A stretch of DNA of 64,000 bases from a bacterium (lineage in GTDB: Bacteria; SZUA-79; Acidulodesulfobacterales; Acidulodesulfobacteraceae): assembly GCA_021818985.1 (NCBI GenBank), contig JAKASO010000007.1:1-64000 (forward strand), written 5' to 3'. Position numbers and translations under genes: made by a program. Shown in pieces: positions 1-64,000 of this stretch (its first letter is position 1; each line of letters starts with the position of its first letter). The notes under the pieces are model-generated. The model saw only the letters and a list, made by a program, of their open reading frames with translations, was not told the DNA's origin and made no database searches.

Positions 1-80
1 TGAGGGGCAAGGGGGGTGATGAAAGTTGATTGCGATAAAAAACGTATTAAAAGGCAAAATAATAATAAAAAGGATATTAT

Positions 81-120
81 GACAAATTAAAAGTTAATTT
101 CAATAGACAAATTAAAAGTT
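81..120. repeat. 15-nt direct repeat upstream of cbiA
   Basis: The 15-mer GACAAATTAAAAGTT occurs exactly at 81-95 and again at 106-120, a 25-nt period, and is followed by a further GACAA. It lies about 70 nt upstream of the likely cbiA promoter. It could be a paired operator or simply another of the spacer duplications seen throughout the window. No coding sequence is evident in 1-233, and the upstream gene is outside the window. Confidence 0.5.
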
Positions 121-189
121 GACAACATAGAAATTATAAAAACTTGTTTTAAAACTATATATATTTTAAAAATATCGTAAAATTTAGGA

Positions 190-218
190 TTGACAATATT
201 ATGGGCAAATGTTATCTT
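190..218 (+). promoter_or_regulatory. Putative sigma70 promoter for cbiA
   Basis: A perfect -35 box TTGACA at 190-195 is followed after 17 nt by TATCTT at 213-218, a 4/6 match to the -10 consensus. Transcription would begin about 10 nt before the cbiA start, leaving a very short leader with only a weak ribosome binding site. Confidence 0.45.
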
Positions 219-233
219 TAAAACAATATAGAG

Positions 234-1802
234 ATGAATACTAGTGGATTTTACATATCTGCAACCAAGAGAAATTCGGGAAAGACCAGTTTAGCTATCG
301 CTATCTGCCGTTTATTAAAGCAAAAAAACTTCGATGTTCAGCCATTTAAAAAAGGCCCCGATTTTATTGATCCCATGTGGCTTAGCATTGCTTCGCAAAG
401 AAACTGTTATAACTTGGATTTTTATTTCCTGTCTGGGAAAAAGATCGTCAAACATTTTATAAAAAACTCTATTGGGTCCGATATAAGTATCGTTGAAGGA
501 AATCACGGCTTATATGATTCGACTGATCTTTACGGCAGAACCTCGAACGCTTCTTTAGCAAAACTTTTGGGTTTGCCAGTGATACTTGTTGTTGACGTTA
601 GCGAGATGAATCGCAGCATCGTTCCGATGATCCTTGGATTTAAAGATTTTGATAAGGATTTAAGCTTAAATGGGCTCTTGTTAAATAAAGTCCATAGCAA
701 AAGGCATGAAAAGAATCTTATAAAAGCTGTAGAATATTATACCGATATAAATGTGGTCGGCGCCGTTCCGAATGATTCTGAAATTTCTATTAAGCAGCGG
801 CATCTTGGCCTCGTATCCACTCTTAACAAAGAAGAACTTGACGGATTGATTGACAAGATAGCCGGCAAGGTTTCCGGTTATATTGATATTCCGGCTATTC
901 TTAAAATTTCAAATGTTTCTACCGGTAAAATTAAAATGGCTGGAAAAATAGACAAGCCGGTCAATTCACTTCTTGTTCCTGCTTCGGATAACTCGAACGC
1001 TGCCGGCAAACATGCAAGCGCGCCCGGTGCTATGTCGCTGCCTGCCGGTAACAACGGCATCTATAATATTAATATTAACGGTATTAATGATATTAACAAT
1101 ATTAATATTAATAACGGTAATATTTCTAATCGTAAAAAACGGTTAAAAATTGGCATTGCGTTTGACGGTGCATTTAATTTTTATTATAACGAAAATCTCG
1201 AGCAGCTAAAGGATCTGGGTGTCGAACTTGATATGTTCTCCCCCTTAAATGACCCTGTTTTACCGGAAGTTGACGCAGTTTACATTGGAGGAGGGTTTCC
1301 AGAGGTTTTTGCACAAGATCTTGAGGCAAACTATAACATTAGAAGAGATATAAAAGAAAAAGTTGAATACGGCCTGCCGGTGTATGCCGAGTGCGGCGGT
1401 CTTATGTATCTGTGCAGGAGCATTACATATGACGAAACAAAAAGCGCAATGGTCGGCATTATTGATGCGGACGTTAAATTAACTAAAAAACCTAAAGGTC
1501 ATGGATATACCATGCTTAAGCCTTTAAATCACTTCGGTGCTTCATGGCAGTGGCATCAGAATATCAGGTCGTTAAAAGGGCATGAATTTCACCACTCTTT
1601 TTTGGATAATATGTCCAATATCAGTTTTGGTTTCGATGTTATAAGAGGTCACGGCGTCAATGGTTCAAATGACGGAATTATATGTAAAAATGTGCTTGCA
1701 AGTTTTACCCACGTTTATTCTAAAGCCTCTCCTTCATGGTTTAAAAAATGGGTTTCTTTTATAAAAAATCGCAATAAACTTTTTTTTCTTGACAATTTAT
1801 AA
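234..1802 (+). CDS. cbiA: Cobyrinic acid a,c-diamide synthase (CbiA/CobB family)
   Basis: This enzyme amidates the a and c side chains of cobyrinic acid (or hydrogenobyrinic acid) with glutamine and ATP in corrinoid synthesis. The N-terminal P-loop domain begins with ATKRNSGKTS near residues 10-19, and the C-terminal class I glutaminase domain has the nucleophile in AECGG (Cys387) and a late HEFHHS segment for the catalytic His. At 522 residues it is longer than typical family members (about 450-460). The excess is an interdomain linker at roughly residues 235-300 that ends in an Asn/Ile-rich stretch coded by ATT/AAT repeats. It lies just upstream of dsrA, a location also known for CbiA-like genes in sulfate reducers. 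An amidase acting on siroheme is an alternative that the sequence cannot exclude. Confidence 0.85.
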   Translation: MNTSGFYISATKRNSGKTSLAIAICRLLKQKNFDVQPFKKGPDFIDPMWLSIASQRNCYNLDFYFLSGKKIVKHFIKNSIGSDISIVEGNHGLYDSTDLYGRTSNASLAKLLGLPVILVVDVSEMNRSIVPMILGFKDFDKDLSLNGLLLNKVHSKRHEKNLIKAVEYYTDINVVGAVPNDSEISIKQRHLGLVSTLNKEELDGLIDKIAGKVSGYIDIPAILKISNVSTGKIKMAGKIDKPVNSLLVPASDNSNAAGKHASAPGAMSLPAGNNGIYNININGINDINNININNGNISNRKKRLKIGIAFDGAFNFYYNENLEQLKDLGVELDMFSPLNDPVLPEVDAVYIGGGFPEVFAQDLEANYNIRRDIKEKVEYGLPVYAECGGLMYLCRSITYDETKSAMVGIIDADVKLTKKPKGHGYTMLKPLNHFGASWQWHQNIRSLKGHEFHHSFLDNMSNISFGFDVIRGHGVNGSNDGIICKNVLASFTHVYSKASPSWFKKWVSFIKNRNKLFFLDNL

Positions 1803-1825
1803 TTTGATAATTTAAAATTAAGCGA

Positions 1826-1845
1826 ATATGCAAATATATGCAAAT
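1826..1845. repeat. 10-nt tandem duplication upstream of dsrA
   Basis: ATATGCAAAT is present twice, head to tail, at 1826-1835 and 1836-1845, in the 100-nt cbiA-dsrA spacer. The period is about one helical turn. A weak TTGATA at 1804-1809 lies upstream, so the repeat may overlap the dsrA promoter. Confidence 0.6.
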
Positions 1846-1902
1846 ATAAAATAATGTTTTTTTTATTTGGATTTTATTTTTTATTAAGGAGGTATCTTTT
1901 TA

Positions 1903-3108
1903 ATGAGCAAAAAATATCAAACGCCGCTTTTGGATGAGCTAAAAAAAGGCAAATGGCCCAGTTTTGTTACCGAAATTGAAAGAGCCGCAGAAAAAAGCGA
2001 GATGACCGATGATCTTTTAGGGCAGGTTGAACAGTCCTACAAGGAAAGAATGGGTCATTGGAAGCATGGGGGAATGGTGGGTGTTAAAGGCTACGGAGGT
2101 GGCATTGTTGGCAGGTTTTCGGATCTGCCGGAGAAATATCCGGGCGTAAAGGAATTTCATACGATAAGAATTAATCAGCCGTCAGGCTTTTTTTATACAT
2201 CCGATATTCTGAGAAAGATAGTGGATATAGGGGATAAGCATGCCTCCAGCCTTTATAACTTTCATGGATCAACCGGCGATATTCAGATGCTTGGCGTAAA
2301 AACATCGGAACTTGAAACTATCTTTCAACAATTAGTGTCATTTGGATTTGATCTTGGAGGCAGCGGTTCCGCATTAAGAACGCCTTCATGCTGTGTCGGC
2401 ATGGCAAGATGTGAATTTGCCAATTATGATGCCATGAATATTTGTTACAATATTACTCAGGCTTTTCAGGACGAGATGCACAGGCCGATCTTCAATTATA
2501 AATTTAAGTTCAAATTTTCCGGTTGCGGCAACGATTGCACTGCATCTATTGCAAGGGCAGACCTGTCCGTTATAGGAACATGGAAGGACAATATAAGAAT
2601 AGACCAGGACATGGTGAAAGAATATGCAAAAAAGATGAATCTGCATAAATATGTTACCAGTAAATGTCCTACAAAATGTATGAGTTATGGCGAAACCGGT
2701 CTTAAGATTGACGATTCAAACTGTTCAAAATGTATGCATTGTATAAATGTAATGCCTAAAGCCTTGCGTCCTGGTGTTAAGGGAGGAGCGACTATCCTTC
2801 TCGGGTCAAAAGCACCTATGGTTTCCGGTCCCCGTCTTTCAATGGTTCTTGTCCCGTTTTACGATGTAGCTGAAGATGCCAAAAACGGATATCAATGGTT
2901 CAGGGATCTTATCGGAAAAATATGGGAATTCTGGGATGAATACGGCGTCAGCAGGGAGAGGGTAGGGGAATTGATCCAGAGAGTTGGTATAGGCAACTTT
3001 CTTGAGGCTATAGGACTTGAACCGCTTCCCGAAATGGTTTCTAGCCCAAGGGGAAACCCGTTTGTATTATATGAAGACTATGTGGAAGTGGATGGAGAGC
3101 AAGGATGA
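1903..3108 (+). CDS. dsrA: Dissimilatory sulfite reductase, alpha subunit
   Basis: DsrA forms the cytoplasmic alpha2beta2 siroheme enzyme with DsrB and reduces sulfite in the last stage of sulfate respiration. The cluster motif C-x5-C (Cys164, Cys170) and the C-x3-C motif (Cys208, Cys212) are intact. An inserted ferredoxin-type domain follows, with Cys255/259 and Cys274/277/280. At 401 residues it is at the short end for DsrA. A strong AAGGAGG precedes the ATG. It is followed by dsrB and dsrD, which points to the reductive type. The gap to dsrB is unusually long (228 nt). Confidence 0.97.
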   Translation: MSKKYQTPLLDELKKGKWPSFVTEIERAAEKSEMTDDLLGQVEQSYKERMGHWKHGGMVGVKGYGGGIVGRFSDLPEKYPGVKEFHTIRINQPSGFFYTSDILRKIVDIGDKHASSLYNFHGSTGDIQMLGVKTSELETIFQQLVSFGFDLGGSGSALRTPSCCVGMARCEFANYDAMNICYNITQAFQDEMHRPIFNYKFKFKFSGCGNDCTASIARADLSVIGTWKDNIRIDQDMVKEYAKKMNLHKYVTSKCPTKCMSYGETGLKIDDSNCSKCMHCINVMPKALRPGVKGGATILLGSKAPMVSGPRLSMVLVPFYDVAEDAKNGYQWFRDLIGKIWEFWDEYGVSRERVGELIQRVGIGNFLEAIGLEPLPEMVSSPRGNPFVLYEDYVEVDGEQG

Positions 3109-3336
3109 GAATCCTCCTTTAGGAATAAATAATAAATAAGGATAATAAATAGGAATATTTATTAAAGATAAAATAATAAAATAATAAAATAAAATAATAA
3201 ATTATCATTAAAACATAATAACATTAATATAACATAATAATATATATAATATTTTATAACATATATAATTAATTATTTATACATATAGTTTATATACATA
3301 ATTGCATTATCATATAAGTATATAAGGAGGTTTTTT
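3109..3336. other. AT-rich dsrA-dsrB spacer
   Basis: This 228-nt spacer is almost pure A/T, with iterated AAATAAT-like and ACATAATA-like words and no open reading frame. A small TCCT/AGGA stem-loop sits just after the dsrA stop. A strong AAGGAGG lies directly before the dsrB ATG. dsrA and dsrB are normally separated by only a few tens of bases. Confidence 0.6.
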
Positions 3337-4422
3337 ATGCCTGATGTTTCCGGAACAAAAAGAATTACCGATGTCGGTCCTCATGATTATCATGACTTCT
3401 TGCATCCGGTTATTAAAAACAATTATGGAAAGTGGAAATATCACGAAATTTTAAGTCCTGCCCATATGGTCCATGTTTCAGAGGCCGGCGATAAGATTTA
3501 CTCTGTCAGGGTCGGTTCTCCAAGACTTGTCAGCGGGTTTTTCATAAGGGATTTATGTGACCTTGCCGATAAATATACCGGGGGGTATCTTAGATTTACA
3601 ACAAGAAATAATGTTGAGTTTTTGCTCGACAAAGAAGAAAATATAGAGCCGCTGATGAATGATATTAAAAAATTAAATCTTCCTTTAGGCGGCATAGGAA
3701 ATGTCGTTGCAAATATTGTTCATACGCAGGGGTGGATACACTGCCATACAGCGGCTTCAGATGCGTCAGGAGTGACCAAAGCGCTTATGGACGACCTTTA
3801 CGAATATTATATAGATGCCAAGCTGCCGGCAAAAGTGAGAATAGCTTTCGCATGCTGTCTCAATATGTGCGGGGCGGTTCACTGTTCGGATATTGCGGTG
3901 CTGGGCATACACAGAAGACCGCCGAAGTTGGTCCCGGACAAGATAATAAATCTCTGCGAAATTCCAAGCACCATAGCATCGTGTCCCACCAATGCGATCA
4001 GACCGGATACATATAACGGGAAGCCAAACGTGAAGCTTATCGAAGAGGCGTGCGTTTTCTGCGGCAACTGTTTTACGGTTTGTTCCGGCATGCCGATCTC
4101 TGATCCTTTGAACGACGGCGTATCTATATGGGTAGGAGGCAAGGTATCCAATGCCAGAACCAAACCTTCATTCTCAAAGCTTGCCGTGCCGTATCTGGAA
4201 AATGATCCGCCGCGCTGGCCAAAGGTTGTAGAAGCCGTTAAAACGATACTCGATGCTTACAAAAACGGTGCAGAGAAAGGGGAAAGGGTCGGAGAATGGA
4301 TCGAAAGAATAGGCTGGCCCAAATTTTTTAATATTACGGGATTTAAATTTACAAAATATCATATTGATGATTTCAGACTGGGTGAGGCAACAATGAACTA
4401 CTCCGCCCAGGTAAGACAATAG
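3337..4422 (+). CDS. dsrB: Dissimilatory sulfite reductase, beta subunit
   Basis: DsrB supplies the catalytic siroheme-[4Fe-4S] site of the DsrAB complex. The expected cysteines are present: Cys136, the CC pair at 173-174 and Cys178. The inserted ferredoxin domain has Cys216 and then Cys239/242/245/249. Its 361 residues are a usual length. A strong ribosome binding site AGGAGG precedes the ATG. It is followed within 40 nt by dsrD. Confidence 0.97.
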
Positions 4423-4457
4423 TATTTTTTTATGGTTTTATGATACGGAGGCTTAAA

Positions 4458-4688
4458 ATGACGGATGAAACTAAGGCTCAATTAGAAGAAGCCATTGTTA
4501 ATCTTATTAAGGAGTTTACAAATAGAAAAAGGTTTAAACCCGGTGATATAGTTAAGGAAATGGAGATGAAATTTTCGGCGAGTGGTATTACAAAAGACGA
4601 TATTAAAATCGCCATTAGGGATCTTACCGATTCCGGCCGTTTGATCTATGGTTATGCCGGGGGAAGTTTTCTTTCGCTGCCGGAGTAA
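4458..4688 (+). CDS. dsrD: DsrD, activator of sulfite reductase
   Basis: DsrD is a small winged-helix protein found mainly with reductive-type dsrAB and reported to stimulate DsrAB activity. This copy is 76 residues, and its sequence (ending near YGYAGGSFLSLPE) matches the family. The ATG at 4458 was chosen over an in-frame ATG at 4440 because the ACGGAGG ribosome binding site lies between the two. Its position right after dsrB is the classical arrangement. Confidence 0.93.
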   Translation: MTDETKAQLEEAIVNLIKEFTNRKRFKPGDIVKEMEMKFSASGITKDDIKIAIRDLTDSGRLIYGYAGGSFLSLPE

Positions 4689-4790
4689 AGTAAGTAAACA
4701 GGTAATAAGTAACAATAAGTATAAAGTATAAATAAATCAAAAGCTGTTACACTAAAAACTTTTAATTTTAAAAGGTTATTAAACTGTTGT

Positions 4791-4834
4791 TAAATTAAAG
4801 GCTAAATTAAAGGCTATTAAATAATATTAAATAA
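4791..4834. repeat. Two adjacent tandem duplications upstream of dsrL
   Basis: TAAATTAAAGGC occurs twice head to tail (4791-4802, 4803-4814) and is followed directly by TATTAAATAA twice (4815-4824, 4825-4834). Both pairs are exact. They lie in the 171-nt dsrD-dsrL spacer, which has no reading frame of note. Confidence 0.75.
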
Positions 4835-4859
4835 ACTAAGGAATATAGGTAAATAAAAA

Positions 4860-6554
4860 ATGGCTGTTGAGATTAAAAAAATAAAAAGAGCAATCGGTGG
4901 CAGGCAGTTCGGGGTATCCAGCGTCATGGAGCAGTCTACCCTGCGCCCCAGCTATGTCGAAAAAAAGCCTCCCTGCATGGACAGTTGTCCTAGCAGCGAA
5001 AAAATAAGGGAGTATTTGCAGTATGTTGCCCAGGGTGAAGCATACGGCAGGGAGATAAACGAGTCAATAAAAGAGGGGTTTTATATACTTACTGATACAA
5101 ATCCCCTTCCGGCGGTTATGGGACGGGTCTGTCCTCATCCATGCGAGACGTCATGCAACAGGGCGGTAAAAGACAAAGCCGTTGCAATAAATGCCGTTGA
5201 GATGTTTATCGGAGATTTCGGGATTGAAAATAAACTGCCGTTGAGAAAACTTACGGATGAAAAAAGGAAGGAAAAGATTGCCGTTGTCGGCAGCGGACCG
5301 GCAGGGTTAAGCTGTGCTTATCAGCTTGCAAGAAGGGGCTATAATATTACTATTTTTGAAAAGTTAGAAAAGGCGGGAGGCATGCTCCGTTACGGAATAC
5401 CATATTTTCGCCTTCCCGAAAATGTTCTTGATGCGGAAATTGACAGGATAAGGGATCTTGGAGTTGAATTCGTATTTAATTCTCCCGTCGGAAAAGACCT
5501 GACACTTGAACGTCTCAAAAAAGAATTTGATGCGGTTTTTATCGGTATAGGGGCATATAACAATATAGCGCTTAACATAAATGAATCAAACCTGTCAAAT
5601 GTTTTCAGCGGGATCGAGTTTTTAAAGCGTGTCAACAGTGGCGAGATGCCCGACCTTGGTCCGCATGTTATAGTTATCGGGGGAGGGGATTCCGCAATGG
5701 ACTGTGCAAGAACAGCCCTCAGACTGCCGACGACGGAAAAAGTAACGGTCGTTTACAGAAGGGGCAGGGAACAGATGCCCGCAAATCCTGAAGAAGTTAT
5801 TACCGCTGCCTCCGAAGGGGTTAGTTTTGAATTTATGGCCGCCCCGGTTAATGTCAATATAAACGAAAAGGGCGATAGAGCTTTATCCGTTGTTTTTCAG
5901 AAAACAAGGCTGAGCGAAAAAGATGCTTCGGGCAGGGCGCAGTTTATTATGGTGGAGACCGATCCCCGGTTTACTATCGAATGTTCGGCGCTGATAGCTT
6001 CTCTTGGGCAGAAGCCTGATTTTTCGGGTCTCGAAGATATAAGTAAAAATTTAAAGAGAGGGTATCTGAATATCAACGATAAAGGCTTGATAGACGAAGA
6101 AGAAAGTGTTTTTGCCGGAGGGGACGCAATAGGGTTCTGGCTTGTAACCCAGGCGATCGGTTCCGGAAATTCCGCCGCCTTTTCGATACATGAAAAATTA
6201 AGCGGCGAACCTGTGCCGGCGGATACAAGGCAGATCATAGACTATAAGGATATGCACTTGGAATTTTATGAACCGATGGAAAGGCAAGAAAGGCGGACAA
6301 GGAAAATAACCGAAGTAAAAAACGACTTTCAGCCGGCTGTTTATGGATTATCTGAAGAAGAATTTGTGTGGGAAGCCAAAAGATGCCTGAGTTGCGGCTT
6401 ATGTTACGACTGTGGGAACTGTTTTATGTATTGCTCCAAGGGCTGCGTAAAAATGCTTCAAAAAGGACTACATTATGAATTTCATTTAGAAACATGCAAC
6501 GGCTGCGCTAAATGCTTTGAAAGCTGTCCTTGCGGTTGTATCATAATGAGTTAA
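4860..6554 (+). CDS. dsrL: DsrL-type NAD(P)H:acceptor oxidoreductase
   Basis: This is an iron-sulfur flavoprotein of the glutamate-synthase small-subunit family (GltD-like). It has N-terminal cluster cysteines (39, 43, 91, 95, 99), an FAD site GSGPAG at 144-149, a second dinucleotide site with GGGDSAMDCA for NAD(P)H, and two C-terminal [4Fe-4S] motifs. The ferredoxin-like tail and the position between dsrD and the dsrC-like gene support DsrL, which exchanges electrons between NAD(P)(H) and DsrAB. It is shorter (564 residues) than DsrL of phototrophic sulfur oxidisers (about 650). DsrL is unusual beside DsrD. In this setting it probably delivers electrons from NAD(P)H to sulfite reduction. A generic GltD-like protein is the alternative. 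Confidence 0.82.
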   Translation: MAVEIKKIKRAIGGRQFGVSSVMEQSTLRPSYVEKKPPCMDSCPSSEKIREYLQYVAQGEAYGREINESIKEGFYILTDTNPLPAVMGRVCPHPCETSCNRAVKDKAVAINAVEMFIGDFGIENKLPLRKLTDEKRKEKIAVVGSGPAGLSCAYQLARRGYNITIFEKLEKAGGMLRYGIPYFRLPENVLDAEIDRIRDLGVEFVFNSPVGKDLTLERLKKEFDAVFIGIGAYNNIALNINESNLSNVFSGIEFLKRVNSGEMPDLGPHVIVIGGGDSAMDCARTALRLPTTEKVTVVYRRGREQMPANPEEVITAASEGVSFEFMAAPVNVNINEKGDRALSVVFQKTRLSEKDASGRAQFIMVETDPRFTIECSALIASLGQKPDFSGLEDISKNLKRGYLNINDKGLIDEEESVFAGGDAIGFWLVTQAIGSGNSAAFSIHEKLSGEPVPADTRQIIDYKDMHLEFYEPMERQERRTRKITEVKNDFQPAVYGLSEEEFVWEAKRCLSCGLCYDCGNCFMYCSKGCVKMLQKGLHYEFHLETCNGCAKCFESCPCGCIIMS

Positions 6555-6625
6555 AATTAAGTTAAAAATTAAAGGGTTTTTTAATATTAATTACGTCAAT
6601 TACGGAAGAGGAGGTTATAATTATT

Positions 6626-6967
6626 ATGCCGTCTTTTGCATTTAATGGTAAGACAATTGAAACCGACGATGAAGGTTATCTGCAGATTCTTGACAACTGG
6701 AACAAAGAGATAGCCGAATATCTTGCCAAAGAGGAAGGAATTACGCTTACGGAAAAGCATTGGGAATTAATCGAATGGGTAAGGGACTATTTTTTTAAAT
6801 TTCAGGTTGCTCCTGCGATTAAATCTCTTATAAAAGAAGTGGGAAAGCTTGAAAATTTACCTGATAAAAAGGAGGCGAATAAGTTCATTTATGAACTTTT
6901 TCCAGAAGGTCCCGCTAAGCAGCTTGCCAAAATAGCAGGTCTTCCAAAACCTACGGGTTGCGTATAA
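6626..6967 (+). CDS. dsrC: DsrC/TusE-family protein lacking the second redox cysteine
   Basis: DsrC carries sulfite-derived sulfur as a trisulfide between two C-terminal cysteines and passes it to the membrane. This 113-residue protein has the family fold signature (KHWELIEWVRDYFFKF) and the C-terminal arm ending GLPKPTGCV, with CysA at 112. The CysB position, eleven residues earlier, is Ala101 in the sequence KQLAKIAG instead of the usual KQACKIAG. By that criterion it is TusE-like. It sits in the dsr operon behind an AGGAGG site, and dsrEFH follow downstream. Either the trisulfide cycle uses another DsrC elsewhere or this copy acts in sulfur relay. Confidence 0.85.
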   Translation: MPSFAFNGKTIETDDEGYLQILDNWNKEIAEYLAKEEGITLTEKHWELIEWVRDYFFKFQVAPAIKSLIKEVGKLENLPDKKEANKFIYELFPEGPAKQLAKIAGLPKPTGCV

Positions 6968-7013
6968 TAAAATTTGGATGAGCAAGTATTTAAACTTTTT
7001 TCGCCACTTGCGC

Positions 7014-7033
7014 CTCTTTTTGCAAGAAAAGAG
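7014..7033 (+). other. Stem-loop between dsrC and dsrM
   Basis: CTCTTTT (7014-7020) and AAAAGAG (7027-7033) pair perfectly around a six-base loop. A flanking CTTGC/GCAAG pairing offers an alternative fold. No T-run follows, so it is more likely an mRNA processing or stabilising hairpin than a terminator. Confidence 0.35.
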
Positions 7034-7035
7034 TG

Positions 7036-7106
7036 GAATATTTGCTTTGAATATTTGCTTTAAAAGTTTTGCTTTACAGCTTAAGACTTATTATTAAGAC
7101 TTATTA
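7036..7106. repeat. Two separate 13-nt tandem duplications upstream of dsrM
   Basis: GAATATTTGCTTT is repeated exactly at 7036-7048 and 7049-7061, and TTAAGACTTATTA is repeated exactly at 7081-7093 and 7094-7106. Both pairs lie in the 160-nt dsrC-dsrM spacer. Confidence 0.8.
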
Positions 7107-7127
7107 AGAAGTGAAGAGGGTTAAATT

Positions 7128-7889
7128 ATGTTTGATTTAAACTTCATAAGCGGCGTGTATGTTTTTTTAACTTATCTTGCGGGAGTTATTTTCATACTTG
7201 GCGTTGCACTGAGAATAGTCGTGTATGCCAGGACGCCGATGCCGGTAAAAATTCCCCTTACTCCTGCCCCCCTGACTCCGATGGGCGCTACCGGCAGGGT
7301 TGCAAGCGAGGTTTTATTATTTAAGAGTTTATACCGGGCAAATAAGCCTACGTGGGTTGCCGGATATATTTTTCATATTTCGTTTTTTCTGCTTATATTG
7401 CTGCATTTTGCGCGTCATTTCGTTTACCATCATCCGCTGCCTTCCTGGTATCAGCTCTTTGTTAATGTCGGCATAATTTGCGGTATCTTAATGGTTCTTT
7501 CATTATTTTACCTGCTTCTTCGCAGGATGATCGTTGACAGAGTGAGAATTATTTCCCTTTTTTCGGATTATTTAATACTTATTATTTTAATGATGATCGC
7601 TGTTGCAGGATTATCGTTGAATTTTTTTATCTCCGCCTCCGCTCTTACAAAGATTGACAACAGACTTGATCCGTTTATTACCGATATCGCCGCATTCCAT
7701 CCTATAAATATTCCGAGTAACCCATATTTTCTCGTTCATTATTCATTGACCCTTTTACTTATTGCATATATACCCTTCAGCAAAGTGATGCATTTTGTGG
7801 GCATATTTTTCAGTCCTACCCGTTATATGACGGATAATCCGCAAGAAGAAAGATATTACAAGCCGGATGCCGAAGATTTAAGCCTTTGA
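7128..7889 (+). CDS. dsrM: DsrM, cytochrome b membrane subunit
   Basis: DsrM is the NarI-like cytochrome b that links the menaquinone pool to DsrK at the cytoplasmic membrane. The 253-residue protein has about five hydrophobic segments (near 8-28, 78-98, 112-132, 145-168, 203-225). Candidate heme-ligand histidines lie in FHISFF, FARHFVYHH, LVHYS and KVMHFVG, and it ends in the family motif FFSPTRYM. It is followed after 38 nt by dsrK. It is shorter than DsrM of deltaproteobacteria with the full DsrMKJOP complex (about 330), in keeping with a DsrMK-only module. Confidence 0.9.
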   Translation: MFDLNFISGVYVFLTYLAGVIFILGVALRIVVYARTPMPVKIPLTPAPLTPMGATGRVASEVLLFKSLYRANKPTWVAGYIFHISFFLLILLHFARHFVYHHPLPSWYQLFVNVGIICGILMVLSLFYLLLRRMIVDRVRIISLFSDYLILIILMMIAVAGLSLNFFISASALTKIDNRLDPFITDIAAFHPINIPSNPYFLVHYSLTLLLIAYIPFSKVMHFVGIFFSPTRYMTDNPQEERYYKPDAEDLSL

Positions 7890-7927
7890 GGAAGAAATAA
7901 TAATAAAGATAAACAGGAGACAGAACA

Positions 7928-9418
7928 ATGGCTAAAACAAAAGCAGCCTATAAAGTTCCCATATTGACAGGAGAGATCAAGATTCCTAAAGTTGTTTCGG
8001 GTATAAGCGCTTATGAAAAGATGTATCAGGGCGAAAAGGACGATATGGTTGCGCTCGGTTTTCCCGCATCGCTGGAAGAAGGTTGGGAAATTAAAGCAGT
8101 GGGGATCTTTAAGCAGCTTTTAAGCCACAATAAAGCTCTCAGGGATTACATGGATATCTGCGTCAGGTGCGGTGCATGCACCGATAAATGCCAGTTTTTT
8201 CTTGGTACGGGTGATTCAAATAACATGCCTGTTGGTAGGGCTGAATTAATGAGGAAGGTCTACAGGTACTATTTTACACCCGCAGGAAGCCTTTTTAAAG
8301 GTCTGGCTGACGCCGAGCCTTTTAGCGAGGAGATGCTTAAAAAGTGGTTTACTTACTACTATCAATGTTCGGAATGCAGGCGGTGTTCTTATTACTGTCC
8401 TTACGGGATAGATACGGCGGTGATAACGATGGCTGCGAGGGAAATTATGGACGGCATAGGTCTTGGACAAAAATATTCTACCGTTATAATACATAAGGTA
8501 TTTAATACAGGGAACAATATCGGTATTCCGCAGGCTGCGCTCCGAAATACCCTTGATGACTTAGAAGAAGAAATAAATGAGGAAACCGGAAAAGATGTTA
8601 AAATACCTATGGACGTAGAAGGTGCAGAAGTTCTTTTAGTACCGCCTTCAGCCGATTTTTTTGCAATGCCCCATATGGAATCTCTTAAAGGATATGCAAA
8701 GGTATTTTATAAAGCAGGCGTCAGTTGGACGGTTTCTTCTTATGCATCAGAAGCCGCTAATTTTGGCATGTTCATCGGGAGTTACCGGAATACTAAAGAA
8801 CTAAATAAACGGATATGGGATGAAGCAAGAAGGCTTAAAGTAAAGAGGGTTGTGGTAGGTGAATGCGGTCATGCCTGGAGGGCTATGTATAATTACAGCA
8901 ATACGATGAACGGTCCGTTCGATTTTCTCGATAACAAATACAGGCAGCCGACCCATATCTGCGATTTTACGCTCGGGCTTATCAAAGACGGGGTTATTAA
9001 GGTGGATCCATCGGCAAACGATGATAAAATAATTACATATCATGATTCATGCAATATTGCGCGGGGATCAAGAATTGGCGAAATACCCGGAGGCCAGTTT
9101 ACTATTCCGAGGGAACTTATAAAAGCGTGCGCGAATAATTTTTATGAATTAAGGAACGGAACTAATAAAGCGGAAACTTACTGCTGCGGTGCCGGCGGCG
9201 GAATACTGACCGATGAAGTAATGAATGTAAGAATTGCCGGTTCAATGGCCAAAATGCAAACTATCAAGGAGGTAATGGACAATAAAGGCGTGAATTTCCT
9301 TGCATTGATATGCGCAATTTGTAAGACCCAGTTTGCGAAAATGTATCAGTTATACGGTTTCGATGCGGAAATGGTGGGAGGTATTCACCAGCTTGTGAGT
9401 TCCGCTATAATTCTGTGA
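7928..9418 (+). CDS. dsrK: DsrK, heterodisulfide reductase-like iron-sulfur subunit
   Basis: DsrK resembles HdrD and is thought to reduce the DsrC trisulfide with electrons from DsrM. Two [4Fe-4S] ferredoxin motifs occur at Cys78/81/84/88 and Cys147/150/153/157. C-terminal CCG-type elements (YHDSCN and YCCGAGGG) form the catalytic cluster site. The length of 496 residues is normal to slightly short. No dsrJ, dsrO or dsrP follows, since the next genes are dsrEFH. The ribosome binding site is AGGAGA. Confidence 0.93.
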   Translation: MAKTKAAYKVPILTGEIKIPKVVSGISAYEKMYQGEKDDMVALGFPASLEEGWEIKAVGIFKQLLSHNKALRDYMDICVRCGACTDKCQFFLGTGDSNNMPVGRAELMRKVYRYYFTPAGSLFKGLADAEPFSEEMLKKWFTYYYQCSECRRCSYYCPYGIDTAVITMAAREIMDGIGLGQKYSTVIIHKVFNTGNNIGIPQAALRNTLDDLEEEINEETGKDVKIPMDVEGAEVLLVPPSADFFAMPHMESLKGYAKVFYKAGVSWTVSSYASEAANFGMFIGSYRNTKELNKRIWDEARRLKVKRVVVGECGHAWRAMYNYSNTMNGPFDFLDNKYRQPTHICDFTLGLIKDGVIKVDPSANDDKIITYHDSCNIARGSRIGEIPGGQFTIPRELIKACANNFYELRNGTNKAETYCCGAGGGILTDEVMNVRIAGSMAKMQTIKEVMDNKGVNFLALICAICKTQFAKMYQLYGFDAEMVGGIHQLVSSAIIL

Positions 9419-9440
9419 TATTTAATATTTAATTTAATAT

Positions 9441-9462
9441 CCGCAGTTTTTCCGCAATTTTT
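9441..9462. repeat. 11-nt near-perfect tandem repeat
   Basis: CCGCAGTTTTT (9441-9451) is followed directly by CCGCAATTTTT (9452-9462), with one mismatch. It sits nine bases before the larger 14-nt array upstream of dsrE. Confidence 0.6.
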
Positions 9463-9470
9463 AAAACCGG

Positions 9471-9539
9471 TTAAATTTAAAATATTAAATTTAAAATATT
9501 AAATTTAAAATATTAAATTTAAAATATTAAATTTAAAAC
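9471..9539. repeat. 14-nt minisatellite, nearly five copies, before dsrE
   Basis: The unit TTAAATTTAAAATA is present in four exact copies from 9471 to 9526, then a 13-nt copy with a changed end to 9539. The array ends immediately before the AGGGAGGA ribosome binding site of dsrE. Copies are head to tail without spacers, so this is a minisatellite and not a CRISPR array. Confidence 0.92.
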
Positions 9540-9551
9540 AAGGGAGGATTA

Positions 9552-9902
9552 ATGAAATTCGGTATACTATTAAAGGAAAGTCCTTATAATTATCAGGCTT
9601 TCGACAGCGTTTATAATTTTGCCAATGCCGCACTGGAAATGGGTCATGAGATCATAGGCATATTCTTTTACGACGATGCCGTGTATGTAGGCAACAAATA
9701 TTTGGAGCCACCTCAGGGTGAGAGAAACATAAAATCGTATATACACGCTCTAAAATCAAAAGGGGTTAGATTGGTTATTTGTGTTGCTGCCGGAAAAAGA
9801 AGGGGGCTGACGCAGAACACGGTAAGCGAATCCGCAGAGATATCCGGTCTAGGACAGCTTCTTGAACTGTCAATAGAATCCGACAGACTAATAACCTTTT
9901 AA
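9552..9902 (+). CDS. dsrE: DsrE (TusD-like) sulfurtransferase subunit
   Basis: DsrE is the persulfide-carrying subunit of the DsrE2F2H2 hexamer, which hands sulfur to DsrC-type proteins. The 116-residue protein keeps the family core FFYDDAVYVGNKYLEPPQ and the active-site cysteine in VICVAAGKRRG (Cys77), equivalent to the essential Cys of known DsrE. A strong GGGAGG precedes the start. dsrF and dsrH follow in the usual order. The set is typical of sulfur oxidisers and of tRNA-thiolation relays, and is uncommon next to dsrD. Confidence 0.9.
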   Translation: MKFGILLKESPYNYQAFDSVYNFANAALEMGHEIIGIFFYDDAVYVGNKYLEPPQGERNIKSYIHALKSKGVRLVICVAAGKRRGLTQNTVSESAEISGLGQLLELSIESDRLITF

Positions 9903-9908
9903 CCTTTT
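9893..9908. repeat. 8-nt tandem duplication over the dsrE stop codon
   Basis: AACCTTTT occurs twice in tandem, at 9893-9900 and 9901-9908, spanning the dsrE TAA stop at 9900-9902. Confidence 0.5.
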
Positions 9909-9952
9909 AAAATTTTTATTTAAGAAGAAGAGTATCTACAGGAGATTATCTA

Positions 9953-10324
9953 ATGAAAGATCAAAAGGCAAAAATTATGTTTGTATGCAGGACCGCTCCT
10001 TACGGCACTATTTATGAGCAGGAAGCTATAGAAGCAATGATTATGTTCAGCTCATACGAACAGGACATCAGTGTTGCTTTTATCGGGGATGGGGTTTTTT
10101 CTTTAAAAAAAGGACAGGATCCTTCCTTAATAAATATCAAAAATTTTACTCAGACATATCTTGTTCTTAAAGACGATTTCGAAATTTCTCATTTATATGT
10201 CGAGAAAGAATCGCTTGAAGAAAGAGGGGTAAGAGAAGAAGATCTCCTTGCCGAGGTCGAAGTAATACCCAGAGCCGAGCTAAGAAACAAAATAGACGAG
10301 ATGAAGGTTTTATTGCCGTTCTAA
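9953..10324 (+). CDS. dsrF: DsrF (TusC-like) subunit
   Basis: DsrF is the non-catalytic middle subunit of the DsrEFH hexamer. The 123-residue sequence starts with the family pattern KIMFVCRTAPYGTIYEQEAIEA and keeps GDGVFSLKKGQ, which matches TusC/DsrF proteins. AGGAGA precedes the ATG, 50 nt after dsrE. Its identity is supported by the flanking dsrE and dsrH genes. Confidence 0.88.
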   Translation: MKDQKAKIMFVCRTAPYGTIYEQEAIEAMIMFSSYEQDISVAFIGDGVFSLKKGQDPSLINIKNFTQTYLVLKDDFEISHLYVEKESLEERGVREEDLLAEVEVIPRAELRNKIDEMKVLLPF

Positions 10325-10416
10325 TAAATATTAGCCTTTTAAAAATTACATCATAGACATACAATATAAAATAGACATATAAAATAAAAATATAAAAATA
10401 TCGAGGTAAGGTAAAA

Positions 10417-10716
10417 ATGCTTAACATAATAAAGAAATCCCCTTATGAATCGTCTGCTTTAAGTGATTGTCTTAAATATATAAAAAGCGGCGATGTTATT
10501 CTTTTTACTGAAGATGGAATTTATGCCGTAAAAAAAGAAGGAGCGTTTGGAAAACTTGTTTCCGATGCTTCGCAAACCTGTGCGGTATATTATCTGTTTC
10601 CTGATGCTGAAGCAAGAGGCATTAAAAGCGAAGAGGTAATTTCTTTGGCTAAACCAGTAGATTATAAAGGTTTTGTTGATCTTGTGGGCGATTCTTTAAA
10701 ATCCATGACATGGTGA
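10417..10716 (+). CDS. dsrH: DsrH (TusB-like) subunit
   Basis: DsrH is the smallest DsrEFH subunit. This 99-residue protein begins MLNIIKKSPYES and contains the segment GDVILFTEDGIYAV, both typical of the TusB/DsrH family. GAGGTAAGG precedes the start. It closes the dsr gene run, and a terminator-like hairpin overlaps its stop codon. Confidence 0.87.
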   Translation: MLNIIKKSPYESSALSDCLKYIKSGDVILFTEDGIYAVKKEGAFGKLVSDASQTCAVYYLFPDAEARGIKSEEVISLAKPVDYKGFVDLVGDSLKSMTW

Positions 10717-10752
10717 TGGTTAAGGGTAAAAAAATAACCATTGACTTTTTTT
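10716..10752 (+). terminator. Putative terminator after dsrH
   Basis: ATGGTTA (10716-10722) and TAACCAT (10735-10741) form a perfect 7-bp stem around an 11-base loop, followed by TGAC and seven T residues. The stem is AT-rich, so termination may be partial. Confidence 0.45.
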
Positions 10753-10769
10753 ATTCATAATATTATGGT
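10741..10769 (+). promoter_or_regulatory. Possible promoter for sat
   Basis: TTGACT at 10741-10746 is followed after 17 nt by TATGGT at 10764-10769, a weak -10 match. It overlaps the end of the dsrH terminator-like hairpin and lies about 90 nt upstream of sat. The -10 box is the uncertain part. Confidence 0.3.
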
Positions 10770-10859
10770 ATGAAGTTAAAGTTAGTAAATAAAATAATAA
10801 ACAAAATATTCTAAATCATAAAAATTAACCAAAAAATTAATTATCGAACGGAGGAAATT

Positions 10860-12080
10860 ATGGCATTGGTTAATCCTCACGGAAAAGAAAAAAAATTAAA
10901 ACCCCTTCTATTATCTGGCAAAGAACTTCTAACAGAAAAGAAAAAAGCAGAAGTTCTTCCTAAAATTCAGATGACGTCCAGAGAAACCTCAGATCTCATT
11001 ATGATGGGAATTGGTGCATTTACCCCGTTGGAAGGTTTTATGGGCAAAAATGATTGGAAAAGCGTCTGCGATAAATTTATCATGCAGGACGGGACTTTTT
11101 GGCCTATTCCAATAACCCTTTCGATATCCAAAAAAAATGCGGACGACATTAAAATAGGCGCCGAGGTTGCGTTGGTAGATGTGGAAACGTCTGAGATAAT
11201 GGGTACTCTTAAGGTCAGCGAAAAGTATAGCATAGATAAGGCATACGAATGTCAGAAAATATTTAAAACCACCGATCTTGAACATCCGGGCGTTAAAAAG
11301 GTCATGGAACAGGCGGAAATCAATCTTGCCGGCAAGGTCAAGGTTCTAAGCGAAGGGAGCTATCCGGAGGAATTTAAAGGCGTATATATGCGTCCGGAGG
11401 AGACCAGAAAGATATTTAAAGAAAAGGGCTGGAATACGGTAGCCGCGCTTCAATTGCGTAACCCGATGCATAGATCCCATGAGTATCTTGCCAAAGTTGC
11501 AATAGAAGTTACCGACGGGGTTTTGATCCATCAATTGATCGGCAAGCTGAAGCCGGGCGATATTCCTGCAGAAGTCAGGGTTAAAGCGATAAATGTCTTA
11601 ACGGAAAAATATTTTGTTAAAGATACGTCTATTCAGGCAGGTTATCCGATGGAAATGCGATATGCAGGTCCGAGAGAGGCTTTGCTGCATGCCGTATTCA
11701 GGCAAAATTATGGATGTTCCCATCTGATCGTGGGACGGGATCATGCTGGAGTGGGCGATTATTACGGGCCGTTCGATGCGCATAAAATATTTGATGAAAT
11801 ACCTAAGAACGCTCTTGAATTAAAACCTCTAAAGATGGACTGGACATTTTATTGCCATAAATGTGACGGAATGGCATCGAACCGGACATGTCCTCATCAG
11901 AAAGAAGACAGGCTTGTTTTGAGCGGAACGATGCTTAGAAAATTATTGTCGGAAGGAAAAGAAGTTCCGGACCATTTTTCAAGACCCGAAGTTCTTGAAA
12001 TTTTAAAAGACTATTATAGCCATCTGTCTAAAGACGATAAAGTTGAAATAAAACTGCATAAATATGCTAAAGGATCGTAA
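10860..12080 (+). CDS. sat: Sulfate adenylyltransferase (ATP sulfurylase)
   Basis: Sat activates sulfate with ATP to APS and pyrophosphate, the first step of sulfate reduction. The homo-oligomeric Sat signature [10 protein letters not shown] (residues 198-207) holds the QxRNPxHxxH nucleotide-binding motif, and [13 protein letters not shown] follows about 90 residues later. Cysteines in CHKCDG and TCPH resemble the zinc site of prokaryotic Sat proteins. Length (406) is typical. GGAGG precedes the ATG. It stands just upstream of aprBA. The hppA gene at the end of this block would remove the pyrophosphate. Confidence 0.97.
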
Positions 12081-12223
12081 AAACCTAAAAATATAAAAAT
12101 ATTCGCTTACGATAAATAATGTAAATAACGGATAATAAATAATTTGGATAATATGAATAATATATATAATATATAAATATTAAATTAATTTAATTGTATT
12201 AAATAATATGTGGAGGGATTAAG

Positions 12224-12658
12224 ATGCCAAGTTTTGTTATTGCCGAAAAATGTGATGGTTGCAAGGGAAGGGATAAGACCGCTTGCCAGTATATCTGTCC
12301 TAACGATCTTATGGTTTTGAATAAGGAGACCATGAAGGCTTACAATCAGGAGCCGGACCAATGTTGGGAGTGTTATAATTGTGTCAAAATTTGTCCCCAA
12401 TCTGCTATCGAGGTCAGACCGTATCAGGATTTTGCTCCTATGGGTTCTTCGATTATACCGCTTCGCGGTTCAGATTCCATAATGTGGACGATAAAGTTCA
12501 GAAATGGTAAGATAAAACGTTTTAAATATCCTACAAGAACTACTCCGGAAGGAGGAGTAGATCCATATCAGGGCGTACCGGAATCAAATCCTGCTAACCT
12601 TAAATCTGAAATGTTATGTAACGAAGCAGGAAAAACATTAACTGTTCCGCAAAAATGA
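12224..12658 (+). CDS. aprB: Adenylylsulfate reductase, beta subunit
   Basis: AprB is the ferredoxin-type subunit that feeds electrons to the AprA flavin. Its two [4Fe-4S] motifs are complete: Cys10/13/21/25 and Cys47/50/53/57. The C-terminal extension (residues 80-144) is the arm that wraps around AprA in known structures. A GGAGGG ribosome binding site precedes it. It lies directly upstream of aprA, the usual order. Confidence 0.97.
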   Translation: MPSFVIAEKCDGCKGRDKTACQYICPNDLMVLNKETMKAYNQEPDQCWECYNCVKICPQSAIEVRPYQDFAPMGSSIIPLRGSDSIMWTIKFRNGKIKRFKYPTRTTPEGGVDPYQGVPESNPANLKSEMLCNEAGKTLTVPQK

Positions 12659-12731
12659 CAGGAATGCAGGCGTATTTAATTTATATTATGTATTATGTAT
12701 ATCGTATATAATGTATATATGAAATTTAATT

Positions 12732-12757
12732 ATTAACATTAATAATTAACATTAATA
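12732..12757. repeat. 13-nt tandem duplication upstream of aprA
   Basis: ATTAACATTAATA occurs twice, exactly and head to tail (12732-12744, 12745-12757), 20 nt before the aprA start, in an AT-rich 119-nt spacer. Confidence 0.8.
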
Positions 12758-12777
12758 AATAATAGAGAGGTCTAATC

Positions 12778-14715
12778 ATGGTTGAACAGAGAAGTTCTAT
12801 GACAGGTTCTATGATAAGCGCAGACGTATTAAATTCGTACAAAATCGAAGAAATAAGTACTGATTTGCTCATAGTCGGAGGCGGCATGGCAGGATGCGGC
12901 GCCGCATTTGAAGCTAAAAGATGGGCACCCAAAAATATGAAAATAACCCTTGTGGAGAAGGCGGCTATCGAAAGAAGCGGGGCTGTGGCCATGGGCTTAT
13001 CCGCCATTAATACTTATCTTGGAGAAAATAAACCAGAAGATTATGTTAAGATGGTCACAAATGACCTTATGGGCATAACGAGAGAAGATCTTATTTACGA
13101 TGTAGGAAGACACGTGGATGGTAGCGTGCATCTTTTTGAGAAATGGGGTCTTCCTATTTTCAAGGAGGACGAAGAAGACACAAGATCGCTTGAAGAAGGC
13201 GCCAAGCCGGTGAGAGCAGGTAAGTGGCAGATCATGATACATGGTGAATCATATAAAGTTATAGTTGCTGAAGCGGCAAGAAAAGCCTTAGGAGAAGAAA
13301 ACATATATGAAAGGATATTTATTATTAGGCTGCTTACGGATGAAAAACACGAAAACAGGATAGCCGGCGCTATCGGTTTTAGCTTAAGAGAGGCTAAGAT
13401 TTACATATTTAAGGCAAAGGCCGTACTGATTTCTTGTGGCGGCGCTGTAAATGTGTTCAGGCCGCGCTCTCAGGCTGAGGGTATGGGAAGGACATGGTAT
13501 GCGCTCTGGAGTGCCGGTTCTACTTATTCTATGGCATTTGATGTGGGTGCGGAGATGACAACCATGGAAAACAGGTTTGTTCCTAACAGGTTTAAAGACG
13601 GTTACGGTCCCGTTGGCGCATGGTTTACGCTTTTTAAAGCAAGAGTGCTTAACGCTTATGGAGAAGATTACATGCAAAAATGGGAAAGTATAGTAAAGGA
13701 TTATCCTCCTTATGGACTCGCTGCAGTGCCCGCGACATGCCTGTGGAATCATGCTATGCTAAAGGACTGGCTTGAAGGCAACGGTCCTTTCTATATGAAT
13801 ACAACTGGCGCTATGAAAAAACTATTCGAAACTTTGCCAGAAAAAAAGAAAAAAGCCCTCGAATCGGATGCATGGGAAGATTTTCTCGATATGACTTGCG
13901 CGCAGGCGGGAGTATGGGCGGCGATGGACATAGATCCTCGGGAAACTGATTCTGAAGTAATGCCTACCGAGCCTTATTTTCTTGGTTCGCATGCAGGAGC
14001 ATGTGGAATGTGGGTTAGCGGCCCTCCTGATATAGCGCCGAAAGAATGGAACTGGGGCTATAACCGAATGACTACCGTTAACGGACTATTTACGGCAGGC
14101 GACGGCGTGGGCGCTTCAGGTCATAAATTTTCATCGGGATCATTTACGGAAGGCAGAATTTCGGCAAAATCGGCGGTAAAGTTTATTTCGGACGACCCGG
14201 GTTTTATACCGACGATACATACCGATAATAAGACGCTTGCAGAAGAAATATATGCCCCGATGATCCGCTATGAACAATATAAAGGCTATTCTACCGAACC
14301 GAATATTAATCCTAATTATATAAAACCAAGGCTTTATATGTTTAGGTTAAATAAGATCATGGACGAATACGTAGCCGGAACTTCGACATTTTATAGAACA
14401 AGCGAAAAAATGCTCTTAAAGGGATTGGAACTTCTTAACAAACTTAGAGAAGATGCCAAAAACATGGCTGCAAGCGATCTCCATGAACTTATGAGGGCAT
14501 GGGAAAATTACCACAGGTCCACTGTTGGAATGCTCCATTTAAGACATATTCTTTTCAGGGAAGAAACAAGATACCCCGGATTTTATTACAGAATGGATCA
14601 TTTAAAATTAGATGAAGAAAACTGGAAGGTTTTCGTCAACTCCAAGAAAAATAAAGCTACTGGAGAGATAGAATTATTTAAAAAGCCGTGGATTGAAATA
14701 ATTCCAAAAACATAA
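12778..14715 (+). CDS. aprA: Adenylylsulfate reductase, alpha subunit
   Basis: AprA is the FAD subunit that reduces APS to sulfite and AMP. The Rossmann FAD motif GGGMAGCGAA begins near residue 34. Family-specific segments include RSGAVAMGLSAINTY and FLGSHAGACGMWVSGP, which carries a conserved active-site His, and the length of 645 residues is normal. It belongs to the fumarate reductase/succinate dehydrogenase flavoprotein superfamily, but the aprB partner makes the assignment secure. A GAGAGG site precedes the start. Confidence 0.97.
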   Translation: MVEQRSSMTGSMISADVLNSYKIEEISTDLLIVGGGMAGCGAAFEAKRWAPKNMKITLVEKAAIERSGAVAMGLSAINTYLGENKPEDYVKMVTNDLMGITREDLIYDVGRHVDGSVHLFEKWGLPIFKEDEEDTRSLEEGAKPVRAGKWQIMIHGESYKVIVAEAARKALGEENIYERIFIIRLLTDEKHENRIAGAIGFSLREAKIYIFKAKAVLISCGGAVNVFRPRSQAEGMGRTWYALWSAGSTYSMAFDVGAEMTTMENRFVPNRFKDGYGPVGAWFTLFKARVLNAYGEDYMQKWESIVKDYPPYGLAAVPATCLWNHAMLKDWLEGNGPFYMNTTGAMKKLFETLPEKKKKALESDAWEDFLDMTCAQAGVWAAMDIDPRETDSEVMPTEPYFLGSHAGACGMWVSGPPDIAPKEWNWGYNRMTTVNGLFTAGDGVGASGHKFSSGSFTEGRISAKSAVKFISDDPGFIPTIHTDNKTLAEEIYAPMIRYEQYKGYSTEPNINPNYIKPRLYMFRLNKIMDEYVAGTSTFYRTSEKMLLKGLELLNKLREDAKNMAASDLHELMRAWENYHRSTVGMLHLRHILFREETRYPGFYYRMDHLKLDEENWKVFVNSKKNKATGEIELFKKPWIEIIPKT

Positions 14716-14985
14716 AATAGTCCTTTCTTCTTTTTCTAAAGGTGGGGTTTACTTTTCTTATAACTGTAACTGCTGCCATAAAGTCCCCTGCTTTACGGAA
14801 CCTTGCAGTTGGCAATTGCATTGGGCGAAGAAGCGGCTATAAGACAATTACTAACGGCGAATACTAACCGTGTGGAAGCCCGAAGTATATCAAAAATATG
14901 TCGGAATCGCCCCGTGGTGGGCTTTGCGGTTGGTTTTTAAAGAAGTGTTATTTTTTGATATTCGATTTTAATTACGGGTGAAAAT
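14716..14985 (+). other. aprA-qmoA spacer with a candidate structured element
   Basis: This 270-nt spacer is richer in G and C than the other spacers of the sulfur block. AACCG (14866-14870) and AAGCCC (14876-14881) can pair with CGGTT (14927-14931) and GGGCTT (14919-14924), giving an interrupted stem closed just before GGTTTTT. Upstream lies a copy of a dispersed repeat (GGAACCTTGC, 14797-14813). No convincing reading frame is present. Confidence 0.4.
14797..14813. repeat. Dispersed intergenic repeat, copy 1
   Basis: This 17-mer matches the copy at 59637-59653 in 16 of 17 positions. It shares the core GGAACCTTGC with copies at 59632-59648 and 61336-61352. Confidence 0.45.
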
Positions 14986-16281
14986 GTGGACGGTTCAAAC
15001 GAAAAAAAACCGGTTCTTATTATAGGCGGCGGGTTTAGCGGAGTATCCGCCGCTATCGAGATTATGGAATCAAGCGAAAAATCCGTAGTCATTGTTGAAA
15101 AAAATCCATATATCGGAGGCAGGGTCCTCCAGATGTATAAATACTTTCCAAAATTATGCCCTCCCTTTTGCGGTTTTGAGATCAACTTAAGGCGGATCAA
15201 ATTAAATGAATATGGACGCATAAGATTTATCACTTCTTCGGAGATTGAAGATATACGTAAAGAGGACGGAAGTTATAAGGTCAAGGTAAGGCGTAAGCCG
15301 CAATATATTAATGATAACTGTACTATCTGTGGCGATTGCGTTGACGCCTGCCCTGAAACAAGATTAAACGATTTTAATTACGATATGGACAGCCAGAAAG
15401 CAATTTACCTGCCTAATTTTTTTGCATATCCGGCAAAATATGTCATTGATGATGAAGCGTGCAAATTAATTTCATGCAAAAAATGTATGACCGTGTGCAG
15501 ATATGATGCTATTAATCTGGAAGCTAAAGAGGAGTTTTATAATCTTGATGTAGAATCCGTTATTCTTGCGACAGGATGGCGGCCTTATGACGCAAATAAT
15601 CTGACAAAGTTAGGTTTCGGACGGTATAAGAATGTTATCACTAATGTTATGATGGAAAGGCTTTCTGCTGATAGCGGTCCTACGGGTGGAGAAATAATTC
15701 GTCCATCGGATAATAAAACGGTTAATCGCATTGCTTTTGTCCAGTGTGCGGGTTCGAGAGACGAAAATCATCTTCCGTATTGCTCTAGTATATGTTGTAT
15801 GGCTTCTTTGAAACAGGCGCTGTATGTAAGGGAAAAAAATCCAGATTCGGAGGCGAGCATTTTTTATATTGATTTAAGAACTCCCGGAAAATATGAAAAG
15901 TTTTTAAATCGCGCATCATCCGATGAAAAGATTAAGCTTATAAAAGGCAAAGTGGCAAATATCACAGAAGAGTCGTCTTCCGGCGATCTGATACTCGAAG
16001 TCGAGGACATGTTATCCAGCAAAAAGGTAAAATTTAAAGCGGAAATGGTCGTCCTTGCAACAGGTATGGTTCCTAATGCGCCTTCTAACCTTAAAACGGG
16101 TAGCCTTAAACTTAGTTTTGATGAAAACGGTTTTTTATTCTTTCAGGACGGAAACGAAGGCATTTTTTCGGCAGGGGTAGCAAAAAATCCGATGGATGTT
16201 AACCAATCCATTCAATCAGCCACTGCCGGTGCTTTGTCCGTCTTGCAGTATTCCTTTAATAAAAGGGGTCAAAATGGATAA
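14986..16281 (+). CDS. qmoA: QmoA, HdrA-like flavoprotein of the Qmo complex
   Basis: QmoA is part of the quinone-interacting oxidoreductase that passes electrons from menaquinol towards AprBA. An FAD motif LIIGGGFSGVSAA begins near residue 11, and two ferredoxin clusters occur at Cys112/115/118/122 and Cys159/164/167/171. The start is GTG at 14986, as no ATG in frame gives a better N-terminus. An overlapping ATG at 14984 is out of frame. It overlaps qmoB by 8 nt. The gene order after aprBA identifies it as Qmo and not a methanogen-like Hdr. Confidence 0.92.
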   Translation: MDGSNEKKPVLIIGGGFSGVSAAIEIMESSEKSVVIVEKNPYIGGRVLQMYKYFPKLCPPFCGFEINLRRIKLNEYGRIRFITSSEIEDIRKEDGSYKVKVRRKPQYINDNCTICGDCVDACPETRLNDFNYDMDSQKAIYLPNFFAYPAKYVIDDEACKLISCKKCMTVCRYDAINLEAKEEFYNLDVESVILATGWRPYDANNLTKLGFGRYKNVITNVMMERLSADSGPTGGEIIRPSDNKTVNRIAFVQCAGSRDENHLPYCSSICCMASLKQALYVREKNPDSEASIFYIDLRTPGKYEKFLNRASSDEKIKLIKGKVANITEESSSGDLILEVEDMLSSKKVKFKAEMVVLATGMVPNAPSNLKTGSLKLSFDENGFLFFQDGNEGIFSAGVAKNPMDVNQSIQSATAGALSVLQYSFNKRGQNG

Positions 16282-18583
16282 TAAAGTAGGGGTTTATATC
16301 TGTTCTGGTTGCGATATAAGCAAAAGCCTTAATATAGAAAAACTTCTTAATATAGCAAAAAACGAATATAAAGTTGAGGTGTGCATATCACATGAGTTTT
16401 TGTGCGGCAAAGAAGGATCTGATCTGATAAAAAGCGATATTGCAGATAAAGGCATCAATAAAGTTGTTATTGCTGCCTGTTCCATGCGCGCAAAGCAGGA
16501 TATATTCAATTACGACATATTGAAAATCTATACCGAAAGGGTTAACCTGCGCGAACATGTTATATGGATAAGCCCTTCTAATAACGAAAATACCCAGCGC
16601 TTAGCCGAAGATTATTTAAGGATGGGCATAACAAAGGCTAAAAAAGCCGAACCTCCAGAGCCGTTAATAGAAGAAATAAACAAATCCATTTTGGTTATAG
16701 GCGGCGGAGTATCAGGTTTGAATGCTGCAACGAATGCCGCAATGGCTGGTTATAATGTGGTTTTAGTTGAAAAAGAATCGCATTTAGGCGGTTTTCCTTA
16801 CTCAAAGTATAAAAAATGGGAAACTAATCCGCCATTTGAAAAAAACGTCTTAATTTCTAAAGATCTTGATGAACTTATTCAAAAAGCGGAAAATTCGGAT
16901 AGGATCAAAATTTATAAAAGTTCCGTAATAAAAAGTATTTTTGGTCAGCCCGGAATGTTCGATGTTGCCATAAACGGAAATGAAGCCGAAGGCGGCAATG
17001 GCGAATTGACGGAAAGGGTGGGTGCGGTAATAGAAGCAACCGGCTGGAAACCGTATAATCCTGCAAATTTAAGCTATCTTGGTTACGGATCAAGTCCCGA
17101 TATTTTGACGAATGTCGAGCTTGAAGAACTTTATTCCAAGCTGTATTTGGAAAGCAAAAATGAACTTTTTACCATTAATAGACCCTCCAATCACAAACCA
17201 GTCGGTTCAGTTGCCTTTATATTATGCGCCGGTTCGAGAGACGAAAACCATCTTCCTTACTGTTCTACCGTATGCTGCATGTCATCTTTGAAAGAAGCGG
17301 CATATATTAGAAACACTAATCCGAATTCTAAGGTTTTTATAATATACAGGGATATCAGGACAACCGGCGAATATGAGAATTATTATAAAAAAATGCAGCA
17401 GGACGACGGCATTTTTATGGTTAAAGGAGAACTCTCCGATATTTCCGTAGATAAAAGCGGTTCCATTAACATCAAAGTTGATAAGACGCTTTTTGGCGGC
17501 AGTATTGATCTAAATGTCGAGATGGCCGTGCTTGCTGCCGGAATTGTGCCAAATTCTGGCGATTTTACTCCCAATGGAGAAGTTGCGCTAACAATAGGTG
17601 AGCAAGCAGTGGCAAATCCAGTGCAAAATGCGGCTTCCTGTGCCGTTCCTGCGGGAGAGGATGATTTTTCAAAGAAAAGTGGCATATTAAATCTGATTTA
17701 CAGGCAAGGGAAAGAACTGCCTGATCTTGTTTACGGTTTTCCCGATTCTAATTTTGTTTGTTTTCCCTATGAATCCAGAAGAACAGGGATTTATCCGGCA
17801 GGTTCGGTCAGACAGCCGATGGATGTGGTCTTTTCCGCCGACGATGCAAAAGGCGCCGTCCTTAAGACTATTCAATGTATTGAATTAGCGGCAAAAGGAA
17901 AGGGGGTTCACCCGCGCGCCGGCGATATGACATACCCGTTCATAGACCTGCCGAGATGTACGCAATGCAGAAGATGCACGGTGGAATGTCCGTTCGGCGC
18001 TTTAGATGAGAACGATAAAGGCACCCCAAAATTAAATCCGAAAAGATGCAGAAGATGCGGCGTATGTATGGGCGCTTGTCCTGTCAGAATAATTTCGTTT
18101 AAGAATTATTCGGTGGATATAATTGGTTCCATGATTAAAGCTATGAACATTCCGGAGGAAGGTACCGATGAAAATCTGAGAATAGTCGTTTTTGCCTGCG
18201 AGAACGATTCTTATCCGGCTCTTGATATTGCCGGCATAAAAAGGCTTAATATATCCTCCAATATAAGAGTTATTCCGGTAAGATGCTTAGGTTCGATAAA
18301 CAATGTGTGGTATGCGGATGCGCTTTCTAGGGGAATAGACGGCATACTTTTACTTGGTTGCAGATACGGCGATGACTACCAGTGTCATTTCATTAAAGGT
18401 TCCGAGCTTGCTTCCTACAGAATGGCTAATTTAAAGGAAACGCTCGACAGGCTTGTGCTTGAGTCAGAAAGAGTAAAACAGGTGCAGCTTGAAATTTCTG
18501 ATTACCAGAAACTTCCAGAAATTGTAGAGGAATTTGTTAATACTATAAAAAAAATAGGACCAAGCCCATATAAAGGATTTTAA
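16274..18583 (+). CDS. qmoB: QmoB, HdrA/MvhD-type fusion flavoprotein
   Basis: QmoB joins an HdrA-like flavoprotein to a C-terminal MvhD-like domain. FAD motif GGGVSGLNAA lies in the N-terminal third. Two ferredoxin motifs start at Cys562 and Cys592. The MvhD part has FACEND, RCLGS and GCRYGDDYQCH. The ATG at 16274 was chosen over an upstream in-frame ATG at 16196 because it has AAGGGG before it and starts the conserved VGVYICSGCDI segment. The protein is then 769 residues. It is translationally coupled to qmoA and followed after 12 nt by qmoC. Confidence 0.93.
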   Translation: MDNKVGVYICSGCDISKSLNIEKLLNIAKNEYKVEVCISHEFLCGKEGSDLIKSDIADKGINKVVIAACSMRAKQDIFNYDILKIYTERVNLREHVIWISPSNNENTQRLAEDYLRMGITKAKKAEPPEPLIEEINKSILVIGGGVSGLNAATNAAMAGYNVVLVEKESHLGGFPYSKYKKWETNPPFEKNVLISKDLDELIQKAENSDRIKIYKSSVIKSIFGQPGMFDVAINGNEAEGGNGELTERVGAVIEATGWKPYNPANLSYLGYGSSPDILTNVELEELYSKLYLESKNELFTINRPSNHKPVGSVAFILCAGSRDENHLPYCSTVCCMSSLKEAAYIRNTNPNSKVFIIYRDIRTTGEYENYYKKMQQDDGIFMVKGELSDISVDKSGSINIKVDKTLFGGSIDLNVEMAVLAAGIVPNSGDFTPNGEVALTIGEQAVANPVQNAASCAVPAGEDDFSKKSGILNLIYRQGKELPDLVYGFPDSNFVCFPYESRRTGIYPAGSVRQPMDVVFSADDAKGAVLKTIQCIELAAKGKGVHPRAGDMTYPFIDLPRCTQCRRCTVECPFGALDENDKGTPKLNPKRCRRCGVCMGACPVRIISFKNYSVDIIGSMIKAMNIPEEGTDENLRIVVFACENDSYPALDIAGIKRLNISSNIRVIPVRCLGSINNVWYADALSRGIDGILLLGCRYGDDYQCHFIKGSELASYRMANLKETLDRLVLESERVKQVQLEISDYQKLPEIVEEFVNTIKKIGPSPYKGF

Positions 18584-18595
18584 CAGGAGATAAGT

Positions 18596-19780
18596 ATGAC
18601 AAATAATGAATTAAATCCAGATGCTGGTTTTATAGAGCTTATCAAAAATATTGGGGGCGATTCTTTCGATAATTCTTTCAAAAAATGTTTTCAATGCGGA
18701 ACATGCTCCGTCGTATGTCCGCTAACACACGATGAAAAACCTTTTCCAAGAAAAGAAATGATATTGACGGGATGGGGTTTAAAAGATAAATTGGTCGGTA
18801 GTTTAGATCCATGGTTGTGTTATTATTGCGGCAAATGTTCGGAAAATTGCCCAAGAAAGGCAAATCCGGCAGAACTGATGATGTCTCTTCGCCGGTGGCT
18901 TATAACCGTCTATGACTGGACGGGGATCTCAAAATTGCTTTATAAATCTAAACTTGCCGAATTCGTCTTTTTGTTTATTATCGCCATAGTTGTCTTTTTT
19001 GAGTGGATTTTATTATTCGGCTTATTTCCAAATTCAGGCAACGGCTCATTAAATCAGATTATCCCTCCAGACAAAATAGATCTTTTTTTTGACTGGCCGA
19101 TGACCGCAATACTTTCCATTCTTCTTATATCTTTTATATTCAATATGTATTATAAAACGATACTGTCCGATAAAAATCTTAAGATTCCGATAAAGTTGTA
19201 TATTAGCGAGTTGTGGGCATTAATATTTAATTTTTTCACACAATATAAATATTCGAAATGCGAAAACGATCCTGAACCATTCCTTAAAAAGTTATTTTCT
19301 GGTAAATATAACTACTGGCTGATTCACTGGTTTTTAATGACAAGTTATGTTTCATTGTTTGTAGCGATAGTATTCTTTTTGTACTGGTTTCAGACTGATT
19401 ACACAAGCGACCTGCATGTTTTTTTATATGATTATTATGCCAGTATCGGTCTATTAGGGGGATTAATCTATTTTACCATCAGGAGAATAGTGAAGAAAGT
19501 CGAAAGAAGTAAATTTTCCCATCATACCGACTGGACATTTATAATATTGCTTTTTTTAACGGCGTTAACCGGAGTAATATTGAGAATTGTTATCGTCTAT
19601 AAAGTTCCTATTCCATGGATATTTTATTTGTATTTGATTCATATGATGATTCTTATGCCGATGCTTATCGTGGAAGTGCCTTTTTCTAAATGGTCTCATC
19701 TTGCTTACAGGCCGGTAGCGGTTTATTTATCGAATTTAAGAGATAAGGCGAATTTACAAGATCGAGACAGGGCTGAATAA
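18596..19780 (+). CDS. qmoC: QmoC, HdrC/HdrE-like membrane subunit
   Basis: QmoC combines a soluble HdrC-like ferredoxin domain (Cys31/34/37/41 and Cys75/78/81/85) with an HdrE-like cytochrome b membrane domain of about six hydrophobic segments (from residue 122 on). It is the quinol-oxidising subunit of Qmo. AGGAGA precedes the ATG. The order qmoABC after aprBA is that of sulfate reducers. The length of 394 residues is normal. Confidence 0.94.
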   Translation: MTNNELNPDAGFIELIKNIGGDSFDNSFKKCFQCGTCSVVCPLTHDEKPFPRKEMILTGWGLKDKLVGSLDPWLCYYCGKCSENCPRKANPAELMMSLRRWLITVYDWTGISKLLYKSKLAEFVFLFIIAIVVFFEWILLFGLFPNSGNGSLNQIIPPDKIDLFFDWPMTAILSILLISFIFNMYYKTILSDKNLKIPIKLYISELWALIFNFFTQYKYSKCENDPEPFLKKLFSGKYNYWLIHWFLMTSYVSLFVAIVFFLYWFQTDYTSDLHVFLYDYYASIGLLGGLIYFTIRRIVKKVERSKFSHHTDWTFIILLFLTALTGVILRIVIVYKVPIPWIFYLYLIHMMILMPMLIVEVPFSKWSHLAYRPVAVYLSNLRDKANLQDRDRAE

Positions 19781-19809
19781 AAACAATTTTATTATTCAAA
19801 ATTTGCCCA

Positions 19810-19837
19810 TTTCTTTTACAGATTTTCTTTTACAGAT
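19810..19837. repeat. 14-nt tandem duplication between qmoC and hppA
   Basis: TTTCTTTTACAGAT is repeated exactly and head to tail at 19810-19823 and 19824-19837 in the 184-nt qmoC-hppA spacer. Confidence 0.8.
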
Positions 19838-19964
19838 CGGCGGTATTTTCGTATTTAAAAATAAAAAAAGGAAGAGGATTATAATCCTATTATTTATGAA
19901 TATGACATGTTGATTCTTGATTAATATTTCTAATCAATTACAAGGGAGAGGAGGAGGTATTATT

Positions 19965-22034
19965 ATGAGTATTTTCGGCTATGCAATAACGTTTGGGGTC
20001 ATTGCTGGTATTGTGGCAGTTATTTATAGCGTGACGGTAACTATGTGGGTGCTAAAACATGATGAAGGAAGCCCTAAAATGAAAGAAATAGCCTCTGCCA
20101 TACAGGAAGGGGCAACAGCTTTTCTTAACAGGCAGTATAAAACAGTCGCTGTTGTTGGAATAGCTATTTTTGTTCTGATATTCATTGGAGGAGAGTGGAT
20201 ACCCCAGTTTGGTATTTTGACCGCATCTGGATTTTTGTTTGGAGCGATTCTTTCGGCTACTGCCGGTTATCTTGGTATGTTCAATGCCGTGAGGGCAAAT
20301 GTAAGAACAGCCGAAATTGGAAAAAAAGGGGTTAATACTGCATTGCAATTTGCTTTTAAAGGCGGCTCAGTAACGGGATTAATGGTTCTTGGGCTCGGCG
20401 TTCTCGGGATTTCGCTGTTTTTTCTTGTAGCCTACCATGTTACGGGAACGCTTAAAGGGACCATAGATTCTTTAATTGGCTTTGCGTTTGGATGTAGTCT
20501 TATAAGCGTATTTGCAAGGCTTGGGGGCGGCATTTACACTAAGGCGGCGGATGTTGGGGCAGACCTTGTCGGAAAGATCGAAGCCGGCATACCGGAGGAT
20601 GATCCAAGGAACCCTGCCGTCATAGCAGATCAGGTAGGTGATAATGTTGGCGATTGTGCCGGAATGGCGGCGGATGTTTTTGAAACGTTTGCCGTTACCA
20701 TAATAGCCTCGATGCTTTTGGCATATTCCATATTTAAGAACGATCCGCATGATCTCATGAAAGCGATCATGTATCCGCTACTTCTGGGGGCAATAGCAGT
20801 TTTTTCTTCGATAATCGGCGTCTTTTTTGTAAGCGCCCCCACTAAGGAAAAAATTATGAGGGGTCTTTACAACGGCATTATTACCACCGGAATTATTTCG
20901 GCGGTTATATACTATTTTTTCACGATGTCGTTTATGAAAGGCGTCGGCAATTATTCGTCTCTCGATTATTATTATGCTTCCCTTGTGGGACTGTTCTTAA
21001 CCGGTTTTATAATCGTAATAACGGATTATTTCACCTCCACAAGCTTTTCACCGGTAAAATCCATTGCCAAAGCCTCAACGACGGGACATGCTACCAATAT
21101 AATATCGGGTCTTGCGGTAAGTCAGATGTCAACTGCTCTTCCGGTTATCGCAATATCTGCGGCAATATTTTTGGCTTATTATTTTGCAGGGTTTTACGGT
21201 ATTGCCATAGCTGTTTCGAGCATGCTTTCAATGGCGGGTATGATAATTTCGGTAGATTCATTTGGTCCGATTACCGATAATGCGGGCGGGATTGCAGAAA
21301 TGGGTGGTCTTCCCGAGAACGTGAGGGAAACGACGGACGCATTAGATGCGGTAGGAAATACGACAAAGGCTGTAACGAAAGGTTATGCAATAGGTTCGGC
21401 TGCTCTTGCCGCAATAGTGCTTTTTGGAGAATATGATAAGTTAATTCAGGCAGGACCGGTGCATTATATATTTTCGATAAGCCAGCCTAATGTTCTTATC
21501 GGACTATTCTTAGGAGCGATGCTTCCTTTTCTATTCGCATCCCTTGCTATGAAAGCGGTCGGAAGAGCTGCTGGAAAAATAGTAGATGAAGTAAGAAGGC
21601 AGTTTAAAGAAATACCTGGTATTATGGAAGGGACAGCAAAGCCAGAATACGGGAAAAGTGTTGATATTGTTACTAAAGCCGCTATTAAAGAAATGATCCT
21701 TCCTGGGTTTATACCGGTTGCGGGTCCAATAATTTTTGGGCTTATAATGGGCCCTCAGGTTTTGGGCGGGTTATTGCTTGGAACGATAATTTCCGGTCTA
21801 TTTGTTGCTATTTCCATGACAAGCGGTGGTGCTGCATGGGACAATGCTAAAAAATTAATAGAAAGGGGTTTGTATGGAGGCAAAGGCAGTCCTGCGCATC
21901 AAGCCGCCGTTACAGGCGATACGGTAGGAGATCCTTATAAAGACACTGCAGGACCTGCCATAAACCCTATGATAAAAGTGGTAAATATTTTTACCATTCT
22001 GATAATTCCGATAGTTTTGTTGTTGTGGCATTAA
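19965..22034 (+). CDS. hppA: Membrane H+-translocating pyrophosphatase, K+-independent type
   Basis: This integral membrane enzyme hydrolyses pyrophosphate and pumps protons. The pyrophosphate-binding segment [20 protein letters not shown] and the acidic [17 protein letters not shown] motif are intact. The diagnostic segment reads [16 protein letters not shown]. Lys and Thr at these two positions mark K+-independent proton pumps, whereas K+-dependent forms have GNTTAAIGKG. The ATG at 19965 follows a perfect AGGAGG; an upstream TTG is not needed. The protein has 689 residues. Placed after sat-apr-qmo, it can conserve the energy of the pyrophosphate made by Sat. Confidence 0.95.
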
Positions 22035-22278
22035 AAATATATATAATATATAATAATACTTTTAGGTAATAAAACGGGAAACCTTTCCTTATATTTAGAA
22101 GGAGAGATGAAAGCGACTACTATATGTATATAAAATAATAATTATGGATGAGGAACTGACCAAATTTACGCCTGCTTAAGTATGCTCCTGTGGATAACCG
22201 CAATAGCTTTTGCTGAGGTGTAGTTCACGTTGGGAAAGGTGGAAAGAGGGTTTTACGGCAAAGACAAAGCTCGGTAAA

Positions 22279-23487
22279 TTATTTGAGGGCACCCCCCCAC
22301 TGAGTGCTTAGAAAATGTTTGACGCCCTTAGCCGCCTGCCTGATGCGCATTTCATTTTCAACAAGCGCAAACCTGATATATTGATCGCCATATTCGCCAA
22401 AGCCGATTCCTGGCGAAACGGCAACCCTTGCCTTAGTCAATAACTCCTTGGAAAAATCAAGGGAGCCTATTCCTACGCTTAAAAACTGCTCCGGTATCTT
22501 TGCCCATACGAACATGGTAGCCTTCGGCTTTTCAATGTGCCATCCGGCATTGTTAAAACTTTCAATCAAAACATCTCTTCTTTTTTGATAGTGGTTTACC
22601 ATTTGAGCAATGACATCGTATTTATACTCCTCGTTCAAAGCAATTATAGATGCTATCTGGATAGGTTGGAACATTCCATAATCAAGATAGCTCTTTATGC
22701 GGGATAAGGCATTAATTAATATTTTATTTCCGAGCGCAAAACCTACCCGGAAACCTGCCATGCTGTAGCTTTTAGACATGGAAAAGAATTCCACCCCGAT
22801 ATCTTTTGCTCCTTTTACCTGAAGCAGGCTCGGCGCTTTATATCCATCGAAGGTAAGATCGGCATAAGCATTATCGTGAACGATATATATATTGTTTTCT
22901 ATAGCAAAATCAACAAGCGTTTCAAAAAAATTAAGGTTAACCGTCGTGGTGGTCGGATTATGCGGAAAACTAAGGATTATCATCTTTGGTTTAGGCCATG
23001 TCTGTTTTAAAGCTGCCATTAAATTTTCAAAAAAATCCTCGCCCGCTATCAGCGGTATGCTTCTTACATCGCCTCCGGCAATTATAACGGAATATGCATG
23101 TATGGGATATGTAGGATTAGGAACGAATACGACGTCGCCTTTGTTGATAGTGGCTAATACAAAATGGTTTAATCCTTCCTTGATGCCCATAGTAACGATC
23201 GCTTCGCTATCCGGATCCAGATCGACATCGTAATGCCTTTTATACATGTCGCATACGGCAAGCCTTAGCTTATATATTCCACGCGATGCCGAGTATCGGT
23301 GGTTTTTGGGATTTCTGGAAGCCTCGATCAGTTTATCTATAATATAAGAGGGTGTGGGAAAATCGGGGTTTCCCATACCGAGGTCTATTATGTCTTCCCC
23401 TGTCTTTCTTGCTTCGGCTTTGATTTTGTTGACCTCCGCAAAAACATAAGGCGGAAGCCTCTTTATGGTTTCAAATTCCTCTGTCAT
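22279..23487 (-). CDS. Class I/II aminotransferase, AlaC-like
   Basis: This PLP-dependent fold type I aminotransferase has 402 residues. The PLP lysine lies in [14 protein letters not shown] (Lys239), with upstream [10 protein letters not shown] and HDNAYADL motifs and a late RFAL arginine segment for the substrate carboxylate. The overall sequence is closest in style to AlaC-type alanine/glutamate transaminases, also annotated as LL-DAP-aminotransferase-like. Its start overlaps the end of lipA by 17 nt, so the two form one minus-strand unit. Substrate is not determined by the sequence. A run of seven G residues precedes the stop. Confidence 0.85.
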
Positions 23488-24352
23488 GATTTACCTTATT
23501 ATAAAATTTTTCAGCTCCAAAAGAACTTCTGACAAGCGGCGCCGATACTATATGTTTTATCCCGATTCTTCCGGCATATTTCCTGTATTCTAAAAAAGTG
23601 TCCAAAGGAAGATATTCCTTTACTTCGGTATTAGAAACGGAAGGCCTCAAATATTGTCCGATAGTAATAAAATCAATGCTGGAATTTGCCAGATCGTCTA
23701 TGGCTTGAAAAACTTCTTTTTTTCTTTCCCCGAACCCAACCATTATGCCGGACTTGGTCATAATCGCCGGCTTGATTTCTTTTACCTCCTTTAAAATATT
23801 TAACGACATCTTGTATGAACTACCCGGCCTTATCACGCTATAAAGCCTTTCGACTGTTTCAAGATTATGCCCGAATATGTCTATTCCCGAATCTAAAACC
23901 TTTGTTATGGAATCTTTATTGCCTTTAAAATCCGAGGTTAAAACCTCTATTGTCCTGCAATTTGTTGCCTGCCTTATGCTTCTAACGGTTTGCGCAACTA
24001 AAGCGGCGCCGCCGTCATCAAGATCGTCTCTTGTCACCATGGTTATAACCGTATGATTAAGTTTCAACGACTTGACTGCATAAGCTATTTTTTCAGGTTC
24101 TAACTGGTCTACCGGCGGTTTTTCTTCAAAACCTATATTGCAAAAGGGGCACTGTCTTGTGCATTTATCCCCAAGAAGAAGAAAGGTTGCAGTTTTATTG
24201 GAAAAGCACAGGTTCAGGTTGGGGCATCTCGAGGAAGAACATACGGTATGCAGCCCTTTTTCTTTAATTATTCTAAAGGTTTCAAAAACATCTTTCTTGG
24301 TTTTTATTCTTAAAATCCCGTTTTTAATATGTTCCGGAAATCTCTGATCCAC
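23471..24352 (-). CDS. lipA: Lipoyl synthase
   Basis: LipA inserts two sulfurs into octanoyl groups bound to lipoyl domains. The auxiliary cluster motif C-x4-C-x5-C (Cys38, Cys43, Cys49) and the radical SAM motif C-x3-C-x2-C (Cys64, Cys68, Cys71) are both present. The C-terminal RSS motif ([10 protein letters not shown]) supplies the serine ligand. The length of 293 residues is normal. No lipB or lplA is seen in this window. Confidence 0.96.
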
Positions 24353-24384
24353 AAAAATATTTTATTTTTATTATAATAATTTTA

Positions 24385-24439
24385 TTGTAATAATTGTAAT
24401 AAAAAGCTACATTTTAATTTGTTATAATATTTATAATAT
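24385..24439. repeat. Two 9-nt tandem duplications in the lipA-tadA region
   Basis: TTGTAATAA is repeated at 24385-24393 and 24394-24402, and TTATAATAT at 24422-24430 and 24431-24439. All are exact, in the AT-rich divergent spacer between lipA and tadA. Confidence 0.6.
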
Positions 24440-24538
24440 TATGATGAAGGGATAATATAATACAAAAAACATTAATTAATAATTTATATCATAATATTTG
24501 CACCAATATCAACATTTTTTATTTTGCCGAAAGTTTGT

Positions 24539-24997
24539 ATGCTGATATCCGATCAATATTTTATGGAGCTGGCGCTTAGAAAAGCCAAAAAAGCTAAAGA
24601 AAAGGGCGAAGTCCCGGTTGGAGCGGTAATAGTAAAAAACGGCATAGTCGTTTCGGCTTCTAACAACAGCGTGGAAAAAGACCTTTCGAGCCTTATGCAC
24701 GCTGAAATAAAAGCAATTTACAGAGCTCAGAAAGAACTGGAAAATTGGAGGCTGACAGGTTGCGTTTTATATGTTACCCTTGAGCCGTGTCTTATGTGCT
24801 GTGGAGCAATCCTTTTATCGCGCATAAAAAAACTTGTTTATGCAGCAGCAGACCCTAAAGGCGGAGCCGCGGCATCGTTATACAGAACGCTGGAAGATGC
24901 GAGATTAAACCACAGGGTGGAAGTAGTTTCTGGCGTAATGGAAACCGAAGCCGCCGCTTTGCTCGCCGATTTTTTTAAAGAAAAGAGATTAAACTGA
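24539..24997 (+). CDS. tadA: tRNA-specific adenosine deaminase
   Basis: TadA converts the wobble adenosine of tRNA-Arg(ACG) to inosine. The zinc motifs HAE (residues 54-56, Glu56 being the proton shuttle) and PCLMC (Cys84, Cys87) are present, with the typical PVGAVIV strand before them. The ATG at 24539 gives 152 residues. A TTG 15 nt upstream is less likely. The ribosome binding site is weak. Guanine or cytosine deaminase relatives share the motifs, but the RLTGCVLYVTLEPC segment is TadA-like. Confidence 0.92.
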   Translation: MLISDQYFMELALRKAKKAKEKGEVPVGAVIVKNGIVVSASNNSVEKDLSSLMHAEIKAIYRAQKELENWRLTGCVLYVTLEPCLMCCGAILLSRIKKLVYAAADPKGGAAASLYRTLEDARLNHRVEVVSGVMETEAAALLADFFKEKRLN

Positions 24998-25040
24998 ATA
25001 GCCTTAAATAGCTTTTTTTAAGCCTGTTAAAAGCTTCAGC

Positions 25041-25058
25041 AAGGACGCTAAGGACGCT
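25041..25058. repeat. 9-nt tandem duplication downstream of tadA
   Basis: AAGGACGCT is repeated exactly at 25041-25049 and 25050-25058, in the region between the convergent tadA and small membrane protein genes. Confidence 0.5.
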
Positions 25059-25155
25059 TATTTCATCGGTTTTCCTGTTACTTTAAAATCCTCGCTGAAT
25101 TTGCCTGCCGAAACATCCTTCGCTAATTGGCTATTTTGTAAATTTATTTTGTAAA

Positions 25156-25389
25156 TTAGTGAATCTTCGAAAATCCGATAATGACGAGTATCACCATGAT
25201 CAATATATATATCCTTAAAAACCAGAACGCCCATTTGACCCAACCCTTAATTTCCGCTTTATTTAATGGGATCTTATTATAGTCTAAAAGCCCTTCGTCT
25301 TTTATAAAATCGTCGAAGCTTTCTTCGAGATTAGCTTTTTTTATAATCTTTTCCTCATGCTTGTTATTTTCGATTTTTTTAAATTTCAT
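25156..25389 (-). CDS. Small single-span membrane protein, unknown function
   Basis: This 77-residue protein is not recognised. Residues 1-50 are charged and hydrophilic, and residues 52-72 (WAFWFLRIYILIMVILVII) form one strong membrane segment near the C-terminus. AAGGA lies upstream of the ATG with a usable spacing. It follows the Nramp-like gene on the same strand after about 100 nt, so they may be co-transcribed. An overlapping 61-residue frame (25058-25243) lacks these features. Confidence 0.5.
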   Translation of the reverse strand: MKFKKIENNKHEEKIIKKANLEESFDDFIKDEGLLDYNKIPLNKAEIKGWVKWAFWFLRIYILIMVILVIIGFSKIH

Positions 25390-25490
25390 AATTAATATCC
25401 TTAAACCTCATGGTTCAAGCCCCATCCGTCAGAGCGGAGCGATTAACAGTTAATTTATTTTACCAAATGTAAAACGTCTGCTTATTTTGC

Positions 25491-26846
25491 TTATTTGCCA
25501 AAAATATGCGGGAATACTATACTCAAGCCATATAGACCGTTCATTATAATTAAAAATCCCACTATAATAAAAGCCGATATATTTTGCCATAGTTTGTTTA
25601 CATGTTCACCCATAATTTCTTTATCGTTCAACAAAAGGAGCAGGAACAACATAGCGGCGGGCATGAAAATGGAAGCGATGACCTGAACCGTTAAATTAAG
25701 AAAACTCAGCGGAATATTAGGAATCAATACTACCACCGCTGCTACAAGGATGCTAATAAGCCCGGGAAGATAGAAATGCCATCCCTTTAAAGGAGGCAGA
25801 TTGATGCTTTTAGGCCAGCCGAAAGCTTCCCCCGCCGCCCATGAAGTGCTTGCGGAAATTGCTATTGCAGCTATAAGTCCCGCTTCAATAAGTCCTAAGG
25901 CAAAAAGTCTCATTGGAATTACTCCCATTTTATCTGAAATAGTAGAAAGTATTTGTATTATACCTAGATTAGAATTTCCGTCCGTCCCGTATACTACGGA
26001 GCCTGTTATTAAAATTATTGCTATAGCAACCACTATCATTACAAATGACCCTATAAATGTATCTATCTGTCCGTCTTTTATGTCCTTTACCGTCAGGCCT
26101 TTATCCACAATCGAAGACTGCTGAAAAAACAACATCCACGGGGCGATCGTAGTGCCAATATTAGCCAAAACGACATAAATAAATAATGGGCGTATGCCTC
26201 CGTTAATATGCCACGACCCGAAACTGTTTGCGACCGCACCCCAATCGAGATGCGGAACGGAAAATACCAAAGGCACGAAGATTAAATTAAAAATTGCGAT
26301 GCTCAGACTTATCCATTCCCAAGTATAATAACGTAAAAAAAGCTGTATAGATAAGATAACAATCGTTGCAACAGCAGCTGAAATGAAAGGAGATACTCCA
26401 AAAAGCTCCATTCCTAAAGTAATTCCTATAAATTCGGTGATTAACGTCAAAACATTAGCTATTATAAGATCCAATAACGAAAACATACCCCAGAACTTTC
26501 CGTATCTCTTCCATATCATTTCGGCATGTCCCCTGTGGGTAACAGCTCCGAGCCTGACGGTCATTTCCTGCACTATATAGGCGACGGGAAGCATTAAGAC
26601 CATAAATGGTATAAAAAATCCTAAACCGAAAATGGCGCCGGTTTGCGCATAAGTAATAACACCGCCGGCATCATTATCGGCTATCATAACGAGAATACCC
26701 GGTCCTATTAAAGCTATTAAAAGGCAGAGCCTTGAAAAGTAACCATATTTCTGCCTCATAACATGGATTTTAAGACGGTCGAGAGCCCTTAATTTTATGT
26801 CTATCGGAAGCTCGTCCAGCTTATCTTTAAGTTCCTTTTGTACCAT
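25491..26846 (-). CDS. Nramp-family divalent metal transporter with altered metal site
   Basis: This 451-residue protein has about eleven membrane segments and the Nramp fold pattern. The TM1 metal motif, normally DPGN, reads DNDAGG in MIADNDAGGVITY. The TM6 motif, normally AxxMPH, appears as TTIAPW in IGTTIAPWMLFF, so the methionine that favours manganese or iron is missing. Nramp-related proteins with such changes include magnesium transporters, so the substrate is open. The start has a perfect TAAGGAGG site. A long upstream leader with hairpins suggests regulation. Confidence 0.82.
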   Translation of the reverse strand: MVQKELKDKLDELPIDIKLRALDRLKIHVMRQKYGYFSRLCLLIALIGPGILVMIADNDAGGVITYAQTGAIFGLGFFIPFMVLMLPVAYIVQEMTVRLGAVTHRGHAEMIWKRYGKFWGMFSLLDLIIANVLTLITEFIGITLGMELFGVSPFISAAVATIVILSIQLFLRYYTWEWISLSIAIFNLIFVPLVFSVPHLDWGAVANSFGSWHINGGIRPLFIYVVLANIGTTIAPWMLFFQQSSIVDKGLTVKDIKDGQIDTFIGSFVMIVVAIAIILITGSVVYGTDGNSNLGIIQILSTISDKMGVIPMRLFALGLIEAGLIAAIAISASTSWAAGEAFGWPKSINLPPLKGWHFYLPGLISILVAAVVVLIPNIPLSFLNLTVQVIASIFMPAAMLFLLLLLNDKEIMGEHVNKLWQNISAFIIVGFLIIMNGLYGLSIVFPHIFGK

Positions 26847-27009
26847 TATCCCTCCTTAAATCCGGCATAAGCCGGTGAAATACGGACGTAAAAAAAATAG
26901 AAAATTAGCGGCAGCAAAAATTATTAAAATAAAAATAAAAGTTATTTGTAAAATAAAAATTATTTGAGGCGGTCTATAGGAAAAACAGGCTTTTATCTTC
27001 ATTATTAAT

Positions 27010-27038
27010 CCCTTTAGTTTTACGATGTAAAACAAGGG
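27010..27038 (-). promoter_or_regulatory. Stem-loop in the transporter leader
   Basis: CCCTT and GTTTTAC on one arm (27010-27023) pair with GTAAAAC and AAGGG on the other (27027-27038), around a three-base loop with a two-base bulge. No T-run follows in the transcribed direction of the transporter, so it is not a plain terminator. Confidence 0.4.
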
Positions 27039-27059
27039 AAAAATAAAAAAGATAATATA

Positions 27060-27218
27060 TCAGAAGATATCGAAGGAATTCGTAACGGCTGAAAAACTCA
27101 CGCTACAAATCAGTTGTCTTTTTATCGTTTTTTTCTTGTTGGTATCGTAAAACTTTTTTAAAATTGAATGTTTGATTGTTAAATGCTTACAGTAACTACT
27201 GTCTGGTTCACTTTGCAT
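27060..27218 (-). CDS. Possible 52-residue leader ORF upstream of the transporter
   Basis: A frame starting at an ATG with GAGG six bases upstream codes for 52 residues, beginning MQSEPDSSYCKH and ending SFDIF. It is basic in the middle (KKKTIKRQ) and resembles nothing I recognise. It lies between the putative transporter promoter and the hairpin. It may be a leader peptide or chance. Confidence 0.22.
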   Translation of the reverse strand: MQSEPDSSYCKHLTIKHSILKKFYDTNKKKTIKRQLICSVSFSAVTNSFDIF

Positions 27219-27281
27219 ATATAACCTCTATTATGTGGTTTAATTTTAATTAATTTTAAATTACCGGCTAATATTTTTTTT

Positions 27282-27310
27282 AGTATGCAATTTAAAAGAA
27301 ATTATGTCAA
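27282..27310 (-). promoter_or_regulatory. Putative promoter for the Nramp-like gene
   Basis: On the minus strand, TTGACA (27310-27305) is followed after 17 nt by CATACT (27287-27282), a 4/6 -10 match. It implies a leader of roughly 430 nt before the transporter start. Confidence 0.4.
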
Positions 27311-27340
27311 GAAAAAAAGTAAAAAAGAAAATAAAAGAAA

Positions 27341-27369
27341 TTGACAGGTTTTCATCGGCATTATATTAT
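27341..27369 (+). promoter_or_regulatory. Putative sigma70 promoter for hom-thrC-apgM
   Basis: TTGACA at 27341-27346 is followed after 17 nt by TATTAT at 27364-27369. A TATAAT overlaps at 27367-27372 with a longer spacer. The hom start is about 65 nt downstream of the expected transcription start. Confidence 0.6.
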
Positions 27370-27438
27370 AATAAATCATTTTAAATTTATTTATTATTTA
27401 ATTATTTATATTATTTATTTATAAGACAGGGTTTGGTT

Positions 27439-28770
27439 ATGCTTAAAGAAAGACAGGGCAGTTCAAATAAGGCTATTAATATTGGACTTTTGGGTTTCGG
27501 AACGGTTGCGGGCGGGGTTTACCGTATATTAAAAGAGCGCGGCAAAGAAATAACGTCCATGCTTTCGGCTCCAGTAGAGATCAAAAAGATCTTTACCAGG
27601 GGCAGCAGAAATCTGTTTCCCGAGAGCGCAAAATCGCTGGCGGTAAAAGACTTTGGTGATATACTTAACGATAGGGATATTGATATTATCATTGAACTTA
27701 TCGGCGGCATAAATCCTGCGAAAGAATATATAATAAAGGCTATCGAAAGTGGAAAGAGCATTATTACGGCAAATAAAGCGCTTTTAGCTGAATATAGCGA
27801 AGAAATATTTAAATTATGCCTGAAGAACAATGTGCATATAGGCTTTGAGGCTGCGGTAGGCGGGGGCATCCCGATACTCAGGTCTATCAAAAACGGGCTT
27901 GCCGGCGATTCAATTCGGTCGGTATATTCAATAATCAACGGAACCTCCAATTATATCCTCTCGAAAATGACCAAGGAAGGTGGTAAGTTTAACGAAATTC
28001 TTAAAAAGGCGCAGGAAAAGGGTTATGCCGAATCGGATCCCTCATTGGACATTAACGGCGTTGATAGCGCCCATAAGCTTGTTATACTTGGAAGGCTGGC
28101 ATTTTCCGCCAGCATATCAATGGAAGACGTTATAATCGAGGGTATTAAAGACATAAGCCAGCTCGATATCAATTTCTCGAAAGAACTTGGCTACATTATT
28201 AAACTCCTTGGCATCCTTAAAAATGAAGATTCAAAAATAGAGATCAGGGTTCATCCGACCCTGATACCGTCTTCAAGTCTTATAGCTAATGTTGATGGTG
28301 TTTTTAACGCATTTTTTTTAAATGCCGGGTATGCCGGACCGTTAAGCTTTACCGGATACGGAGCCGGGAGTCTTCCGACCGCAAGCGCCGTTATAGGCGA
28401 TTTGATAGAAATTGCCGGTAAGCTGATACATAACGATAAACATCATGATTTGATTCTGAGCGAGAAATTCAATAAGATCCGTATAAAAAAGAAAAAAGAT
28501 ATAATTTCACGCTACTATTTAAGGTTTTCGGCTGCCGACAGACCGGGAGTCCTTGCAAAAATATCGGGCATTCTCGGAGGGCATTCGATCAGTATTGCTT
28601 CGATGATCCAGAAAGGCAGGCAGGTCAAAGGTTCTGTTTCGATAGTCATTACCACGCACGAAGCTAATGAAGATGAGCTTTTAAATAGCATAAAAGAATG
28701 CGACGGGCTCGATGTGGTTTCAGCTAAGACAGTGGTATTAAGAATCGAAGATATTGAGGATAAGTTATAA
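27439..28770 (+). CDS. hom: Homoserine dehydrogenase with C-terminal ACT domain
   Basis: This enzyme reduces aspartate semialdehyde to homoserine. The N-terminal NAD(P) motif GLLGFGTVAGGVYR, the catalytic-domain segment GVDSAHKLVILGRLAF and a C-terminal ACT domain from about residue 360 (YYLRFSAADRPGVLAKISG) are present in order. The ACT domain suggests feedback by threonine. The ATG at 27439 gives 443 residues, the usual size for this form. It heads the threonine operon. Confidence 0.95.
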   Translation: MLKERQGSSNKAINIGLLGFGTVAGGVYRILKERGKEITSMLSAPVEIKKIFTRGSRNLFPESAKSLAVKDFGDILNDRDIDIIIELIGGINPAKEYIIKAIESGKSIITANKALLAEYSEEIFKLCLKNNVHIGFEAAVGGGIPILRSIKNGLAGDSIRSVYSIINGTSNYILSKMTKEGGKFNEILKKAQEKGYAESDPSLDINGVDSAHKLVILGRLAFSASISMEDVIIEGIKDISQLDINFSKELGYIIKLLGILKNEDSKIEIRVHPTLIPSSSLIANVDGVFNAFFLNAGYAGPLSFTGYGAGSLPTASAVIGDLIEIAGKLIHNDKHHDLILSEKFNKIRIKKKKDIISRYYLRFSAADRPGVLAKISGILGGHSISIASMIQKGRQVKGSVSIVITTHEANEDELLNSIKECDGLDVVSAKTVVLRIEDIEDKL

Positions 28771-28807
28771 ATATTATGATTATGATTATGGGAAGGAGGA
28801 TATTTGT

Positions 28808-29887
28808 TTGCGGCAGGTAAAGCAGGTAAAGTATGAAGGGGTTATTAAAAGATACAGGGATTTTTTGCCTTATATAAAAGAAAAACATATTATTACGATA
28901 CTCGAAGGGAATACCCCTCTTATCAAATCAAGAAATATTCACAGGCTTATTGATCCGAAAATAGATATATATTTTAAATTCGAAGGATTAAATCCTACGG
29001 GGTCGTTTAAGGACAGGGGCATGACTGTTGCCGTATCAAAGGCAATATCGGAAGGCTCGAAAGCCGTCATTTGCGCATCTACCGGCAATACTTCGGCATC
29101 AGCCTCCGCTTATGCCGCAAGAGCAGGTATAAAATCTTTTGTCCTTATACCCGAAGGTAAAATAGCAACCGGTAAACTTTCTCAAGCGCTTGTCCATGGT
29201 TCGACCGTTATGCAGATAAAAGGTAATTTTGACGAGGCCCTTGTAATTGCAAAGGAAATAGCAAACGAATACGGGGTAACTATTGTTAATTCTGTAAACC
29301 CGTATAGGTTAGAAGGTCAGAAGACCGCGAGTTTTGAAGTAATGGATGAACTTGGCCGTGCGCCAGATTATCATATAGTGCCCGTGGGCAATGCAGGCAA
29401 TATTACGGCATACTGGAATGGATATAAAGAATACTATAAAGCTGGAAAGATTGACAGGCTTCCAAAAATGATCGGTTTTCAGGCTGCGGGAGCCGCCCCT
29501 ATAGTTTTAAACAGGGTCATAAAAGAGCCGCATACCATAGCTACGGCTATTAGGATCGGCAATCCGGCAAGCTGGCAAAAAGCGATAGCCGCAAGGGACG
29601 AATCGGGAGGTTTAATCGAGGCGGTTACAGATGAAGAACTGCTTAAAACATATTCGATGCTTGCGCAGAAAGAGGGTATATTTTGCGAGCCGGCATCGGC
29701 GATAACACTTGCAGGTTTGATAAAGCTGAGCGAAAAAGGGTATTTTAAAAAAGGCGATGTCTGTGTTCTTACATTGACGGGGCATGGTTTGAAAGACCCG
29801 CAGAATGCCATAAATGTGTCGAAAGAACCCATAGCGGTGCCGTGCGATAAGCTGTCTGTCCTTAAAGCGATGGGATTATGGGATTAA
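28808..29887 (+). CDS. thrC: Threonine synthase
   Basis: ThrC converts O-phosphohomoserine to threonine. The PLP lysine lies in NPTGSFKDRGM (Lys68), preceded by LEGNTPLI. The TTG at 28808 was chosen because AAGGAGG stands eight bases upstream and it yields a normal N-terminus of the short (about 355 residue) ThrC class. The in-frame extension back to 28754 would run into hom and translate a six-base ATTATG triplicate at 28773-28790. Confidence 0.93.
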   Translation: MRQVKQVKYEGVIKRYRDFLPYIKEKHIITILEGNTPLIKSRNIHRLIDPKIDIYFKFEGLNPTGSFKDRGMTVAVSKAISEGSKAVICASTGNTSASASAYAARAGIKSFVLIPEGKIATGKLSQALVHGSTVMQIKGNFDEALVIAKEIANEYGVTIVNSVNPYRLEGQKTASFEVMDELGRAPDYHIVPVGNAGNITAYWNGYKEYYKAGKIDRLPKMIGFQAAGAAPIVLNRVIKEPHTIATAIRIGNPASWQKAIAARDESGGLIEAVTDEELLKTYSMLAQKEGIFCEPASAITLAGLIKLSEKGYFKKGDVCVLTLTGHGLKDPQNAINVSKEPIAVPCDKLSVLKAMGLWD

Positions 29888-29907
29888 GACAGGATCGTGA
29901 GAATTTT

Positions 29908-29927
29908 TTTTAGGAGATTTTAGGAGA
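29908..29927 (+). repeat. Duplicated Shine-Dalgarno before apgM
   Basis: TTTTAGGAGA is repeated exactly at 29908-29917 and 29918-29927, so two AGGAG sequences precede the apgM ATG at 29932. The second has the more normal spacing of about five bases. Confidence 0.7.
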
Positions 29928-29931
29928 GATT

Positions 29932-31176
29932 ATGAAAAAAGGTAAGAAATATATTATATTGTGTCCAGATGGTATGGCTGATTTTCCTTTACATGAACTT
30001 GGGGAAAAGACGCCGCTCGAATATGCTAATACTCCCAATATGGATTTTATTGCATCAAAAGGTGTTTCGGGATTAGTGAAAACGATCCCCGACGGATACC
30101 TGCCCGGGAGCGATGTAGGATCTATGAGTATACTTGGATACGACCCTGCTGCATATTATACCGGCAGGTCGCCTTTAGAGGCTGCAAGCATAGGAGTAGA
30201 ACTTGGCAAGGATGCTGTTGCCTTTAGACTTAACTTAGTAAATATTCTTGATAAGAACGGTACAAGAATAATGCATGATTACTCAGGCGGACACATAAAT
30301 ACGGAAAGCGCAAAAAAGATAATAGAAACCTTTCAAAAAGAGCTTAACAGCAGCGAATTCAGTTTTTATCCCGGAGTAAGCTACCGCCATTTGATGGTGG
30401 CGAAAAACTTTAATATCAAAGGGCTTAAAACAGTGGCACCGCACGATATACCAGATATGCCGGTCAAGGAATATCTGCCGTCCGGAAATCCTTCAAGCAA
30501 TGTCCTTCTTGAAATAATGTCAAAAGCGGAAGAGATTCTTAAAGAACACCCCGTTAATAAAGAAAGAGCGGCAAAAGGGGAAGTACCTGCTAATTCTATA
30601 TGGCTTTGGGGGCAGGGATACAAGCCTTCGATGCCTACGATGCAGGAGTTATACGGCATCAACGGGTCCGTTATTTCCGCGGTTGACCTGGTAAAAGGCA
30701 TTGGAAAATATGCGGGGCTTAATATTATAAATGTTCCCGGTGCTACCGGTTATCTGGATACTAATTATAAGGGTAAAGTTGATTATGGCATGGAGTCTTT
30801 AAATTCGGGAAATTTTGTCTATATACATGTTGAAGCTCCCGATGAAGCCTCCCATGAAGGAAGTATTTCCAATAAAATAAAAGCCATCGAGGATTTCGAT
30901 AAATACGTAACGGGAGGCGTTCTTAATGCCGTTAAACAATTTAAAGATTATGCCGTAATGATCTTACCGGATCATTATAATCCGGTTAAGTTAAAAAAAC
31001 ATTCCCTTGAACCCGTCCCATTTTGCGGGACATCCAAATTCATAGAACATAAAAAAGTGAAATATTCCACATCGGGCTTTTCCGAAGCAAATTCTCAAAA
31101 CAGTGGTTTATTTTTTAAATCAGGTTCATTGCTGTTTAAGAGTTTTTTAAATTCGTTTAAAGAATATGTTTTTTAA
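29932..31176 (+). CDS. ApgM-family 2,3-bisphosphoglycerate-independent phosphoglycerate mutase; probable homoserine kinase
   Basis: This 414-residue protein belongs to the alkaline phosphatase superfamily ApgM group: metal ligand Asp in LCPDGMAD, phospho-acceptor Ser in YLPGSDVGSMSILGYDP, and late motifs HVEAPDEASHEG and LPDHYNP. ApgM proteins are phosphoglycerate mutases, but members next to hom and thrC are predicted to act as the missing homoserine kinase. No thrB occurs here, so the kinase role is favoured by context. Both roles are possible. Confidence 0.85.
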   Translation: MKKGKKYIILCPDGMADFPLHELGEKTPLEYANTPNMDFIASKGVSGLVKTIPDGYLPGSDVGSMSILGYDPAAYYTGRSPLEAASIGVELGKDAVAFRLNLVNILDKNGTRIMHDYSGGHINTESAKKIIETFQKELNSSEFSFYPGVSYRHLMVAKNFNIKGLKTVAPHDIPDMPVKEYLPSGNPSSNVLLEIMSKAEEILKEHPVNKERAAKGEVPANSIWLWGQGYKPSMPTMQELYGINGSVISAVDLVKGIGKYAGLNIINVPGATGYLDTNYKGKVDYGMESLNSGNFVYIHVEAPDEASHEGSISNKIKAIEDFDKYVTGGVLNAVKQFKDYAVMILPDHYNPVKLKKHSLEPVPFCGTSKFIEHKKVKYSTSGFSEANSQNSGLFFKSGSLLFKSFLNSFKEYVF

Positions 31177-31637
31177 TTTTATAAAACTATTTACGGACTG
31201 GTAAGTATGTTCGTACCTATCTACCCAATTATAATTTTTTGCCTTGACTTTTTAAAACTATTTTATTATAATGTTTCCAAATTTGTCCTTATTTATTTTA
31301 TTTCATTTTATTATAGTTTTTCGTTTTTCTCCCACTGGGGATTTACAAAGGGTGATTGCTTCCCTTTAGTTTTCGATTGCAGTTTCTTACGCACTGTTAG
31401 TAAAAATAGCATATAGCCGTATAAGATTGTATTTAATGTAGCATTATATAAATATAACAGCATTTTAAAAACAACAACGATAATGGGCATCCATGGTTAT
31501 AAGTCATAATATAAATAATTATAATAAATTAAATTTAATCCTCAGGCGTTTATATTTATATGTATTTTATGTATTATAAAAGTATAACGTTTGGTTAATT
31601 AACATTATAGTTATATAGATTATTAAGGAGGTAATCT
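31177..31637. other. Long apgM-icd intergenic region
   Basis: This 461-nt AT-rich region contains a consensus promoter (31244-31272), leaving a leader of about 360 nt before icd. Within it lie CCC-ACT-GGG (31331-31340) and AAAGGG/CCCTTT (31347-31352 with 31362-31367) stem-loops, the latter followed by a short T stretch. A 69-codon hydrophobic frame (31207-31416) starts upstream of the promoter and looks spurious. Confidence 0.5.
31244..31272 (+). promoter_or_regulatory. Strong sigma70 promoter upstream of icd
   Basis: TTGACT at 31244-31249 and a perfect TATAAT at 31267-31272 are separated by 17 nt. It is among the best promoter matches in the window. Transcription would begin near 31279, far upstream of the icd start at 31638. 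Confidence 0.65.
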
Positions 31638-32882
31638 ATGGCATCTTACCAGAAACTTGTGGAACCCAAAGAGGGTTCGAAAATCAAGGTCTTAGAGCCA
31701 AATAAATTTGAAGTTCCCAATGATCCGATTATTCCGTTTATCGAAGGTGACGGAATTGGCGCGGATCTAACGAGGGCTATGCATATCGTTATTAATGCCG
31801 CGGTGAAAAAGGCTTATGACGGTAAAAGAAAAATCTACTGGTTTGAAGTTTATGCCGGAGAAAAGGCGGTCGAGAAATATGGGGAAGGGCAGTATCTGCC
31901 GGAGGACACATTGGCCGCATTCAAAGAATATTTGGTCAGCATTAAGGGTCCGCTCACCACGCCTGTAGGTGGAGGATTTAGGTCGCTCAATGTTACTATC
32001 CGTCAGGTCTTGGATCTTTTTGCCTGTGTCAGGCCTGTTAAGTATTATAAAGGGATACCATCACCCGTAAAACATCCCGAAAAGGTCGATATGATAATCT
32101 TCAGGGAAAATACCGAAGATATATACGCAGGCGTTGAATTCAGGTCCGGCAGCGCGGAAGCCAAAAAACTAAGGGATTTCTTGATTTCAGTTGATCCAAA
32201 GATTAAAGAAAAAATTAGGGAAGATGCCGGCATCGGCATAAAACCAATGGGACCTTTCGGCTCAAAAAGGCTTATAAGAAAAGCAATACAGTATGCCATC
32301 AATAACGGTAAATCAAGCGTTACCTTAGTTCATAAGGGCAACATAATGAAGTTTACCGAAGGGGCATTCAGAGATTGGGGATATGAACTTGCAAAGGCCG
32401 AATTTAGCAATGAATTGATAGCCGAAGCGGAGGTAACGGGTTCAACAAACAAAATAATCATAAAAGACAGGATCGCGGATTCGATGTTTCAGCAGGCGCT
32501 TCTTCGTCCCGATGAATATTCCGTGCTGGCGTTGCCGAACCTTAACGGAGATTATATATCGGATGCCTTAGCCGCTCAGGTCGGAGGTCTTGGCATAGCG
32601 CCGGGAGCCAATATGTCCGATACCATCGCTGGTTTTGAAGCGACACACGGAAGCGCTCCCAAATACGCAAATCAAGATAAGGCAAACCCGGGTTCTTTAA
32701 TCTTGTCAGCAGTGATGATGCTGATACATATGGGATGGAAAGAAGCGGCTAGCTTGGTCGAAAAAGGGCTTGAAAGGACTATAGAACAGAAATATGTTAC
32801 TTATGACCTTGCAAGGCAGATGGAAGGTGCTACCGAGGTCAAATGCTCGCAGTTTGCGGAAAGAATTGCCGAAAATATGTAG
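31638..32882 (+). CDS. icd: Isocitrate dehydrogenase, NADP-dependent
   Basis: This enzyme interconverts isocitrate and 2-oxoglutarate plus CO2. It has 414 residues, like the bacterial homodimeric NADP type. The cofactor pocket [17 protein letters not shown] keeps the Lys-Tyr pair of NADP-specific enzymes, and YDLAR has the matching Tyr and Arg. The substrate segment includes [13 protein letters not shown]. The gene stands 36 nt before citrate-cleavage genes, so it may run in the carboxylating direction in a reductive TCA cycle. AAGGAGG precedes the ATG. Confidence 0.95.
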
Positions 32883-32918
32883 TGTAATATGTAAAGAGAA
32901 GGGCTATCATAATAAATA

Positions 32919-34160
32919 ATGAAACTTTACGAATATGAAACATACGACACCATATTTAAAAAATATGGTGTCCCTGTCCCTAAATACTTAGTGATTCAAC
33001 ATCCAGGCCAAAATGTGTCCGATTTCGTGGAGCAGTGTGGCGAAGCGGTTATTAAATCTCAGGTTCTTGTCGGAAAAAGGGGAAAAGCCGGCGCCGTTAA
33101 GTTTGCCAAAACAGGGGATGAAGCAAACGAACATGTGAAGGCTCTTATGGAAACCGAAGTTTATGGGGAAAAACCCGTCAGTGTCATCATACAGGAAAAG
33201 GCTTCCATTCTTAAAGAATTATATGTGAGCTTCACTTATTCTTCGAAGCCGAGGTGCCCTGTTTTTGTTATTTCGCTCGAAGGTGGAATAGGTATCGAGG
33301 AACAGGATCCTTCAAAAATATTTACCTTTGAAATAAATCCTCTTGAAGGACTTTTTCCGTATAAAATAAGAGAATATCTAATCGAAATAGGATTCGACGA
33401 CAAAGCGATATTAAGACAGCTCTCCGAGATTATCGCCAACATGTACAAAGGGTTCTGGAACTCGGAATCGAGGCTTTTGGAGGTAAATCCCTTAATCATG
33501 GCAGGTGATAAGACAAATCCCGAAAAACAGAAAATTTTGGCAATAGACGCGGTTACGATAATAGACGACGATGCAAGAATTGCCCCTTCAAAGATTTATA
33601 TCGCCAGGGGTGCAATGGGCAGACCACTTACCAAAAGGGAAGCGGCGGCGCATCTAATAGACAGGGACGACCACAGGGGGAAAGCTGGTTCTTATGTTGA
33701 ATTAGACGGAGATATCGGGATGATGACATTTGGCGGCGGCGGTTCGACCATTATAGTCGAGACAGTTTTTGCATTGGGATTAAAGCCTGCAAATCTAACC
33801 GATATCGGCGGAAATCCGCCTGCCGAAAAGATGAATAAGATTTCGAAGATTATACTTTCAAAGCCTGGTTTAAAGGCTGTTTTAGTATGCGGCGGAACGG
33901 CAAGCAATACCCGTATAGATGTTACGCTGGGCGAGGGGCTTGTATCGGCTATAGAAGAGATGAAAAAAGATGGAATATTTCCTGAAGGATTGGTATGGGT
34001 CGTTAGAAGAAGCGGTCCGGAATATCAAAAGGGATTGAAGATGCTTTATGAATGTTTTGTTAAAAATGGTATCCGGGGTGTGATATACAATTCGGAACTT
34101 CCGCTTACTGAGGCGCCACAAAAACTTTACGAGATTTTAAAATCTAAAAATATGCTGTGA
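32919..34160 (+). CDS. ccsA: Citryl-CoA synthetase large subunit / ATP-citrate lyase ATP-grasp subunit
   Basis: This 413-residue protein resembles succinyl-CoA synthetase beta subunits and the ATP-grasp part of ATP-citrate lyase. It has an N-terminal ATP-grasp region (VIKSQVLVGKRGKAG), the LLEVNPLIM metal-site segment, and a C-terminal ligase domain with DGDIGMMTFGGGGST and DIGGNPPAEK. Together with the next gene it would activate citrate to citryl-CoA with ATP and CoA. The citryl-CoA lyase two genes on supports citrate over succinate as substrate. Succinyl-CoA synthetase remains the alternative. Subunit lettering differs among authors. Confidence 0.72.
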   Translation: MKLYEYETYDTIFKKYGVPVPKYLVIQHPGQNVSDFVEQCGEAVIKSQVLVGKRGKAGAVKFAKTGDEANEHVKALMETEVYGEKPVSVIIQEKASILKELYVSFTYSSKPRCPVFVISLEGGIGIEEQDPSKIFTFEINPLEGLFPYKIREYLIEIGFDDKAILRQLSEIIANMYKGFWNSESRLLEVNPLIMAGDKTNPEKQKILAIDAVTIIDDDARIAPSKIYIARGAMGRPLTKREAAAHLIDRDDHRGKAGSYVELDGDIGMMTFGGGGSTIIVETVFALGLKPANLTDIGGNPPAEKMNKISKIILSKPGLKAVLVCGGTASNTRIDVTLGEGLVSAIEEMKKDGIFPEGLVWVVRRSGPEYQKGLKMLYECFVKNGIRGVIYNSELPLTEAPQKLYEILKSKNML

Positions 34161-34175
34161 TTGGAGATTGATGAT

Positions 34176-35174
34176 ATGAGAGGTACCAAGTATTTAAATG
34201 ACAAAACAAGGGTTATTGTAATCGGCATTACGGGAAGAGAGGCTTCTCAAGTTGTTATAGAATCGGAAAAATTATATCCAGGAATCGTAAAATGCGGAGT
34301 AACCCCTGGAAAAGGTGGAACGGTTCTAAAAGAGGATTGCCCCATTCCCGTTTTCGATACCGTAAAAGATGCTTTGAAAGTTAACAAATTAAAACAGTTG
34401 GTAAATACTGGTCTTATATATGTCCCTCCTACTTCTGTGCTTGATGCGGTTTATGAATTGATAGATAACGGTATTAAGCTAATGTATGTCATTACGGAAC
34501 ATGTTCCCATCAGGGATTCCATTATAATTTATGAACTTGCAAGGGAAAAAGGTGTTACGATTATCGGCGGGACATCCTTAGGCTGCTTTGTCCCGTCCAT
34601 AGGAAGGATTGGTGCAATTGGAGGAAAAGATCCAAGCGTTGCCTTTAAAGACGGTTCGCTTGTTGTTTTATCTAAAAGCGGCGGACTTACAGTTACGACA
34701 TCCGAAATGTTTAAAAGAAGAGGCTTCGGTATTTATATGGCGTTGGCGGTAGGGGGTGATGTTATAGCCTGCACGACATTTGCAGATGTTTTGCCGGAGC
34801 TGGAAAAAGATAAAAATGTTCAGGCCTGTGTTATAATGGGAGAACCGGGCGGCGTATACGAAGAGCAGGTTGCCGAACTCATCGCCAAAGGCGGTTATAC
34901 CAAGCCTTTAGCTGTTTTTGTCGCAGGCGTGTTTCAGGAGATGATGCCCGAAGGTGTTGCCTTTGGTCATGCCGGAGCAATAGTGGAAAGGGGTATGGGT
35001 AAGGCTACCGATAAGATAAAGATGCTTGAAGAAGTAGGCAAAAAAACGGGAACAATCAAAGTTGCAAAATTTTACCATGAGCTTGTCAACTCATTAGTTT
35101 CCCTTGGGGTTAAAAGGGATTTCGGCGATAGTTACACGGACAGTGTTAAACCATTATACAACACTTTAGATTAA
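34176..35174 (+). CDS. ccsB: Citryl-CoA synthetase small subunit (CoA-binding, SucD-like)
   Basis: This 332-residue protein has a CoA-binding Rossmann domain (VIVIGITGREASQVV, then GVTPGKGGT) and a ligase domain with the phosphohistidine segment GVAFGHAGAIVE. It is the partner of the preceding ATP-grasp subunit. The ATG at 34176 follows GGAG by nine bases. A TTG at 34161 directly after the previous stop is less likely. Compared with AclA of fused ATP-citrate lyases it lacks the C-terminal citrate-synthase-like domain, which is the separate gene downstream. Confidence 0.72.
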   Translation: MRGTKYLNDKTRVIVIGITGREASQVVIESEKLYPGIVKCGVTPGKGGTVLKEDCPIPVFDTVKDALKVNKLKQLVNTGLIYVPPTSVLDAVYELIDNGIKLMYVITEHVPIRDSIIIYELAREKGVTIIGGTSLGCFVPSIGRIGAIGGKDPSVAFKDGSLVVLSKSGGLTVTTSEMFKRRGFGIYMALAVGGDVIACTTFADVLPELEKDKNVQACVIMGEPGGVYEEQVAELIAKGGYTKPLAVFVAGVFQEMMPEGVAFGHAGAIVERGMGKATDKIKMLEEVGKKTGTIKVAKFYHELVNSLVSLGVKRDFGDSYTDSVKPLYNTLD

Positions 35175-35294
35175 TTAAAATAAACCGTGCCTCCTCTGTG
35201 ATTTCTTCTAATCGAATAGGGTGAGGAGGAAGTATTGTGTTTATCAATGTTTATTAATGAATAATAAAATAAAAAGGCAAAGGAGTTTGAATTT

Positions 35295-36095
35295 ATGTCC
35301 GAAACAAATTCTCAAAAGGAATGGCGCACAGCCATAACATCCAATCAGGATGGAAAAATTCTTATCAGGGGTTATAATCTCGATAATTTAATCGGGAATA
35401 AATCTTATGCGGAGGTTTGCTTTTTACTTTTAAGGGGAGAAATACCGACCGCAAACGAGGCTAAAATGCTGGATGCCATTTTTGTTTCTTGTATAGATGC
35501 GGGCATTGCTCCGCCTTCATCCATTGCGGCGAGGACAGTTTTTTCGGGAGGAAATTCATTAAACGCGGCTGTTGCCGCCGGTATTTTGACTTTAGGAGAT
35601 GCGCATGGCGGGGCAATAGAAAAGTCTGCAAAGATGTTTCAGGATTATCTTAAAGGAAAAGAAAAAGAAAATCTGAATGAAGCCGAAATTAAAAAAATAG
35701 CACAGGATATCGTGGACGATGCAATTAAAAACAAAAAAAGGCTTGCAGGTTACGGACACAAATTGCATACTGTTGATCCAAGAACAAAAAGACTTTTGGA
35801 GGTTGCCAAAAACTTAAATTTTGGAGGCAATTTCATTAAACTTGCTGTGGCAATTGCAGATGAATTTAGAGCGAAAAAGCCGGAACAGAAACTTCCGCTT
35901 AATGTTGACGGCTGCATTGCGGCAATAATTTCCGATATGGGTTTCGATTACAGGCTTGGGAAAGGATTTTTTATAATTGCCCGCTCATGCGGGCTTGTCG
36001 GTCAGGTTTTTGAGGAATGGATGAGAGAAAAGCCTTTCAGGAGATTAGCTCCAAACCTTCACGAATATGACGGAGTTCCGGAGCGCAGCCTGTAA
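35295..36095 (+). CDS. ccl: Citryl-CoA lyase (citrate synthase-like)
   Basis: This 266-residue protein is a short citrate-synthase homologue, matching the C-terminal domain of ATP-citrate lyase and stand-alone citryl-CoA lyases. Conserved histidines are in GDAHGGAIEK and AGYGHKLHTVDPR, with the Asp in the NVDGCIAAI region and arginine segments near the end. It would split citryl-CoA to acetyl-CoA and oxaloacetate. A full citrate synthase is about 370-430 residues, so this is not a standard one. AAGGAG precedes the ATG. Confidence 0.8.
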   Translation: MSETNSQKEWRTAITSNQDGKILIRGYNLDNLIGNKSYAEVCFLLLRGEIPTANEAKMLDAIFVSCIDAGIAPPSSIAARTVFSGGNSLNAAVAAGILTLGDAHGGAIEKSAKMFQDYLKGKEKENLNEAEIKKIAQDIVDDAIKNKKRLAGYGHKLHTVDPRTKRLLEVAKNLNFGGNFIKLAVAIADEFRAKKPEQKLPLNVDGCIAAIISDMGFDYRLGKGFFIIARSCGLVGQVFEEWMREKPFRRLAPNLHEYDGVPERSL

Positions 36096-36159
36096 GTCAT
36101 TTTTCCTTTGAATGATTTATTGATTTTATAGGTCAGGTTCTTAATCTTAAAAATACCCT

Positions 36160-36177
36160 TTTGTTAAGTTTGTTAAG
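36160..36177. repeat. 9-nt tandem duplication upstream of glpX
   Basis: TTTGTTAAG is repeated exactly at 36160-36168 and 36169-36177 in the 134-nt ccl-glpX spacer. Confidence 0.5.
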
Positions 36178-36229
36178 ATAATTTAGAATTTATATTTATA
36201 TTATAAACAGTTGAAGAGGGAAGACAAAG

Positions 36230-37186
36230 ATGGATGATAAGACATTAACGATTGAATTTGTCAGGGTAACCGAACATGCTGCCATTGCGGCGGCAAGACA
36301 TATCGGCAGGGGAGACGAAAAAGCCGCGGATAAGGCGGCTGTCGATTCGATGCGGAACTCTCTCGATTGGATTGATATAGATGCTACCATTGTTATAGGC
36401 GAGGGCGAAAGAGATGAAGCTCCAATGTTATATATCGGTGAAAAAGTGGGTTCCGGCAAAGGGCAAAAGGTTGATATTGCCGTTGATCCATTAGAAGGAA
36501 CGACGATCTGCGCTCAAGGCGGACCTAATAGCATTTCCGTTATAGCGATTGCCGATAATAATAATTTTCTTCATGCTCCCGATACTTATATGGACAAAAT
36601 TGCGGTTGGTCCTAAGGCAAAAGGGGTTGTTGACCTGAATATGAGCGCTACCGAAAATCTGCACAGGATTGCCGAGGTTCTTAACAGGTATGTTGAAGAT
36701 CTGACCGTCGTTATACTCAATAGGGACAGGCATAAAAATTTAATACAAGAAATTAGAAGCGCCGGCGCCAGAATAAAATTGATTCAGGATGGCGACATAT
36801 CCGGAGCTATTGCGACTACTAAAGAAAACTCCGGAGTTGATGTTTTAATGGGTGTTGGCGGTGCGCCAGAAGGTGTGATTGCTGCGGTGGCGCTTAGATG
36901 CGTGGGCGGCGACATGCAAGGCAGGCTCGCTTTTAGGAACGATAAAGAAAAAGAAAGGGCTAAAAAAATGGGGATAAACGATCTTAATAAAATCTATTCC
37001 ATTAATGAACTCGCCGCTGGTGATGTTATTTTTGCCGCCACAGGCGTAACAAGTGGTGAATATCTACCCGGCGTGGTATTTGTTCCCGGCGGGGCTAAAA
37101 CTATGTCGGTTGTTATGAGATCAAAGACGCGGACAGTAAGATACATAGAAGCGATTCATTATTTTGATTATAAGGCAGTGGTATAA
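36230..37186 (+). CDS. glpX: Fructose-1,6-bisphosphatase class II
   Basis: GlpX removes phosphate from fructose 1,6-bisphosphate in gluconeogenesis. The motifs IVIGEGERDEAPMLY, DIAVDPLEGTT (metal-binding Asp) and GVGGAPEGVIAA are all present, and the 318-residue length is typical. It sits downstream of the citrate-cleavage genes, in line with building hexoses from fixed carbon. Its TAA stop shares one base with the ATG of the next gene, so the two are probably translated together. Confidence 0.95.
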   Translation: MDDKTLTIEFVRVTEHAAIAAARHIGRGDEKAADKAAVDSMRNSLDWIDIDATIVIGEGERDEAPMLYIGEKVGSGKGQKVDIAVDPLEGTTICAQGGPNSISVIAIADNNNFLHAPDTYMDKIAVGPKAKGVVDLNMSATENLHRIAEVLNRYVEDLTVVILNRDRHKNLIQEIRSAGARIKLIQDGDISGAIATTKENSGVDVLMGVGGAPEGVIAAVALRCVGGDMQGRLAFRNDKEKERAKKMGINDLNKIYSINELAAGDVIFAATGVTSGEYLPGVVFVPGGAKTMSVVMRSKTRTVRYIEAIHYFDYKAVV

Positions 37187-38088
37187 TGAAGATATTTATA
37201 GCCGGAGGAACTGGATTCGTTGGATCAGTGGTTTCGCAAAAAATTAAAGAAAGCGGTGCATCCGTTACCCTTCTTGAAAGGAACGAAAAAAAGCTCTCTT
37301 CTTTAAAAAAAGCCGGTTACGATATTTTTGAAGGCACGTTAGAAAATAAGGAATCCCTTGATAAGTATCTTTCTGAGAACAGATTTGATGCCTTAATTAA
37401 TCTGATAGGGATCATAAAAAGTCTGCCTGATTTTACTTTTAGGAAGGTTCATGTAGATTATGTAAAGATATTTATTGAATTAGCTAAAAAAAACGGCATA
37501 AACAGAATTTTACATATGAGCGCGCTTGGCGCTTCGGAATATTCGAATGCGGAATATTTTATTACAAAATACGAAGGCGAAAAGCTTATCGAAGATTCCG
37601 GGTTGGTATGGACGATTTTTAAACCTTCTTTGATCTTTGGTGATAACGCTGGTTTTTTTGATGACCTTATAAATCTGATAAGAACACGGTTTTTTGTTCC
37701 GGTTATCGGCACTGGCGATACAAAATTTGCTCCGATTGATGTTTTTTCTGTTGCAAAGGCTTATACCGAAGCGCTGTCCAATAAAGCGGCATTCAATAAG
37801 AGCTTTCAGCTTTGCGGTCCCGATATTATTACCTTCGAAGGAATCATAGACCTTATTATGGAAATTTCACCGCCAAAAAAGATAAAGATTCATGCTCCCT
37901 CCCTGATCGCGGAAAAGGCAGTCAGTTTTTTTGAAAAGATAGCTGCTTTACCCGGCCTTCCTATAACGTCCGATCAGATTAAAATGCTTAAGACCGATAA
38001 TATTTGCGCCGCTGGCATGGAAGAAAACGACAAGCTTTTTGGTTTAAACAGGCTTCGTTTAAAAGATTGGCTTAAAGAATATTTATAA
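37186..38088 (+). CDS. NAD(P)-binding atypical SDR / sugar-epimerase-like protein
   Basis: This 300-residue protein begins with the Rossmann motif IAGGTGFVGSVV. It has the features of NDUFA9-like atypical short-chain dehydrogenases: HMSALGA in place of a full SDR catalytic triad, and YFITKYEGEKLIEDSGLVWTIFKPS. Such proteins are often linked to electron-transport complexes or lipid/quinone metabolism. The role here is unknown. It overlaps glpX by one base. Confidence 0.75.
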   Translation: MKIFIAGGTGFVGSVVSQKIKESGASVTLLERNEKKLSSLKKAGYDIFEGTLENKESLDKYLSENRFDALINLIGIIKSLPDFTFRKVHVDYVKIFIELAKKNGINRILHMSALGASEYSNAEYFITKYEGEKLIEDSGLVWTIFKPSLIFGDNAGFFDDLINLIRTRFFVPVIGTGDTKFAPIDVFSVAKAYTEALSNKAAFNKSFQLCGPDIITFEGIIDLIMEISPPKKIKIHAPSLIAEKAVSFFEKIAALPGLPITSDQIKMLKTDNICAAGMEENDKLFGLNRLRLKDWLKEYL

Positions 38089-38190
38089 GAAAACCGGTTA
38101 AAGCCGCCTTTGCCCTCATTTTGATTTTGATAAAGAATAGCCGCCCGGTTGCATACTAAGCTGCATGCCCGGCTGCACGATAATTGCATA

Positions 38191-38571
38191 ATGAACAAAG
38201 ATAATCAGAAAATTCTTATAGTTCAACTTTCCGATCCCGAAAAAGAGCCTGAAAAATGCATTGCCGGTTTGATATTTGCCAGAACACTTTGCATTATGGA
38301 AAATGAAGTTTTTATATTTAGTATGGCAAGATCTCCTTTACTTTATACAAAAGACCTGTACAAAAATAAAAATATTGAACGGAGATTTAGGGAGCTTATA
38401 AAAGAAAATCTTGAAGATATTTTAAATGCTGCGGCCGGCATATATATATGCTCTAAGAGTAAAGAGCTTCTTCAATTAGAAGACGAAATGCTGGTAAGAC
38501 CGTTTCAGATTGCTGGAATGATTGTCCTTTACAGTCTCAGTACCTCCGCAGACCAGACCTATTATTTTTAA
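38191..38571 (+). CDS. DsrE-like small protein
   Basis: This 126-residue protein looks like the DsrE/F fold: a strand-helix start KILIVQLSDPEKEPEKCIAGLIFARTL, a middle strand with VFIFSMARSP, and AAGIYICSKSKELLQLEDE near the position of the DsrE cysteine. Such proteins move sulfur or bind small ligands. The ATG at 38191 was preferred because residues upstream (from 38149) do not fit the fold. The ribosome binding site is poor. It has no dsrF or dsrH partner. Function is unknown. Confidence 0.5.
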   Translation: MNKDNQKILIVQLSDPEKEPEKCIAGLIFARTLCIMENEVFIFSMARSPLLYTKDLYKNKNIERRFRELIKENLEDILNAAAGIYICSKSKELLQLEDEMLVRPFQIAGMIVLYSLSTSADQTYYF

Positions 38572-38812
38572 TATTTTTAATCTTTAATATCCCCCGTTAA
38601 ATTTGCCCTCCTTTCGCTTCCTAAGTCTTATGATACTCATGAAGTTGACCGCTTTAGCTCCCTGAGCCTTAGGCCACTCGTTAACTTTCTTTGAAACTTT
38701 CTTCGCTTATGCGAAGAATGATACTCATTTGCCTTGGCAGCCCTTTACCCATTAATTAATTAAGATGTTTTGAAGGGGATTAAATATTTTTTAATTTTTT
38801 TATTTTATTAAC

Positions 38813-38841
38813 TTGACTATTGATAAAATTGGTAATATTAT
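38813..38841 (+). promoter_or_regulatory. dcw cluster promoter upstream of mraZ
   Basis: TTGACT at 38813-38818 and TATTAT at 38836-38841 are separated by exactly 17 nt. The MraZ repeats begin seven bases after the -10 box, so they cover the transcription start. Confidence 0.75.
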
Positions 38842-38847
38842 TTTATA

Positions 38848-38871
38848 GTGGTAAAAAGTGGAAAATTGTGG
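38848..38871 (+). promoter_or_regulatory. MraZ operator: three GTGG repeats at 10-nt period
   Basis: GTGG occurs at 38848-38851, 38858-38861 and 38868-38871. A ten-base period of short G-rich repeats just downstream of the promoter is how MraZ binds its own operator in other bacteria, where the repeats are GTGGG-like. This implies autorepression of the dcw cluster. Confidence 0.8.
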
Positions 38872-38907
38872 TAACTATTTATTAACTATAGTTTTTTGGA
38901 GTATATT

Positions 38908-39351
38908 ATGTTTAGTGGAAGGTATGAACATTCGATTGATGATAAAGGGAGAGTTAAAGTTCCGCTTAAAATCAAAGATTCTTTATTGTCCAATTATAAT
39001 GGGACGAAACTTATAGTTACCAATCTCGATAAATGCCTTGTGGTATATCCTGCAGAAGAATGGAGAAAATTAGAGGAAAAAGCTCTTAAACTTCCGTCTA
39101 TGCAAAAAGACGTCCTTGAATTTTTAAGGTATTTTTTTTCCGGAGCAAGCGAACTTGAACTCGATAAGCAGGACAGGTTTTTAATACCGCCTACACTTAA
39201 AGCCAGTGCGGGATTGCTAAAAGAGATTATGATTATTGGGATAATAAATAAGATAGAGATATGGGATAAGAACCTCTGGAACGAGAATTTTACGAACGCA
39301 AAAGCCAATTTTGAGATGATAGCAGGAACAATGTCCCAGATAGGTTTCTAA
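38908..39351 (+). CDS. mraZ: Transcriptional regulator MraZ
   Basis: MraZ is a ring-forming regulator with two SpoVT/AbrB-like swapped-hairpin domains and represses its own dcw operon. The first domain opens FSGRYEHSIDDKGRVKVPLK and the second has ELELDKQDRFLIPPTLKA. The ATG at 38908 follows TTGGAG, and an in-frame TTG at 38896 is part of that site. The 147-residue length is normal. Its likely operator lies just upstream. Confidence 0.95.
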   Translation: MFSGRYEHSIDDKGRVKVPLKIKDSLLSNYNGTKLIVTNLDKCLVVYPAEEWRKLEEKALKLPSMQKDVLEFLRYFFSGASELELDKQDRFLIPPTLKASAGLLKEIMIIGIINKIEIWDKNLWNENFTNAKANFEMIAGTMSQIGF

Positions 39352-39382
39352 GCGCTAATTAAATTATTTATTGGTTATTTTT

Positions 39383-40276
39383 ATGACGGCGGCCGATGTA
39401 TTTCATATTCCGGTTATGATGAAGGAATCGCTGGATCTTTTAAATATAGGACCGGGTAAAGTCTATGTTGATGGAACGGTGGGCGGGGGGAGCTTTGCAG
39501 ATGAGATATTAAGACGATCCTCGCCTGACGGCTTTTTAATAGGCATTGACAGGGACAAAAGTGCGGTAAATTATGTTCGTAAAAAATTAGAGGGTGAATT
39601 TAACGGCAAAAGATTTAAAATTTTTTATTCAAATTTTAGTAAAATAGATTTAATAGTAAAAAAAACCGGCTTCGAAAAAGTTGACGGAATAGTTCTCGAT
39701 CTCGGCATTAGTTCTATTCAGCTTAAAAGCGGAAAAGGCTTTAGTTTTCGAGACGAAGGCGGTCTTGATATGAGGATTGATGCCGGTGGTAAGCTTAAAG
39801 CTTACGATATCGTCAATTTTTATAGTGAGCGGGAACTTGCCGATATATTATGGAAATACGGCGATGAAGGCTTTTCCAGAAAAATTGCCAGAAAAATAAC
39901 CGAATACAGGAAAAGAAAATTAATCGAAACTCCGCTGGAGCTTTCTATGATAATTAAAAAAGCTTATGCAAGGCATGCATACAGAACAAAAATCGAGCCG
40001 GCAACAAAGACATTTCTTGCATTGAGGATAGCCGTTAATGATGAATTTGCTTCGCTTGCCCTGTTTTTGGAACGGCTAAAAGATATTCTGGGAACTGGTG
40101 CTTGCGTTTGTATTATCTCGTTTCATTCCGGAGAAGACAGAATAGTTAAAAATTTTTTCAGGGAACATAAAGAATTTAAACTGCTAACAAAAAAACCTTT
40201 AATTCCGTCCGTTGAAGAAATAAAAAATAATCCTAAGGCAAGAAGCGCTAAATTGAGGGCAGCATGTCTAAAATAA
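39383..40276 (+). CDS. rsmH: 16S rRNA (cytosine1402-N4)-methyltransferase
   Basis: RsmH (MraW) methylates C1402 of 16S rRNA with S-adenosylmethionine. It starts with HIPVMMKESLDLLN and keeps the SAM motif YVDGTVGGGSFADEIL, plus LDLGISSIQLKSGKGFSF and the C-terminal SFHSGEDRIVKNFF. The ATG at 39383 is used, giving 297 residues. A TTG at 39371 is less likely. It overlaps ftsL by 13 nt. Confidence 0.96.
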   Translation: MTAADVFHIPVMMKESLDLLNIGPGKVYVDGTVGGGSFADEILRRSSPDGFLIGIDRDKSAVNYVRKKLEGEFNGKRFKIFYSNFSKIDLIVKKTGFEKVDGIVLDLGISSIQLKSGKGFSFRDEGGLDMRIDAGGKLKAYDIVNFYSERELADILWKYGDEGFSRKIARKITEYRKRKLIETPLELSMIIKKAYARHAYRTKIEPATKTFLALRIAVNDEFASLALFLERLKDILGTGACVCIISFHSGEDRIVKNFFREHKEFKLLTKKPLIPSVEEIKNNPKARSAKLRAACLK

Positions 40277-40530
40277 AAATGCATTTTATTGCTTTGATCG
40301 TCATTCTGGCAATACTTGGAATGTTTTATGTATGGACAAGTATGGAGACGATGAAGTTCGGATACGATATAGGCAAGCTTACTGCGATTAAGGCAAAATT
40401 GATCCATAAAAATAAAAAATTAGTAATTCAAAAAGCAAGTTTGGAGTCGCCTTCAAGGATTTATAAAATTGCAAAGAAAATGGGTTTTATCTATCCGAAA
40501 GAGGGCGAGATTATAATAGTCCATGATTAA
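40264..40530 (+). CDS. ftsL: Cell division protein FtsL
   Basis: This 88-residue protein has a short cytoplasmic start, one membrane segment at about residues 7-25 and a periplasmic coiled-coil-like tail. It lies between rsmH and ftsI, the FtsL position in dcw clusters. FtsL sequences are poorly conserved, so topology and place carry the call. It overlaps rsmH by 13 nt and ftsI by 8 nt. Confidence 0.85.
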   Translation: MSKIKMHFIALIVILAILGMFYVWTSMETMKFGYDIGKLTAIKAKLIHKNKKLVIQKASLESPSRIYKIAKKMGFIYPKEGEIIIVHD

Positions 40531-42535
40531 GATATGGAAAACGACTTTAAAACTGAGGATGATCGGTATTTTTCTTGCTATTTTAGTCTTTGGGGCACTA
40601 TTAACGTTTAAAGCTTTTTATCTTCAGGTATTAAAAGGAGGGCATTTAAGAGAATTAGCCAATACGCAATTCCATGCCGAAATATTTTTTATGCCCGAAA
40701 GGGGTAATATTTATTCTTCAAACGGGAGCCTGCTGGCGACGAGCATTAATGTTCCCGGGATTGCTGTTGATCCCATGATGATCACGGACAAATATAAGAC
40801 GGCGGCAAAATTATCCGGCATTTTACATATTAATTTTAAAAAAGTCGTTACAATACTTAATCGCAATTTACAGTTTACATGGATCAAAAAAAGAGTGTCC
40901 GAAAACTCGGTGAAAAAGATAAAAGGTCTTAATATAGAAGGTATCAGGATCGTGGAGCAGCCGGTAAGATACTACCCTAACAAAACCCTTCTGGCTCACG
41001 TTCTTGGATTTGTTGGGATAAACGACAACGGTCTTTCGGGGATCGAATATAAATATAACAGGTATCTTAAAGGCAGCCGCCGCGCATTAAATATTCTTCA
41101 TGACGGATTAGGGCAGGATATTTTTATAAAGGGCTTCGGTTTAACTAAAGAGACACACGGAGATAATATATATTTAACCATTAATAAACAATTGCAGTAC
41201 GTAACGCAGTATTATTTGGATAAAGAAGCAAAGGCTGCTCATTCGAGAGGCGCGTTTGCGATACTTATGGATCCTAATACGGGGGCAATACTGGCAATGG
41301 CCGACTATCCGCCTTTTAATCCAAACCGCTACTGGAGTTATAAGGCAAGATACTGGAGAAACAGGGCGGTAACCGACGATTTTGAACCGGGTTCCGCCAT
41401 GAAGCCATTTGTTGTTTCGGCGGCGCTATCAGAAGGTTTGATAAAACCGGCGACTAAAATAAACTGCCATCATGGATTATATACATTAAACGGCGTTACT
41501 ATTCATGATGTCGTTAATTCGTTCGGCGATTTTACCGTAAATCAGATAGTCGAATATTCGAGCAATATCGGCGAATGCCAGATAGGTATGCGTTTTAAGA
41601 AAAGTGAGCTTTTTCACTGGTTTAATTTATGGGGATTTGGGCATATACCCCACGGCGGTCTTCCCGGTGAAGCAGACGGGATTATCCGTCCCTTAAACAA
41701 GTGGTCCAAGATTGCTCCCTGCGAGACGGCTTTCGGACAAGGAATAAGTATTACGGGTCTTCAGGAAGCCGTCGGATTATCCGCACTTGCAAATGGTGGT
41801 TATTTAATGAAGCCGTATATAATAAAAAAGATCGTCAATCCATATGGAAAAATGGTTTACAGGGCAAAGCCAACTGTGATAAGACGCATTATTTCAAAAA
41901 AGGTTGATAATGAAATAAAATATATGATGCGGCTTGTCGTTAAAGGAGGAACCGGACAGTATAGCAAACTCGTTGACTTTAGGGTTTCAGGGAAAACCGG
42001 GACCGGCCAGATAGCCGATCCGAAAACTGGCAAGTATTATATAAGCAAATATACCGCATCTTTTATTGCCTTTGTTCCTTACAGGCATCCAAGATTAGCT
42101 ATGATAGTGGTTCAGCAAAAACCGAAAAAAATAAGCTACTATGGCGGGGCCGTGAGTGCGCCGGTAGTAAGGGAAGTATTTAAAAGGACTTTAAATATAT
42201 TGAACATTTCTCCGGGCAAAAGGGCATATGAAGCACAGATAAATGCTGTAATAAAACCGTCCGGCAATAAAAACGGCAGTAGCGGTGGTAGTGGCAATAC
42301 CGGTGCAGCCAGCGCTATTGAAGATGTTAGCTATAAGAAGATGTTTATTGATATACATAAAAATATAATGCCCGATCTGAAAGGTGACACTATTTATATG
42401 GCTTTAGACATGCTAGCGCCTTATGATCTGAGGATCAAGGTTAAAGGGACGGGCTTCCTGTATAACCAGAGCATTAAGCCTGTTTCCAAGATAAAAAAAA
42501 AGGAGACGGTAGTTTTACGGTTTAGACCTTTGTGA
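40523..42535 (+). CDS. ftsI: Septal peptidoglycan transpeptidase (PBP3/FtsI) with PASTA domain
   Basis: FtsI crosslinks septal peptidoglycan. After an N-terminal membrane anchor (residues 12-34) comes the dimerisation domain and then the transpeptidase domain with SAMK (catalytic Ser291, Lys294), SSN in EYSSNIGE and KTG at 491-493. A single C-terminal PASTA-like domain begins at MPDLKGDTIYMALDML, after a Gly/Ser-rich linker. The length is 670 residues. FtsI with PASTA is also called the SpoVD type. Confidence 0.95.
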   Translation: MIKIWKTTLKLRMIGIFLAILVFGALLTFKAFYLQVLKGGHLRELANTQFHAEIFFMPERGNIYSSNGSLLATSINVPGIAVDPMMITDKYKTAAKLSGILHINFKKVVTILNRNLQFTWIKKRVSENSVKKIKGLNIEGIRIVEQPVRYYPNKTLLAHVLGFVGINDNGLSGIEYKYNRYLKGSRRALNILHDGLGQDIFIKGFGLTKETHGDNIYLTINKQLQYVTQYYLDKEAKAAHSRGAFAILMDPNTGAILAMADYPPFNPNRYWSYKARYWRNRAVTDDFEPGSAMKPFVVSAALSEGLIKPATKINCHHGLYTLNGVTIHDVVNSFGDFTVNQIVEYSSNIGECQIGMRFKKSELFHWFNLWGFGHIPHGGLPGEADGIIRPLNKWSKIAPCETAFGQGISITGLQEAVGLSALANGGYLMKPYIIKKIVNPYGKMVYRAKPTVIRRIISKKVDNEIKYMMRLVVKGGTGQYSKLVDFRVSGKTGTGQIADPKTGKYYISKYTASFIAFVPYRHPRLAMIVVQQKPKKISYYGGAVSAPVVREVFKRTLNILNISPGKRAYEAQINAVIKPSGNKNGSSGGSGNTGAASAIEDVSYKKMFIDIHKNIMPDLKGDTIYMALDMLAPYDLRIKVKGTGFLYNQSIKPVSKIKKKETVVLRFRPL

Positions 42536-42618
42536 TTAAAAAAATGAATTTGTTTAAAGTTCCGCCTGTAATATTTGTAATAACCGGGTAGCTTAGATTT
42601 AACGAATTAAGTTGAATT

Positions 42619-44232
42619 ATGATTATGAAATTAAATGAACTGATAAAAGAGATCGAAATAATTTTTTTGAAAGGGGATAAAAATATTGATATTACTGGCA
42701 TCTCTAACGATTCCAGAAATATATTCCCGAATTTTCTTTTTGCTGCAAGAAAAGGTTCTAAGGTAGATTCAAATCAACATATAGCCGAAGCGGTATCTAA
42801 TGGTGCAACCTGCATTATTACCGATGAAGCCGGTATTTCGGAAATTCAGAGTATTACCGTTGTAACTGTTCCCGATGCGCTACGGGCTTATGCCATTGTT
42901 TCAAAAGCTTTTTTCGGCAATCCTTCTGGAGATTTGCGAATGATAGGGATAACAGGCACAAATGGCAAAACCACAACCTCTTTTCTTATTAATTCGATTT
43001 TAAATGCCTTTAATAGTGCATCGGGGCTCATAGGGACTATTGGCTATAAATACTCGAAAAAGACGCGGGTTCCTTCCGCTAATACCACGCCGGATCCTTA
43101 TGACCTTAATAAAATGCTTTCACAGATGTTGTTAAACGGTCTAAATTCATGTGTTATGGAGGTATCATCGCATAGCCTTGTGCAGAACCGCGTATGTGAT
43201 ATTGATTTTGATGCAGCCGTTTTTACCAACCTTACTCGCGATCATCTCGATTATCATAATGATATGGAGTCGTATTATCAGGCAAAAAAGCTTCTTTTTA
43301 CGGATATCCTTTCAAAAAGTTCGAAGGGTAAAAAATACGCGGTCATAAATAAAGACGATATATACGGCGAGAGATTGATAGACGAGATAAATAAGGAGAT
43401 AAACAAGATAGATAAAACCGGCAGCTCCGGCGGCGGCAAAAGCGGTTTTAAGATCATAACCTACGGTATGAGCAAGGATTGCGGCGTTTTTGCATCAAAT
43501 ATTAAATCCGATACCTTTGGGATGACATTTGATCTCAATTTGCCATCCGGTCTTGTAAAAATATCGTCCAAACTTATAGGCAGTTATAATGTCTATAACA
43601 TACTGGCTGCTTCGGCAGTATCATTCGCCCTTGAAGTAGAACCCCGGCAAATAGCTAAAGGCATCTTAGATCTTGCGTTTGTGCCGGGCAGGATCGAAAG
43701 GGTCGGCGTGCCGAACGGAAAAACACCTCTTATCTACATAGACTACGCGCATACAGATGATGCTTTAAAAAGGGTTCTACAGGTGTTAAAAGAACTCACC
43801 GCGGGAAAGTTAATCTCTGTTTTCGGTTGCGGAGGGGACAGAGACAAAGGCAAACGCCCGCTTATGGGAAGACATTCGGGAGAGATTGCGGATATAACCT
43901 TTATCACTTCGGATAATCCGAGGAATGAAGAGCCTCTTGCAATCATCAAAGAAATAGAAGCTGGAATGAAAGAAACGGCGGTTTTTTTAGATTTTGGCAA
44001 TAAAAATTTGAATGAGTTTATAAACAGTATTATGAATGTAAACGAAAAGCACGTTTATACGATTATTCCGGATCGTTCGCTTGCAATACATGCCGCCCTT
44101 TCCGTTTCGGGCGGAAACGATACCGTTCTTATAGCAGGCAAAGGACATGAAGATTATATGATTGTGGGAAATAAAAAATTTCATTACAGCGATAAAGAAG
44201 AAGTATTAAAATTTTATGAAATTAGAGTTTAA
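42619..44232 (+). CDS. murE: UDP-MurNAc-tripeptide synthetase (meso-DAP adding)
   Basis: MurE adds the third residue to the muropeptide. The ATP site GITGTNGKTTTSF and the meso-diaminopimelate signature DNPR (residues 432-435, in TSDNPRNEEP) show DAP rather than lysine specificity. This agrees with a Gram-negative type wall. Length (537) is slightly above average because of a Gly/Ser/Lys-rich insert. It overlaps murF by 17 nt. Confidence 0.96.
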   Translation: MIMKLNELIKEIEIIFLKGDKNIDITGISNDSRNIFPNFLFAARKGSKVDSNQHIAEAVSNGATCIITDEAGISEIQSITVVTVPDALRAYAIVSKAFFGNPSGDLRMIGITGTNGKTTTSFLINSILNAFNSASGLIGTIGYKYSKKTRVPSANTTPDPYDLNKMLSQMLLNGLNSCVMEVSSHSLVQNRVCDIDFDAAVFTNLTRDHLDYHNDMESYYQAKKLLFTDILSKSSKGKKYAVINKDDIYGERLIDEINKEINKIDKTGSSGGGKSGFKIITYGMSKDCGVFASNIKSDTFGMTFDLNLPSGLVKISSKLIGSYNVYNILAASAVSFALEVEPRQIAKGILDLAFVPGRIERVGVPNGKTPLIYIDYAHTDDALKRVLQVLKELTAGKLISVFGCGGDRDKGKRPLMGRHSGEIADITFITSDNPRNEEPLAIIKEIEAGMKETAVFLDFGNKNLNEFINSIMNVNEKHVYTIIPDRSLAIHAALSVSGGNDTVLIAGKGHEDYMIVGNKKFHYSDKEEVLKFYEIRV

Positions 44233-45634
44233 CTTAACGATTGACGATCTGTTATATTTTACTGGAGGCAAATCTGTCCTTGCCGGCGAAAGTATGGTTT
44301 TTAATGAGATATTTACCAATTCCAGGGATGAATTTTCCGCATACAGTATTTTTGTCGCCTTTAAAGGAAAAAGATATAACGGTGAAAATTTTGTCGGCGA
44401 TGTGTTTAAAAAAGGCGCTTCCTGCGCTTTGGTATCGTGGGATTTTCTTGAAAAACACAATCTCTCTGAATATAAAGGCAAAACCATAATTGCCGTCAAC
44501 GATACGATCACGGCATATGGAAAAATTGCGGGCAAATATTTGGGTTTTTTTGGATTAAAAAAGAAAATTGCGATAACCGGTTCTACCGGAAAGACAACTA
44601 CCAAAGAGATAGCGTATAAAATCTTTAGGGATAATTTCGGCGAAGGCGCGGTTTTGAAGAACGAATATAATTTTAATAACCTTATCGGCGTTCCAAAAAC
44701 CATCCTTGGTTTAAATAAAAAGCATGAATTTATGATCTTAGAAATTGGAACGAACATTAAGGGGGAAATACATGATTTATCCGATATAATAAAACCCGAT
44801 ATCACTGCAATAGTTAATATCGGAAAATCGCACCTGCAGGAATTTAAGACCATGGAAGCTGTACTCGAAGAGAAATTCTCCGCAATTTATAGCATGAAGA
44901 ACGGTTCTTTTTTTATACTTAACGGCGACGATCCCCTTCTGTCAAAAAAATATGACTCCGTAAATGGCATAAATTTTCTGTCTTTCGGCATTAATAACTT
45001 AAATAACACCGATATTAAAGCAAAAGATATTGAATTTAAAGAAGGTGCTGCAAAATTTAATATAATTTTTAAAGAAAAAGAGTATACTATAAGGTTAAGC
45101 ATATCGGGGATACATTTTATATATGATGTTCTATGCGCGCTTTTGATAGGCTGGACATGCGGAATAGATATAGAAGCCGGCATTAATGCCATTAAAGATT
45201 TTAAACTCCCAAAAGGGAGAATGGAAATTGTAGCTTCCAATCCTGACGGTTCTGTAATAATTAACGATTCTTACAATTCAAATCCGGATTCGCTTAAAGC
45301 AGCTTTTGATTCAATCAGGCTTTCTTATCCAGACAAGAAAAAGATACTGGTTCTGGGGGATATGCTTGAACTGGGGGAATCTTCGGAAATAGAGCATTTT
45401 AATGCGGGAAGGGCTGCCGCAAAATTTGCCGATTATATTTTTTATATGGGAAACTACGGAAAATACCTGCTTGACGGTTTGGTTAAAGACGGATTCGACC
45501 GGAGTAAAGTTATTATGTGCCGGAACGGGGATTTTTTTAGAAAAAAGTTTTCCGAAGTAGATAAAAGAAATAGCGTAATTCTTATTAAAGGTTCAAGGGA
45601 TATGCAGATGGAAAAATATTTTGAGGAGAAATAA
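44216..45634 (+). CDS. murF: UDP-MurNAc-pentapeptide synthetase
   Basis: MurF joins D-Ala-D-Ala to the tripeptide precursor. It shows ITGSTGKTTTKEIAYKIF for ATP, EIGTNIKGEI, and NDSYNSNPDSLKAAFD, a MurF hallmark. The 472-residue length fits. It overlaps murE and is followed one base after its stop by the mraY start, so the block is translationally coupled. A 215-codon antisense frame across its 5' half is a shadow. Confidence 0.95.
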   Translation: MKLEFNLTIDDLLYFTGGKSVLAGESMVFNEIFTNSRDEFSAYSIFVAFKGKRYNGENFVGDVFKKGASCALVSWDFLEKHNLSEYKGKTIIAVNDTITAYGKIAGKYLGFFGLKKKIAITGSTGKTTTKEIAYKIFRDNFGEGAVLKNEYNFNNLIGVPKTILGLNKKHEFMILEIGTNIKGEIHDLSDIIKPDITAIVNIGKSHLQEFKTMEAVLEEKFSAIYSMKNGSFFILNGDDPLLSKKYDSVNGINFLSFGINNLNNTDIKAKDIEFKEGAAKFNIIFKEKEYTIRLSISGIHFIYDVLCALLIGWTCGIDIEAGINAIKDFKLPKGRMEIVASNPDGSVIINDSYNSNPDSLKAAFDSIRLSYPDKKKILVLGDMLELGESSEIEHFNAGRAAAKFADYIFYMGNYGKYLLDGLVKDGFDRSKVIMCRNGDFFRKKFSEVDKRNSVILIKGSRDMQMEKYFEEK

Positions 45635-45635
45635 T

Positions 45636-46688
45636 TTGATACTCTTACACGGTTTTTTTAAGTTTATTACTTTCAGAACGGCATATTCGTTAATTGTAGC
45701 ACTACTTTTAAGTATAGTGTTTGGAGAAGGCTTTATAAATATGCTTAAGAAATTTAAAATATCGCAGACGATCAGAAAAGACGGTCCGAAAACGCATATC
45801 GAGGATAAGAAAAATGTTCCCACAATGGGAGGGATATTGATACTATTTTCGGTCATTGTGCCTGTTATCCTGTTTACTAAATTAAATGATTTTTATGTAG
45901 ATGCAGGTTTATTTATACTTATATCGTTTGCATTTATAGGATTTATGGATGATTTTTTAAAACTTAAAAGGCAATCTTCCAACGGATTAAAAGGGAAATA
46001 TAAGTTTTTGCTCCAGAGTGTCTTTGCGCTTGTCGCATCTTTTGCCTTATATATGCATAACCCTTCTTTAAGTGTAGTAGTAATTCCATTAGTTAAAAAT
46101 TACTATCTTGATTTTGGGCCCTACTTTATTCTTTTTTCGGCATTTATTATAATTGGAACTTCAAACGCGGTAAATCTTACTGATGGGCTGGACGGGCTTG
46201 CAATAGGCATATTTGCAATAGCCATCGCTGCATATTTAATATTTTCATACGCAAGTTCAAATTTTAAATTTGCCGGTTATCTTTCTATCCCGTACATACG
46301 AAACATAGGAGAAATTACGGTTTTTTGCGGCGCCCTTCTGGGCGCGTCTATCGGTTTTTTGTGGTTTAATGCATATCCAGCATCTGTTTTTATGGGTGAT
46401 ACCGGCTCGCTGTCTATTGGAGGGATCCTCGGTTATATCGCTATCGTTTCAAAACAGGAGATACTCCTTATAGTCATTGGTTTCGTATTTGTAATAGAAG
46501 CCTTAAGCGTTATTTTTCAGGTAGGTTTTTATAAATTACGCAAAAAAAGGATCTTTAAGATGGCTCCTATCCATCACCATTTTGAGATGGAAGGCATATC
46601 GGAGCCGAAGATAATTATAAGGATGTGGATCATGTCCATGATATTGACGATATTTGCCCTTTCGACGTTGAAATTAAGGTTTTTTTAA
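45636..46688 (+). CDS. mraY: Phospho-MurNAc-pentapeptide translocase
   Basis: MraY makes lipid I on undecaprenyl phosphate. It has about ten membrane segments and the active-site motifs DDFLK, NAVNLTDGLDGLAIG and FMGDTGSL, with the histidine-rich APIHHHFE loop. The start is TTG at 45636 behind AGGAG, one base after the murF stop. An in-frame TTG at 45621 overlaps murF and lacks such a site. The product is 350 residues. Confidence 0.95.
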   Translation: MILLHGFFKFITFRTAYSLIVALLLSIVFGEGFINMLKKFKISQTIRKDGPKTHIEDKKNVPTMGGILILFSVIVPVILFTKLNDFYVDAGLFILISFAFIGFMDDFLKLKRQSSNGLKGKYKFLLQSVFALVASFALYMHNPSLSVVVIPLVKNYYLDFGPYFILFSAFIIIGTSNAVNLTDGLDGLAIGIFAIAIAAYLIFSYASSNFKFAGYLSIPYIRNIGEITVFCGALLGASIGFLWFNAYPASVFMGDTGSLSIGGILGYIAIVSKQEILLIVIGFVFVIEALSVIFQVGFYKLRKKRIFKMAPIHHHFEMEGISEPKIIIRMWIMSMILTIFALSTLKLRFF

Positions 46689-46700
46689 GATTTTTTAAGA
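46681..46700. repeat. 10-nt tandem duplication at the mraY stop
   Basis: TTTTTTAAGA is repeated exactly at 46681-46690 and 46691-46700. The first copy contains the mraY TAA stop. Confidence 0.55.
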
Positions 46701-46729
46701 AATAAAATATATATTTAAATTAAATAAAT

Positions 46730-48127
46730 ATGAAAAATACTTTGGTTGCGGGATATGGAAAAACGGGTCGGGCGGTAGTCGGCTTTTTGCTTAAGCTTAA
46801 AAATAAGGGTGATAAGGACCCCGGTAAAATATACGTTTTCGATGATCTTTTAAGCGGCAACAAAATAAATGAACTGAATAATAAAGATAGAGGATGCCCC
46901 GTATTTATAAACAATCTTAATTCATTTCTGAGCGAAGGCGATTTAGATATAGGCAGGTGTATTGTAAGTCCAGGTATTGCAAGGGATCACCGGCTTATCA
47001 CGGAATTAAGGCATCACTGCATTCCTGTTTACAGCGAAATAGAGTTTGCTTACGAAAGCCTTATAAGTCTGCGTAAAGATGTTAAGATACTTGCGATTAC
47101 AGGGACTAACGGAAAAACGACGACGGCATCACTTTGCGGGGCCGTGATGAAAAATGCCGGCGAAAATGTTTTTGTCGGTGGAAATATAGGCGTTCCTTTT
47201 ATTACAGGGGTTAACGACTACAGCAAGTTCATTCTTGAGATCTCAAGTTTTCAGCTTGAATGGACATACAAGTTTAACCCCGGTATAGCGGTTTTACTTA
47301 ATATTCAGGATGACCACTTAGACAGGTACGACAATTTTGACGAATACAGGCTTACTAAATATAAGCTTTTTAAAAACCAGAATTATAACGATGCAGCAAT
47401 CTTAAATTATGACGATCATAATGCGCGGATGCTAAAAGGTGTTATCGGTTCAAATACGATACTATTTGGATTTGATGAAAAAAAATGCAATGTTTATTAT
47501 AAAGAAGATATTATTTATTTAAAATTCAAAGACATTGCTGGTTTTGACCTTAAAATTTCTTTAAATAACGTAAAAAATAAGAAAAAATTTATAATATCGG
47601 ATATGATGGCCGCCGCTGCCGCCATGGGAATTTTGGGTATTTCACCGGAAATAATTGAAAAAACGTTCAATGAATACAAATTACTAAAGCACAGAGTTGA
47701 ATTTTCAGGCAGAATAGGCAACGTGGATTTTTACGACGACTCAAAAGCTACCAACCCGTCTGCGGTAATAAGCGCCTTAGAATCTTTTTCCGGTTCAGAT
47801 AAGGTCATACTGATATTGGGGGGAAAAGATAAAGGTTTTAATTATGAATGTCTTAAAGAACCGGTGAAAAAACATGTCAGGGCGTGCGTTCTGATGGGCG
47901 AGACCGCTGAGATGCTTTATCAAACCCTTAAAAATATGACGACTATAATAAAGGTAAAAGATATGCAAGAAGCGGTTGTCCAGTCTTTTGAACTTTCGGG
48001 AGGGAACGGCACGGTCATTCTTTCCCCCGCTTCTTCAAGTTTTGATATGTTTAAAGATTACGGTGAGAGGGGTAAAGTTTTTAAAAAATGCGTTGAAAAT
48101 TTGAGCCGGGCGGTAAATATAAGATGA
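46730..48127 (+). CDS. murD: UDP-MurNAc-alanine:D-glutamate ligase
   Basis: MurD adds D-glutamate to UDP-MurNAc-L-Ala. The N-terminal Rossmann part starts LVAGYGKTGRAVVGFL. The ATP site is AITGTNGKTTTASLCG, and later motifs are NIQDDHLDRY, HRVEF and DDSKATNPSA. The length of 465 residues is typical. The stop overlaps the ftsW start by four bases (ATGA). Confidence 0.95.
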   Translation: MKNTLVAGYGKTGRAVVGFLLKLKNKGDKDPGKIYVFDDLLSGNKINELNNKDRGCPVFINNLNSFLSEGDLDIGRCIVSPGIARDHRLITELRHHCIPVYSEIEFAYESLISLRKDVKILAITGTNGKTTTASLCGAVMKNAGENVFVGGNIGVPFITGVNDYSKFILEISSFQLEWTYKFNPGIAVLLNIQDDHLDRYDNFDEYRLTKYKLFKNQNYNDAAILNYDDHNARMLKGVIGSNTILFGFDEKKCNVYYKEDIIYLKFKDIAGFDLKISLNNVKNKKKFIISDMMAAAAAMGILGISPEIIEKTFNEYKLLKHRVEFSGRIGNVDFYDDSKATNPSAVISALESFSGSDKVILILGGKDKGFNYECLKEPVKKHVRACVLMGETAEMLYQTLKNMTTIIKVKDMQEAVVQSFELSGGNGTVILSPASSSFDMFKDYGERGKVFKKCVENLSRAVNIR

Positions 48128-49275
48128 ATTTAACAGGCAGTAAGGTGATTAATTACAGCAGGGGTTTTATAAAAAAATACGATACCGTTCTTTTCGTAAC
48201 GGTATGCTTGCTGATAGCATCAGGACTTGTAATGGTATATTCCACTAGCGCCATGGCATCTATAAACCTTTATGGCACAAGTTACCACTTTCTCATAAGG
48301 CAGATAGTTTATGCGGTTATATCCGTGGCATGTATGGTTTTTTTTATGAAGAACGATTATCATATTCTTAAATCTTATTATAAGCTTTTTCTATTTATTT
48401 CCATTTTCTTATTAATTTTAGTTTTTGTTCCTCACATAGGTTTAGCGGCAGGTGGTTCGAAAAGATGGATAAATTTAAAGGTGCTTACTATTGAGCCGTC
48501 CGAGTTTTTAAAGATAGCTTACGTTATATTTTTAGCGGCATTTTTGGAAAGAAAAAAGGATATGATAAGCAATAATAGTCACTCGCTTATATTTCTAAGC
48601 CCGCTTTTCCTTATGGGATTTTTAGACATTCTTCTTTTAAAAGAGCCCGATTTTGGAACTACGGCAATTCTTTTCTTTATGACTATGATAATGTTTTTTG
48701 TGGGCGGTATTTCCTTAGTTTATATTATGTCGATCATATTTTTGGGTTCTGCCGCCGCTTATGCACTTATTTTTACCGTAACATACCGAAGGGACAGAAT
48801 ACTTGCCTTTCTTCACCCGTTTCATGATAAGTCCGGTATAGGATTTCAGATCGTTCAATCAATATTTGCCTTTGCAAGGGGAGGCCTGTTTGGGGTTGGG
48901 CTCGGCAACGGAAAAGAAAAGCTTTTTTTTCTTCCGACGCCGTATTCTGATTTTATATTTTCGACGGTAGGGGAAGAACTTGGTTTTCTAGGGGTTATTT
49001 TCTTTATCGCGCTTTATTTAATTTTAGCTTATAGAGGGCTCAAGATCGCTCTTTCCGCACCCGATCTTTTTGGCACATACCTTGCTTTTGGCATGACCTT
49101 TCTTTTAGTGCTTAGTACTTTAATAAATATCGGCGTGGTAACGGATTTTTTGCCTACTAAAGGGCTTGCTTTGCCGTTTATGAGCTATGGAGGCAGCTCA
49201 CTGCTTGCTTCAGCCATAGCAGTGGGGATTTTACTCAACGTTTCCTCCCAGTCGGTAAAAGGGAAGCATTTTTAG
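48124..49275 (+). CDS. ftsW: Septal peptidoglycan glycosyltransferase FtsW
   Basis: FtsW is the SEDS-family glycan polymerase paired with FtsI. The 383-residue protein has about ten membrane segments and the SEDS motifs GSKRWI, PSEFLKIA, KEPDFGT and LPFMSYGGSSL. Its place between murD and murG separates it from RodA. Confidence 0.94.
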   Translation: MNLTGSKVINYSRGFIKKYDTVLFVTVCLLIASGLVMVYSTSAMASINLYGTSYHFLIRQIVYAVISVACMVFFMKNDYHILKSYYKLFLFISIFLLILVFVPHIGLAAGGSKRWINLKVLTIEPSEFLKIAYVIFLAAFLERKKDMISNNSHSLIFLSPLFLMGFLDILLLKEPDFGTTAILFFMTMIMFFVGGISLVYIMSIIFLGSAAAYALIFTVTYRRDRILAFLHPFHDKSGIGFQIVQSIFAFARGGLFGVGLGNGKEKLFFLPTPYSDFIFSTVGEELGFLGVIFFIALYLILAYRGLKIALSAPDLFGTYLAFGMTFLLVLSTLINIGVVTDFLPTKGLALPFMSYGGSSLLASAIAVGILLNVSSQSVKGKHF

Positions 49276-49277
49276 TT

Positions 49278-50366
49278 ATGAACATTGTGATTACGGGAGG
49301 CGGAACCGGCGGACATATGTTTCCCGGCATTGCCGTTGCCGAGAAATTAAAAGATGTCGAACCGGACTGTGGCATATATTTTATAGGGACAGTCAAAGGC
49401 ATCGAAAATAGACTTAAAGATGATTACGGTTTTAAATTTTATGCAATTTCTGCCAGCGGCTATTTAGGGAAAAATATTATGAATAAAATTAAGTCTGTTT
49501 TAAGTATTATCAGGGTAATTCCGCAGATAAGTAAGATATATTATGAAGTTAAGCCTGATTTTGTTCTTGGACTTGGGGGGTATGCGTCATTTATGCCGGT
49601 GCTTTTTGCAAAAATGAAAGGGATAAGGACGGGGGTCATGGAGCAGAATATCGAGCCGGGCCTCTCTAACAGAATACTTGGACTTCTTGGAATAATGATC
49701 TTTGCTTCGTATGACGAGACTAAAAAATTTTTCCGTTTTTCTGAATTCTTTGCTACCGGAAATCCCGTCCGTAAAAATATACTTGAAATGAAGGCGGCTG
49801 TGGCTGCGCCGGATACCGGTAAAAAAGAACTGTCCGTCTTTGTATTCGGCGGTTCGCAAGGGGCTTCTTCTTTAAATAAGGCTGTTATTGACATGATATA
49901 TTCCCTTAAAGACGATATAAAACAGAATTTAAACATATATCATCAAACAGGTGAAAAAGACTTCGAGTTCGTTAATAACTTTTATAGGAATTCCGGTGTT
50001 AAAGGGTATGAGGTCTTTAAATTTATTAAGAATATAGAAGATTATTACCGTAAAGCCGATATTATAATAGCAAGATCCGGTGCCGGTACATTATCGGAAC
50101 TGGCGGCATTAAAAAAGCCTGCCATACTTGTTCCTTATCCGTTTGCGGCAAAGGGTCATCAGATGAAAAATGCAATGTATTTATCAAAAAAAGGGTGTGC
50201 TTGCATTATTAAAGACAATGAAATTCTTGCACAGGAATTGCTTCAAACCGTAACAGAAATATTTTACGACAGAAGTTTATTAGCCGGCATGTTCAATAAC
50301 TTAAATGAGTTTGGCGTTAAAGATTCGGCTCTAGATATCGTTCATATAATTTTAAATAAAAAATAA
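49278..50366 (+). CDS. murG: UDP-GlcNAc:lipid I GlcNAc-transferase
   Basis: MurG converts lipid I to lipid II at the inner membrane face. The glycine-rich TGGGTGGHMFPGIAVAE opens the protein, GGSQGASSLN begins the second domain, and the nucleotide-sugar site ARSGAGTLSELAALKKPAILVP follows. The 362-residue length is normal. It starts two bases after ftsW ends. Confidence 0.96.
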   Translation: MNIVITGGGTGGHMFPGIAVAEKLKDVEPDCGIYFIGTVKGIENRLKDDYGFKFYAISASGYLGKNIMNKIKSVLSIIRVIPQISKIYYEVKPDFVLGLGGYASFMPVLFAKMKGIRTGVMEQNIEPGLSNRILGLLGIMIFASYDETKKFFRFSEFFATGNPVRKNILEMKAAVAAPDTGKKELSVFVFGGSQGASSLNKAVIDMIYSLKDDIKQNLNIYHQTGEKDFEFVNNFYRNSGVKGYEVFKFIKNIEDYYRKADIIIARSGAGTLSELAALKKPAILVPYPFAAKGHQMKNAMYLSKKGCACIIKDNEILAQELLQTVTEIFYDRSLLAGMFNNLNEFGVKDSALDIVHIILNKK

Positions 50367-50379
50367 ACAGGAGTATTCA

Positions 50380-51750
50380 ATGAAAAATGAGATCAAAAAG
50401 GTTCATTTGATCGGCATCGGCGGTTCAGGAATGAGCGGTATAGCCGAGGTCTTAATCAATCTTGGCTACGTGGTCAGCGGTTCGGATATAGAAACCAGCA
50501 AGACCATTGAAAAGATTAAATCTATGGGCGGAAAGGTTTACATAGGGCATAGTAAAAAGAATCTTGACGGCTGTGAGGTTGTGGTCTATTCGTCCGCTAT
50601 TAAAGATGACAATGCGGAACTTTTGGAAGCGAAGAACAGAAAACTGACAATTTTAAAGCGGGCAGAAATGCTCTCAGAACTTTTAGTTTTAAAAAAAGGC
50701 ATTGCAATTGCGGGTTCCCATGGGAAAACCACGACGACATCCATGATCTCGAACATTTTTGCCGCGGCCGGACTCGACCCGACTTTTGTGGTCGGCGGAA
50801 TGGTATTCGGCATTGGAATGCACTCCAAAGTGGGTAAGGGTGAATTTATGATTGTCGAAACCGATGAAAGCGACGGCTCCTTTTTGAAATTAAAACCGGA
50901 TTACTGCGTCGTTACCAATATAGACTATGAACATCTTAATTATTATGGGGGGATAGATAATTTAAAAACTGCATTTAAAGATTTTGTGAATAATATTTCC
51001 TTTGTGGGTTTTGCATCTTTATGTGGAGATAATCACATATTGAGAACGGTATTTCCGGAGCTTACTAAAAAATATTATACTTACGGTATAGAGCATGAAG
51101 CCGATTATTATGCTTTAAATATCGAGCTCGAAAAGGGATTCTCCCGGTTTGATGTTTATCGCAGAAAAAAACTGATAGGAAAATTCAGCTTGTCTATACC
51201 TGGAATACATAATATATATAATGCCCTTGCAGGGATAACGCTGGCATCCGAATTTGGCATAAATGTCAACTTTATCGCAGAGGCTTTAAGAGAATTTCAT
51301 GGCGTGGAAAGAAGATTCCAGATCAAAAAAGACGATGAAAAACTGATTATTATAGATGATTATGCGCATCATCCTATTGAAATAACCGCCACTCTAAAAG
51401 CCGCAAAAAACTGGAACAGGCAGATTATTGCGGTTTTTCAGCCCCATAGATACTCAAGGATGAAAAATCTAATAGATGAATTCTGCAATTCGCTGAAAAT
51501 AGCAGATACGGTCATAATAACGGATGTATTTCCCGCTGGAGAAATAATTATAGACTCCGCAACTTCGGCGGTGCTTAGCGAAAAGATGAAGCATGCGGGC
51601 TGCAAGAATATATATTATGTGCCGGATAAAAAAGATATTTCTTTTAATTTGAATAATATTTTAAAAGGTGGAGAAATGGTCATATTTTTGGGTGCCGGCG
51701 ATATAACCAAAAGCTGTGATGAATTTGTGCATTATAATTCATTAAAATAA
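50380..51750 (+). CDS. murC: UDP-MurNAc:L-alanine ligase
   Basis: MurC adds L-alanine to UDP-MurNAc. It has GIGGSGMSGIAEVL at the start, ATP site AGSHGKTTTTSMIS, ETDESDGSFL and the DDYAHHP motif. The 456-residue length is typical. A good AGGAG site precedes the ATG. Confidence 0.96.
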   Translation: MKNEIKKVHLIGIGGSGMSGIAEVLINLGYVVSGSDIETSKTIEKIKSMGGKVYIGHSKKNLDGCEVVVYSSAIKDDNAELLEAKNRKLTILKRAEMLSELLVLKKGIAIAGSHGKTTTTSMISNIFAAAGLDPTFVVGGMVFGIGMHSKVGKGEFMIVETDESDGSFLKLKPDYCVVTNIDYEHLNYYGGIDNLKTAFKDFVNNISFVGFASLCGDNHILRTVFPELTKKYYTYGIEHEADYYALNIELEKGFSRFDVYRRKKLIGKFSLSIPGIHNIYNALAGITLASEFGINVNFIAEALREFHGVERRFQIKKDDEKLIIIDDYAHHPIEITATLKAAKNWNRQIIAVFQPHRYSRMKNLIDEFCNSLKIADTVIITDVFPAGEIIIDSATSAVLSEKMKHAGCKNIYYVPDKKDISFNLNNILKGGEMVIFLGAGDITKSCDEFVHYNSLK

Positions 51751-51788
51751 AAACATGTTAATATTATTGATATTGATTAAAAATAAAA

Positions 51789-52703
51789 ATGTTGAATAAA
51801 GCTATGAAAAACAGGTTAAAGAATAACGGTATCCTCTTTATCGAAGATGAGCCGTTGAGTTTACATACCTCTATTAAAATAGGCGGAATATGTCCGGTGC
51901 TCGCTTTTCCAAAAAACGAGGACGAACTCGTATTGGCAATCAAACTGGCAAAAGAATATTACGGCGGCTATCACATAATAGGGAAAGGAACAAATGTTCT
52001 TTTTAAAGATGAAAAGATATCTATTCCGGTAATATCCTTAAAAAATAGCTTCCGCTCATTGGAGAAAGACGAGTTAAATCCATGTTTATTAGAGGTCGGA
52101 GCCGGTGTTCCATTATCAAGGCTTTTGAATTATGCGATAAGAAATAACTTTGAAGGCTGCGAGTTTGTTTACGGAATTCCGGGTACCGTGGGTGGGGCGG
52201 TAAAGATGAATGCAGGGTCGAAAGAAAGTGTTATGGAAAGGATTGTGGAAAGCGTTGACATTATTACCGCTGACGGTATTAAGCTTAATATTGCAAAAGA
52301 TAAACTTATATTTTCGTATAGAAATCTTGATATTTCAGGTATGGATAAAAATTATTTCATTATTGCGATAAAGATATTATTAAATCCGTCTTCTTCTCAA
52401 AAAATATTTGAAAACATCGAACTGTTCAAAAAAAGGAAACTTTCACAGCCGCTTAGGGAACGTTCGCTTGGCTGTATTTTTAAAAATCCAGGGGAGGACT
52501 GTTTTGCGGGAAAAATAATTGATGAAATGGGCTTTAAGGGAGTATCCAGCGGGGGCGCTTATATATCTAAAAAGCACGCTAATTTTATAGTGAATAAAGG
52601 TAATGCACGGGCAAGCGACATACTAAAATTAATCGAGATAATTCAGGAAACAGCATTGGTTCAGAAAAACATAGAGTTGAAAACAGAGATAAAAATTATT
52701 TAA
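51789..52703 (+). CDS. murB: UDP-N-acetylenolpyruvoylglucosamine reductase
   Basis: MurB is the NADPH- and FAD-dependent reductase that forms UDP-MurNAc. FAD motifs GKGTNVLFKD and YGIPGTVGGAVKMNAG are present, as is the FSYR segment. The proton-donor motif reads GCIFKNP, with Cys in place of the more common Ser. The terminal TEIKII holds the conserved Glu. The length of 304 residues fits the type II enzyme. Confidence 0.94.
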   Translation: MLNKAMKNRLKNNGILFIEDEPLSLHTSIKIGGICPVLAFPKNEDELVLAIKLAKEYYGGYHIIGKGTNVLFKDEKISIPVISLKNSFRSLEKDELNPCLLEVGAGVPLSRLLNYAIRNNFEGCEFVYGIPGTVGGAVKMNAGSKESVMERIVESVDIITADGIKLNIAKDKLIFSYRNLDISGMDKNYFIIAIKILLNPSSSQKIFENIELFKKRKLSQPLRERSLGCIFKNPGEDCFAGKIIDEMGFKGVSSGGAYISKKHANFIVNKGNARASDILKLIEIIQETALVQKNIELKTEIKII

Positions 52704-52751
52704 AATTATAAATATATTTATATTTATGTATTTATATGCACTTAAATTTAA

Positions 52752-53675
52752 ATGAAGGATAAATTAAAGAATCTAAAAATAGGTGTACTTATGGGCGGAA
52801 ACTCGGCAGAACGTGAGATCTCTTTAAAAACCGGAACCGCCGTTTTAAATTCCCTTCTAAAGACGGGTTATAACGCGAAAGGCCTTGATTTTGATGGGGA
52901 GTTTTTTTCGAACGTTAAAAAAATAGACCTGTGTTTTATTGCTCTTCACGGTACGTTTGGAGAGGACGGAAGAATTCAGGCTGCCCTTGAGGTTGCCGGT
53001 GTGCCATACACGGGTTCGGGCGTGAGCGCAAGCGCGATAGGAATGGATAAAATAATATCAAAGGTGCTGTTTACACATCATAACCTTAAAGTTCCGCCGT
53101 TTATTTCCTTTAAAGCTGGGGAATCCGAAGCGTCATTAAAGAGTAAAACCAAAGATTTTTCACCGCCTTATTTTGTTAAGCCTAATGCTCAGGGTTCCAG
53201 TATAGGCGCTTCAATCGTATATTCTGCCGGAAAAGAATTAGCCGCTGCATTAAATAACGCTTTGAATTATGACGATGAAGTATTGATAGAAAAATATATT
53301 AAGGGCAGGGAGATCCAGTTTGCGGTAATGTGGGGGAAGCCTTTGGGATGTGTTGAGGTGATGCCGGGAGATGCTTTTTATTCCTACGAAGCCAAATATA
53401 CTAAAGGAAAAACAAAATACGAACTTGAACCGTCTCTTACGGCACGGGAGTATAAAGCATGCGAACTGTCGTCGGTAACCGCCCATAACGTAATAAGATG
53501 CAAAGGCGTAACGAGGACAGATTTGATACTTGACGAAAATGGAAGTGTGTATGTTCTTGAGATCAATACGCTTCCCGGGCTGACCGAACTTAGCATCGTT
53601 CCGATGATAGCGCAGAAAAGAGGGATAAGTTTTGACAGTCTTATGGAAAATATTTTAGAAGATGCAATTATTTAG
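52752..53675 (+). CDS. ddl: D-alanine-D-alanine ligase
   Basis: Ddl makes the D-Ala-D-Ala dipeptide used by MurF. The ATP-grasp protein begins KIGVLMGGNSAEREISLKTG, has the P-loop-like KPNAQGSSIGASIV and ends with the metal-binding EINTLPGLTELSIVP. The 307-residue length is normal. It follows murB in the usual dcw order. Confidence 0.95.
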   Translation: MKDKLKNLKIGVLMGGNSAEREISLKTGTAVLNSLLKTGYNAKGLDFDGEFFSNVKKIDLCFIALHGTFGEDGRIQAALEVAGVPYTGSGVSASAIGMDKIISKVLFTHHNLKVPPFISFKAGESEASLKSKTKDFSPPYFVKPNAQGSSIGASIVYSAGKELAAALNNALNYDDEVLIEKYIKGREIQFAVMWGKPLGCVEVMPGDAFYSYEAKYTKGKTKYELEPSLTAREYKACELSSVTAHNVIRCKGVTRTDLILDENGSVYVLEINTLPGLTELSIVPMIAQKRGISFDSLMENILEDAII

Positions 53676-53687
53676 TAATTTATCGCA

Positions 53688-54494
53688 ATGAAGTTTTTTT
53701 TAAAAATTCTGTATTTGATAGGTGGAACGGCTGCAGGTGTGGTAATCGTATTATTCATTACCAATAATTACAACTATTATTTTTTTAAGAAAAAGATATT
53801 CAGGATGAGAAAGGTATCTGTCATTGGGAAAAATATCGGTAGAAAAGAGAAAATGACGGTTTTGAGGTTATCGGGATTATATTACGGAGAAAATTTATTA
53901 AGTATTAATTTAAAACGGGTTTCAAGATTGATAGCGGAAGATAAATGGTTTAAAGATATCACGGTTTATCGCAAATTTCCTGACAAAATAGGCATAATCT
54001 TAAAGAAAAGAAAAATTAAAGCGATATTAAATGCCGGCAGGTTATATTATATCAGCCGTGCCGGTTATGTAATCGGAAGGGCGGACAGACAAACAGGCTA
54101 CGATTATCCTGCTATAACCGGCATAAATGATTCGATGATATCTAAAAACATCGGAAAATACCTGATGTTACTTAAAAAGGCCCTGTATTTTTTAAAGATA
54201 AGCAAAGGCTCTGTTCTGACAAACAATATAGGCGAGCTTCATATACAAAAAGACGATGCTATCGTGGTATATACGAAAAAAGGCGATGAGATTAAATTTG
54301 GAGAGGGGAATTTCAGACAAAAATTTAAAACATTAAATAAACTACTTTACGAGATCAAAACAATAAACCTGAAATATAAACCTTATATAAATCTTGAATA
54401 CAAGAACGAAGCGGTAGTGGCGGTAAACCGGGGTTCGCGCGTTCTTCCGGCAAATTATAAAAAGATCCATATACTGCCGGATATATGGAAATAA
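53688..54494 (+). CDS. ftsQ: Cell division protein FtsQ
   Basis: FtsQ is a bitopic divisome protein that binds FtsL and FtsB. It has a membrane segment at about residues 5-24, then a POTRA domain (FRMRKVSVIGKNIGRKE through YRKFPDKIGIILKKRK) and the FtsQ beta domain. It is very basic. The length is 268 residues. Its position between ddl and ftsA supports the call. Confidence 0.9.
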   Translation: MKFFLKILYLIGGTAAGVVIVLFITNNYNYYFFKKKIFRMRKVSVIGKNIGRKEKMTVLRLSGLYYGENLLSINLKRVSRLIAEDKWFKDITVYRKFPDKIGIILKKRKIKAILNAGRLYYISRAGYVIGRADRQTGYDYPAITGINDSMISKNIGKYLMLLKKALYFLKISKGSVLTNNIGELHIQKDDAIVVYTKKGDEIKFGEGNFRQKFKTLNKLLYEIKTINLKYKPYINLEYKNEAVVAVNRGSRVLPANYKKIHILPDIWK

Positions 54495-54522
54495 TTTTTT
54501 AAAAATATAAACGGAGCTAAAC

Positions 54523-55755
54523 TTGCAGACCAGTAACAACATAATAGTAGGTTTAGATATCGGAACTACCAAAGTCTGCGCTATCGTTGCCGAAGTTAAA
54601 AAAGACGGCCTTGATATAATCGGGGTAGGTTCAAGCGTATCGAACGGCTTAAAAAACGGGGTAGTGATAAATATTGAAAATACCGTTGCCTCTATCATAA
54701 AGGCTGTAGAAGAAGCCGAACTAATGGGAGGTTATCAGATACAGGAAGCTATCGTCGGCATTGCCGGTTCCCATGTACGCGGCTTTAATTCAAGGGGAAT
54801 TGTAGCTGTTAAAAGCAGGGAAGTTACCCAGTCAGATGTGGACAGGGTCCTGTCTGCGGCAAAGACCCTTGCCATACCTTTGGAAAATGAGGTTATTCAT
54901 ATAATTCCACAGGAGTATATAGTTGACGATCAGGACGATATTAAAGAGCCGATAGGCATGAGTGGTTTAAGGCTTGAAGCCCGTATTCATATCGTTACGG
55001 CTTCGAGCATCGCTGCCCAGAATATTGTCAAATGCGCTAATAAGGCTGGATTAGATGTTTCTGATATAGTACTTGAACAGATAGCCGCCAGTGAAGCTGT
55101 TTTGACCGAAGACGAAAAGGAATTGGGCGTTGTTTTGATAGACATGGGCGGAGGGACGACCGATGTGGCGGTATTTTCTGCGGGAACAATAATACATACC
55201 TTCGTTATCCCGAAAGGAGGGCAGAGCATTACGAGTGACGTGTCTTTAGGGACAAAAACGATTCCTCAGGAAGCTGAGAAAATAAAGACGAAATTCGGAA
55301 TAGCTAAAGAATCTCTTGCGAGAAAAGATGAAGTGATAGAAGTTCCCGGTTTCGGAGGGAGACCCCCCCGCACTATATCCCGTCAAGTGCTCGGTAATAT
55401 CATAGAGCAGAGAATGGCTGAGATTTTTATGTGGATAAGAAAAAATATCGAGAAGAACGGTCTGGAAAATAAGATGCTCTCAGGTTATGTTATTACCGGC
55501 GGTGCATCGTTAATAGAAGGGTGTGCCGAACTTGCGGAGGATATTTTCGGCGCTCCGGTAAGGATTGGGACTCCCATAGGCGTCGGCGGTTTAACCGATG
55601 TTATAAATTCTCCGATATATTCCACAGGAGTGGGTCTTGTTTTATATGCTTTTAAGAACAATAAAAATAAAGAGCCCTTATTTAAAAAGGGTGGAAAAAA
55701 TATATTTGAAAATATTAAATCGAGGCTTCTAAAGCTCCTTGAAGATTTTTTTTAA
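54523..55755 (+). CDS. ftsA: Cell division protein FtsA
   Basis: FtsA is an actin-like ATPase that anchors FtsZ to the membrane. It starts VGLDIGTTKVCAIVAEV, contains the SHS2 1C domain and the phosphate-2 motif VLIDMGGGTTDVAVF, and ends in an amphipathic helix ENIKSRLLKLLEDFF for membrane binding. The start is TTG at 54523 behind ACGGAG. The length is 410 residues. Confidence 0.95.
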   Translation: MQTSNNIIVGLDIGTTKVCAIVAEVKKDGLDIIGVGSSVSNGLKNGVVINIENTVASIIKAVEEAELMGGYQIQEAIVGIAGSHVRGFNSRGIVAVKSREVTQSDVDRVLSAAKTLAIPLENEVIHIIPQEYIVDDQDDIKEPIGMSGLRLEARIHIVTASSIAAQNIVKCANKAGLDVSDIVLEQIAASEAVLTEDEKELGVVLIDMGGGTTDVAVFSAGTIIHTFVIPKGGQSITSDVSLGTKTIPQEAEKIKTKFGIAKESLARKDEVIEVPGFGGRPPRTISRQVLGNIIEQRMAEIFMWIRKNIEKNGLENKMLSGYVITGGASLIEGCAELAEDIFGAPVRIGTPIGVGGLTDVINSPIYSTGVGLVLYAFKNNKNKEPLFKKGGKNIFENIKSRLLKLLEDFF

Positions 55756-55792
55756 TAATTTATGATTTTATGATTTATGGAGGATCAATGCC

Positions 55793-56950
55793 ATGTTAGA
55801 ATTTATTGAAAATACCGAACTGGCTGCAAAGATTAAAGTGATCGGTATTGGCGGCGGTGGTGGTAATGCTGTTAATACTATGATAAAATCCGGCGTAACC
55901 GGAGCCGATTTTATTATAGCTAATACCGATGCTCAGGCATTAAGGGCAAGCACCGCCAATATCAAAATTCAGCTTGGGGAAAAGATCACGAAGGGTTTAG
56001 GCGCAGGAGCGGATCCTAATATAGGTAAACGCGCCACAATGGAGGACAAAGAGAAACTTTATGAGGTACTAAATGGCTCCGATATGGTTTTTATTACTGC
56101 GGGACTTGGCGGAGGCACCGGAACGGGAGGGGCGCCCATTATTGCGCAAATCGCAAAAGAAGCGGGCGCTCTTACGGTTGCCGTTGTAACTAAGCCGTTC
56201 ATATTTGAAGGCAAAAAGAGAATGTCCCAGGCTGAAGAAGGCTTGAAAGAACTTAAACTGGCGGTTGATACTGTTATCACAATACCGAATCAGAGGCTTC
56301 TTGCAGTTGCAGGAAAAACAACCTCCATAGTAGAGGCGTTTAAAAAAGTTGACGAGGTTTTATTGCAGGCTGTTAAAGGAATTTCCGATCTTATTAATAT
56401 ACATGGTCTCATTAATGTTGATTTTGCCGATGTAAAGGCCATTATGTCGGAAATGGGCATGGCTCTGATGGGTACCGGCATTGCCGAGGGAGAAAATAGG
56501 GCGCTTGAAGCCGCCCAGAGGGCGATAGCCAGTCCGCTATTGGAAGACATTAGTATTGAAGGGGCAATGGGGTTATTAATAAACATTACCGGCGGTCCCG
56601 ATCTTACGCTGTTCGATGTCAATGAAGCCGCGGAAAAAATACGCTCTGAAGCTCATCCCGATGCAAATATTATCTTTGGTGCGGTAATAGACGAATTAAT
56701 GAAAGAAAAGATGATGCTTACCGTAATAGCTACGGGATTCGGCAAGGAATTTGCCGGGCAGGTGCGCCCGGCGCCAGAAATAAGCCCGGCGCCAATCTTA
56801 TCCCCGATAGATAATATTAATGTGGCTTTTAAAACCTCAAAAAAAGAAGAAGGTGAATATTTTTCTAAATTTGAAGATGCGCAAGAAGAGGATGATTATG
56901 AAAATGAGAAATATGATATTCCGACTTTTATGCGCAAGCAGGCAGATTGA
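55793..56950 (+). CDS. ftsZ: Cell division protein FtsZ
   Basis: FtsZ is the tubulin-like GTPase that forms the division ring. The GTP signature GGGTGTG is at residues 106-112, with the N-terminal [11 protein letters not shown] motif and the T7 loop region [12 protein letters not shown] variable linker leads to the C-terminal peptide [10 protein letters not shown], which binds FtsA. The length is 385 residues. It ends the dcw cluster. Confidence 0.97.
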
Positions 56951-57045
56951 AATGCCATGAAACCGCCGGAAAAACCCTCCGTCTTGATTGAGATCAGTCC
57001 GCAATTAGCGCATTTACAGTGTAGTTGTCTAATTGCATTTATTTA

Positions 57046-58761
57046 ATGAAAAGTTATATAAACAGATTATACGATACATATATTGGTTCTGAAACAGGTT
57101 TAAAGGATTTGCATAGAAGCAGTCTGGTAAATGCCGTCGTAGTTTTCCCTAACTATTACGGTGTGGCAATGTCGAACCTTGGATTTTTAAAAGTTTATGA
57201 ATTAATAAATAATTCCGGATTTATTTCCTGCGACAGGGCATTTTTACAGGACGACATTTCTAAAGGAATAATATCTATCGAAAAAAGAAAGAGGTTATTA
57301 AGCTATGACCTTATCTTTTTTTCATTAAGCTACGAAAACGACATTTACAATATATTAAAAATTTACGAAGCCGAAGGCATACCGTTTTTATCTAAACATA
57401 GAGATAAAACCTTTCCTTTAATAGCGGCGGGAGGGGTTATCGCTTTTTTAAACCCCGAACCGGCAGCCCCGCTTTTCGACCTTTTGTTCGTCGGCGAAGC
57501 AGAAGCGATATTTCCTGATTTTTTCGATATTATAAAGAATAACTCTATAATAATAATAAAGAATAAAACAGATAAGTTTGATATTATCGAAGAAGCAAAA
57601 AAGATAGAAGGCATATATGTGCCTTCCGGTTACGATTTCATATTCAGCAAAAGTAATAGACTTGCGCTCGAAGATATAAAAGTAAAGCAAAGTTATCCGG
57701 CAAAAGTCAAAAGAAAATGGTTTGCCGGTTTTACTTCTTCTACCAGTGCCGTGACTACACGGTATTCCGAATTAAGCTCGATGAACATGATCGAAATTGC
57801 ACGGGGATGTAAAAGAGGGTGCAGATTTTGCAGCGCAGGATATATTTATTTGCCGTCGAGGGAATCTTCTACGGAAACGGTGTTAAATGGCATTTCTATG
57901 ACGAAAAACGGTAACAGGGTTGGTTTTGTCGGCTTGGCGGCTATGGATAACGATAATATAAAAAATTATATGGTTCATTCGCTTAAATCTAACATAATGT
58001 TTTCTCTTTCTTCGGTGCGATTTGACTGTCTTGACGAAAACAACGTGGAATTAATGAGAAATTCCGGTTTGAAAACCGTTACCTTAGGAGTTGAAACTGG
58101 TTCGGAAAGGATTAAAAAGGTCATAAATAAAAATATTGAAAATGATGCAGTTATTACCGCGGTTAGAAGGATAATAGAAGGCGGAATAATTAATATAAAA
58201 ACCTATTTTATGGTGGGTTTGCCATTAGAGGAGCAAAAAGATATCGAAGATACCATAAAACTTATCAAAGCGATGCGCCAAGAATTTATTGATGCTTCAA
58301 AAAAAGAGGGACGAATCGGAAACCTGACCGTAGGACTTAGCCCTTTTGTTCCAAAGGCATGGACGCCGCTTCAATGGAAAAATTTTGAGGATGTGAAAAT
58401 ACTTAAAAAAAAGATAGATTTTATTTCAAAACAATTATCGGATCTGCCTAATCTTAAGTTAAATATCAATTCTGTTAAAGCCGCTTATATAGAAGCATTT
58501 TTTGCAAGGGGGTCAAGGATATCCCTCGAAGTTTTGATCCGTTCTTTTAAAAGCGGTTTAAGTATCAAAAAATCTATCGGTTCTGTTGGTTTTAGAGAAG
58601 AAGACTTTATGAGAGAATTTTCTATTGACGAACTCTTGCCGTGGGAGATTATAGATCAGGGGTTATCGAAAAAATATCTGATAGACGAATATAAAACAGC
58701 TTTGGAATTTAAAATAACCCCGGGCTGTTTTGACGGATGCAAAAGATGTGGTATATGCTGA
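57046..58761 (+). CDS. Radical SAM protein with B12-binding-like N-terminus
   Basis: This 571-residue protein has an N-terminal domain resembling the cobalamin-binding half of B12-dependent radical SAM enzymes (YYGVAMSNLGFLKVYELIN and AAGGVIAFLNPEPAAPLFD). A radical SAM core follows with C-x3-C-x2-C at Cys255/259/262 (ARGCKRGCRFC). It ends in a cysteine cluster CFDGCKRCGIC. The family is widespread and its substrate is unknown. The ATG at 57046 was chosen; a TTG at 57025 is possible, and neither has a strong ribosome binding site. Confidence 0.8.
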   Translation: MKSYINRLYDTYIGSETGLKDLHRSSLVNAVVVFPNYYGVAMSNLGFLKVYELINNSGFISCDRAFLQDDISKGIISIEKRKRLLSYDLIFFSLSYENDIYNILKIYEAEGIPFLSKHRDKTFPLIAAGGVIAFLNPEPAAPLFDLLFVGEAEAIFPDFFDIIKNNSIIIIKNKTDKFDIIEEAKKIEGIYVPSGYDFIFSKSNRLALEDIKVKQSYPAKVKRKWFAGFTSSTSAVTTRYSELSSMNMIEIARGCKRGCRFCSAGYIYLPSRESSTETVLNGISMTKNGNRVGFVGLAAMDNDNIKNYMVHSLKSNIMFSLSSVRFDCLDENNVELMRNSGLKTVTLGVETGSERIKKVINKNIENDAVITAVRRIIEGGIINIKTYFMVGLPLEEQKDIEDTIKLIKAMRQEFIDASKKEGRIGNLTVGLSPFVPKAWTPLQWKNFEDVKILKKKIDFISKQLSDLPNLKLNINSVKAAYIEAFFARGSRISLEVLIRSFKSGLSIKKSIGSVGFREEDFMREFSIDELLPWEIIDQGLSKKYLIDEYKTALEFKITPGCFDGCKRCGIC

Positions 58762-58768
58762 TGATAAA

Positions 58769-59143
58769 TCACTTCTTCCTATCGTTAATATATTGAAAGT
58801 TTTTAATGAAAGCCGCCTCGGCTTCAACAAGGTTTTCATAATCCGCTATCAGCCTTTTTGCATTTTCAGTTAATATAGAACCCCCGCCATTTTTTCCGCC
58901 TATTTGTTTATTGACGAGCTGGTAACCGAATCTTTTTTCCATGAGGTTTATATAGCTCCACGCTTTTTTATAAGAAAAGCCGAGTTCTTTTGCCGCTTTA
59001 CTTATTGATCCCTCTGTTTTAATTTTTTGAAGGAGGCGAAATCTTCCCATTCCGAAAACAGGCTTTCCATCTTTTTCGATCCATACTTTAGTTTTTATTG
59101 TAAGAGGTATTATAATTGCGGTCATGTTTTCGCTGTTTTTCAT
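58769..59143 (-). CDS. ModE-type winged-helix DNA-binding protein
   Basis: This 124-residue protein corresponds to the N-terminal HTH domain of ModE: VWIEKDGKPVFGMGRFRLLQKIKTEGSISKAAKELGFSYKKAWSYINLMEKRFG. It lacks the molybdate-binding TOBE domains. Such stand-alone forms are common near molybdenum or cobalt genes, and their ligand is often unknown. It is co-directional with cbiX, 12 nt upstream. A second ATG at 59125 is also a possible start. Confidence 0.8.
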   Translation of the reverse strand: MKNSENMTAIIIPLTIKTKVWIEKDGKPVFGMGRFRLLQKIKTEGSISKAAKELGFSYKKAWSYINLMEKRFGYQLVNKQIGGKNGGGSILTENAKRLIADYENLVEAEAAFIKNFQYINDRKK

Positions 59144-59155
59144 AATAAAAGGGCT

Positions 59156-59530
59156 CTACGCCGATTTGATGGTTTCTATTTTTTCCATAACAAGTTCCGC
59201 CAGCCTTTCATCAATGCCGAGGTAGCCCCCTATTTTGATTGTTATATGCGGGTATTTTACGGAATATTCGTTTAAAATATCGGGGATGTCCCGTGATACA
59301 TGATTGCCTGAATATAAAAAATAAGGTATTACGTAAATTAAACTGGAACCGCTGTCTATACATTTTTCCAACACATCTTTTATATTGGGTTCTGCCAGCT
59401 CTAAAAAGGCGTATTCCACATTTTCTTTTAATAATTTAGATCTTATTATCTTTGCTATGCTTTTGAGTATATTATTAGCTTCTGATCTTCGTGAGCCGTG
59501 ACCGAGCAAAATGATTGTTTCTTCATTCAT
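59156..59530 (-). CDS. cbiX: Short CbiX/SirB-type sirohydrochlorin chelatase
   Basis: This 124-residue protein is the small (single-domain) CbiX type. It begins LLGHGSRRSEANN, with the metal-binding His, and has YVIPYFLYSGNHVSRDIP with the second His. It inserts cobalt (for corrinoids) or iron (for siroheme) into sirohydrochlorin. Given DsrAB and CbiA in the window, either product would be used. The downstream neighbour is the ModE-like gene. Confidence 0.88.
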   Translation of the reverse strand: MNEETIILLGHGSRRSEANNILKSIAKIIRSKLLKENVEYAFLELAEPNIKDVLEKCIDSGSSLIYVIPYFLYSGNHVSRDIPDILNEYSVKYPHITIKIGGYLGIDERLAELVMEKIETIKSA

Positions 59531-59631
59531 TTTAAAAAGTTATATACATTCAAAACATTAACTTTAATTTGCGTGTCATAAAATAATTATTTTCATGATC
59601 CCCGTCTTTGGCTCCCTTGGGTCTTTTGGAA

Positions 59632-59648
59632 CCTTTGGAACCTTGCGG
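59632..59648. repeat. Dispersed intergenic repeat, copy 2
   Basis: The 17-mer CCTTTGGAACCTTGCGG here is identical to the copy at 61336-61352. It extends into GTTGGC, shared with the copy at 14797-14813. Confidence 0.6.
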
Positions 59649-59840
59649 TTGGCGAAAGTGCGGGGAGCTGTTTATAATTTTAACGCACAGGTTAAAAATA
59701 CAGACGATCCTTGTTTTTAATAGTATAGCATAATATAATATAAACATGAATAAAGAGAAAATGATCCAAAATTTACCGCTGTAAATTTCTTAAAATTTTT
59801 TAAATGGATTTTTCGCCTATGCAGTTGAGACTTAAATTTT

Positions 59841-59859
59841 TTGCTGCAATTTTGGGAAA
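59841..59859. repeat. Second dispersed word, copy 1
   Basis: TTGCTGCAATTTTGGGAAA matches 62492-62510 in 18 of 19 positions. Both copies precede plus-strand genes. Confidence 0.5.
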
Positions 59860-59880
59860 TAATTAAATAAATAATTAAAT
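59857..59880. repeat. 12-nt tandem duplication before the ABC ATPase
   Basis: AAATAATTAAAT is repeated exactly at 59857-59868 and 59869-59880, 20 nt upstream of the GTG start. Confidence 0.7.
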
Positions 59881-59900
59881 AGGCATGATGGAAAGGTGCG

Positions 59901-60725
59901 GTGAAAGACAACAATAATAATAGTATATCAATCAAGGTGGAACATATTGTCAAAAAATACCCGGATATTATAGCCGTAAATGATATATCGTTCGATGTAA
60001 AAAAAGGGGAGTTTTTTGCCTTTTTAGGTCCGAACGGAGCCGGTAAAACGACAACAATCAAGATATTATGCACGCTTAGCCGGCAGACAAGCGGAAAAGC
60101 ATATATAAATGATTATGATACGATCGGGGAAAGACAGAGGGTTCGGAGGTCTATCGGGCTGGTCTTTCAGGATCCGACGCTCGATAACGATCTAACAGCG
60201 TATGAAAATATGATGTTCCATGCAAAATTATATGGAATGGAAAAAAAATATGCGAAAGACCGCATAAATTTTATTCTGAATTTTGTTGATATGTATAATT
60301 ATAAAAATAAGGCGGTGAAACTATTTTCCAGCGGAATGAAACGCAGGCTCGAAGTTGCAAGGGGACTTCTGCATTCACCCGCCGTTTTGTTTCTTGATGA
60401 ACCGACGGCTGGGCTTGATATTCAAACAAGGATCAATATCTGGGAATTTATAAATAAACTTCGGGCTTCCGAAAATGTAACGATTTTTTTAACCACTCAT
60501 TATATCGAAGAAGCTGAAAACTGCGATCGCATTGCCATAATAGACAAAGGCAAGATTATAGCTATTAACACTCCGGCAAGCCTTAAAGATATGCTAAAGA
60601 AAAAAGACGGAGCCGTTCCCACTCTTTCGGACGTCTTTATATATTTAGTAGGCAAAGAGATCAGGGACGAAGAAGGTACCGCCCTTGACAGAATGAGAGA
60701 ATTTAGCAAGGTATTAAAAAGATGA
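59901..60725 (+). CDS. ABC transporter ATP-binding protein (DrrA-like)
   Basis: This 274-residue ATPase has Walker A GPNGAGKTTT, Q-loop VFQDPTLDNDL, signature LFSSGMKRRLEVA, Walker B VLFLDEPTAGLD and the H-loop in LTTHYIEEAE. It resembles the ATPase of ABC-2 exporters. The start is GTG behind GGAAAGG. No permease gene is next to it. The following gene is on the other strand and ends five bases away. The partner must lie elsewhere or be shared. Confidence 0.88.
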   Translation: MKDNNNNSISIKVEHIVKKYPDIIAVNDISFDVKKGEFFAFLGPNGAGKTTTIKILCTLSRQTSGKAYINDYDTIGERQRVRRSIGLVFQDPTLDNDLTAYENMMFHAKLYGMEKKYAKDRINFILNFVDMYNYKNKAVKLFSSGMKRRLEVARGLLHSPAVLFLDEPTAGLDIQTRINIWEFINKLRASENVTIFLTTHYIEEAENCDRIAIIDKGKIIAINTPASLKDMLKKKDGAVPTLSDVFIYLVGKEIRDEEGTALDRMREFSKVLKR

Positions 60726-60730
60726 CCAGT

Positions 60731-61267
60731 TTACGGCTTAAGCAAATTATTTGTAATACCATATAACACTTTGTGAGGGATTTCGCCAATCCAGTGGTAT
60801 ATAATTTTGCCATTTTTAGAAATAAAGAATGTTTGAGGGATCTCGTTAATGCCGCCATATTCGCTTATTACATTTGAAGAAGCATAGACAACGGGATATG
60901 AAATATTATACTGCTTCGTAAATGATCTAACTCCGGATAGCGAATTATTCACATTAATTCCAACCACCATCACCTCTTTATTTTTATATGCATTATAAAA
61001 ACGAACTAATCTGGGCATCTCCGCTCTGCACGGCGGGCACCATGTAGCCCAGAAATTAATAATAACGATATGTCCTTTGAACTTCTTCAAAGAAAATAAT
61101 TTGTATCCGGAGGCTTTCGGATTTAATACTTTGAGAGTAAAATCCGGGGCGCTGGATATTTTTGCTTCTGCATTTGAAACATATAAATAAGAAAATGTTA
61201 CTATGATCAGTAAAGCAAATAAAGAAATTCCGGCATGTTTTATAAAAGATTTGAATAATCTAAACAT
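60731..61267 (-). CDS. TlpA/ResA-like membrane-anchored thioredoxin
   Basis: This 178-residue protein has an N-terminal signal anchor (residues 12-31) and a periplasmic thioredoxin domain with WCPPC (Cys77, Cys80). TlpA/ResA proteins keep cysteines reduced, often for cytochrome c maturation, or act in redox defence. The segment GINEIPQTFFISKNG carries the cis-proline of the fold. Its partner is unknown. Confidence 0.9.
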   Translation of the reverse strand: MFRLFKSFIKHAGISLFALLIIVTFSYLYVSNAEAKISSAPDFTLKVLNPKASGYKLFSLKKFKGHIVIINFWATWCPPCRAEMPRLVRFYNAYKNKEVMVVGINVNNSLSGVRSFTKQYNISYPVVYASSNVISEYGGINEIPQTFFISKNGKIIYHWIGEIPHKVLYGITNNLLKP

Positions 61268-61335
61268 TTAAAATCCCTCCAAATTGATCTTCCTTTATTT
61301 TTTTATTTTTACGCTGCTTGCCGTAAAATCCCTTC

Positions 61336-61352
61336 CCTTTGGAACCTTGCGG
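61336..61352. repeat. Dispersed intergenic repeat, copy 3
   Basis: This copy is identical over 17 nt to 59632-59648. It sits in the 99-nt spacer between tlpA and smpB. The bases just upstream (CCGTAAAATCCC) also resemble the sequence before copy 1. Confidence 0.55.
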
Positions 61353-61366
61353 GCTGTTCTTTGGTT

Positions 61367-61843
61367 TTATCTTCTATTTTTCATAGCCCTTTCAATCTCT
61401 CTTTCCTGTTCCCTTGCTTTTATATCCGATCTTTTATCGAATATTTTTTTACTTTTTGCAAGGGCTATCTCTATTTTAGCCTTTCCGCTTTTAAGATACA
61501 TCTTTAGAGGAATCACCGTCAACCCCTTTTCTTTTGTTTTTCCTAAAAGCCTCATGATCTCATGCTTATGCAATAAGAGCACCCTCGTTCTGAAAGGATC
61601 TTTATTCTCGCGATTTGCTTTTTCGTAAGGACTTATATGGACATTCAATAAAAAGGCTTCCCCATTCTTAATGATAACATAGCCGTCTGATAAATTGACC
61701 CTTCCCGTTTTAACTGACTTGATTTCGGGACCCGTCAAAGAAATGCCGGCTTCGTATTTTTCTAATAGCTCGTATTTGAAGGAACTTTTGCGATTTTCGG
61801 AAACGATCTTGATGCCGGATTTAGCAGATTTGGAAGATGACAT
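61367..61843 (-). CDS. smpB: SsrA-binding protein SmpB
   Basis: SmpB binds tmRNA and brings it to stalled ribosomes. It is 158 residues, with KYEAGISLTGPEIKSVKTGRVNLSDGY and the HISPYEKANRENKDPFRTR segment, and a basic C-terminal tail that enters the mRNA channel. It lies directly downstream of ssrA on the same strand, 44 nt after its 3' end, so the two may be processed from one transcript. Confidence 0.96.
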   Translation of the reverse strand: MSSSKSAKSGIKIVSENRKSSFKYELLEKYEAGISLTGPEIKSVKTGRVNLSDGYVIIKNGEAFLLNVHISPYEKANRENKDPFRTRVLLLHKHEIMRLLGKTKEKGLTVIPLKMYLKSGKAKIEIALAKSKKIFDKRSDIKAREQEREIERAMKNRR

Positions 61844-61845
61844 AG

Positions 61846-61873
61846 TTTGTGGTATTAAATTTGTGGTATTAAA
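61846..61873. repeat. 14-nt tandem duplication between ssrA and smpB
   Basis: TTTGTGGTATTAAA is repeated exactly at 61846-61859 and 61860-61873. A third, shorter copy (CGGTATTAAA) follows up to 61885. Confidence 0.8.
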
Positions 61874-61887
61874 AGCGGTATTAAAAA

Positions 61888-62248
61888 TGGTGGAGGCGGC
61901 GGGAATCGAACCCGCGTCCGAAGATCTAAAACTCAGGCTTCTACATGTTTAGTTTATTCTTTAAAACACAGCCTCAAAAAGCAAAGAACAAACAAGACCT
62001 TTTTTCAGCCGTCCTTCAAAAATTTCAAGTATTTCGCTAAAGGAAGACGAAATACCCTAACCTGTATTTGTCGCCCTTAAATCCTACAGGTTTTAGCTTT
62101 AAGGACGTTAGCCGATATTAGGCGGCTAATGCGTAATCGTAGTTTTCTGCGATTATATTTATGCCTTGAATGTTTTTACGAGCCTACAAGACGTCCTCGA
62201 CATGCCGCTTAGAGCCTTAATCATCCCCGTCGAAACCATTGCGCCCCC
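61888..62248 (-). ncRNA. ssrA: Transfer-messenger RNA (tmRNA)
   Basis: tmRNA rescues stalled ribosomes. The 5' end GGGGGCG (62248-62242) pairs with CGCCTCC before the encoded ACCA at the 3' end (61888). The T-arm GGTTCGATTCCCG is typical. The tag frame at 62150-62118 on the minus strand reads AENYDYALAA followed by TAA, with the resume codon GCA. Total length is about 361 nt. It is upstream of smpB. Confidence 0.96.
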
Positions 62249-62267
62249 ATTATTATTATTTAATTAT

Positions 62268-62296
62268 ATCATATCATCAAGCATAAAATTAGTCAA
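62268..62296 (-). promoter_or_regulatory. Promoter of ssrA
   Basis: On the minus strand TTGACT (62296-62291) and TATGAT (62273-62268) are separated by 17 nt. The transcription start would be about 12 bases before the mature 5' end. Confidence 0.65.
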
Positions 62297-62355
62297 ACTA
62301 AATACTTAATCCCAAATCCTGCAATGGAAACTATTTTATTTATATATTCCAGCAC

Positions 62356-62382
62356 TAAGTAATTTAAGTAATTTAAGTGATT
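62356..62382. repeat. 9-nt tandem triplicate
   Basis: TAAGTAATT occurs at 62356-62364 and 62365-62373, followed by TAAGTGATT at 62374-62382. Confidence 0.6.
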
Positions 62383-62419
62383 ATAGATTCCTGCTTCCTT
62401 CGAAAGTGACACCTGTCAA

Positions 62420-62452
62420 CACACGCTTATCAAAGCGAAACTTTGATGTGTG
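62420..62452. other. Stem-loop upstream of the aldolase gene
   Basis: ATCAAAG and CTTTGAT pair perfectly around CGAAA. CACAC and GTGTG extend the stem across a four-base bulge. The nearby GACACCTGTC (62408-62417) is a further inverted repeat. It may be an operator or RNA element, and no T-run follows. Confidence 0.4.
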
Positions 62453-62491
62453 CTGGAGACGACCGAAGCGGTAATCCATTTAAGAAATTGC

Positions 62492-62510
62492 TTGCGGCAA
62501 TTTTGGGAAA
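62492..62510. repeat. Second dispersed word, copy 2
   Basis: TTGCGGCAATTTTGGGAAA matches 59841-59859 in 18 of 19 positions. Confidence 0.5.
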
Positions 62511-62612
62511 AAAGATAACTATTGATTTAATCTTAAAATTTTAACATAATAAAACGGTAAAAACAAACAATCATGATCCAATTCTTACCGGAATTTTTTG
62601 ATATTTTGATAA

Positions 62613-63320
62613 ATGATGAATATTAATAAAACAGAAGAAAAAAAACTCTATTTTAAGAAAATCGAGGAGATGCGGTCTGTTTGCAATATCGCGTTTGATA
62701 AAAACCTGATTGATACGTGTAATGGCAATATAAGTTCAGGGCTTGGCAAAGAAATGCTTATAACAAAAACCGGTGCAAGTTTGCTCGATTTAAAAATTGA
62801 CGATATTACGCTTACATCTATATTAGAAAATGATGAATATTCTAAAGGCGCTTCTTCCGAACTTGAAGTTCACAAGTTTATTTTAAAAAGTTTTCCTTAT
62901 TCATCTGTTTTTCACGCTCATCCGGAATCGGCTATAGCTTTAAGCCTGTGCGATAATCTTCTTAAAATTCAGAAAATACGGGAAATAAACGATATTTCCC
63001 GCACTTCGCGCGCATTTTCCTCAAACGTATACCCAAATCTAAAAAAAATTGTTCCATTGGATTTTGAAACAGCATATTTTTTTCCATTTGTATATATTTT
63101 TCCTCTCGATTTCATTGAAAATATCAAATCAGGAAACGGAAATAAAATAAATTTCAGGATGAACGATATTTTTCAAGATCACGGCATATTTATGATTAGA
63201 TCGCATGGCTCTTTCGCATGGGGTAAAACCCCCGCTGAAACGCTAAGGTGGACAATGATGCTTGAATCATCTTCAAGGATAATATTAAAGGTTAACGGCA
63301 GGAATTTAAGGGAGCATTGA
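62613..63320 (+). CDS. Class II aldolase/adducin family protein
   Basis: This 235-residue protein has the zinc-site HAH (His101, His103) in VFHAHPESAIALS, a third likely ligand His198 in RSHGSFAWGKTP, and the acid/base Glu83 in SSELEVH. The N-terminal NGNISSGLGKEMLITKTGA segment binds phosphate in this family. Members include L-fuculose-phosphate aldolase and methylthioribulose-phosphate dehydratase. The sequence does not decide among them and the neighbours give no help. Confidence 0.82.
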   Translation: MMNINKTEEKKLYFKKIEEMRSVCNIAFDKNLIDTCNGNISSGLGKEMLITKTGASLLDLKIDDITLTSILENDEYSKGASSELEVHKFILKSFPYSSVFHAHPESAIALSLCDNLLKIQKIREINDISRTSRAFSSNVYPNLKKIVPLDFETAYFFPFVYIFPLDFIENIKSGNGNKINFRMNDIFQDHGIFMIRSHGSFAWGKTPAETLRWTMMLESSSRIILKVNGRNLREH

Positions 63321-63359
63321 TTTCATTAAGCCGGTAATCTTTGGGGAACAAGATTTGTC

Positions 63360-63388
63360 TTGCGTTTTTTTACATGTAATTCTATAAT
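63360..63388 (+). promoter_or_regulatory. Promoter of tRNA-Glu
   Basis: A perfect TATAAT at 63383-63388 has TTGCGT 17 nt upstream at 63360-63365. The tRNA starts 24 bases after the -10 box. Confidence 0.5.
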
Positions 63389-63411
63389 AAGCCGAAGGTT
63401 ATTTTGTTTCT

Positions 63412-63488
63412 GTCCCCATCGTCTAGACGGCCCAGGACATCGCCCTTTCACGGCGGCAACACGGGTTCGAATCCCGTTGGGGACGCCA
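63412..63488 (+). tRNA. tRNA-Glu (anticodon TTC), CCA encoded
   Basis: GTCCCCA at the 5' end pairs with TGGGGAC, followed by discriminator G and an encoded CCA. The anticodon loop CTTTCAC places TTC at 63447-63449. The T-arm GGGTTCGAATCCC is standard. Length is 77 nt. The sequence closely resembles bacterial glutamate tRNAs. Confidence 0.97.
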
Positions 63489-63612
63489 TATTCCATAAAT
63501 TTTTGATAGCTTCATAATCTTATGTCCGTTTAAGATTTACTTTTTCTTCCGTGTCGTGTATAATAAAACTCAGTGTTTTTTTATTATTTGTGCTTGAAGT
63601 TATCGAGATAAA

Positions 63613-63660
63613 TAGTAATATTCAAGACAATGTAGTAATATTTAAATAATTTTAAATAAT
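63613..63660. repeat. Direct repeats upstream of the last gene
   Basis: TAGTAATATT occurs at 63613-63622 and 63633-63642, a 20-nt period. TTTAAATAAT is duplicated in tandem at 63641-63650 and 63651-63660. Confidence 0.55.
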
Positions 63661-63704
63661 TTACATAGTCACTGAAAAAAGCAAGCGGTTCAATTTATTC
63701 TATT

Positions 63705-64000
63705 ATGATCATAGAAGATATAAAATATCAGGTAGAGCAGTTTTCAAATTTTGACAATGTCAGGCTTGTGTTTTCTACTTCCGACGAAAATGGAATTATT
63801 TATTGCAAGGAAGGGAAAATAGCTCATGCCGTTTTTGGGGCGAAAAAAGACCTCGATGCATTCAAAGAATTGAATGAAACTGAAGGTTCCGTTAGTATTG
63901 AGGTAAATATCGGAGAACCTCCGCCCGTTGTTTCGCTCGATAAAACTTTTAACGAGATAATGAAACTTATCGGCGCCGCGGAAGCAGAGGAACCTGAAGA
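63705..64000 (+). CDS. Partial DUF4388/PATAN-like protein, cut by the window end
   Basis: An open frame from the ATG at 63705 runs without a stop to the window end, giving at least 98 residues. The pattern ENGIIYCKEGKIAHAVFG, then an acidic and hydrophobic stretch and PPVVSLDKTFNEIMKLI, resembles the DUF4388 (PATAN) domain found in bacterial signalling and gliding-type proteins. The ribosome binding site is weak. The call is tentative, as the C-terminal part is missing. Confidence 0.5.
   Translation, partial: MIIEDIKYQVEQFSNFDNVRLVFSTSDENGIIYCKEGKIAHAVFGAKKDLDAFKELNETEGSVSIEVNIGEPPPVVSLDKTFNEIMKLIGAAEAEEPE

Follow-up and report, generated by a model that had tools for sequence, protein, structure and literature searches.

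Can a dissimilatory sulfite reductase operon work with a DsrC that has lost its second redox cysteine? The two cysteines of DsrC are used to separate the true protein from TusE, and the accepted account of how sulfite reduction is coupled to energy conservation centres on them. One of them, CysB, is thought to close a trisulfide, which is then reduced by DsrMK. In the window, the whole stretch of 64,000 nucleotides analysed here, a dsr operon encodes a DsrC with a single cysteine. An earlier note on this DNA suggested either that a second true DsrC is encoded elsewhere in the genome or that sulfur from sulfite is handled differently, and it implied that this copy could instead be a TusE.

The dsrC gene and the dsr operon of the window

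The operon genes and the codon in question are as follows.

1903..3108, + strand: dsrA, sulfite reductase alpha (TIGR02064, 499 bits, above cut-off)
3337..4422, + strand: dsrB, sulfite reductase beta (TIGR02066, 480 bits, above cut-off)
4440..4688, + strand: dsrD-like small protein, 82 residues (position, and conservation in SZUA-79 and Desulfurella operons)
4860..6554, + strand: dsrL, DsrL-2 type, with a YRR motif at residues 299-301 (NF009410, 576 bits; motif alignment)
6626..6967, + strand: dsrC, one-cysteine form, 113 residues (open reading frame, PF04358/TIGR03342, alignment to solved DsrC, AlphaFold)
6926..6928, + strand: Ala101 codon gcc, the CysB site of two-cysteine DsrC (sequence; GCC, GCT or GCA in relatives)
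7128..7889, + strand: dsrM, membrane cytochrome b subunit (NF038037, 110 bits, below its cut-off; PF02665)
7928..9418, + strand: dsrK, HdrD-like catalytic subunit (NF045796, 506 bits, above cut-off; motif alignment)
9552..9902, + strand: dsrE, TusD-like sulfurtransferase subunit, active-site Cys of VICVAAG kept (TIGR03012, 101 bits; PF02635)
9953..10324, + strand: dsrF, TusC-like (TIGR03010, 113 bits)
10417..10716, + strand: dsrH, TusB-like (TIGR03011, 82 bits; PF04077)

The dsrC frame starts with ATG, and the C-terminal end of its product reads GPAKQLAKIAGLPKPTGCV. The penultimate residue, Cys112, is CysA and the only cysteine of the chain. In dissimilatory DsrC, CysB lies eleven residues before CysA and is held to mark organisms with dsrAB (PMC3397948). 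At this position of the window protein we find Ala101, encoded by gcc, which aligns exactly under CysB of the A. vinosum (1yx3), A. fulgidus (1sau) and other solved DsrC structures. The reading frame, the alignment and the lone cysteine thus bear out the note's observation that CysA is present and CysB is replaced by alanine.

The remainder of the protein is that of a DsrC. Over its whole length it matches PF04358 (137.5 bits, cut-off 24.9) and TIGR03342 (138.1 bits, cut-off 53.5). The AlphaFold model has a pLDDT of 91, which is low at the last three residues only, and its nearest folds in the PDB are DsrC of A. vinosum and A. fulgidus (TM 0.84-0.86; about 50% sequence identity to each), indicating that the loss is limited to the arm. 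With canonical DsrC, including D. vulgaris 2v4j, the window protein shares the fold (TM 0.74-0.86), the GLPKPTGCV arm, the penultimate CysA and an operon with dsrAB and dsrMK. It differs in having Ala for CysB and no other cysteine.

The gene order dsrN-A-B-D-L-C-M-K-E-F-H is kept across the SZUA-79 relatives. The dsrD-like protein has no match in Pfam or NCBIfam, and every intact relative encodes a homologue of it at this place, after dsrB and before dsrL. In DsrK, the HDxC, CCG and CxxC motifs are all intact. A DsrP-type NrfD protein was not found in the window's own genome, which therefore encodes DsrMK without DsrP. On the 3' side of dsrH, sat, aprB, aprA and then qmoABC-like genes complete the sulfate-reduction set; aprA and the qmo genes were assigned from open reading frames and gene order. 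Meanwhile, we notice that DsrL in the SZUA-79 family occurs in two forms, one with YRR (the window and loci L071-L074) and the other with YNK (loci L075-L080). YNK has been published as the motif of this order, which is true for the second form only.

Distribution and history of the loss

The window's lineage, Ca. Acidulodesulfobacterales/SZUA-79, has its published description from acid mine drainage, where a reductive-type dsrAB was reported together with dsrD, dsrL and dsrEFH (PMC6776010). Candidatus Acididesulfobacter diazotrophicus AP1 is among the close relatives. In this family, the Ala-type tail is encoded at 25 places in 23 genomes, giving 21 distinct DsrC proteins, and all 21 have Ala at the CysB site and exactly one cysteine in the whole chain. 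Inspection of the same codon in related genomes, which the note had proposed, returned alanine every time, by synonymous codons (GCC 10, GCT 8, GCA 6) within 22 distinct 51-nt arm sequences. The alanine is fixed across six genera, and the rest of the arm is strictly conserved, Cys112 included. No cysteine elsewhere in the SZUA-79 DsrC compensates for the loss. As for a second true DsrC, the window's own genome (1.62 Mb, 100% complete) contains no other PF04358 (DsrC/TusE) protein, and no two-cysteine form is present in the family genomes examined, so that this suggestion falls.

Two observations concern individual assemblies. Genomes G018 (contigs C108 and C168) and G024 (C18 and C101) each hold two dsrC copies of different sub-lineages on separate contigs, reflecting either two operons or a mixed bin. 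The dsrA match contains an in-frame TAG in G014, G018 (copy 2), G020 (also a TAA), G021, G023, G024 and G028, probably close to where the model ends.

Outside the SZUA-79 family, a tail pattern with Ala, Ser, Thr or Pro at CysB matched in 0 of 356 genomes. A DsrC homologue is present in 25 of 26 sampled non-family genomes with dsrA; of the 25, 24 encode a two-cysteine DsrC and the remaining one is a Desulfurella. Relatives found via patterns outside the tail (n=80) have Ala in SZUA-79 and Cys in Nitrospirota, Gammaproteobacteria, archaea and others.

We therefore looked at Desulfurella through three genomes, including D. amilsii TR1 and a probable D. acetivorans A63, together with the related genome G400. 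In all four, the operon DsrC ends GPARQLVRYAGLSKPTGCV, with Val at the CysB site. Every Desulfurella has one further homologue, which is TusE-like with Ala at this site, so that D. amilsii has two homologues and CysB in neither. Its operon runs dsrA-B-D-L-C-M-K, followed by two DsrE-family genes (by a Pfam run on the D. acetivorans copies), a siroheme-synthase-like gene and dsrN. The operon DsrC (DESAMIL20_1431 in D. amilsii by published gene order) shares with its SZUA-79 counterpart the place in the operon, the loss of CysB and the QL[A/V] motif that replaces QAC. It differs in its Val, in the absence of canonical dsrEFH from the dsrABDLCMK operon and in an extra Cys that lies outside the arm, near residue 77, and is absent from G400.

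SZUA-79 and Desulfurella form one clade in the trees of DsrC (99/97), DsrAB (100) and DsrK (100). CysB was probably lost once, in the common ancestor of the SZUA-79 and Desulfurella operons. Most simply, there was a single loss in the operon ancestor and the operon passed between the two lineages; the site now holds Ala in SZUA-79 and Val in Desulfurella. PMC10504309 had already reported the grouping of SZUA-79 with Desulfurella and their DsrMK lacking JOP, in a text that makes no mention of the cysteine loss.

The dsrK and dsrL frames of the probable D. acetivorans A63 are broken (locus L202, 3848-5318 and 6516-7920, minus strand), and dsrC and dsrM are present. A published comparison gives dsrC, dsrM and dsrK of D. 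acetivorans as not encoded. The broken frames might represent a natural mutant, fitting the reported inability of this organism to respire thiosulfate, or a sequencing error.

Proposed sulfide release on a single cysteine

At a probability of about 0.6, we favor the reading that the window protein is a genuine DsrC partner of DsrAB, from an operon clade (SZUA-79 and Desulfurella) that lost the second redox cysteine and reaches sulfide by a persulfide or intermolecular route. Of the note's suggestions, a different handling of sulfite-derived sulfur is the one that survives, by exclusion, and it is strengthened by the fixation of the same loss across the order and in Desulfurella; what that different chemistry may be is proposed here from sequence.

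With CysB missing, sulfide is probably released by a variant of the textbook mechanism. As in known systems, DsrAB would load partly reduced sulfur onto CysA (Cys112), forming a persulfide. An intramolecular CysA-S-CysB trisulfide is precluded in SZUA-79 by the absence of the second cysteine, so the second thiol would be intermolecular, or the persulfide itself would serve as the substrate. Such a thiol might be donated, before or at DsrMK, by another DsrC, by a DsrE-family protein encoded beside dsrK or by a small thiol. DsrMK would then give the last two electrons, releasing sulfide and regenerating DsrC.

DsrE-family proteins with a candidate active-site cysteine adjoin dsrK in both lineages. 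In A. vinosum, persulfide and sulfite are bound by CysA alone, which is also the acceptor of sulfur from DsrEFH; CysB is dispensable for that step, and sulfur goes from DsrEFH to DsrC and not back in vitro (PMC3397948). This direction weakens a DsrE-family protein as the acceptor; a DsrC dimer and a small thiol are equally open as the source of the second thiol. No clade-specific cysteine that clearly replaces CysB was found in DsrK, DsrM or DsrL. Across these three proteins, DsrA and DsrB, only two positions stand out for cysteines enriched in the one-cysteine clade, both in DsrA: residue 181 (80% vs 7%) and residue 259 (100% vs 39%), for which we have no structural argument. The accessible literature yielded no biochemistry for a one-cysteine DsrC encoded in a dsr operon. 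The wider proposal, that the whole clade of sulfite reducers makes sulfide via a protein-bound persulfide or intermolecular trisulfide on one-cysteine DsrC, that the substrate reduced by DsrMK is a persulfide or a two-protein species, and that the intramolecular trisulfide is inessential, has in our view slightly less than an even chance.

The operon could instead be mainly oxidative, with DsrEFH loading Cys112 with sulfane sulfur and DsrAB oxidising it, so that CysB is not needed. The canonical DsrEFH downstream of dsrK, with its active-site Cys, would suit this direction, as would the dispensability of CysB for such loading in A. vinosum (PMC3397948), and Tan et al. proposed that members of this order may use either direction (PMC6776010). 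However, dsrD and a reductive-type DsrAB are present, and the published oxidative model uses a DsrC trisulfide too. Desulfurella also speaks against it, since it has the same loss without canonical DsrEFH and reportedly lacks APS reductase; DsrAB of D. amilsii seems active in thiosulfate respiration, according to work cited in PMC10504309. We consider a mainly oxidative operon unlikely.

Somewhat less likely still is a loss by relaxation, in which DsrL-2 feeds most electrons from NADPH to DsrAB and the DsrC/DsrMK cycle is a minor route of sulfur release. DsrL-2 adjoins dsrC in both lineages, and the D. amilsii protein, which has been purified, is NADPH-specific in vitro (PMC7596348). A relaxed site, however, is hard to reconcile with an arm that is otherwise strictly conserved, Cys112 included, and with an alanine fixed in six genera with no drift. 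DsrMK, moreover, is kept with all its catalytic cysteines.

DsrC or TusE, and the meaning of the loss

The preferred reading, a DsrC working with DsrAB, has also to be weighed against a TusE that serves tRNA 2-thiolation with the neighbouring DsrEFH (= TusDCB), DsrAB running without any DsrC. The window protein carries CysA alone in its arm, as TusE does, and Ala at CysB with TusBCD homologues alongside are features of a Tus system. E. coli TusE and the TusE-like second copies likewise lack CysB (Thr in E. coli, Ala in the others) and have one functional cysteine. Unlike TusE, the window protein is encoded with dsrAB and ends in a TGCV tail instead of VKCI, and it scores 114 bits with the TusE equivalog profile PRK11508, below the cut-off of 191. 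RspA-like relatives near the dsr clusters of sulfur oxidisers also belong to the DsrC superfamily but are of a different kind, having no arm cysteines, with CysA missing too.

The distribution of the gene was compared with that of dsrA and MnmA. Like a dissimilatory DsrC, it is encoded and co-occurs with dsrAB and dsrMK. Of 30 family genomes, 22 have both DsrC and dsrA and six have neither (Fisher p 8e-5). Two are exceptions: in G025 the contig ends inside dsrB, and in G029 the expected dsrA site would fall just past the contig end, judging from the gene spacing of relatives. DsrE tracks the same presence and absence pattern in the family genomes searched. MnmA, with which TusE would be present independently of dsrAB, was found in every family genome searched, including four without dsr, although the match in the incomplete genome G013 is weak; DsrC is absent from the dsr-less genomes that keep MnmA. 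The protein therefore follows sulfite reductase and not tRNA thiolation.

In the full-length DsrC tree, the one-cysteine clade joins TusE-like proteins weakly (93/84). When the last 21 residues, which hold the trait, are removed, it joins 29 two-cysteine DsrC (97/87). An AU test on the separation from TusE-like proteins gives p 0.22, which is compatible with either arrangement, and the tree of this 113-residue protein is weakly resolved. In Desulfurella, the operon copy stands in dsrABDLCMK without canonical dsrEFH, beside a separate TusE-like copy. Co-occurrence with dsrA, persistence of MnmA without dsr and the tail-less grouping, together with the conserved operon position, support the identification of the window protein as a true dsr-operon DsrC with CysB lost, and we regard the TusE alternative raised by the note as quite improbable. 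An error in assembly or sequencing at codon 101, for which we found no support, is excluded by three alanine codons at 25 loci in 23 genomes.

The one-cysteine operon DsrC is thus a real, fixed variant of a known protein, also present in a cultured organism. It is apparently undescribed: we found no published mention of the missing cysteine in the accessible literature, and an earlier remark is possible. The dsr operon is retained without CysB in a phylum-level lineage of acidophiles presumed to reduce sulfate, and also in a cultured genus, and the two-cysteine rule therefore fails as an annotation criterion. D. amilsii, which is cultured and from which DsrL has been purified (PMC7596348), makes the need for an intramolecular trisulfide directly testable. 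If our reading is true, the intramolecular DsrC trisulfide would not be essential to dissimilatory sulfite reduction.
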